Shown: one piece after another, positions 1-34,733 of the stretch
Layout: every line of letters starts with the position of its first letter
Numbering within the stretch: position 1 is the stretch's first letter
Source of the DNA: Candidatus Rokuibacteriota bacterium
Lineage (GTDB): Bacteria; Methylomirabilota; Methylomirabilia; Rokubacteriales; CSP1-6
Direction of reading: 5' to 3'
Assembly (NCBI GenBank): GCA_003220435.1
Contig: QHSL01000018.1
Coordinates: 1 to 34,733, forward strand
DNA: 34,733 nt
The notes under the pieces: generated by a model
The model's database searches: none
The model's input: only the letters and a program-made list of their open reading frames with translations
What the model was told of the DNA's origin: nothing
Made by a program: the position numbers and the translations under genes

Positions 1-156
1 ATGCTCTCAGGCTCCGGTCGCACGTACATGTTCCGCGCGCCGTGGATGGCGATCTGGCCGGGCGTGGCCATCTCGCTCGCGGTGTTCGGGTTCAACATGC
101 TCGGCGACGCTCTGCGCGACCTCCTCGACCCACGCTTGCGTGGCCTTGCGAGATGA
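1..156 (+). CDS. ABC transporter permease, Dpp/OppC type (3' fragment)
   Basis: Frame 1 is open from the first base to a TGA at 154-156, giving the last 51 residues of a protein that begins outside the window. The tail contains a hydrophobic segment followed by FNMLGDALRDLLDPRLRG, the signature C-terminus of inner-membrane permeases of the dipeptide/oligopeptide/nickel ABC importer family (DppC/OppC). In that family this is the last transmembrane helix plus a short cytoplasmic tail. The preceding stretch (YMFRAPWMAIWPGVAISLAV) fits the periplasmic loop and helix 6. The substrate cannot be told from this fragment. The ATM at position 1 is simply an internal Met. The next 330 bases hold no clear protein gene, so this is probably the last gene of its transport operon in this direction. 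Confidence 0.9.
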   Translation: MLSGSGRTYMFRAPWMAIWPGVAISLAVFGFNMLGDALRDLLDPRLRGLAR

Positions 157-269
157 GCGGCTTCAGCTCGCCCCTTGACGTTCACCATCCCACGGGAGTA
201 GAGAGGAATTACGGTGACGCGAGCATCGCTCGTGTACCGTCGTGGCCCACTCAACTCCAGGAGGTGTGG

Positions 270-320
270 ATGGAGAAGACACCACCGGACTTGATAGCCG
301 CGCCCCGCGAAGCCTGCTAG
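270..320 (+). CDS. possible 16-residue leader peptide ORF
   Basis: An ATG at 270 follows a strong Shine-Dalgarno-like AGGAGGTG about 3-4 bases upstream and opens a 16-codon frame ending in TAG at 318-320 (MEKTPPDLIAAPREAC). It lies in the gap between the ABC permease end and the C39-like gene, directly ahead of a series of hairpins (350-505). The product has no recognisable family. It could be a leader peptide coupled to the hairpins or a chance ORF; the spacing to the ATG is short. Nothing beyond the ribosome-binding site supports it. Confidence 0.2.
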   Translation: MEKTPPDLIAAPREAC

Positions 321-349
321 CGGCTTCGAGCGGCGCCCGCGATCTGCAG

Positions 350-505
350 CAAGTCAGTCCCGGCGTTGCCGGGACGCGCAGGGGAGCCTGCGCGACACAA
401 AAAGGGGGGATGTCGTGGGCGAGCACGTCTCGCCCACGCCCCCGATACCCGCCGATGGCGACCAGGCGTTTCGCGAGGTCGTAAGCCCGCTTGCCCACTG
501 ACCTG
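350..505 (+). ncRNA. candidate structured leader RNA with four nested hairpins
   Basis: Several near-perfect stems sit in succession. Hairpin 1 is 357-364 with 368-375 (8 bp, loop GTT). Hairpin 2 is 376-382 with 387-393 (7 bp, loop GGAG). Hairpin 3 is 415-423 with 429-437 (9 bp, loop CACGT), extended by 405-409 with 439-443. Hairpin 4 is 459-463 with 477-481, with an inner GCG/CGC stem and TTT loop. A possible closing stem joins 353-358 to 497-502 (GTCAGT/ACTGAC), competing with hairpin 1 for two bases. No U-run follows, so it is not a standard terminator. I do not recognise a known riboswitch core. It overlaps the earliest possible start (TTG 491) of the C39-like gene, so a cis-regulatory leader is the simplest reading. 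High GC makes chance stems more likely. Confidence 0.3.
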
Positions 506-1498
506 TTTCTCTCCGCCGCCGCCTGGCCGGAGGATTCGCTCGCCCGGGCTGTCCCACCGTCGTGCTACCGAGGCGTCGTCGTGGCTCCGCGACCACGGCG
601 CGACGGGGATAGCGTGATCGTCGAACTCCCGGAGTGGAGCCCGCGGCGTCCCGCTCATCGCCTGGTCCCGGCGCTCGGCGCGCTCGGCCGCGACGTTCCC
701 TCGTTTCGATTCGAGCTGTCCGCGTTCGCGGCCGGGACATGGTCGCCCTGGGTCGCGGGCGCGACCGTAGGGCAGGCCCCCCTTTCCATCGCCGCCGCCG
801 CGACGGACTCGCTCGTCGCCCAGATCGACGAGTTCATCGCCTCGCCGCCGGCGGAGCGAGTACGCGTGATCCTGCGCGTCGGCGCCCATGGAAGCGACGC
901 GCTGCTCGCCTCGCCCTGGTTCGTCTCTCTCTCGGCGTGGAGCCCCCCGACGCCTGACGACCCGCCCGTCGGCGGAAGCGCGCGACTCGTCGTGCCCGCG
1001 CTGAGCCAGATGGAAGAGGACGCTGCGATCAAGTCGCGGATCTGCTCGCCGACGTGCGTCGCGATGGTCCTTGCGTACTACGGCACCCGCGTCGCGGTCG
1101 CGGATCTCGCGCGCGAGATCTTTCATCCGGACCTCGACATCTATGGCGTCTGGCCGGCGGCGGTCCGCGCGGCGGGCCGGCGCGGCATCGCCGGGTACCT
1201 GCTGCGCTTTCCCGACTGGACCGCGGCCAGATGGTGTCTCGAGCAGGGGATGCCCGTCATCGCCTCGGTCCGCTATGCCGCCGGGGAGCTGACAGGTGCC
1301 GCGATCGCCGAGACGGCGGGGCACCTCCTGGTGCTGACCGGCCATGCCGGCGGCGATGTCTTCGTCAACGACCCGGCGGCGCCGACGGCCTCCGAGGTCT
1401 CACGCCGTTACCGGCTCGACGAGCTCCGTCGCGTCTGGCTCGAGCGCGCGGGGGTCGGCTACGTGCTCTTTCGGCCGCCCCTGGCGGCCGGCCCCTGA
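491..1498 (+). CDS. C39-like cysteine peptidase domain protein
   Basis: The 335-residue product has two parts. Residues about 30-165 look like a beta-rich domain (SWxPW-type motif, strand-like repeats) that often precedes the peptidase in this family. Residues about 175-330 match the C39-like peptidase family (Peptidase_C39_2). The likely nucleophile is Cys189 in SPTCVAMVL; the His is in ETAGHLLVLTG and the Asp in VFVNDPAAP, giving a complete Cys-His-Asp set. Members are papain-fold peptidases or peptide-binding relatives, usually cytoplasmic or exported; no signal peptide is visible here. An in-frame TAA at 482-484 makes TTG 491 the earliest start. It has no good Shine-Dalgarno, so the N-terminus is uncertain. 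A lipoprotein gene follows 40 bases downstream. The substrate is unknown. Confidence 0.75.
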   Translation: MPTDLFLSAAAWPEDSLARAVPPSCYRGVVVAPRPRRDGDSVIVELPEWSPRRPAHRLVPALGALGRDVPSFRFELSAFAAGTWSPWVAGATVGQAPLSIAAAATDSLVAQIDEFIASPPAERVRVILRVGAHGSDALLASPWFVSLSAWSPPTPDDPPVGGSARLVVPALSQMEEDAAIKSRICSPTCVAMVLAYYGTRVAVADLAREIFHPDLDIYGVWPAAVRAAGRRGIAGYLLRFPDWTAARWCLEQGMPVIASVRYAAGELTGAAIAETAGHLLVLTGHAGGDVFVNDPAAPTASEVSRRYRLDELRRVWLERAGVGYVLFRPPLAAGP

Positions 1499-1538
1499 GG
1501 GGTGTTGCGCCCGCGAGTTGCGGTACAATGCAGCGCAA

Positions 1539-1802
1539 ATGTTGAGAAATGTGGCATTGAGCGTCCTCGGGCTGGCGGTTGTCTCGGCCGGCTGCGCGTC
1601 GGATCAGCGCGAGTGGATGAAGGTCGATCAAAAATACACGACGGAGGAATTTCGTCGCGACCTCGACCAGTGCACCGTCAAGGGCACCCTTGACGACGAA
1701 TGCATGAAGGCGCGGGGCTGGGTCGCGGTGACTCCTCCCAAGGCCGAGCAGAAAAAGGAAGACCCGCTCTCGCAGCCTGCCGGTCGCGCCCCGCGCCGTT
1801 AG
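1539..1802 (+). CDS. small lipoprotein
   Basis: This 87-residue protein has a short positive start (MLRN), a hydrophobic core and a lipobox ending in SAGC, so Cys19 should be lipidated after signal peptidase II cleavage. The mature part is polar, with two further cysteines (in DQCTV and DECMK) that could form a disulphide, and a Lys/Pro-rich tail. I do not recognise a named family. It resembles the many short envelope lipoproteins with a conserved 'F..D...C' pattern in Gram-negative bacteria. A TACAAT at 1524-1529 lies just upstream of the ATG and could be a -10 box, but no matching -35 at normal spacing is obvious. The gene ends 18 bases before the convergent gene at 1820. Confidence 0.7.
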   Translation: MLRNVALSVLGLAVVSAGCASDQREWMKVDQKYTTEEFRRDLDQCTVKGTLDDECMKARGWVAVTPPKAEQKKEDPLSQPAGRAPRR

Positions 1803-1819
1803 ACGGACCGTCTCTCCCT

Positions 1820-2293
1820 CTAGACCGCTCCGTGCTCCTCCACGAGCGACTGCCCAGCCAGCCGCGTCCCGAGAACGCGCACGCGGTCCACGTCCGCGCC
1901 GTCGCCGCTGAGCGCCGCGAGGCCCTCGGCGACCCGCATGCACTGCTCGACGGTCGAGCGATCACCGAGCCGGCCGAACGCTTCAGCGGCGTGAAGGACG
2001 CCGTTGAGCGAGCGCTGCTGGCGCGCGCGGAAGAACGCGATCCAGTACGTCTCCCGAGCCCGTGCCGTGGCGCCGCGCGCGAGACCCGGGAACGCAGCCA
2101 GCCGCATCGAGGCGGCGGCCACGGTGAGGAGGCCGAGCCAGCCGGGATGGCTGAGCGCCGACGAGTAAGCCTGTCGCCACGCGCGTACCGACTCGCCTGG
2201 ATTGTTGTCGGCCAGCGCCCGGTTCATCACCTGGATGTGCGCGGTCCATGGACCGAGCGCCTCGATCGCCCCGAACATGTGTGGCATCATCAT
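1820..2293 (-). CDS. helical repeat protein, paralogue of the upstream gene
   Basis: The 157-residue product is predominantly alpha-helical and clearly homologous to the protein encoded just upstream (2311-2895). Shared blocks include WTAH/WSAH, the AFFRAR/ALFRAR segment, and GDRSTVEQCMRVAE against GDRKVVEQCIRVAR. The repeated A/L/R heptad-like pattern resembles TPR-like bundles, but no family is recognised. Unlike its partner it has no N-terminal membrane helix and begins at MMMPHMF, so this copy should be cytosolic. The two genes are 17 bases apart on the same strand and form an operon. The gene converges on the lipoprotein gene at 1539-1802. Confidence 0.7.
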   Translation of the reverse strand: MMMPHMFGAIEALGPWTAHIQVMNRALADNNPGESVRAWRQAYSSALSHPGWLGLLTVAAASMRLAAFPGLARGATARARETYWIAFFRARQQRSLNGVLHAAEAFGRLGDRSTVEQCMRVAEGLAALSGDGADVDRVRVLGTRLAGQSLVEEHGAV

Positions 2294-2310
2294 CGAGAGA
2301 TCCTCCCCGG

Positions 2311-2895
2311 CTACGGTGTGAGATTCTGTGGATCAGCCTCGAGCGCGCGTGCCTCCCAGCGCTCGGTGAAAACTCGGACGCTCTGCTGGGCCAGCGGATC
2401 CTTCTCCTGGGCCGCGACGGTCCGCGCGACCCGGATGCATTGTTCGACGACCTTGCGATCGCCGAGCTCCGCAAACCGCTCGGCCACTCGCAACACCCCC
2501 TCGACCGATCCTTCGCCCCGCGCACGGAACAGCGCGATGAGGTAGCTCTGGCGCGCTTTCGCCCTGGCCGCCTGACGGAAGCCGCCGACGTCACCGAGCC
2601 GCCGGTGGGCATCGCCGACCGCGACCGGGCCCTCCCAGTGACGGCTTTTCAAGGCGGCGGCGTGCGCCTCGCGCCACGCCGACTCCGCGGCCCTGACGTC
2701 GTTCCGGGCCAGCGCCGCGTCGACCTGCTGGAGATGCGCGCTCCATGCGATCTGCGCCTGGGTCCCCAGGGCGTGATCGGCGAACAGATCCATGGTCAAG
2801 CCCACGACGACCATCAGCGTGGTCACCGAGGTGACTGCCAGGACCAGAGAGGTATACGTACCGACCGACCGGGTTTCCTTCAATGACGCCTCCAT
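2311..2895 (-). CDS. membrane-anchored helical repeat protein
   Basis: The 194-residue product has a single N-terminal hydrophobic segment at residues about 15-36 (TSLVLAVTSVTTLMVVVGL), predicted as a membrane anchor. The rest is a soluble alpha-helical domain homologous to the downstream gene product (1820-2293). The helical part contains LARND, AWREAHAAAL, RLGDVGGF and GDRKVVEQC blocks with TPR-like spacing. The function is unknown. It is the first gene of a two-gene operon transcribed divergently from the giant regulator starting at 3023. The 127-base gap between them must hold both promoters, and adjacency suggests, without proving, that the regulator controls this pair. Confidence 0.75.
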   Translation of the reverse strand: MEASLKETRSVGTYTSLVLAVTSVTTLMVVVGLTMDLFADHALGTQAQIAWSAHLQQVDAALARNDVRAAESAWREAHAAALKSRHWEGPVAVGDAHRRLGDVGGFRQAARAKARQSYLIALFRARGEGSVEGVLRVAERFAELGDRKVVEQCIRVARTVAAQEKDPLAQQSVRVFTERWEARALEADPQNLTP

Positions 2896-3022
2896 GCATT
2901 ACCGGAAGGCAAGCCGGATACCACCGCCGACGCGTGGGAAAACAAATAGCTGCGCTACACCAACCACGACGGGACTGGTCTGCTGTGGTCAAGAGTTGAA
3001 CACTTCACTGACCGACCGTAAG

Positions 3023-7152
<4,130 letters not shown>

Positions 7153-7156
<4 letters not shown>

Positions 7157-7326
7157 CTGTCGTCCCGCTCCAGCGTCGACGTCTCGATGCTCAGCTCGGC
7201 GATCGCCCCGCCGTAGCGCTTCGCGAGCCGACGGAGCTCGAGCTGTAGAGCCTCGGCGTCGTGGGCATCGAGCTCGCCGACGATCTCGACGCGCTCGGCG
7301 AGCTCGGGCCGCTTTCGCTTCGCCAC
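7153..7326 (-). CDS. 57-residue small protein, last gene of the peptidase/ATP-grasp cassette
   Basis: GTG at 7326 opens a 57-codon frame ending in TAG at 7153-7155. An in-frame stop lies four codons upstream, so this GTG is effectively the only start. About nine-tenths of the codons end in G or C, as in neighbouring real genes, which argues for coding. The protein starts with a basic stretch (MAKRKRPELAERVE), then VEIVGELDA, a Leu/Arg-rich helix, and AIAELSIETS, a beta-alpha-beta pattern. I recognise no family. It follows the 48-residue gene by nine bases and appears translationally linked. Its stop codon overlaps the stop of the convergent regulator gene (CTA/TAG at 7153-7156). Confidence 0.6.
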
Positions 7327-7335
7327 GCGGAGTGA

Positions 7336-7482
7336 CTACCTGACGACGGACGCCTTGAACCTTTTCGCGACCGCCATCACGCTCTTCTTGAAGCTCCTGC
7401 GCTGCGCCGGCGTCAGGTCGGTCTTGAACTTCAGCACGAAGCGGCGCGCCTGGCCTTTCTTGACCGGTGGTTTGAAGGGCAT
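7336..7482 (-). CDS. 48-residue highly basic small protein
   Basis: ATG at 7482 is preceded on the minus strand by a strong Shine-Dalgarno AGGGAGGA (7488-7495) at good spacing, and the frame ends in TAG at 7336-7338. Only four of 48 sense codons lack G/C at the third position, matching the coding bias of the neighbours. The product (MPFKPPVKKGQARRFVLKF at the start) carries many Lys and Arg, one short aromatic/beta-like stretch and an amphipathic basic helix (RRSFKKSVMAVAKRFK). It could be a nucleic-acid-binding peptide, an antimicrobial-like peptide, or a substrate of the ATP-grasp enzyme encoded 41 bases upstream. No family is recognised, and no cysteine is present. Confidence 0.65.
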   Translation of the reverse strand: MPFKPPVKKGQARRFVLKFKTDLTPAQRRSFKKSVMAVAKRFKASVVR

Positions 7483-7523
7483 GACGTTCCTCCCTGTGTG
7501 GTGGTGAACCCGGGAATCGCGCT

Positions 7524-8597
7524 CTACTCGCGTGCGTCCACAATCCTATCGAACAAGTCGTCCGTTCGGAAGACTCCGGTGAGGGTGTCGAGGTCCCTGA
7601 CCGTATAGTAGCCCTCGGCCGCGTCGTACTCCTCGTGCAGATCGACTCGATGGCCGAGCGCGACGCGGACGAACAGCGCCGCCAGGTTGTGCTTGCCGGT
7701 GAGGTCGTAGACGTTCGTGCCCGACGCGAACCGCCCGACGTTGATCTCGGTGATGCAAGGAACGCCGCGGGCGTTCTCGCGCAGGTCGAAGTTGAAGGTG
7801 CCGGAGGCGCGGCGGTCGAGGGCGCGGATGGCCGCGGTGCACACCTCGACGACCCGCGGCTCGCAGACCGTCTTGGCCAGCTGCGAGACCGACGAGATCC
7901 CGCTCGGCTGCGCCCCTCCGCCGAAGTAGGAGAGGCGCTCGCAGGTCTTGGTGAGGATGAGCTCGCCCTCCTTCCACAGGGCCTGACACGAGAAGTCCCG
8001 GCCTGGAAGGAACTCGGAGAGCGTGAAGGCGGTGGCGGGGACGCCGCGCATCTCCCCCCAGTAGGCGATCCAGCTCTTGGCCTGCTCCGCGCGCTTGACC
8101 GGGATCGCGCCCATCGAGCCGCTACCGACCCGGATCCGGCACCAGACGCGCTGGTGACCCGCGAGCCGCCGGAAGATCTTGTCGATCGCGCCGAGCCTGC
8201 TCACCGGATGCGTGACGGGCACCGGCACGCCGCACGAGCGCAACCGGGCGTTGAGCCGGTACTTGTCCTGGCACAGGTCCACGACACTCTCGCGCGGCAG
8301 GAACAGCCGGCACGGCAGGCGCCTTCTCGGGCGCACGAGTGCGCGGACTTCCGCATCGGTCGTCGGAATCAGCAGGTCGACCTTCTCCCTGGCCAGCACG
8401 CGCCGCAGGGCCGGGAAGAATCGCGGGTGAGTCAGGTCGGGCAGGAGGTAGTTGGCGTCGGCGGACGACTTCCGGAGAAAGAAGCGGTCACTGTGGGCTC
8501 CGACGATGAAAAGCGAGTCGGCGCTGGCCCGGAGGCTCCGGATCAGGTTGCTCGTCGCGGCCGTCCCCGCGCCGGTGATGAGCAGTCGCGCCTTCAA
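7524..8597 (-). CDS. ATP-grasp ligase (carbamoyl-phosphate-synthase-like)
   Basis: The 357-residue product has the three-part ATP-grasp layout. Residues about 1-105 form a Rossmann-like pre-ATP-grasp domain starting RLLITGAGTAATSNLIRSL. Next come DKYRLNARLRSCGVPVP, the glycine-rich loop RVGSGSMGAIPV, and the hinge SEFLPGRDFSCQALW. The Mg-binding end is GTFNFDLREN and CITEINVGRF. Family members activate a carboxylate as acyl-phosphate and join it to an amine, often on amino acids or peptides; the substrate here is unknown. The start overlaps the stop of the metallopeptidase gene (ATGA at 8594-8597), so the two are translationally coupled. Two small genes follow 41 bases downstream. Confidence 0.85.
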   Translation of the reverse strand: MKARLLITGAGTAATSNLIRSLRASADSLFIVGAHSDRFFLRKSSADANYLLPDLTHPRFFPALRRVLAREKVDLLIPTTDAEVRALVRPRRRLPCRLFLPRESVVDLCQDKYRLNARLRSCGVPVPVTHPVSRLGAIDKIFRRLAGHQRVWCRIRVGSGSMGAIPVKRAEQAKSWIAYWGEMRGVPATAFTLSEFLPGRDFSCQALWKEGELILTKTCERLSYFGGGAQPSGISSVSQLAKTVCEPRVVEVCTAAIRALDRRASGTFNFDLRENARGVPCITEINVGRFASGTNVYDLTGKHNLAALFVRVALGHRVDLHEEYDAAEGYYTVRDLDTLTGVFRTDDLFDRIVDARE

Positions 8598-9889
8598 GGC
8601 CGGCTGAGCCTCACGCCGATCTGTCGCTTCTTGAAGGCGCGGCGGATCGTCTGGCCGTAGCGTCCCTGATTGAGGCGCAGGTCGGCCGCGGCGATGTTCG
8701 ATGCCACCCGCGAGAACGTCACCCCGGTGCGACGCGATTTCCGCCAGGCGAGCGCCAGTATGTACGCGAAGTCGGCGGTGGCGTCGCGCAGCGAGTCGGC
8801 GAAGCCGTCGGGGTTGAGCGCGTACCGCGCGGCGAATTCCCGCCGGATGCCGGAATGCCGCTTCGCGGCCGCGCGGGTCGAGCGCCGCGCCAGATCTCGG
8901 TCGATGAGCCCGCGCCGGACCAGGTGGTCCTCGTACATCTCGACGAGGATGTCGAACGCGGCGCCGAGGAGGGGCTGGGCGTACAGATGCTTGTTGTCGG
9001 CCCGGCGGGCGCGCGACACCGAGGCCATCGTCCTGCCCTGAAACGCCGTCCGGATGGCGCGGTGACCGCTGCCCTGCCGGTATTCGCCGATCTGCGACAG
9101 GATGTTGAGCGAGTAGAGCTTGCCGCGCGTCTGCGCCATCACCGCGTTTACTACCGAGTCGAAGTGGAGGACACAGATCAGCGCCACCAGGTCCGCGCCC
9201 GCCTCGTCGTGGGATCGCCTATCGAACTCGCGCCGGCCCTTGGGCGGACGCCCGATCACGCGCTTGAGGATGATGTGGCCGCACTCGTGAGCGACGACGT
9301 CGATGTTCTCGCAGTACGGCTGCCGCTGGTTCTGGTTGGCGAAGCCGCACTCGATGAACCCCTCGCCCGACCACGCGCCGTCGCCGATCTTGGTGACGCG
9401 TGGCACGATCTCGAGGCGATGCTGTCCGCGGCGGGTGACGAGGCGGAGCCGGCGGCCGAGATAGTGCTCCCACACCTCGAACGCGCAGTGGGCCGCGGCA
9501 AACGCCGCCGCCGCCGAGAACTCACGCGTCCCCGGCTCGAGATGATCGAAGTGCCCGTCCGCCGCCGGCGGGACGGGATCGTTGTGCGGCATGCTCTTCG
9601 GGTAGGGCGGGAACCAGATGGGGTCCCCGTTGTCGGGATCCCGGTACGGATCCTTGCGGAGCGCGTCGACAACGTACATACGGCGGTCGCTCGGGCCGGG
9701 CCCGATCGTGCCGCTGATGCGGGCGAGCCGCGGCATCTCGAAGCCGCGTGCCGCCATGGGCTGTGGGTAGATGAGGAAGCGCGCGCCGTGCTCGTCGAAT
9801 CGGAACCGCTTCCGAGGGGGAGGAGGAATGAGATGCCTCCGCTTGAGCGTCAGACCGCTACGAGGTTCGGTGCCGGCGCTGACAGGCAC
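8594..9889 (-). CDS. M4/thermolysin-like zinc metallopeptidase
   Basis: The 431-residue product contains HECGH at residues 201-205 in DVVAHECGHIILK, followed by SHDEAGADLVALI with Glu229. This HExxH plus downstream Glu layout is that of gluzincins such as thermolysin (M4) and fungalysin (M36), where two His and the distal Glu bind zinc and the HExxH Glu is catalytic. The N-terminal 130 residues are Pro-rich and unassigned. The C-terminal 180 residues are helical and basic. No signal peptide is seen, so it is probably cytosolic, unlike secreted thermolysins. It is first in a coupled cassette with the ATP-grasp ligase (4-base overlap) and two small genes, 33 bases after the VOC gene. A processing role for the small proteins is an inference. 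Confidence 0.75.
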   Translation of the reverse strand: MPVSAGTEPRSGLTLKRRHLIPPPPRKRFRFDEHGARFLIYPQPMAARGFEMPRLARISGTIGPGPSDRRMYVVDALRKDPYRDPDNGDPIWFPPYPKSMPHNDPVPPAADGHFDHLEPGTREFSAAAAFAAAHCAFEVWEHYLGRRLRLVTRRGQHRLEIVPRVTKIGDGAWSGEGFIECGFANQNQRQPYCENIDVVAHECGHIILKRVIGRPPKGRREFDRRSHDEAGADLVALICVLHFDSVVNAVMAQTRGKLYSLNILSQIGEYRQGSGHRAIRTAFQGRTMASVSRARRADNKHLYAQPLLGAAFDILVEMYEDHLVRRGLIDRDLARRSTRAAAKRHSGIRREFAARYALNPDGFADSLRDATADFAYILALAWRKSRRTGVTFSRVASNIAAADLRLNQGRYGQTIRRAFKKRQIGVRLSRP

Positions 9890-9922
9890 GAATCTACGGC
9901 AAAACGATGGTGGGGCGCTACC

Positions 9923-10957
9923 TCAACGTGCGCGGAGTTGCAGGGCGTGACCGTCCGGGTCCCGCAGCGTGAAGCCCTGGCGGAAGCCGACGACGTCGGG
10001 AAGCGACGTCGCGAGCGGGCCGACCGGCGCGCGCGCCCCGAGCACGGCAGCCGCCGCGCCGGCGTCGCGGGTGAGCACCAGCGTGTGCCAGCGAACCAGG
10101 TCGTTGGCGCGAACGTCTCCTGGATACGGACGGCCGCCGCGCGGGGCCAGGTATTCCAGCAGCTCGACCGCCGGACCTTCGGCAGCGCGGAGCGTCGTGA
10201 TGCGAAGGCGCGCGCCCGCGACATCGTTCAGCCGTTCCTGCTCCGGCCCGTAGTTCTCGCTCCCGCCGACGACCTGCATCCCGAGAGCGCCTCGATAGAA
10301 CGCGAGGCTCGCCTCGGTGTCCCCGACGACGATCGCCGTGTGATCTATCCCGAGAAAGACCGGGTCGCTCGGACGCTGCCAGCGCGCGTCGCCCTTGCCG
10401 GACGGAAACTGGAGGATCTCGAGCGCGTGGCCGTCCGGATCCTTGAAGTAGAAAGCCCGGATGCCGCCCGCGTTCGGGTTCCAGTCCGGCAGACGCTGCG
10501 GTGTCGGCGACGTGTGGACGACATGGTGCCGGCGAAGCCAGAGATACGCCTGGTCCATGTCGTTGACGATGATGGCGATGTGCTGGAACCAGCGGTCGTT
10601 GCTCCGGGAGTCCTCGGGCACGGGCCGGCCCTTCGGCGCGAGGTACTGGACGAGCTCGATGCGTTCGGCGCCGAGCCGCAAGGTGACGACGCGCGCACGC
10701 ACACCCGGCACGCCGAGCAGTCGGTCCACCCCCGGTCCCGACGCCTCGACGTCCGACACCTTCTCGAAGAAGAGCACGCTCGAGTAGAAGTCGACCGAGC
10801 GATCCATGTCGGCGACGTTGATCGACACACCGGCCACGGCCCGAGCAGCCGCCAGGTCGGCGGCCGAGCCCAGCGGCGTCGGCGACATGTGGAGCACGAC
10901 ACCTAGCGCGAGCCCGACGATCATGAGCGCCAGACCGAGACGAACCCACCGGCTCAT
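9923..10957 (-). CDS. membrane-anchored two-domain VOC (glyoxalase/dioxygenase) protein
   Basis: The 344-residue product has an N-terminal hydrophobic helix (LGLALMIVGLALGVVL) acting as anchor or uncleaved signal. Two vicinal-oxygen-chelate domains follow, at about residues 42-192 and 205-343. Each begins with a strand such as AGVSINVADMDRSVDFYS or IDHTAIVVGDTEASLAFYR and ends in a DPDGHALEIL or DPDGHALQL motif carrying a metal ligand. Each pair of beta-alpha-beta-beta-beta units forms a cavity for a metal (glyoxalase I, extradiol dioxygenase) or a bound ligand (antibiotic resistance types). The reaction cannot be assigned. An exported VOC protein is uncommon. The start overlaps the aquaporin stop by four bases (10954-10957). 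Confidence 0.85.
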   Translation of the reverse strand: MSRWVRLGLALMIVGLALGVVLHMSPTPLGSAADLAAARAVAGVSINVADMDRSVDFYSSVLFFEKVSDVEASGPGVDRLLGVPGVRARVVTLRLGAERIELVQYLAPKGRPVPEDSRSNDRWFQHIAIIVNDMDQAYLWLRRHHVVHTSPTPQRLPDWNPNAGGIRAFYFKDPDGHALEILQFPSGKGDARWQRPSDPVFLGIDHTAIVVGDTEASLAFYRGALGMQVVGGSENYGPEQERLNDVAGARLRITTLRAAEGPAVELLEYLAPRGGRPYPGDVRANDLVRWHTLVLTRDAGAAAAVLGARAPVGPLATSLPDVVGFRQGFTLRDPDGHALQLRAR

Positions 10958-11733
10958 CGTGCGTACCCGCAGCGGAAGATGCAGCGCGCCGGATTATCGT
11001 GATGGAGCTTGGCGCAGATCACCGGGCTCAGCGAGAGGCGTAGGCGCAGCTCGGCGGCCAGCAGCATTCCCAGCAGGGGCGCGGTCAGGTAGACCCAGAA
11101 CGCGGTCCACAGATCGGCCGGAAGCGCCGAGGCGAAGCTCCGGGCCGGGTTCATGCTCATGCCGGAGATCGGCGCCTCGACGGTGATGAACGTCGCGACC
11201 AGGGCGCCGGCGAAGACACCGGTCAACGGCGCGAGCCGCGGAGTGTTGGAGGCGGCGAGCACGACGGACATGAGCCCCAGCGATATCGCGATCTCGGCCA
11301 GGAACGCCGCCGCCGCTCCGCCCGCGCCCGGAATCGTCACGACGTAGTTGACGGACGGGTCGGCGACGAGCCCGCGCGAGACCAACGCGACCAGCAGGAG
11401 GCCCGCCACGCCTCCCAGGAACTGCGCCCCCACGTAGAACAGCCCGTCCCAGGGGGCGATCTTACCGAGGCGAAGGAACGTTAGCGTGACGGCGGGATTG
11501 AAGTGCGCGCCGGAGCGCTTGCCCCAGGGCGAGTAGATCAGGCCGATCGCGGTGATCCCCATCGCGCAGCCCATCAGCACGCGCCTCAGCAGCGGATCCA
11601 CGAGGACCTGCGCGAGCGGTGACTGAGGATGATAGAGGACGACCGCGAAGGCCCCGGCCGACATCATGAAGATTCCGAGGCCGGCCGCCTCCATCAGGTA
11701 CTCGGGCCAGTGATTGTGGATCGCGTCGTTCAT
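10954..11733 (-). CDS. aquaporin / MIP-family channel
   Basis: The 259-residue integral membrane protein has both hallmark half-helix motifs, AHFNPAVTL in the first half and SMNPARSF in the second, inside six hydrophobic segments. Such channels conduct water or small neutral solutes such as glycerol across the inner membrane. The length is in the family's normal range. The second NPA is preceded by APISGMSMNPARSF, as in many bacterial MIP proteins; I cannot tell water from glycerol selectivity. The start (ATG 11733) lies nine bases after a large hairpin (11743-11786). The 3' end overlaps the VOC gene by four bases, so both should be one transcript. Its C-terminal tail is short and Cys-containing (NPARCIFRCGYAR). 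Confidence 0.93.
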   Translation of the reverse strand: MNDAIHNHWPEYLMEAAGLGIFMMSAGAFAVVLYHPQSPLAQVLVDPLLRRVLMGCAMGITAIGLIYSPWGKRSGAHFNPAVTLTFLRLGKIAPWDGLFYVGAQFLGGVAGLLLVALVSRGLVADPSVNYVVTIPGAGGAAAAFLAEIAISLGLMSVVLAASNTPRLAPLTGVFAGALVATFITVEAPISGMSMNPARSFASALPADLWTAFWVYLTAPLLGMLLAAELRLRLSLSPVICAKLHHDNPARCIFRCGYAR

Positions 11734-11742
11734 GGTCCTGGC

Positions 11743-11786
11743 CGTGAGACACGGGGATACCGGGGGGCGGTTCCCCGTGCCTCACG
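11743..11786. promoter_or_regulatory. large inverted repeat just upstream of the aquaporin start
   Basis: The arms CGTGAG (11743-11748) and CTCACG (11781-11786) enclose a second perfect 8-bp pair, CACGGGGA (11750-11757) with TCCCCGTG (11772-11779), separated from the outer stem by one A/C mismatch. The loop is 14 bases. On the minus strand it ends nine bases before the aquaporin ATG, so it could be a translational control element, an attenuator, or the terminator of the preceding gene (11816-12175). No T-run follows on either strand. Confidence 0.45.
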
Positions 11787-11815
11787 ATCACGACAGGCGT
11801 CGTTGGTCCGAGGCG

Positions 11816-12175
11816 TCACGCGGCTCGACGCATCGGCGCCGGCGCGGCGGCGTGCCCGGGCCTCACGACCAGGTCGTAGTCGCGAGGCAGGCGGTCGACG
11901 ACGTCCCGCCACACGGTCTCGACGAGGGCTTCGTAACCCGCGGGCGTCCAGAGAACGACGCGCCCCGGCTGCCAGAACGTGCCCGGAGTGACGTCCACCG
12001 TCAGCAGGGACTCTCCGCGGAGCCGGCGATTGATCGCGCTCCGGATGTCGGCGCTCAGGAGATCGGCCTTTTCGCGCCGCCGGTCGACGCGCATTCGCCA
12101 GGCCATCGGAAGCGCGACCAAGACGACGAGCAGGAACACTGGAAGGATCGCTGTGAGCACAGTCATCACCTCCAT
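11816..12175 (-). CDS. small single-helix membrane protein
   Basis: The 119-residue product begins with a strongly hydrophobic helix at residues 5-25 (TVLTAILPVFLLVVLVALPM) followed by a basic stretch (RMRVDRRREK), giving an N-out, C-in single-pass topology. The cytosolic part contains a plausible alpha-beta fold (LLSADIRSAINRRLRGES, VDVTPGTFW, VVLWTPAGYEALVETVWRD). No family is recognised. Coding is supported by the TM/basic architecture and by its fit between two same-strand genes. It sits 60 bases after the MFS gene and 82 bases before the aquaporin gene. Confidence 0.55.
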   Translation of the reverse strand: MEVMTVLTAILPVFLLVVLVALPMAWRMRVDRRREKADLLSADIRSAINRRLRGESLLTVDVTPGTFWQPGRVVLWTPAGYEALVETVWRDVVDRLPRDYDLVVRPGHAAAPAPMRRAA

Positions 12176-12235
12176 GATTCTGACGGTGACGGGGCGTGTC
12201 GGGATTCCGCGAATCCCTTGGGGGCGTGCGCGAAT

Positions 12236-13378
12236 CTAACGAGAGGGGATGTTTGCGCCCGGCAGTCGGCCGGCGCCGAGGGCGATCAGCGCGCAGGCCG
12301 CGCACACGGTGGCCAGCGCCGCGCGCAGCCCCAGCTGCTCGGCGACCAGCCCGATCAGCGGTGGCCCAGAAAGAAAGCCGACATATCCGGGCGTCGCGAC
12401 CGCCGCGAGAGCCGAGCCCGCGGCTGGGCCACCGATCTTTCCAGCCGATCCGAACAGCACGGGGACGACGTTCGCGATCCCCAGCCCCACCAGGGCGAAG
12501 CCCACGACCGCGGCAAGTGGCGCATCGATGAGCAACACCGCGCCGAGCCCGGCGGCCGCGACGGCGCTCGACGCGCGGAGCACCACGCCGGCGCCCAGGT
12601 GCTCGACCAGCCGATCGCCGGTCAAACGTCCCGCCGTCATCGCGAGCGCGAACGCCCCGAAGCCGAGCGCGGCCACGGCCGGGCCGGCCGCGAGCGAGTC
12701 GTGGAGGTACACGGCGCTCCAGTCGCCGATCGCGCCCTCGGCGAGCAGACCGCAAAACGCCAGCACGCCGAGGACGAGCAGCGCGCGGGTGGGTCGACCG
12801 AAGGCCGCCGCCGGCCCGTCGCCCTGGGCACACGTGGACACGAGGCGGCGGGCGGCCGCGGCCGCCGCGAGGGTCGAGACAGCCGACGCGCCCACGACGT
12901 GCGCCATGTCGCCGACGCCGAACCACATCGCCCCGCTGGCGAGCACCGCGCCCACCACCCCTCCCAAACTCCAGAGCGCATGAAAGGACGACATGATCGA
13001 ACGACGGTAGTAGCGCTCGACGACGAGCGCGTTCGCGTTCATCGACACGTCGAGCGCTCCGTTGCACGCGCCCAGGAGCGCTAGGCAGAGCGAGAGTACG
13101 ATGACGTCGGGGCTCACGATGGGTAGGGGAAGCGCCAGACACAGGGCGAGACCGGCTGCCGCCGTCATCGAGCGGCTCCCGAAGCGACCGACGAGCCGGC
13201 CGGCGATCGGAAGCGCCACCACTGAGCCGGCGGCCATCGCCAGCAGCACCAGGCCCAGCTGGCCGTCGGTCAGCGCATGACGGCTCTTGACGGCGGGGAT
13301 GTGCGGAACCCAGCTGGCGACGACGGCGCCGTTCACGAAGAACATCGTCGCCAGCGCCCAGCGCGCGCGTCGGATCAT
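12236..13378 (-). CDS. MFS transporter, YbjJ-like
   Basis: This integral membrane protein of about 380 residues has roughly twelve hydrophobic helices. The N-terminal half carries WVPHIPAVKSRHALTDGQLG and AGRLVGRFGSR, close to the loop 2-3 motif of the YbjJ-type major facilitator branch. Members are secondary transporters of sugars or small organic compounds; the substrate cannot be read from sequence. I chose ATG 13378 (MIRRARWALATMFF) because family members begin about there. A GTG at 13438 would add 20 residues with no hydrophobic or motif content. It is transcribed divergently from the SDR gene at 13496, with a 117-base gap for promoters. Confidence 0.85.
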   Translation of the reverse strand: MIRRARWALATMFFVNGAVVASWVPHIPAVKSRHALTDGQLGLVLLAMAAGSVVALPIAGRLVGRFGSRSMTAAAGLALCLALPLPIVSPDVIVLSLCLALLGACNGALDVSMNANALVVERYYRRSIMSSFHALWSLGGVVGAVLASGAMWFGVGDMAHVVGASAVSTLAAAAAARRLVSTCAQGDGPAAAFGRPTRALLVLGVLAFCGLLAEGAIGDWSAVYLHDSLAAGPAVAALGFGAFALAMTAGRLTGDRLVEHLGAGVVLRASSAVAAAGLGAVLLIDAPLAAVVGFALVGLGIANVVPVLFGSAGKIGGPAAGSALAAVATPGYVGFLSGPPLIGLVAEQLGLRAALATVCAACALIALGAGRLPGANIPSR

Positions 13379-13495
13379 GCGCCAGCAGGAAACGGCTTCG
13401 CCGAAGGAAGATTCGCGTCGGCGGCGAGCCGGCCGCACCGCGGCGGACCACGGAAGTGTCTCAAGGCCGCGAGATCACATCGGAGGGAGGATCGC

Positions 13496-14302
13496 ATGGA
13501 CCATCAGCCGTTGAGGGGGCAGAAAGCGCTCGTCACGGGCGCCAACTCCGGCATCGGCGAGGGTGTGGCGCGCGCGCTCGGCGCGGCCGGCGCGTCGGTC
13601 GTCGTGAACTACGTTTCCAAACCCGAGATTGCGGAGGCCATCGCCGATCAGATCAGGGCGAGCGGGGTCGAGGCGATGGCCCTTCGCGCCGACGTGTCGA
13701 AGGAAGTGGACGTGGAAGCCATGTTCGCCGCGATGCTTGGGGCGTGGGGCGGGATCGACATCCTCGTGAACAACGCGGGGCTCCAGCGCGACGCGCCCGT
13801 CACCGAGATGACCCTCGAGCAGTGGAACACCGTGCTCGGCGTCAACCTGACCGGCATGTTCCTCTGCGCGCGCGCGGCCGCGCGCGCGATGATCCGCCGA
13901 GGCATCCGTCCGGAGATCTCACGCGCCGCCGGCAAGATCGTCTGCATCTCGTCGGTGCACGAGGTCATCCCGTGGGCCGGTCATGTCAACTACGCCGCGT
14001 CGAAGGGCGGCGTGGGCATGTTCATGAAATCGCTGGCCCAGGAGCTGGCGCCGCACCGGATCCGTGTGAACTCGATCGCGCCCGGCGCGATCATGACCCC
14101 GATCAACCGCTCGGCCTGGGAGACGCCCGAGGCGCGGGCGGCGCTCCTGGAGCTGATCCCGTACGGACGCATCGGCGTCCCCGAGGACATCGGCCGGGCG
14201 GTCGCGTGGCTCGCCTCCGACGACGCCGACTACATCCACGGCCAGACGATCTACGTGGACGGTGGGATGACGCTCTATCCCGAGTTCGCGAAGGGGGGCT
14301 AA
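13496..14302 (+). CDS. short-chain dehydrogenase/reductase, glucose 1-dehydrogenase-like
   Basis: The 268-residue product has the classical SDR layout: cofactor motif TGANSGIG (14-21), NNAG (92-95), catalytic Tyr166 and Lys170 in NYAASKGG, and Ser in CISSVHE. The ending GQTIYVDGGMTLYPEFAKGG is typical of bacterial glucose 1-dehydrogenases, which oxidise beta-D-glucose to gluconolactone with NAD(P). Family assignment is firm; substrate is likely but not proven, since SDRs change substrate readily. The start ATG 13496 has a strong Shine-Dalgarno GGAGGGAGGA just upstream, which rejects the longer open frame to 13277. A GMC oxidoreductase follows after four bases and a glycogen debranching enzyme after that, fitting a sugar-oxidation operon. 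Confidence 0.9.
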   Translation: MDHQPLRGQKALVTGANSGIGEGVARALGAAGASVVVNYVSKPEIAEAIADQIRASGVEAMALRADVSKEVDVEAMFAAMLGAWGGIDILVNNAGLQRDAPVTEMTLEQWNTVLGVNLTGMFLCARAAARAMIRRGIRPEISRAAGKIVCISSVHEVIPWAGHVNYAASKGGVGMFMKSLAQELAPHRIRVNSIAPGAIMTPINRSAWETPEARAALLELIPYGRIGVPEDIGRAVAWLASDDADYIHGQTIYVDGGMTLYPEFAKGG

Positions 14303-14306
14303 GACC

Positions 14307-15872
14307 ATGACGGACCGTTACGACATCGCGATCATCGGGACCGGCGCCGGCGGCGGAACGCTCGCGTGGGCGCTGGCCGCGACCGGCAAGCGGATCCTGG
14401 TCCTCGAGCGCGGCGAGTACGTGCCGCGAGAGAAGGACAACTGGTCCACCCGCGCCGTCAACCTCGAGGGGAAGTATCAGACGAAGGAAGTCTGGCGCGA
14501 CGCCAGCGGCGAGCCGCTCCACCCGCACACGAACTACTGGGTCGGCGGCAACACCAAGTTCTACGGGGCGGCGCTCTTCCGGCTGCGCCGCGAGGACTTC
14601 GGTGAGCTCAAGCACCACGACGGGATCTCGCCGGCGTGGCCGATCGCCTACGAGGATCTCGAGCCGTACTACACGCGGGCCGAGCGGCTGTATCACGTGC
14701 ATGGCGAGCGCGGCGTCGACCCCACCGATCCGCCGGCGGGCGCGCCCTATCCCCATCCGCCGGTGAGCCACGAGCCACGGATCCAGCAGCTCGCCGACGA
14801 CTGGGCGCGCCTCGGCTGTCGCCCCTTTCACGTGCCGCTGGGCGTGATGCTCGACGAGCAGAATCCCCGTCAGAGCCGCTGTATCCGGTGCGAGACCTGC
14901 GACGGTCATCCCTGTCTCGTCTACGCCAAGGCCGATGCGCAAGTAGTCTGCGTCGATCCCGCGCTCGAGCACTCGAATGTGACGCTAATGACCGGCGCGT
15001 ACGTCAGGCGCCTAGAGACCAGCGCCTCCGGCCGCGAGGTGACGGGGATCGTCGTCGAGCGCGGTGGCGCAACCGAGACATACGCGGCCGACGTCGTCGT
15101 AGTCGCGTGCGGCGCGATCAATTCCGCGGCGCTGCTGCTGCGCTCGGCGAGCGACCGTCATCCGCGGGGGTTGGCCAACGGCTCCGACGTGGTCGGCCGC
15201 CACTACATGGGCCACGTGAATTCCGTGCTCATGGCGCTCTCCAAGTGCCCCAACCCGACGGTTTTCCAGAAGACCCTGGCGCTGAACGACTTCTACTTCG
15301 GCGCCGAGGACTGGGGCTTCCCGATGGGGCACATCTCGTTCGTGGGCAAGCTCGACGCCGATACGCTCCGGGGCGGGGCGCCGGCGATCGCTCCAGGCTG
15401 GACGCTCGATCTGATGGCGCGGCACTCGCTCGACTTCTGGCTCACCTCCGAGGATCTGCCGGACCCGGACAACCGGGTCACGCTCGACCGCAACGGCGCG
15501 ATCGTGCTCTCGTACCGGCCCAACAACGACGAGGCTCACCGGCGCCTCGCCGGCAAGCTCAAGAACCTCATGACGCAGCAGACGAAGTGCGGGGTGCACG
15601 GGCACGAGTGCCACGAAGGGCTCTTCGCGCGCAGCCTCTATCTCGGCCAGCGCATCCCGCTCGCCGGCGTCGCGCACCAGAACGGGACGATCCGCTTCGG
15701 CCGCGATCCGAAAACCTCGGCGCTCGACGTGAACTGCCGAGCCCACGAGGTCGAGAACCTCTACGTCGTGGACGGCAGCTTCTTCCCCTCGAGCGCCGCG
15801 GTGAACCCGGCGCTCACGATCGTCGCGAACGCCCTGCGCGTCGGCGACCACCTGAAGAGCCGGCTCGCATGA
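14307..15872 (+). CDS. GMC-family FAD oxidoreductase
   Basis: The 521-residue flavoprotein starts with an FAD-binding Rossmann motif IGTGAGGGT (residues 10-18). It ends with the GMC C-terminal block HQNGTIRFGRDPKTS and YVVDGSFFPSSAAVNPAL, which carries the active-site His/Asn region. The family oxidises alcohols or sugars, passing electrons to oxygen, quinone or a cytochrome. Between them is a tight cysteine cluster, C192-x2-C195-x2-C198-x4-C203 (CIRCETCDGHPC), of unknown role; it could bind a metal or an Fe-S cluster or form disulphides. No signal peptide is seen. It lies four bases after the SDR gene, and its stop overlaps the start of the debranching enzyme (ATGA), so the three should be co-translated. 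Confidence 0.9.
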   Translation: MTDRYDIAIIGTGAGGGTLAWALAATGKRILVLERGEYVPREKDNWSTRAVNLEGKYQTKEVWRDASGEPLHPHTNYWVGGNTKFYGAALFRLRREDFGELKHHDGISPAWPIAYEDLEPYYTRAERLYHVHGERGVDPTDPPAGAPYPHPPVSHEPRIQQLADDWARLGCRPFHVPLGVMLDEQNPRQSRCIRCETCDGHPCLVYAKADAQVVCVDPALEHSNVTLMTGAYVRRLETSASGREVTGIVVERGGATETYAADVVVVACGAINSAALLLRSASDRHPRGLANGSDVVGRHYMGHVNSVLMALSKCPNPTVFQKTLALNDFYFGAEDWGFPMGHISFVGKLDADTLRGGAPAIAPGWTLDLMARHSLDFWLTSEDLPDPDNRVTLDRNGAIVLSYRPNNDEAHRRLAGKLKNLMTQQTKCGVHGHECHEGLFARSLYLGQRIPLAGVAHQNGTIRFGRDPKTSALDVNCRAHEVENLYVVDGSFFPSSAAVNPALTIVANALRVGDHLKSRLA

Positions 15873-17845
15873 TCGGCTGGGGCCGGGAGATCTGCGGCGA
15901 CCTCCCGGCCGCGGAGCGGCGCGAGTGGCTGTGCACCAACGGGATCGGCGGCTTCGCATCCGGCACCGTCGCCGGACTACCTACCAGGCGCTACCATGGC
16001 CTGCTCGTGGCCGCGCTCCAGCCCCCGCTCGGGCGCACGCTGCTCGTCGCCAAGGTCGACGAGACCGTCGCTAACGAAGACCTCGTGCGGCCGCTGGCGG
16101 CCAACCGCTGGACCGGGGGCGCGATCGACCCGCGCGGCGACCGCGAGATCGAGAGCTTCGCGCTGGATGGGACCACGCCCGTGTGGACCTACGCGGTCGG
16201 CGACGCGCTCGTCGAGAAGCGCGTCTGGATGGAGCAGGGCGCCAACACGACGTACGTGCGCTACCGCGTCCGGCGCGCGCACGCGGCGCTCACGCTCCAG
16301 CTCAGAGTCCTCGTCGACTATCGCGACTACCATGGCACCTCGCGCGGCGACGGCTGGCGGATGGACGTGGCGCCGGTGGCTCACGGGCTGCGCGTGGTCG
16401 CGTTCGACGGCGCCCGGCCCCTGCTCCTGCTCGCCGATCGTGGCGACGCCACGATCGCGCATACCTGGTACCGCGGCTTCGATCTGGCCGCCGAGCGCGC
16501 ACGAGGCCTGGACGCGGTCGAGGATCACCTGCACGCGGCCACGTTCAGAGCGTCGCTCGCGCCCGGCGAGACGTTGACGCTCGTGCTCTCGGCCGAAGTC
16601 GCGCCGTCGCTCGACGGCGACGAGGCGTGGCGCCGTCGCACGGCGCACGACGCCGAGGTCCTCACCGCGTGGCGGCGCGCCCAGCCCACGGCGGAGCGGG
16701 CGCCCGCCTGGATCGGTCAGCTCGTGCTCGCCGCCGACCAGTTCGTCGTCCGCCGCCCGGTCGCCGGCGACGCCGACGGGATGACCGTGATCGCCGGCTA
16801 TCACTGGTTCGGCGACTGGGGCCGCGACACGATGATCGCGCTGCCCGGCCTGACGCTCACGACCGGCCGCCCAGAGGTCGCGCGGCAGATTCTTCGCACG
16901 TTCGCGCGGTTCGTGGATCGCGGGATGCTGCCGAACCGGTTCCCCGACGCGGGCGAGCCGCCCGAATACAACACCGTGGACGCAACGCTCTGGTACGTCG
17001 AGGCGATTCGCGCGTACCACGCGGCCACGCGCGACGACGGCTTGCTCAAGGAGCTGTTCCCGGTGCTCGCCGAGATCGTCCGCTTTCACCGGGAGGGCAC
17101 GCGCTACGGGATCAGGGTGGACGCCGACGGGCTGGTCACGGCTGGCGAACCCGGCGTTCAGCTCACCTGGATGGACGCGAAGGTGGGCGACTGGGTCGTC
17201 ACGCCGCGGGCGGGCAAGGCGGTAGAGATCAACGCGCTCTGGTACAACGCCCTCCGTGCGATGGCTGGCTTCGCCCGGGACCTGGGGCAGTCGGCGGGCT
17301 CGTGGGACGCGCTGGCCGATCGTACGCGGGCGGGCTTCGAGCGGTTCTGGAACGAGACCAGCGGCCACTGCTATGACGTGATCGACGGGCCCACGGGGCA
17401 CGACGCCGCGTTCAGGCCCAACCAGATCTTCGCCGTCTCCCTTCCGGAGAGCCCGCTGCCCCCCGATCGCCGGCGGCGCCTCGTAGACGCCTGCGCCCGT
17501 CACCTCTTGACCTCGTACGGGCTCAGGAGCCTGGCGCCGGGTGCCCCCGAGTACCAGGGACACTACGGCGGTGACCAGCGGGCGCGCGACGGCGCGTATC
17601 ACCAGGGCACCGTGTGGTCGTGGCTCCTCGGCCCGTTCGCGCTCGCCCACTTCCGGGTCCATAGCGACGCCGCGGCGGCACGCTCCTACCTGGCGCCCCT
17701 GGCCCACCATCTCGGCGACGCGGGCCTCGGCTCGATCTCCGAGATCTTCGACGGCGACTCGCCCTTCACCCCGGGCGGGTGCATCGCGCAAGCGTGGAGC
17801 GTGGCTGAGACGCTCCGCGCGTGGCACGCGCTGTCGGCCGCCTGA
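15869..17845 (+). CDS. glycogen debranching enzyme (amylo-alpha-1,6-glucosidase type)
   Basis: The 658-residue product matches the archaeal/bacterial debranching family. The N-terminal domain (about 1-230) begins WLCTNGIGGFASGT and has GLPTRRYHGLLVAAL. The C-terminal (alpha/alpha)6 catalytic domain has HWFGDWGRDTMIALPG (D316-W-G-R-D320), then EYNTVDATLWYVEAI and LTWMDAKVGDW with the probable catalytic acid residues. It removes alpha-1,6 branches from glycogen or related glucans in the cytosol. ATG 15869 overlaps the preceding gene's stop (ATGA); the frame is open far upstream, but that part is a shadow of the GMC gene. Sugar-phosphate genes lie further downstream on the same strand, so glucose released here could enter through the glucokinase at 24547. 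Confidence 0.92.
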   Translation: MIGWGREICGDLPAAERREWLCTNGIGGFASGTVAGLPTRRYHGLLVAALQPPLGRTLLVAKVDETVANEDLVRPLAANRWTGGAIDPRGDREIESFALDGTTPVWTYAVGDALVEKRVWMEQGANTTYVRYRVRRAHAALTLQLRVLVDYRDYHGTSRGDGWRMDVAPVAHGLRVVAFDGARPLLLLADRGDATIAHTWYRGFDLAAERARGLDAVEDHLHAATFRASLAPGETLTLVLSAEVAPSLDGDEAWRRRTAHDAEVLTAWRRAQPTAERAPAWIGQLVLAADQFVVRRPVAGDADGMTVIAGYHWFGDWGRDTMIALPGLTLTTGRPEVARQILRTFARFVDRGMLPNRFPDAGEPPEYNTVDATLWYVEAIRAYHAATRDDGLLKELFPVLAEIVRFHREGTRYGIRVDADGLVTAGEPGVQLTWMDAKVGDWVVTPRAGKAVEINALWYNALRAMAGFARDLGQSAGSWDALADRTRAGFERFWNETSGHCYDVIDGPTGHDAAFRPNQIFAVSLPESPLPPDRRRRLVDACARHLLTSYGLRSLAPGAPEYQGHYGGDQRARDGAYHQGTVWSWLLGPFALAHFRVHSDAAAARSYLAPLAHHLGDAGLGSISEIFDGDSPFTPGGCIAQAWSVAETLRAWHALSAA

Positions 17846-18115
17846 CCCGCCCGCGCTCGTGGCAGCTATCCCCCGCTCGGGCAGGACGGCGGCGACGTCT
17901 ACGGCAAGATCGTCCGCGGCGCGCCGGCACCCGTTGAGCTGTTGAGCATCCGCATCACCTCCGCCGGTGACTGTCGATCAGCGACTCATGCCTCGACCTC
18001 CCGCTGAACCGAACGCTCGGCGCGCCGTGTCCAATCGACAGTCACGCGCGTCCGGAAACGCCGCAGCGGCGGCGCGACCGAAGACGCGCACCAACACTCT
18101 CGAGGAGGAATGGAC
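17846..18115. other. intergenic region with possible gene remnant and long inverted repeat
   Basis: No convincing gene lies in these 270 bases. Directly after the debranching-enzyme TGA the same frame stays open to a TGA at 18005-18007. The stretch from 17861 encodes a protein-like run beginning GSYPPLGQDGGDVYGKIV, which has no start codon of its own. It may be the decayed 3' end of another gene or chance. A perfect 12-bp inverted repeat (17967-17978 and 18034-18045) occupies the centre. Confidence 0.3.
17967..18045. repeat. perfect 12-bp inverted repeat, arms 55 bases apart
   Basis: GTGACTGTCGAT at 17967-17978 is matched exactly by its reverse complement ATCGACAGTCAC at 18034-18045. The bases flanking both arms do not match. 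It lies 70 bases upstream of the secreted protein gene at 18116. It could be a paired operator, a long-loop RNA stem, or the trace of a mobile-element end. No transposase is nearby. Confidence 0.5.
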
Positions 18116-18520
18116 ATGGTAGGTCGACGCTCGAAGTTGTTCACGCTGGTCGGAGCCCTGGTCGGGCTCGCGCTGATCGGGACGACGCCCAGCCTCGCGG
18201 CCGACGTCACGACGCCGTTCGCGGGCAAGGCGGTCAACGGCGGCACGGTCACTCACGAGAAGCAGCAGGGCGGCAAGCACGTGCTCATGGTCTCGGCCGA
18301 TTTCCAGGTGCCCGGCTCCCCGGATCCGCACTGGCAGATCGTCGACTCGAAGGGCACCGTGTACCTCTTGGACCGGCTGAAGCTGAAGGACGACAAGATC
18401 AATCGCTCCATCACCCTTCCTGCGTACATCGCCGACGTGACGAACGTGCAGATGTGGTGCGCGTGGGCCGAAGTCGTTCTCGGCGAGGCATCGTTCTCGA
18501 CGCCGATCGCGATGAAGTAG
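18116..18520 (+). CDS. secreted DM13-like protein
   Basis: The 134-residue product has a signal peptide (basic MVGRRSK, hydrophobic core, SLAADV cleavage region near residue 28). The mature domain has the pattern GxV/TVTHE, LMVSADFQVPGSPDPHW, then MWCAWAEVVLGEASF, resembling DM13 domains (a proposed redox or electron-transfer domain with one conserved Cys); the assignment is by eye. The single mature Cys is in MWCAW. It would act in the periplasm or at the surface. Of two ATGs, 18116 is preferred because AGGAGG at about 18103-18108 is well spaced for it, whereas 18110 is too close. A broken HbpS-like gene follows 28 bases later. Confidence 0.7.
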   Translation: MVGRRSKLFTLVGALVGLALIGTTPSLAADVTTPFAGKAVNGGTVTHEKQQGGKHVLMVSADFQVPGSPDPHWQIVDSKGTVYLLDRLKLKDDKINRSITLPAYIADVTNVQMWCAWAEVVLGEASFSTPIAMK

Positions 18521-18548
18521 AGCCGGACCAGACGGAGGAGACGACACC

Positions 18549-18877
18549 ATGAGATGGCTGGCGAGCTTCGTTGCGGTGGCGATCACGGCGGTGTGGGTGG
18601 GAGCGGGCCAGGCCCAGGTGGTGGAGAAGAAGGGGCTCACGCTGAGCGCGGCGAAGCAGATCATCGCGACCGCCGTCGGCGAGGCGCGACGCCTGGGCGC
18701 GCCGGGCGCGGTCATCGCCGTCGTGGACGACGGCGGCAACCTGGTCGCGCTCGAGCGACTGGACGGGACGTTCCCGGCCGGCGCCAGATCGAGCTACTGC
18801 TGCGCTTGCAGGGCCGGCACGTGCCGCTCGTCAACTGCTCGCCGTTCGTGGCCGAGCAGCTCAAGGGCGGCCGATGA
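18549..18877 (+). pseudogene. broken HbpS/GlcG-like gene joined to a foreign 3' end
   Basis: ATG 18549 follows a good Shine-Dalgarno (GGAGGAG). It encodes a signal peptide (to about AQAQV) and the N-terminal part of a Haem_degrading/HbpS-like domain: LTLSAAKQIIATAVGEARR and AVIAVVDDGGNLVALERLDG, ending near TFPAGA. The expected rest of the domain (the helix after FPAGA and the C-terminal GGVPI part) is missing. From about 18780 the sense frame is a different one, encoding QIELLLRLQGRHVPLVNC and ending KGGR-stop at 18877, overlapping the ECF sigma start (ATGA at 18874). That tail resembles the C-terminus of STAS/anti-anti-sigma-like proteins. A deletion that fused two genes explains both halves. 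A frame-1 product would end at 18977 with low-complexity, non-native sequence. Confidence 0.65.
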
Positions 18878-19506
18878 GCGGTGCCATCGAATCGGCGCCC
18901 ATTGGCGCGATCGAATCCGCGCCGGGCGACCTCGAGCTCCTTCTCGCGATCCGCGACGGCGACGGGGGCGCCCTTGAGATCCTCGCCGACCGCTACGCCG
19001 CGAAGATCTACCGCCTGGCCTTCGGCATCACGCGCAACGAGGCGGATGCCGAGGAGGTCGTCCAGGACGTTCTGCTCACGCTGGCGCGCAAGGGCGGCTC
19101 GTTTCAATGGCGCTCCGCAGTGGGGAGCTGGATCTACCGCATCACGACTAATGCGGCGCTGAACAAGCGCCGGGGCAAGCGGCGTGAAGTCGAGACGGCG
19201 CTCGAGGATCTTCTGCCGGCGTTCAAGGACGACGGCCATCGTGACGGCGAGCGCTCGTTCGTCCTCGCCGACTGGCCGCAGAACCCGGAGGCGGAGCTTC
19301 TCTCGGGTGAGCGCCGCGTGATCCTGGAGCGGGCGATCGACAGCCTGCCGGAGCACTACCGCGCGGTGCTGGTCCTGAGGGACGTCGAGGAGCTCTCGAA
19401 CGAGCGGGTGGCCGAGATCCTCGACGAGTCCGTCGCCTCGGTGAAATCTCGCCTGCACCGCGCCCGGATGGTGCTTCGCGAAGCGCTCACGCGCGCCCTC
19501 GCGTGA
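18874..19506 (+). CDS. ECF-type RNA polymerase sigma factor
   Basis: The 210-residue product has sigma70 region 2 (ALEILADRYAAKIYRLAFG, EADAEEVVQDVLLTLAR, SWIYRITTNAALNKRR) and region 4 (LPEHYRAVLVLRDVEELS, VAEILDESVASVKSRLHRAR), the normal ECF layout with no region 1 or 3. It would direct RNA polymerase to a stress or envelope regulon; the target is unknown. No anti-sigma gene is adjacent; a zf-HC2 protein lies about 10 kb away at 29177. The start overlaps the stop of the broken upstream gene (ATGA), implying it was once coupled to an intact upstream partner. The N-terminus carries a short internal repeat (AIESAPIGAIESAPGD). Confidence 0.9.
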   Translation: MSGAIESAPIGAIESAPGDLELLLAIRDGDGGALEILADRYAAKIYRLAFGITRNEADAEEVVQDVLLTLARKGGSFQWRSAVGSWIYRITTNAALNKRRGKRREVETALEDLLPAFKDDGHRDGERSFVLADWPQNPEAELLSGERRVILERAIDSLPEHYRAVLVLRDVEELSNERVAEILDESVASVKSRLHRARMVLREALTRALA

Positions 19507-19516
19507 TGGAGAGATC

Positions 19517-21103
19517 ATGAAGCGGATCCTGATCGTCGGCGGCGGCTTCGGAGGCGTCTACACCGCCCTCGCGCTCGAGAAACTTGTCGGGCGTGACCCG
19601 GGCGTGGAGATCGCGCTGGTCAGTAAGGAGAACTACCTCACGTTCCAGCCGATGCTGCCCGAGGTGATCTCCGGCAGCATCGGCATCGTCGACACGATCA
19701 GCCCGATCCGGCGGCTGTGCCCGAACACGAACCTCTACACGCGCACCGTCGAGAAGATCGACCTCGAGCGCAACCGAGTGATCGCGACCGCCGGCTTCGG
19801 CTCCCGCCAGTGTGAGCTCGACTACGACCATCTGGTCGTCGCCCTCGGGAACGTGACCAGCTTCGCCGGCCAGCCCGGACTCACCGAGCACGCGCTGCCG
19901 TTCAAGTATCTCGGCGACGCGCTGGCCTTGCGCAACCGTGTGATCCACACGCTCGAAGAGGCGGATCTCGAGCCCGACGCCGAGATGCGCCGCGCGCTCT
20001 TGACGTTCGTCGTCGCCGGCGGCGGCTTCTCGGGCGTCGAGGCGGTCGCCGAGCTGAACGACTTCGTTCGCGCCGCGGCGAAGAGCTTCCGGCGCGTCAG
20101 GCCGGACGAGATCCGGGTCGTGCTCCTGCACGCGCAGGGGTTGATCCTCCCGGAGCTGCCGCGGTCGCTCGCCGAGTTCGCCCAGCGGCTCTTGATGAAG
20201 CGCGGAGTCGAGATCCGCCTTAACACCCGGCTCCACGGCGCCACGATGGACGCGGCGCTCCTGGTAGGCGGCGAGCGGATCGCCACCCGCACCCTCGTCA
20301 GCACGGTGCCGTCGGCGCCCAATCCGCTGGTCGCAATGCTGCCCTGCAAGAAGGAGAAGGGGCGCATCGTCGTCAACCGCCATCTGCAGCTTCCCGATTT
20401 TCCGGGCGTGTGGGCGGTCGGCGACTGCGCGTGGATCCTGGACGCCGCTACCGGTGAGCCGTGTCCACCAACCGCGCAGCACGCGATCCGCGAGGCGCGG
20501 TGCCTGGCCGCTAACATCGTCGCGGACCTCCGCGGCGGGGCGAAGAAAGAGTTCTCGTTCAGCGCGCTCGGCAAGATGGGCTCGCTCGGCCACCGGTCGG
20601 CAGTCGCCGAGGTCTTCGGGCTCAAGATTTCTGGATTTCTGGCGTGGTGGCTCTGGCGGACGGTGTACCTCATGAAGCTGCCGGGACTCGACCGGAAGAT
20701 CCGAGTCGCCACCGACTGGACGCTCGATCTGCTCTTGCCGCCGGATCTGGTGCAGCTCAAGACCGACAAGGGCTTCGCGATCCGCCGCGAGCACTTCGAG
20801 CCGAACGAGGTCATCTTTCGCGAAGGTGATCGGGGCGACTGGCTCTACGTCGTGGTGGAGGGCGAGGTCGCCATCAGCCGCGACGTTCCGGGCCAGGGCG
20901 AGGTGACGCTGCGCACGCTCGGCCCGGGTGAATGCTTCGGCGAGATCGCGCTGGTCAGTGACCAGGCGCGCTCGGCGACGGCGCGGAGCCGCTCGAGCGT
21001 CAACCTGCTCGCGGTGGACCGCGACGCGTTTCAAGCCCTGTTCACCAATCTGCCGCCGCTCCGCGGCTTTTTCGAGCAGCTGATCGCGGGACGAAGCCGA
21101 TAG
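19517..21103 (+). CDS. NDH-2-like FAD oxidoreductase fused to a cyclic-nucleotide-binding domain
   Basis: The 528-residue product starts with a pyridine-nucleotide-disulphide oxidoreductase fold of the type II NADH dehydrogenase kind. It has FAD motif GGGFGGVYTA (7-16), second Rossmann motif VVAGGGFSGVE, and GVWAVGDCAW with its FAD-contact Asp. A hydrophobic/amphipathic stretch (FLAWWLWRTVYLMKLPG) suggests monotopic membrane attachment, as in NDH-2. Residues about 415-520 form a CRP-type cyclic-nucleotide-binding domain: FREGDRGDWLYVVVEGEVAI, then a phosphate-binding cassette FGEIALVSDQARSATAR containing the Glu and Arg that contact cAMP. NDH-2 family enzymes pass electrons from NAD(P)H to quinone. 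Ligand control of that activity is an inference. It follows the ECF sigma gene by ten bases. Confidence 0.9.
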   Translation: MKRILIVGGGFGGVYTALALEKLVGRDPGVEIALVSKENYLTFQPMLPEVISGSIGIVDTISPIRRLCPNTNLYTRTVEKIDLERNRVIATAGFGSRQCELDYDHLVVALGNVTSFAGQPGLTEHALPFKYLGDALALRNRVIHTLEEADLEPDAEMRRALLTFVVAGGGFSGVEAVAELNDFVRAAAKSFRRVRPDEIRVVLLHAQGLILPELPRSLAEFAQRLLMKRGVEIRLNTRLHGATMDAALLVGGERIATRTLVSTVPSAPNPLVAMLPCKKEKGRIVVNRHLQLPDFPGVWAVGDCAWILDAATGEPCPPTAQHAIREARCLAANIVADLRGGAKKEFSFSALGKMGSLGHRSAVAEVFGLKISGFLAWWLWRTVYLMKLPGLDRKIRVATDWTLDLLLPPDLVQLKTDKGFAIRREHFEPNEVIFREGDRGDWLYVVVEGEVAISRDVPGQGEVTLRTLGPGECFGEIALVSDQARSATARSRSSVNLLAVDRDAFQALFTNLPPLRGFFEQLIAGRSR

Positions 21104-21168
21104 CCGTCCGCGGTATCCTTGAGGGCGCGCCGGAATGTGGTGGCAACGTCGCATTCGGGCGACCGGTA

Positions 21169-21861
21169 ATGGCGGCGACCCACGATCCCCTCGAGGCGCT
21201 TGCGGAGCGGGCCCTGGGCCTGGTCAGGGACGGGACCGTCGTCGGCCTGGGCACTGGCCGCGCGGCGACCGCGTTCCTCCACGCGCTGGCCGCGCGCGTC
21301 CGCGATGGGCTCCGGGTCAAAGGGGTCCCGACCTCGGAGGAGACCGCGCGCCTGGCCCGGGAGCTCGGCGTTCCGCTGGTCGGCCTGGAAGCCGACCTCG
21401 ACCTGACCGTCGACGGCGCCGACGAAGTCGACCCGGAGCTCAATCTCATCAAGGGATACGGCGGCGCGCTCGTGCGCGAGCGGATCGTGGCGGCGGCCTC
21501 GCCGCGGCAGGTGATCCTCGTCACCGCGGACAAGCTCGTGAAGGTGCTCGGCAGCCACGGGCGACTCCCGGTCGAGGTCCTTCCGTTCGCGCTGCCGCTG
21601 TGCCGCCGGCGGCTCGAGGCCCTCGGGCTCAAGCCCGTGCTGAGAACCGAGGAGGGGGACCGCCCGTTCGTGACCGACAACTGGAACGTGCTCGTCGACT
21701 GCGCGACCGACCCCATCGAGGATCCCCCCGCGCTCGAGCGGGCGATCCTCGCGATCCCCGGCGTCATCGACACGGGCCTCTTCCTGGGCACCGCCGACAC
21801 CGTGCTGGTGGCCGACGGCGCGACGGTTCGCGAGCTCGAGGGGCGGAGGGGCCGCGGTTGA
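21169..21861 (+). CDS. rpiA: ribose-5-phosphate isomerase A
   Basis: The 230-residue product matches RpiA along its length. It has the nucleotide-like loop VGLGTGRAATAF, TVDGADEVDPELNLIKGYGG with catalytic Asp and Lys region, VTADKLVKVLG, and the closing GVIDTGLFLGTADTVLVA. The enzyme interconverts ribose-5-phosphate and ribulose-5-phosphate in the cytosolic pentose phosphate pathway. The first loop reads GTGRAATAF rather than the common GTGSTA, a mild variation. ATG 21169 has no clear Shine-Dalgarno. The stop overlaps the TTG start of pgi (TTGA at 21858-21861), so translation of the two should be coupled. Confidence 0.95.
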   Translation: MAATHDPLEALAERALGLVRDGTVVGLGTGRAATAFLHALAARVRDGLRVKGVPTSEETARLARELGVPLVGLEADLDLTVDGADEVDPELNLIKGYGGALVRERIVAAASPRQVILVTADKLVKVLGSHGRLPVEVLPFALPLCRRRLEALGLKPVLRTEEGDRPFVTDNWNVLVDCATDPIEDPPALERAILAIPGVIDTGLFLGTADTVLVADGATVRELEGRRGRG

Positions 21862-23510
21862 GCGACGACTCGATCGACGTTCGGCTCCCCCCCGAGCTCG
21901 CCGCTGCCGTGGACGCCACGACCGCCGAGTGGACGCGCGCCGCCAAGATGGAGCGGCTCTGGGCGCGTGACGCAACCCTGTGGACCGGCGCGGACGAGGC
22001 GGTCTGGCTTGGCTGGCTCGACGTCGTCGACCACCAGTTGGCGGGCATCGACGGGCTTCGCCGCGTGGCGGCGGAGATTCATAGCGCCGGCTTCGCGCAC
22101 GCGGTCGTGCTCGGCATGGGCGGCTCGAGCCTCTGCCCCGACGTGCTGCGAGCCACCTTCGGCCGGATCGCCGGCCACCCGGAGCTGCTCGTGCTCGACT
22201 CGACCGACCCGGCACAGATCCGGGCACTCGAGCGCCGGCTCGATCCGGCACGAACGCTCTTCATCGTGTCGAGCAAGTCCGGCAGCACGCTCGAGCCGAA
22301 CATCTTCAAGCAGTATTTCTTCGATCGCGTGCGGCGCGCTGTCGGCGACCGGGCCGGCGATCACTTCGTGGCGATCACCGACCCGGGCTCGCAGATGGAG
22401 CGGGTCGCCGCCGCCGCCCGGTTTCGCCACGTCACCTACGGCGTGCCGTCGATCGGCGGACGCTACTCCGCGCTCTCGAACTTCGGCGTGGTGCCGGCGG
22501 CGGTCATGGGGCTCGACGTGTCGCGGCTCCTCGGCCATGCGGCCGCGATGGCCCGACGTTGCGGCGTCTCGGTACCCGTGGCGGAGAATCCGGGCGCGCT
22601 TCTCGGGATCGTCATGGGCGCCCTCGCGCGGCGCGGGCGGGACAAGGTCACACTGATCACCTCGCCCGGCGTGAGCGCGCTCGGCGCGTGGCTCGAGCAG
22701 CTCCTGGCCGAGTCCACGGGCAAAGTGGGCGAGGGTCTGATCCCCGTCGACCGTGAGCGACTCGGCCCACCAGACGTCTACGGCAGCGACCGCCTCTTCG
22801 TGTACGTTCACCTCACCTCCACTCCCGAGCGGGCGCAGGAAGATCGCCTGGCGGCGCTCGAGCGCGCCGGCCAGCCGGTCGTGCGGATCGCCCTTCCGGA
22901 CCCCGAGCACCTGGGGGCCGAGTTCTTCCGCTGGGAGCTCGCGACCGCGGTGGCCGGCGCCGTGCTCGGCGTCAATCCCTTCGATCAGCCGGACGTGGAG
23001 GCGAGCAAGGTGGCGACGCGCGCGCTGACCGATCAGTACGAGAAGGCGGGCGTCTTGCCGGCGGAGTCGCCGCTCTGCGTGACCGACGCGGCGCTGGTCC
23101 CGACGCTGAAGGCGCATCTGTCGAAGATCCGACCCGGCGACTATGTGGCCCTACTCGCGTACGTGGAAATGAGCGAGGCGCACGAGGCCGAGCTGCAGGC
23201 GATCCGGATGATGATTCGGGACCGGTTCAAGGTCGCGACGTGTCTCGGCTTCGGCCCGCGCTTCCTCCATTCGACAGGCCAGGCATACAAGGGCGGGCCG
23301 AGCTCCGGCGTGTTCCTGCAGCTCACCTGCGACGATGCGGCCGATCTCCCGGTGCCGGGGCAGCGCTACACGTTCGGTGTGGTGAAGGCAGCCCAGGCCC
23401 GCGGCGACCTTCGAGTTCTCGAGGAGCGCGGGCGCCGGGTCTTGCGCGTCCATCTTCCCAGCGACGTGAAGGCCGGACTGGTTCTGCTGCGTCGGGCCTT
23501 CGAGGCGTGA
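21858..23510 (+). CDS. pgi: glucose-6-phosphate isomerase (Tal-Pgi fusion type, isomerase part only)
   Basis: The 550-residue product interconverts glucose-6-phosphate and fructose-6-phosphate. SIS-domain motifs are clear: VLGMGGSSLCPDVL, FIVSSKSGSTLEPN, FVAITDPGSQME, AESTGKVGEGLIPV and FLHSTGQAYKGGPSSG. The opening (WTRAAKMERLWARDATLWTG) matches the isomerase half of bifunctional transaldolase-Pgi proteins rather than stand-alone PgiA. The transaldolase half is absent; RpiA sits in its place as a separate coupled gene. The start is TTG 21858, overlapping the rpiA stop (TTGA), with GGGCGGAGGG at 21841-21850 as ribosome-binding site; the longer open frame upstream is shadow. A GC-rich hairpin (23531-23548) lies before gnd. 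Confidence 0.93.
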   Translation: MSDDSIDVRLPPELAAAVDATTAEWTRAAKMERLWARDATLWTGADEAVWLGWLDVVDHQLAGIDGLRRVAAEIHSAGFAHAVVLGMGGSSLCPDVLRATFGRIAGHPELLVLDSTDPAQIRALERRLDPARTLFIVSSKSGSTLEPNIFKQYFFDRVRRAVGDRAGDHFVAITDPGSQMERVAAAARFRHVTYGVPSIGGRYSALSNFGVVPAAVMGLDVSRLLGHAAAMARRCGVSVPVAENPGALLGIVMGALARRGRDKVTLITSPGVSALGAWLEQLLAESTGKVGEGLIPVDRERLGPPDVYGSDRLFVYVHLTSTPERAQEDRLAALERAGQPVVRIALPDPEHLGAEFFRWELATAVAGAVLGVNPFDQPDVEASKVATRALTDQYEKAGVLPAESPLCVTDAALVPTLKAHLSKIRPGDYVALLAYVEMSEAHEAELQAIRMMIRDRFKVATCLGFGPRFLHSTGQAYKGGPSSGVFLQLTCDDAADLPVPGQRYTFGVVKAAQARGDLRVLEERGRRVLRVHLPSDVKAGLVLLRRAFEA

Positions 23511-23530
23511 GGTGCCCGCTGCAGGCCGTC

Positions 23531-23548
23531 GCGGGGCTGGGGCCCCGC
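23531..23548. promoter_or_regulatory. GC-rich hairpin between pgi and gnd
   Basis: GCGGGGC (23531-23537) pairs perfectly with GCCCCGC (23542-23548) around a TGGG loop. No T-run follows, so it is at most a weak terminator; it may set the transcript ratio between the two genes. Confidence 0.35.
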
Positions 23549-23588
23549 CGGCCGAGGCGCGGCTACTAGGCTACCAGAGGAGACCGTC

Positions 23589-24572
23589 ATGCAGCTCGGT
23601 ATCGTGGGGCTCGGCAGGATGGGTGGCAACATGGCGCGCCGGCTCATGAAGGGCGGCCACCAGGTCGTGGGCTACGCCGCGGACCCGCCGAGCATCGCCC
23701 AGCTCGCGAGCGAGGGCATGACGCCCGCCACCACGCTCGACGAATTCGTCGCCCGGCTCCGCCAGCCGCGCGTCGCGTGGGTCATGGTGCCGGCCGGCGC
23801 GGCGACCGAGCAGGTCGTGACCGATCTGGCCAAGCGCATGGCTCCCGACGACACGATCGTCGACGGCGGCAACGCGTACTACAAGGACGATGTACGCCGC
23901 ATGAAGGCGCTGGCCCCGCGGCACATCAACTATGTCGACGTCGGTACCAGCGGCGGGGTGTGGGGGCTGGAGCGCGGCTACTGTCTGATGATCGGCGGCG
24001 AGCGGGCCGCCGTCGAGCGGCTCGAACCGATCTTCAAGACGCTCGCGCCGGGACGGGGAAGCATCCCGCGCACGCCGGGACGCGAGGGTGTCGGCTCCCC
24101 GGCCGAGCAGGGCTATCTCCATTGCGGGCCCTCGGGTGCCGGCCACTTCGTGAAGATGATCCACAACGGGATCGAGTACGGCCTGATGCAGGCGTACGCC
24201 GAGGGGCTCGACATCCTGAAGAACGCGAACGCGGAGGCACTCGAGACCGACCTGCGCTACGACCTGGACGTCGCCGACATCACCGAGGTGTGGCGGCGCG
24301 GCTCGGTGGTAAGCTCCTGGCTGCTCGACCTCACCGCGCAGGCGCTGGTCGAGAACCCCACGCTCTCCAATTACACGGGCGCCGTCGACGACTCGGGCGA
24401 GGGCCGGTGGACGGTCATGACGGCGATCGAGGAGAGCGTCCCGGCCGACGTGCTCTCGGCCGCCCTCTACACGCGCTTCCGCTCCCGCCAGGACCACACC
24501 TTCGCCGAGAAGGTGCTGTCGGCGATGCGGCAGAAGTTCGGCGGCCATGTCGAGCGGCCGGCCGGCGACTAG
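23589..24572 (+). CDS. gnd: 6-phosphogluconate dehydrogenase, decarboxylating (short, GndA/YqeC type)
   Basis: The 327-residue product oxidises 6-phosphogluconate to ribulose-5-phosphate and CO2 with NAD(P). It has the N-terminal Rossmann motif [32 protein letters not shown], and the active-site block [20 protein letters not shown] containing catalytic Lys and the substrate-binding His-Asn. The length is that of the shorter homodimeric class, not the roughly 470-residue form. Shine-Dalgarno AGAGGAGA precedes the ATG. The 3' end overlaps the glk start by 26 bases. No glucose-6-phosphate dehydrogenase gene, its usual partner, is present in the window. Confidence 0.95.
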
Positions 24573-25575
24573 CGAGCTCGGCGACGTGATCCTCGCGGGC
24601 GACGTCGGCGGGACGAAGACGGTACTGGCGCTCTTCGCCGAGCAGGGCGGCGCGCTGGCTGTCGTGCGCGAGCAGGTGCTCACGAGCCACGAGTTCCCGA
24701 CGCTCGAGACGGCGATCGAGCGGTTTCTCGCCGGTGGCCCGTCCGGATCGATCGACGCCGCGTGTCTCGGCGTCGCCGGGCCCGTCGTGGACGGCCGGTG
24801 GGAGGCCACGAACCTGCCGTGGAGGCTCGACGAGGCGACGCTGGCCAATCGCGTCGGCGCGAAACGTGCGAAGCTGCTGAACGACCTCGAGGCGGCGGGC
24901 CACGGGATGCTCGGGCTGCCGCCGTCGTCCCTGGTCGTGCTGCAGGCCGGCGTGGCTCGACGGGGGAACATGGCGCTGGTCGCCGCCGGGACCGGGCTGG
25001 GCGAGGCGCTCATCGTCTGGGACGGCGCGCGCCATCGCGCGGTCGGCTCCGAGGGGGGGCACGTCGACTTCGCGCCGCGCACCGACGTCGAGGTAGATCT
25101 GCTCCGATTCCTCCGGCGGGAGTTCGGCCGCGTCAGCTACGAGCGGGTGCTCTCTGGACCGGGGCTCTTCAACCTCTATCGGTTTCTGCGCGCGCGAAGC
25201 GGTGCGCCGGAGCCCGAGTGGCTCCGGAAGGGCATGGCGGGCGGCGATCCGAGCGCCGTGATCTCCGAGACCGCGCTGGCCGATCGCGATCCATGCTGCG
25301 TCGAGGCGCTCGACCTGTTCGTCTCGATCTACGGCGCCGAGGCGGGCAACCTGGCGCTCAAGGCGTTCGCCGTCGGGGGCGTCTTCATCGGGGGCGGCAT
25401 CGCCCCCAAGATCCGCGCCAAGCTCCAGGACGGCGCGTTCGTTTCGGCCTTCCGTGATAAGGGCCGGCTCTCGGCGCTCCTGGCCTCGATCCCCGTGAAT
25501 CTGGCGCTCGAGCCGCGCGCCGCCCTCCTGGGTGCGGCCGACGTGGCTCGGTCGCTTGGAAGCGCCCCGGCGTAG
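24547..25575 (+). CDS. glk: glucokinase
   Basis: The 342-residue product matches the bacterial Glk family, which phosphorylates glucose with ATP. It has the phosphate-binding motif [35 protein letters not shown], catalytic Asp in [21 protein letters not shown], and substrate motif [12 protein letters not shown]. The start ATG 24547 overlaps the end of gnd by 26 bases. Residues 1-13 are not conserved in type, so a start closer to LAGDVGG is possible. It supplies glucose-6-phosphate to pgi and the oxidative branch, and it can use glucose released by the debranching enzyme and the downstream glucosidase. Confidence 0.95.
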
Positions 25576-25614
25576 CTCGTGCGCTCCCTTGAGCCCCCTG
25601 GGGGTGTCTAACCC

Positions 25615-28278
25615 GTGAGCAGACGGAAGACCATGACACGGGAAGAGCTGAGGCTCCAGGAAGCGCAGGACCGGACGGCCCACTGGAGGCGCTGGGGGCC
25701 CTACCTGGCGGAGCGGCAGTGGGGGACGGTCCGCGAGGACTACAGCCCCCACGGCACCGCCTGGGACTTCTTCCCCCACGAGCACGCGCGATCGCGGGCG
25801 TACCGGTGGGGCGAAGACGGGATCGCGGGGATCACGGACAACCACGGGCGCCTGTGCCTGGCGCTGGCCCTGTGGAACGGACGCGACTCGATCCTCAAGG
25901 AGCGTCTCTTCGGGCTCACCGGCAGCGAGGGCAACCACGGCGAGGACGTGAAGGAGTACTACTTCTACCTCGACGCGACGCCCACCCACTCCTACATGAA
26001 GTACCTCTACAAGTACCCTCAGGCGGCGTTCCCGTACGGAGCGCTCGTGGCCGAGAACCGCCGGCGCGATCGCCGCGCTCCGGAGTTCGAGCTGATCGAC
26101 ACGGGCGTCTTCGACGGCGATCGGTACTTCGACGTGGTCGTCGAGTACGCCAAGGCCGCGCCCGACGACATCCTCGTGCGCATCACGGCGACCAACCGCG
26201 GTCCCGAGGCGGCCGAGCTCCACCTGCTCCCGACCCTCTGGTACCGGAACACGTGGTCGTGGAACGGCCCCGAGGCCGAGCGCCCGGCGCTGCGCGCGGG
26301 CGACGACACGGTCGGCCACACGGTGATCGAGGGCGATCACCCGTCGCTCGGCGCCCGGTGGCTCTACTGCGAGGGCGCGCCGGAGCTCCTGTTCACCGAG
26401 AACGACACGAACGTCGAGCGACTTTTCGGCGCCGCCAACTCGCGGCCGTACGTGAAGGACTCGATCAACGACTACGTCGTCGCCGGGCGGAAGGACGCCG
26501 TCAATCCCGAGCGCGTCGGCACGAAGGCGGCCGCGCGCTACCGGCTGACGCTCGCCCCGGAACAGAGCGTGACGACGCGGCTCCGGCTTTCGAACACGCC
26601 GCTCGCGGGTGGCCCGTTCGGCCGGGACTTCGAGGTGGTGTTCGGCCAGCGGAAGCGCGAGGCGGACGCGTTCTACGAGACGGTCATCCCCAAAGCACTC
26701 TCGGACGACGCGAAGAACGTGATGCGACAGGCCTTCGCCGGACTCCTGTGGTCCAAGCAGCTCTACCTGTTCGACGTCCGGCGCTGGCTCGAGGGCGACC
26801 CCGGGTGCCCGCCGCCTCCGCGGGAGCGGCGGAAGGGCCGCAACCACGAGTGGCAGCACCTCTACAACGAAGACGTGATCTCGATGCCCGACAAGTGGGA
26901 GTACCCGTGGTACGCGGCGTGGGATCTCGCGTTCCACACGATCCCGCTGGCGCTGATCGATCCCGACTTCGCCAAGGCGCAGCTGATCCTGTTCCTGCGC
27001 GAGTGGTACATGCACCCGAACGGCCAGATCCCGGCCTACGAGTGGGCGTTCGGCGACGTGAACCCGCCGGTCCACGCCTGGGCGGCGCTGCGCGTGTACC
27101 GGATCGATCGCCGCCTGCGCGGCAGGGGCGACCGCGAGTTCCTCGAGAAGGTCTTCCACAAGCTCTTGCTGAACTTCACCTGGTGGGTGAACCGGAAGGA
27201 CGCCGAGGGCAAGAACGTCTTCCAGGGCGGGTTCCTCGGCCTCGACAACATCGGCGTCTTCGACCGATCGGCGCCGCTGCCGACGGGCGGCCACATCGAG
27301 CAGTCGGACGGCACCTCCTGGATGGGCATGTACTGCCTCAACATGCTCGCGATCGCGCTCGAGCTGGCAAAGCAGGATCCGGCGTACGAGGACGTCGCCT
27401 CGAAGTTCTTCGAGCACTTCGTCTACATCGCCCACGCGATGGACAACCTCGGCGAGGAGTCCATCAGCCTGTGGGACGAGGCGGACGGCTTCTACTACGA
27501 TGTGCTGCACGGCGACGGCGCCGCCCATCCGATGAAGGTGCGCTCGATGGTCGGGCTCATCCCGCTGTTCGCGGTGGAGACCCTCGAGCCCGAGGTCGTC
27601 GACAAGCTCCACGGCTTCAAGCGACGCATGCAGTGGTTCGTCGACAACCACCCGGAGCTTCGCGACCACATCGAGACCACGACCAGGCCGGACGGCGGAA
27701 CGCGCCGGCTCCTGGCCATCGTCGGACGCCAGCAGCTCCCGCGCGTGCTCCGCTTCATGCTGGACGAGTCGGAGTTCCTGTCGCCCCACGGCGTCCGCGC
27801 GGTGTCGCGGTACCACCGCGATCATCCCTACGTGCTGCAGCTCGACGGCATGGAGCATCGGGTCGACTACGAGCCGGCTGAATCGTCGAGCGGGCTCTTC
27901 GGCGGCAACTCCAACTGGCGCGGGCCGGTGTGGTTCCCGGTGAACTATCTGCTGATCGAGTCGCTGCAGAAGTTCCATTACTTCTACGGCGACGCGCTCA
28001 CGGTGGAGTTCCCGACCGGCGCGGGCACGACGCTCGACCTCTGGAAGGTTGCCGGCGAGCTCTCGCGGCGACTGACCCGCATCTTCCTGCGCGACGGGGA
28101 CGGCCGGCGGCCCGTCTACGGGGGCACCGAGAAATTCCAGCGCGATCCCCACTGGCGCGACCTCATTCTGTTCTACGAGTATTTCCACGGCGACAACGGC
28201 GCCGGGATCGGCGCCGGCCATCAGACCGGGTGGACGGGGCTCGTCGCGAAGCTCCTCCAGCAGAGCGGCGAGCGATGA
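25615..28278 (+). CDS. large GH63/MGH1-like glucosidase
   Basis: The 887-residue product belongs to the GH63-like '(alpha/alpha)6' glycosidases, often annotated simply as glucosidase. An N-terminal beta-rich region (about 1-360, with [19 protein letters not shown] and [15 protein letters not shown]) precedes the barrel. The barrel carries [36 protein letters not shown] and [20 protein letters not shown]. It is predicted to act on alpha-glucosides or short oligosaccharides; the exact linkage is unclear. There is no signal peptide, so it should be cytosolic. The start is GTG 25615 or ATG 25633; neither has a strong Shine-Dalgarno. It is 39 bases after glk, and its stop overlaps the next gene (ATGA at 28275). 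Confidence 0.88.
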
Positions 28279-29180
28279 GCGGCTACTCGGCGATCATCAT
28301 GGCGGGCGGCGACGGTACGCGGCTTCGCTCGCTCACGCGGGTGCTGGCGGGCGACGAACGACCAAAGCAGTTCTGCCGGATCCTCGGCGGCGAGACGCTG
28401 CTCGCGCAAACGCGTCGCCGCGCCCTGATGCTGGTCACGCCCGAGCAGTTGCTGACCGTCGTCACGCGCCACCACGAGCGCTTCTATGCTTCAGCGCTGG
28501 CCCGCATGCCGGCGCACAAGACCGTCGTGCAGCCCGAGAATCGCGGCACCGCGCCGGCGGTCCTCTATGCGCTGATGCGTCTCGACGCGATCACGCCAGC
28601 GGATCCCGTGGTCGTGTTGCCGAGCGACCACTACGTCTCGGACGACGCAGCGTTCATGGCGCGCGTCGAGGGCGCGCTGGACGCCGTGCGCGCACGCACC
28701 GAGCTGATCGTGCTCCTGGGGATCGCTCCCGACCGGCCGGAGATCGAGTACGGCTGGATCGAGCCGGGCGAGCTAATCCTGGGGGGCTGGCCGTGGCCGG
28801 TGTATCGCGTGCGCCGGTTCTGGGAGAAGCCGGCGCTGCCGCTCGCGCGGCGCCTCGAGGAAACGGGCTGTCTTTGGAACAGCTTCGCCATTGTGGCGCA
28901 GCCCTCGACGCTCGTCGGCGCCATCCGCCGTGCGGTGCCGGAGCTCCACGACGCGTTCGAGCTCATCCGGATGCGGCTCGGCACCCCCCGGGAGGACGAT
29001 GCGGCGCACTTTGTCTATCGGCGGCTCGCGTCCACCGACCTCTCGCGTCAGGTGTTCCAGGCCATGCCGGCAGGCCTGGCCGTGTTGCCGGTGAGCGGGG
29101 TCGGCTGGGACGATCTCGGCGATCCCGCCCGCGTGCGCGCGACGCAGGCGCGCCTCGGGCGGGAGCTGACGCCGGCATGA
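28275..29180 (+). CDS. sugar-phosphate nucleotidyltransferase, mannose-1-phosphate guanylyltransferase-like
   Basis: The 301-residue product has the NTP-transferase signature [16 protein letters not shown] with [10 protein letters not shown], as in GDP-mannose pyrophosphorylases. [15 protein letters not shown] carries the metal-binding Asp, and [17 protein letters not shown] and [10 protein letters not shown] also fit. It would make GDP-mannose (or a related NDP-sugar) from the sugar-1-phosphate in the cytosol. It is shorter than the usual roughly 350-residue enzyme and lacks any isomerase domain or left-handed beta-helix. Its start (ATG 28275) overlaps the glucosidase stop, and its stop overlaps the next gene's ATG at 29177, so it is embedded in the sugar operon. 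The sugar specificity is an inference. Confidence 0.85.
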
Positions 29181-29419
29181 TGCGCTGCCGCGAGGCCATC
29201 GACGTCCTCGCCGACTACCTCGAGTCCACGCTCACGCCGGAGGTGCTGGAGCAGCTGGAGCTGCACCTGCGCGACTGCGCGCCGTGCCGCGCCTACCTCG
29301 CCACCTACAAGCGCGCGGCGGAGCTTGCCGCGAAAGTGAACCGCGTCGAGATGCCGCCGGCGATGCGGCAGCGTCTCCGGGACTTCCTTTCGGGCCCGGG
29401 TTCGGGTACTTCTCAGTAG
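29177..29419 (+). CDS. zf-HC2 anti-sigma-factor-like protein
   Basis: The 80-residue product carries the zinc-binding anti-sigma signature: [15 protein letters not shown], then LELHLRDCAPCRAYL (His-x3-Cys-x2-Cys with the N-terminal Cys). A basic helical tail follows, ending near LSGPGSGTSQ. Members bind ECF sigma factors and hold them inactive, usually from a membrane-spanning partner domain, but no membrane helix is present here, so it would be soluble. The start overlaps the preceding gene (ATGATG at 29177-29182). The only ECF sigma gene in the window is at 18874, on the same strand. Confidence 0.8.
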   Translation: MMRCREAIDVLADYLESTLTPEVLEQLELHLRDCAPCRAYLATYKRAAELAAKVNRVEMPPAMRQRLRDFLSGPGSGTSQ

Positions 29420-29580
29420 AGTCCGCCGCGTCGCGCCCCGGGCGATGTCGGTCGCCCCTCGAGCGACGGGTGAAGCTGCGGCGCTGCGGCCAGCGCCTGA
29501 AGGCGGGGATGTCGCCCCCGCGCGAGCGCCGCGGATAGCCGCCGGAGTAACGTCCGGTCGGCGGGCTCGGTGATGACCCG

Positions 29581-30123
29581 ATGACGAACCCCAGGCCGAA
29601 TGCGGCCCGCGCGGCCGCCCGCACTCGACTCCGGCGCCTGCTCGAACGCGAAGGCTCGTACCCGGCGATCGCGTCGGCGGCCGCGTCGGGCGAGCTCGGC
29701 GACGCGCTCCCCACGCCGATCTTCTCGCACATCGGCGACGTCTACGACCGGCTCGAGCTCGCCGCGGGCCCCGACTTCCCGAACATCGCGCTGCTCAGGC
29801 TGATCGTGCTCGTTCACGAAGAGCCTGCGGCGCGAGCGCGAGCGCTTCTCGAAGGCGCGGGGTTTACGGAGGCCGCGCCCGCGGTCGCCACCGTGCTCAG
29901 CGGCTTCGGGGAGGTTTGGCGCGCGAAGTCGGACGAGAGGCTGCGCGAGTACTCGCGGACGCACCACGCCTGCCTGGCGGCGCTGCTTCTCTTCGAGCTC
30001 GCTCACGAGGGCCGGGCGACGGCCCCGATGAAGCGCGCGGCCCACTTCGGCGGGCTCGAGGTCGCCTTCCACCGCTGGGCTCGGCGACTCAGAACGCGGG
30101 AGCCGTCGACCGGCGGTCGTTGA
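29581..30123 (+). CDS. unknown protein, possibly with a degenerate HD-like domain
   Basis: The 180-residue product is helical. Residues about 45-150 loosely resemble the helical HD region of tRNA nucleotidyltransferase-like proteins (IFSHIGDVYDRLELAAG, then LLRLIVLVHEEPAARA), but the HD pair reads HE and no other metal ligands are obvious, so catalytic activity is doubtful. A conserved-looking block SRTHHACLAALLLFELAHEG follows. No named family is recognised. It lies 161 bases after the anti-sigma gene; that gap holds no clear gene or terminator. It converges on the metalloprotease-DinB gene ending at 30142. Confidence 0.6.
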   Translation: MTNPRPNAARAAARTRLRRLLEREGSYPAIASAAASGELGDALPTPIFSHIGDVYDRLELAAGPDFPNIALLRLIVLVHEEPAARARALLEGAGFTEAAPAVATVLSGFGEVWRAKSDERLREYSRTHHACLAALLLFELAHEGRATAPMKRAAHFGGLEVAFHRWARRLRTREPSTGGR

Positions 30124-30141
30124 GAGGCGACGGAGCCGCGC

Positions 30142-31146
30142 TCAGGGCTTGCCGTCGAGCGCGCGCTTGAGCTGCTCGAGGTGGTTCTCATCGTGCCACG
30201 CCATCAGCGTGACGAAATCCGCGATCGAGACCCGACCCCGCGTGGCGTGGACGCCGGCCCGCTTCCACTGCTCGGGCGTGAGCGTTTTGAGCAGCGTGAG
30301 CGATTCCTCGCGACGCCGGCGGAAGGCGCCGGCCGCCTGCTGGGCGTCGTTCTTGAGGTACTGACGCTCTTCGGCCCAGCGGTCGGGCGTGGTCGGGTCG
30401 AAGGCGAGCTTCGGGTCGTCCATCGCGAGGATCAGCCCGAAGCGGCCCATGAACATCTCTTCGATGTCGCGCAGGTGGCAGACGACTTCCTTCGCCGCCC
30501 AGTTCTTGCCGTCGGGCCGGCGCGACAGGGTCGTGTCGTCCCGGCCCCGGATCGCGACGGTGAGCTCGTCGGGCGTCCTCGCCAGATGCTTCATCCGCGC
30601 CTCGAGCGGCTGCGTGGCCCACGCTTCCATCGTCAGCATCGCGGCTCTCCCTTCGCCGTCCGGCACGAGCTGGTGGAACAGGCTCGACTCGCGCTTGTAG
30701 AACCCCTGCGTATGATACGACTCCGGCAGGCGCAGCCCCGTGTAGTCGACGTGATGGCCGACCTCGTGGAGCAGCGTGCGGAGATAGGTGCGGAACGCCA
30801 CGACGCGCTTCTGCTTCGCGGTCCGCATCCAGAGCTGGATCTTCGGCTTCCGGCCGCGCTCGTTGGTGTAGAGGCCGTGAAGCTCGCCCCAGTGCGAGTG
30901 AGGCCGCGCGGCGAGCACCTCGACCCGCACGGCGGGCAACCCCATCGCGTCGGCCAGGCGGGCGACCAGCTCCTGGCTCGCCCGCTCCGTCGCGGCCCGC
31001 TCCTCGCACCGGAGCGCCGCCTCGAGCGCCGTGACGCTCGGGCGGAGCGCCGCCGGGTCCTCGAGACGGATCTCGGCGATGGAATCGCTCTTCCGGTAGA
31101 CGGCCTGCTGCGAGCGCGAGAGCCGCGCGTAGTACGCGAACGGCAC
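30142..31146 (-). CDS. metalloprotease domain fused to a DinB-like domain
   Basis: The 334-residue product is a fusion. Residues about 30-170 hold HEVGHHVDY in LLHEVGHHVDYTGLR with a downstream Glu in KRESSLFHQL, the pattern of a zinc metallopeptidase (HExxH). Residues about 185-330 match the DinB/DfsB four-helix metal-binding superfamily: AKEVVCHLRDIEEMFMGRFG, ADFVTLMAWHDENHLEQLKR, with three His positioned as possible ligands. DinB-like proteins include bacillithiol, mycothiol and glutathione transferases and damage-inducible proteins; the substrate here is unknown. The start is GTG 31146 with no strong Shine-Dalgarno, four bases after the enoyl-CoA hydratase stop. It should be the last gene of the acyl-CoA operon. 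Confidence 0.8.
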   Translation of the reverse strand: MPFAYYARLSRSQQAVYRKSDSIAEIRLEDPAALRPSVTALEAALRCEERAATERASQELVARLADAMGLPAVRVEVLAARPHSHWGELHGLYTNERGRKPKIQLWMRTAKQKRVVAFRTYLRTLLHEVGHHVDYTGLRLPESYHTQGFYKRESSLFHQLVPDGEGRAAMLTMEAWATQPLEARMKHLARTPDELTVAIRGRDDTTLSRRPDGKNWAAKEVVCHLRDIEEMFMGRFGLILAMDDPKLAFDPTTPDRWAEERQYLKNDAQQAAGAFRRRREESLTLLKTLTPEQWKRAGVHATRGRVSIADFVTLMAWHDENHLEQLKRALDGKP

Positions 31147-31150
31147 CGCG

Positions 31151-31933
31151 CTAGTTGCCGGTGAAGCGGGGTTTTCGCTTCTCGAGGAACGCCTTCGCGC
31201 CCTCGATGCGGTCCTCGGTCGTGCGGAGCAGCGTGGCCAGATCGTTCTCGAGCCGCACGCCCTCGGCCAGCGGGAGCTCGAGGCCCTTCACGACGGCCTC
31301 CTTCGCGTAGCGGAGCGCGACCGGCGCCTTCTCGGCGAGCGTCCGGGCGAGCGCCTGCGCGGAGGAGAGGACCTCGGCCGCCGGGACCACGCGCTCGACG
31401 AGGCCCATTCGCAGCGCCTCGCGCGCGTCGATCCGCGCGCCGGTCAGGATCATCTCGAGCGCCTTGCCGCGCCCCACCAGCCGGGGCAGCCGCTGGGTGC
31501 CGCCGCCACCCGGGATAATGGCGAGGTTCACCTCGGTGAGACCCAGCAGCGCGTCCTCGCTGGCGATCCGGATGTCGCACGCCAGCGCGAACTCGAGCCC
31601 GCCGCCCAGCGCGAAGCCGCGGATGGCGGCGATGATCGGCTGGCCGCAGCGATCCATCGCCGCGCGGAAGTCGACCCGGTGACGGTGCGCGCGGAACTGC
31701 ACGGGCACCTGCGGCGCGACGAACTCGCGGATGTCGGCGCCGGCCGAGAAGGACCGCTCGCCCGCGCCCGTGACCACCACAACGCGAACGTCTGCATCCT
31801 GCGCCAGGTCGCCGAAACAGGTCGTCAGCTCCTCGCGCATCCGCTCGTTCATCGCGTTGTGGACCTCGGGACGATTCAGCGTGATCGTCGCGACGCCGTC
31901 GGCCAGCTCGTAACGGATCGCCTCGTATTTCAT
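31151..31933 (-). CDS. enoyl-CoA hydratase/isomerase family protein
   Basis: The 260-residue crotonase-fold protein has ITLNRPEVHNAMNERM, oxyanion-hole segment SAGADIREF, FALGGGLEFALACDIRIAS, and LTEVNLAIIPGGGGTQRLPRL with the catalytic Glu positions. It would hydrate a 2-enoyl-CoA or carry out a related crotonase reaction in the cytosol; the substrate is unknown. The start ATG 31933 is chosen because it begins the typical opening MKYEAIRYELADGVATITLN. The longer open frame upstream is a shadow of the CoA-transferase gene. The gene lies 23 bases after the CoA-transferase stop. Confidence 0.92.
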   Translation of the reverse strand: MKYEAIRYELADGVATITLNRPEVHNAMNERMREELTTCFGDLAQDADVRVVVVTGAGERSFSAGADIREFVAPQVPVQFRAHRHRVDFRAAMDRCGQPIIAAIRGFALGGGLEFALACDIRIASEDALLGLTEVNLAIIPGGGGTQRLPRLVGRGKALEMILTGARIDAREALRMGLVERVVPAAEVLSSAQALARTLAEKAPVALRYAKEAVVKGLELPLAEGVRLENDLATLLRTTEDRIEGAKAFLEKRKPRFTGN

Positions 31934-31956
31934 GGCTCGGATGTCTCCCCCTCGGC

Positions 31957-33120
31957 TCAGGCCGGCCGCGGCCGGCGACAGATTCGACGCGCGACGAACC
32001 CATCGATCTCCGCCTCGGTATAGCCGAGCTCGCGGAGCACCGCGTCGGTGTGCTGGCCGAGCGTCGGCGGCGGCCCCGGGTCGCGCGTCGGCGTGCCCGT
32101 GAACGCGAGGGGCTGACCCATCATCCGGAGGCGGCCGACCTCCGGGTGGTCGTACTCGTGGACCATGTCGTGGTGGTGGACGGCCGGGTTCTGCATGAAC
32201 TCGGCGACTGTCTGCACCGGCGCCGCCGGGATGTCGTGCTTGGCCAGCAGCTCGAGCCAGTGCTCGCGCGTGTTGGACTTGAACTTCGCGTCGATGAGCG
32301 GTAGCAGCGTCTGGTTGTTCTCGAGCCGCGCGAGCCACGAGGCGAAGCGCGGATCGTTCGCCAGGTCCTCGAGGTCGAGCGCCTTGCAGAGCTTGACCCA
32401 GAACGTCTGGTTGCCGACGGCCAGGAAGAACCAGGCGCCGTCGCCCGCCTGGTACAAGCGATAGGTCGGGTTGTCCCGGATCAGCGTCGGCTTGGTCGGG
32501 TAGTCGATGGCCACGCCCGCCTGCAACGCCATGGCACCCCGGAGCAGCGACGTCTCCACGCGCTGGCCCCGCCCGGTGCGCTCGCGCGTGAACAGCGCCG
32601 CGAGGATTCCCTGGGTGGCGAGCGCCGCCGTGTAGTAGTCGGTCGGCGCGGTGCGCTGGTACACCGGCGGCCCGCCGAAGCCCTGGAGCGTCATGATGCC
32701 GCCGAGCGCCTGGAAGATCGGGTCGAAGCCGGGACGGTCGGCGTTGGGGCCCGTCGAGCCGAACGCGGTGACCGAAGAATAGACGAGACGCGGATTGATC
32801 GCGCTCAGCCGCTCGTAGCCGACGCCGAGACGGTCGGCGACGCCCGGGCGCATGTTCTCCATCACGACGTCGGCGCGCTCGGCCAGCCGGTGGACGATCG
32901 CGCGCCCTTCGGCGGTCTTCAGATCGACCGAGAGCGAGCGCTTGCCGCGGTTCCAGCCGAAGAAGCCGGGCAGCTCGCGGAACGAGTCGCCCTCGAAGGA
33001 CTCGACCTTGATCACCGACGCGCCGAGGTCGGCGAGCTGCATCGCGGCGTAGGAGCCGGCGATATAGCTGGTCAGGTCGACGACGCGGACGCCGTCGAGC
33101 GGGGGCGGGGACGCGGGCAC
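31957..33120 (-). CDS. CaiB/BaiF-type (family III) CoA-transferase
   Basis: The 387-residue product has the family opening VRVVDLTSYIAGSYAAM with ADLGASVIKVE, then NRGKRSLSVDLKTAEGRAI. The catalytic-Asp segment is PGFDPIFQALGGIM, and TDYYTAALATQGILAALF follows. Family III enzymes move CoA between organic acids through an aspartyl anhydride and are common first steps in carnitine, formate/oxalate and aromatic-acid catabolism. The acid here is unknown. It sits between two acyl-CoA dehydrogenase genes and the hydratase, so it probably activates the acid that the operon degrades. Confidence 0.9.
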   Translation of the reverse strand: MPASPPPLDGVRVVDLTSYIAGSYAAMQLADLGASVIKVESFEGDSFRELPGFFGWNRGKRSLSVDLKTAEGRAIVHRLAERADVVMENMRPGVADRLGVGYERLSAINPRLVYSSVTAFGSTGPNADRPGFDPIFQALGGIMTLQGFGGPPVYQRTAPTDYYTAALATQGILAALFTRERTGRGQRVETSLLRGAMALQAGVAIDYPTKPTLIRDNPTYRLYQAGDGAWFFLAVGNQTFWVKLCKALDLEDLANDPRFASWLARLENNQTLLPLIDAKFKSNTREHWLELLAKHDIPAAPVQTVAEFMQNPAVHHHDMVHEYDHPEVGRLRMMGQPLAFTGTPTRDPGPPPTLGQHTDAVLRELGYTEAEIDGFVARRICRRPRPA

Positions 33121-33141
33121 GGGCCGGCGCGGTGCTCCGCG

Positions 33142-34260
33142 CTACCTCGCGGCCCGCCGGACGATCTGCTCGCGGTGATAGTCGACGTCCCCGTACATCG
33201 ACTCGAGCGCCTTGGCGCGCTTGAAGTAGATGTGGAGGTCGTACTCCCACGTAAAGCCGATGCCGCCGTGCACCTGGATCGCCTCGCCGCACACCTTGCG
33301 CGAGGCGTCGCCCACGTACGCCTTCGCCACCGACGCGGCGAGCTCGTGATCGTCGGCCTGCGCGTCGAGGGCCCAGGCCGCGTAGTAGACGGCCGAGTGC
33401 GAATTCTCCACCTCGAGGAGCATCTCGGAGCACTTGTGGCGGATCGCCTGGAACGAGCCGATCGGCTGCCCGAACTGCTCGCGCACCTTGGCGTAGCCGA
33501 CCGCCATGTCCAGGCATCGGCGCGCGGCGCCCAGCATCTCGGCGGCCGCGCCGACCGCGCCGCGGCGAAGCAGGCTCGCCAGCAGCGGCGCCGCCTGACC
33601 CGGCGCGCCGAGCAGCGCCTCGGGCGCGACGGGGACCTTCTCCATGTCGAGGTGCACCCAGCGCGTCGCGAGATCCATGCCCTGGACCGGCGAGAGCTTG
33701 AGACCAGCCGACGCCGGATCGACCAGGAACAGGCTCGGGCCCTCGGGGGCGCGCGCCGGGATCAGCAGCATGTTGGCCACGTGGGCCCACGGCACGAAGC
33801 GCTTGGTCCCCGAGAGCGCCCAGCCGTTGGACGACTTCTCGGCGCGCGCCGTCATCGCCGCCGGATCCCAGTCGAGGTCCGCGTCGAGGAGCGCCAGCGT
33901 CGCGCGCGCGTCGCCGGTCGCGATTGCGGAGAGCCACCGCTTCTTCTGGGCGTCGTTGCCCGCCGCCTCGATTGCCGCGGCGGCCAGCACGGTCGGCCAG
34001 TACGGCCCGGGATACGCGGCGCGGCCAAGCTCTTCGAGCAGGATTGCGGTCTCGACCATGCCGAGCCCGCTGCCGCCGTACGCCTCGGGCAGCGCGAGGC
34101 CGTGCCAGCCGAGCTGGGCCATCTCCTTCCACATCGTGTCGCTCTCGCCGCGCGGGTCGTCCCACAGCAGACGCACGGTGGCGGGCTTGCAGTGCTCGTC
34201 GAGGAACGCGCGGGCCGAGTTTTTCAACAATTGCTGGTCGGAGCTGAACGAGAAGTCCAT
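33142..34260 (-). CDS. acyl-CoA dehydrogenase family protein (small-subunit-like)
   Basis: The 372-residue product fits the acyl-CoA dehydrogenase fold: an N-terminal helical part (MDFSFSSDQQLLKNSARAFL), a FAD-binding middle (WALSGTKRFVPWAHVANMLL), and a C-terminal four-helix end with QVHGGIGFTWEYDLHIYFKR. The usual catalytic Glu is not evident by eye, as often in the short partner of paired ACAD enzymes. It would introduce an alpha-beta double bond into an acyl-CoA. The upstream neighbour (34265 onward) is another member, and the four-base spacing supports a heteromeric pair. Confidence 0.88.
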   Translation of the reverse strand: MDFSFSSDQQLLKNSARAFLDEHCKPATVRLLWDDPRGESDTMWKEMAQLGWHGLALPEAYGGSGLGMVETAILLEELGRAAYPGPYWPTVLAAAAIEAAGNDAQKKRWLSAIATGDARATLALLDADLDWDPAAMTARAEKSSNGWALSGTKRFVPWAHVANMLLIPARAPEGPSLFLVDPASAGLKLSPVQGMDLATRWVHLDMEKVPVAPEALLGAPGQAAPLLASLLRRGAVGAAAEMLGAARRCLDMAVGYAKVREQFGQPIGSFQAIRHKCSEMLLEVENSHSAVYYAAWALDAQADDHELAASVAKAYVGDASRKVCGEAIQVHGGIGFTWEYDLHIYFKRAKALESMYGDVDYHREQIVRRAAR

Positions 34261-34264
34261 GGCG

Positions 34265-34733
34265 TCAGGCCTTCAGGCGGTCGGCGCGCACTTCCTTCGG
34301 CAGGCCGAGCACGCGCTCCCCGATGATGTTCTTCTGGATCTCGGACGAGCCAGAGTAGATGGTGCCGGCGCGCGACCACAGGAACGCGGTCGCGAACGTG
34401 CCGGGCTCGCCAGAAGACGTATCGACCTCTTCGAACTCTTCGCGGGCGACCATGAGCTGCCCGAACGGCCCGAGGATCTCGAGGGCCAGTTCGTAGTAGC
34501 GTTTCTCGAACTCGGTATACGACAGCTTCGTGATCGACGACGCGGCGCCCGGCGTATCACCTTTCTGCAGCGCCGACAGCACGCGCAGCGCCGCGTAGCG
34601 CTGCACCTCGAGGTCGGCGAAGATGCGCCCCATGCGCGCGCGCACGGACGGATCCTCGATCAGCGGCCGGCCGCCTCGCTTGAGCTCCTTGGTCGCCTTC
34701 ACGAGCTGGTTGAACGCGGTGACGTAGCGCGTG
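34265..34733 (-). CDS. acyl-CoA dehydrogenase family protein (3' part, runs off the window)
   Basis: On the minus strand the frame is open from the window edge to a stop at 34265-34267, giving about 155 C-terminal residues; the start lies beyond 34733. The ending has the ACAD C-terminal blocks: FLWSRAGTIYSGSSEIQKN and NIIGERVLGLPKE, with helices that pack on FAD and the dimer interface. The GTG at 34702 is only an internal codon. The gene lies four bases before the partner gene at 34260, making a likely two-subunit dehydrogenase. Confidence 0.9.
   Translation of the reverse strand, partial: TRYVTAFNQLVKATKELKRGGRPLIEDPSVRARMGRIFADLEVQRYAALRVLSALQKGDTPGAASSITKLSYTEFEKRYYELALEILGPFGQLMVAREEFEEVDTSSGEPGTFATAFLWSRAGTIYSGSSEIQKNIIGERVLGLPKEVRADRLKA

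Follow-up and report, generated by a model that had tools for sequence, protein, structure and literature searches.

Near one end of the window, by which we mean the whole stretch of 34,733 nucleotides analysed here, a gene on the minus strand was found to join a protease-like HExxH domain to a DinB-like helix bundle in a single uninterrupted reading frame (30142-31146). The gene lies at the end of an acyl-CoA operon. The genes and domains concerned are listed below.

30142..31146, minus strand: fusion gene, 334 amino acids, GTG start, last cistron of the acyl-CoA operon; full-length homologous fusions in 44 of the 57 genomes of the family
30652..31146, minus strand: N-terminal WLM/SprT-like domain, residues 1-165; HExxH at 127-131, candidate third ligand H145 (HTxGFY), E153
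30592..30651, minus strand: linker, residues 166-185; 9-38 amino acids long among fused relatives
30157..30591, minus strand: C-terminal four-helix bundle of the DinB_2/YfiT type (residues 186-330), with the metal triad H224, H318, H322
31151..31930, minus strand: enoyl-CoA hydratase/isomerase (ECH) family gene, immediately upstream of the fusion; ECH_1, E 9.3e-70
31957..33120, minus strand: CoA-transferase family III (CaiB/BaiF); PF02515, E 2.5e-119
33142..34260, minus strand: acyl-CoA dehydrogenase 1; closest to the pimeloyl-CoA dehydrogenase small subunit (TIGR03203, 193.8 bits, cut-off 652.7)
34265..34702, minus strand: acyl-CoA dehydrogenase 2, C-terminal part, cut by the window's end

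It is very likely that the protein consists of two domains, a zincin and a DinB bundle. Its nearest public relative, from Candidatus Rokuibacteriota (L009), is 92% identical over the whole length, and comparison of the two indicated purifying selection on the N-half (dS 0.202, dN 0.028) as well as on the C-half (dS 0.291, dN 0.039). The linker showed relaxed substitution, and model confidence (pLDDT) was low at residues 164-168. Neither chance nor an artefact explains the fusion: its frame is conserved, each half is kept in relatives across the phylum and is under purifying selection, and genomes assembled independently of one another carry the fusion too. These results confirmed the first-pass annotation of this DNA, which had described an HExxH protease-like half fused to a DinB-like bundle. 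From fold, ligands and context, we infer that the protein is soluble and cytoplasmic.

The N-half of the window protein matched nothing above any Pfam cut-off; the WLM profile (PF08325) stayed below threshold (E 0.0034; 17.9-19.3 bits versus a cut-off of 26). Across the 13 members of an N-half alignment (A2), weak WLM matches near or below the cut-off were found in all 13 (best E 8.6e-06), and weak SprT-like matches (PF10263) in eight (best E 0.014). The best PDB profile match was Schizosaccharomyces pombe Wss1 (E 0.29), which Foldseek also ranked first, only with an E of 0.038. The full model had a mean pLDDT of 83.7, and the N-half modelled alone reached a pLDDT of 82.4 and a pTM of 0.79. 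As a model, the N-half resembled yeast Wss1 (5xbn, Z 8.5, rmsd 3.1, 103 residues, 18% identity; 5xbv, Z 8.1), human SPRTN (6mdw, Z 7.9, 107 residues) and S. pombe Wss1 (5ln5 and 5jig, both Z 7.6), and these five rows were followed by CapP (7t5t, Z 6.4) and then by a Z of 5.3. The Wss1/SPRTN values are moderate and were obtained with a predicted model, so that membership of the zincin fold is to be read as the best available match.

H127, E128 and H131 lie in the motif LLHEVGHHVDY, and a third conserved His, which the first-pass annotation had not mentioned, follows as H145 in HTxGFYxRE. Eleven positions (H127, E128, H131, H132, D134, Y135, H145, F149, Y150, R152 and E153) are invariant in 65 of the 66 domains examined, and one of the 66 rows is cut by a contig end and does not reach the motif. 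The N-half thus shows the trait of the WLM/SprT group, an HExxH followed downstream by a third metal ligand, and this ligand would be H145 rather than E153. Residue 130, inside HExxH just before H131, divides fused from standalone copies: it is Gly in all 45 fusions, whereas in the standalone copies of the phylum it is Cys in 18 of 20 readable cases (HELCHH) and Gly in two, one of them a former fusion (G074), and in the Burkholderiales copies it is Cys in 32 of 34 and Val in two. Since the fusions may share one origin event, this split is a correlation with about one independent case.

We conclude from the profiles and the model that the N-half forms a distinct branch of the WLM/SprT minigluzincins, a previously unnamed family, and its fold and motif make peptidase activity rather likely. 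Like the N-half, its best fold match Wss1 (yeast, WLM) is a compact zincin without an extra zinc subdomain; the N-half differs in that it stays below the Pfam gathering score, has no SUMO- or Cdc48-binding tail and is fused to DinB. Its spacing from HExxH to the third His is presumably longer than that of Wss1. SPRTN and the SprT-like proteins share the fold and weak profile matches with the N-half, but the fusion is bacterial and lacks a DNA-binding zinc subdomain, a PCNA box and a ubiquitin-binding domain. In the published work, Wss1 and SPRTN are classed among the minigluzincins (PMC4559962), and Wss1 is described as lacking the zinc-binding subdomain of SPRTN (PMC9240642).

The C-half was recognised directly, with DinB_2 (PF12867) matching residues 188-326 above its gathering score (E 5.4e-18; 66.1 bits versus a cut-off of 24.8). 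In the full model this half resembled YfiT most strongly (1rxq, Z 19.3, rmsd 2.6, 160 residues, 21% identity), followed by BH0186 (Z 17.7), mycothiol S-transferase (8f5v, Z 13.6) and maleylpyruvate isomerase (2nsf, Z 13.0). A study of the Bacillus subtilis enzymes gives H67, H160 and H164 of BstA/YfiT as probable metal ligands and as the sole residues conserved among eight such enzymes (PMC5815605). H224, H318 and H322 of the window protein correspond to these three, with H224 and H318 in matching contexts in the phmmer alignment. YfiT/BstA of Bacillus therefore shares both the fold and the three-His site with the C-half, but the C-half falls far below the cut-off of the YfiT bacillithiol transferase equivalog (NF009807, 54.3 bits versus 160), its host has no BshC and it is built into a larger fused protein. 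Mycothiol S-transferase and the mycothiol-dependent maleylpyruvate isomerase have the same superfamily fold, with an identity of just 10-14%. Fold and motif together would predict thiol transfer by the C-half.

Of the 44 fused relatives that could be assessed, a set without the contig-cut G037, 42 have all of H224, H318 and H322. The triad was broken in G062 (H224Y) and in G085 (H224I and H322R), and in G074 the whole DinB half was lost. Both halves had been proposed as metal sites, the DinB half with three suitable His, and the alignments bore this out: the ligand sets are kept across relatives, and neither half is without its ligands. Judged by these alignments, the zincin is the more strictly kept half, and DinB activity seems dispensable in some lineages, because the triad is broken in two genomes and the domain is gone from a third. 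Any one central activity would thus be that of the zincin.

The distribution of the fusion was determined by searching the A2 alignment against 95 genomes of the phylum (a further alignment, A1, holds 11 of the 13 unbroken fused loci, with L015 and L017 omitted). The N-half was present in 66 of the 95 genomes, at 68 places, and 66 places were examined, namely 65 relatives and the window, after two short fragments (G012 and G013) had been excluded. The fusion was found at 45 of these places, in 44 genomes, and at the other 21 no DinB domain continues the frame of the N-half. All fusions belong to the family of the window, where 44 of the 57 genomes, from at least 17 genera, have one; the 38 phylum genomes of other families yielded none, and 15 of these possess the N-half. 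The N-half also occurs in 35 of 300 genomes of the Burkholderiales-type order of G096, and at none of these 35 places was a fusion or a DinB match found in the stretch examined, one of them (L170) being contig-cut. The idea that the two halves are separate genes in all relatives, which would have undone the first-pass reading, was therefore rejected for the window's family, where they are one gene at 45 of the 66 phylum places, and holds true outside it. No plasmid-borne relatives were seen among those checked, and keyword searches of the literature returned, among the matches listed, no description of a zincin-DinB architecture.

These results show that the fusion is real and derived, because the N-half stands alone elsewhere in the phylum and in Burkholderiales, and because the halves are separate overlapping genes in two sister genomes. 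Both of these (L063 and L113) border on the fused group, and in each a distinct DinB gene comes after the N gene and overlaps its end in another frame, a natural precursor of the fusion. At L022/L064 the DinB piece is present and frameshifted. The window's genome carries other, separate DinB genes as well (C51, 55%; C49, 52%; and more distant ones). In the best N tree the fused rows make up one side of a branch (support 70/21) if L125 and L082 are counted along; both had first been labelled standalone, L125 being a contig-cut row and L082 having lost its DinB half, and with these first labels three changes are needed. In the C-domain tree, from which two short DinB pieces of the frameshifted L064 gene were left out, the fused copies do not form one group; nine changes are counted there, of which the starred branches force only one. 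We read the sequences to mean that a standalone zincin joined a neighbouring YfiT-type DinB gene in one Rokubacteria family, with adjacency first and fusion later, probably once. A single origin is favoured rather than shown, since the support in the N tree is just 70/21 and the C-domain tree does not settle the matter.

The position of the fusion at the end of an acyl-CoA operon, also noted in the first-pass annotation, was confirmed and proved to be conserved, with an ECH family gene, a CoA-transferase of family III and two acyl-CoA dehydrogenases as neighbours. In the window the fusion starts 4 nt past the ECH stop. Of the fused places, 43 have 900 nt or more of sequence upstream; the ECH gene ends no more than 60 nt from the fusion start in 32 of them, and in two more the distance is 69 and 83 nt. 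Where 4,600 nt or more are available upstream (31 fused places), the two dehydrogenase genes (2, then 1), the CoA-transferase and the ECH gene precede the fusion in the same order and on the same strand in 28 cases, the fusion following only after 1.5-2.4 kb in three of these. A weak MaoC-like gene (E 0.0068, below cut-off) is found upstream of dehydrogenase 2 in 22 loci. In most cases, then, a conserved operon of the beta-oxidation type ends with the fusion as a tightly coupled cistron.

Neither dehydrogenase reached the PimC/PimD equivalog cut-offs, which are nevertheless their best, distant matches; a full-length relative of dehydrogenase 2 (L079) was closest to the pimeloyl-CoA dehydrogenase large subunit (TIGR03204, 266 bits versus a cut-off of 623.85). 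The best NCBIfam matches of the CoA-transferase were dicarboxylate CoA-transferases, all far below cut-off. Since these matches all fall so far short, a dicarboxylic or ring-derived acid as the operon's substrate would be a guess. In three genomes of genus g12 and in G082, 431-761 nt separate a standalone N gene from a CoA-transferase gene like that of the operon, so the acyl-CoA neighbourhood may predate the fusion. Outside the window's family, the standalone N gene showed no link to acyl-CoA genes in the phylum and Burkholderiales loci. Clustering of the neighbours of standalone N genes returned mainly antisense shadow frames, with no neighbour common across groups.

If the C-half were an S-transferase, a small thiol would be expected, and markers of thiol synthesis were searched in 20 relatives, the window's own genome included. 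BshC (TIGR03998), the bacillithiol marker, was found in none of the 20, and the same search matched 3 of 14 control genomes. The glutamate-cysteine ligase families of glutathione synthesis (PF04107 and PF04262) were likewise absent from all 20. For mycothiol, no relative had MshC over the cut-off, although sub-cut-off matches occurred in all 20; since none exceeded the cut-off and all 14 control genomes matched too, these are read as other proteins, which we take to be related cysteinyl-tRNA synthetases. EgtD, for ergothioneine, was found in seven of the 20 relatives and is absent from the window's own genome. Because the bacillithiol, glutathione and mycothiol markers are absent from the 20 relatives, an S-transferase would have no known thiol here, and either another thiol exists or the DinB domain of the fusion does something else. 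The B. subtilis study reports no use of CoA or cysteine by the STL enzymes of that species (PMC5815605).

We tentatively propose, from fold, ligands and context, that the fusion could be a protective enzyme with a combined role in cleaning up electrophiles and adducts beside the acyl-CoA pathway. In the N-half, H127, H131 and H145 would coordinate zinc and E128 would serve as general base for the cleavage of damaged or cross-linked proteins, the task of Wss1 and SPRTN. The C-half would bind a second metal through H224, H318 and H322 and, in the manner of YfiT, use it to activate a thiol (or water) for attack on electrophiles. If the gene is expressed together with the operon, both activities would be present where reactive unsaturated acyl-CoA intermediates are formed. 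Taken whole, a derived zincin-DinB fusion with such a protective role beside the operon is the best explanation we can offer, and we hold it at somewhat less than an even chance. It is improbable that the polypeptide is dedicated to one acyl-CoA pathway in the specific sense that a Wss1/SPRTN-type protease removes protein (possibly DNA-protein) adducts and DinB quenches the causative electrophile, using CoA or some thiol other than glutathione, bacillithiol or mycothiol.

Other readings of the same evidence were weighed. The DinB half could be an ordinary pathway enzyme, for example one that uses a thiol for the cis-trans isomerisation or the hydrolysis of an unsaturated acyl intermediate, with the zincin mainly as a scaffold or an accident of gene order. 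The maleylpyruvate isomerase in the DinB superfamily fits this reading, as do the extra DinB genes that adjoin the fusion in several genomes and suggest that DinB copies are useful there, but the zincin motif is the invariant one while the DinB triad and even the whole domain can be lost, and we consider it a minority possibility. The metabolic operon and the small size of the N domain would also suit a metal-dependent hydrolase or oxygenase with a small-molecule substrate, for example an acyl-CoA intermediate, rather than a peptidase; HExxH is not exclusive to peptidases, and an HExxH oxygenase (8s5f, Z 4.3) is among the weak fold matches. Such an activity is nevertheless unlikely, as the best profile and fold matches are all WLM/SprT-type proteases and in Burkholderiales and other families of the phylum the standalone domain has no acyl-CoA genes beside it.

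Equally doubtful is a regulatory protease, in which the HExxH half would cleave a repressor or the enzymes of the operon and DinB would sense an electrophile or a metal. CapP and IrrE are HExxH minimal zincins like the N-half, and CapP is the next structural match after the Wss1/SPRTN rows, with IrrE (3dti) reaching Z 5.7 for the whole model; both score below every one of those rows, however, and no conserved repressor gene was recognised in the neighbour clusters, most of which have no domain-search identification. PADLOC gave no match, which also speaks against an anti-phage role. It is very improbable that two unrelated housekeeping domains were merely joined by stop loss between overlapping genes and do not cooperate. 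The overlapping genes of the two sister genomes would suit this, and the N tree allows a single fusion (support only 70), so that later conservation would count as one evolutionary event; against it, the fusion persists in 44 genomes with both halves under purifying selection. A formaldehyde-linked role was not supported, because f10, a family of the same class with 15 genomes that we take to be methane or methanol oxidisers, lacks the N domain altogether.

What is new here is the architecture and the protein branch, and the chemistry is of a known kind. The first-pass annotation had regarded the combination as unexplained by known pathways; this stands for the combination and fails for the halves, whose kin are the YfiT/STL S-transferases (C-half) and the WLM/SprT minigluzincins (N-half), so that its observation is confirmed and its interpretation partly supported. 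Enzymes related in fold to the N-half clear proteins that are stuck to DNA, and bacterial members of the Wss1/SPRTN-type zincins are, to our knowledge, little studied. The present family adds a widely distributed bacterial branch to them, and since its physical partner and operon are known, the role of the N-half becomes testable. The fusion likewise gives a lead on what at least one of the very many uncharacterised DinB proteins may do. Its place beside an acid-degrading operon suggests a damage-control role beside that pathway.

Several further observations were made at these loci. The hosts of the fusion are one group of uncultured soil bacteria, a Rokubacteria family. A contig filed under Gemmatimonadetes (L012; QHUS01000123.1, 3,286 bases) carries a fusion nearly identical to that of Rokubacteria L017 and is probably mis-binned. 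Convergent with the fusion in the window is a frame of 180 amino acids (29581-30120, plus strand) that has no Pfam match (E up to 1) and, by phmmer, no relatives in the compared loci. Beyond it, at 25615-29180 on the plus strand, lie two genes, first one for a large MGH1-like glycoside hydrolase and then one that resembles mannose-1-phosphate guanylyltransferase; the MGH1-like hydrolase recurs beside the operon in 14 of 45 clustered fused loci. Additional DinB genes, one or two per locus, come after the fusion at L065, L072, L086, L088, L101 (two), L102 and L105. At L088, which belongs to G062, the fused DinB carries H224Y, and the adjoining extra DinB copy keeps all three ligands.
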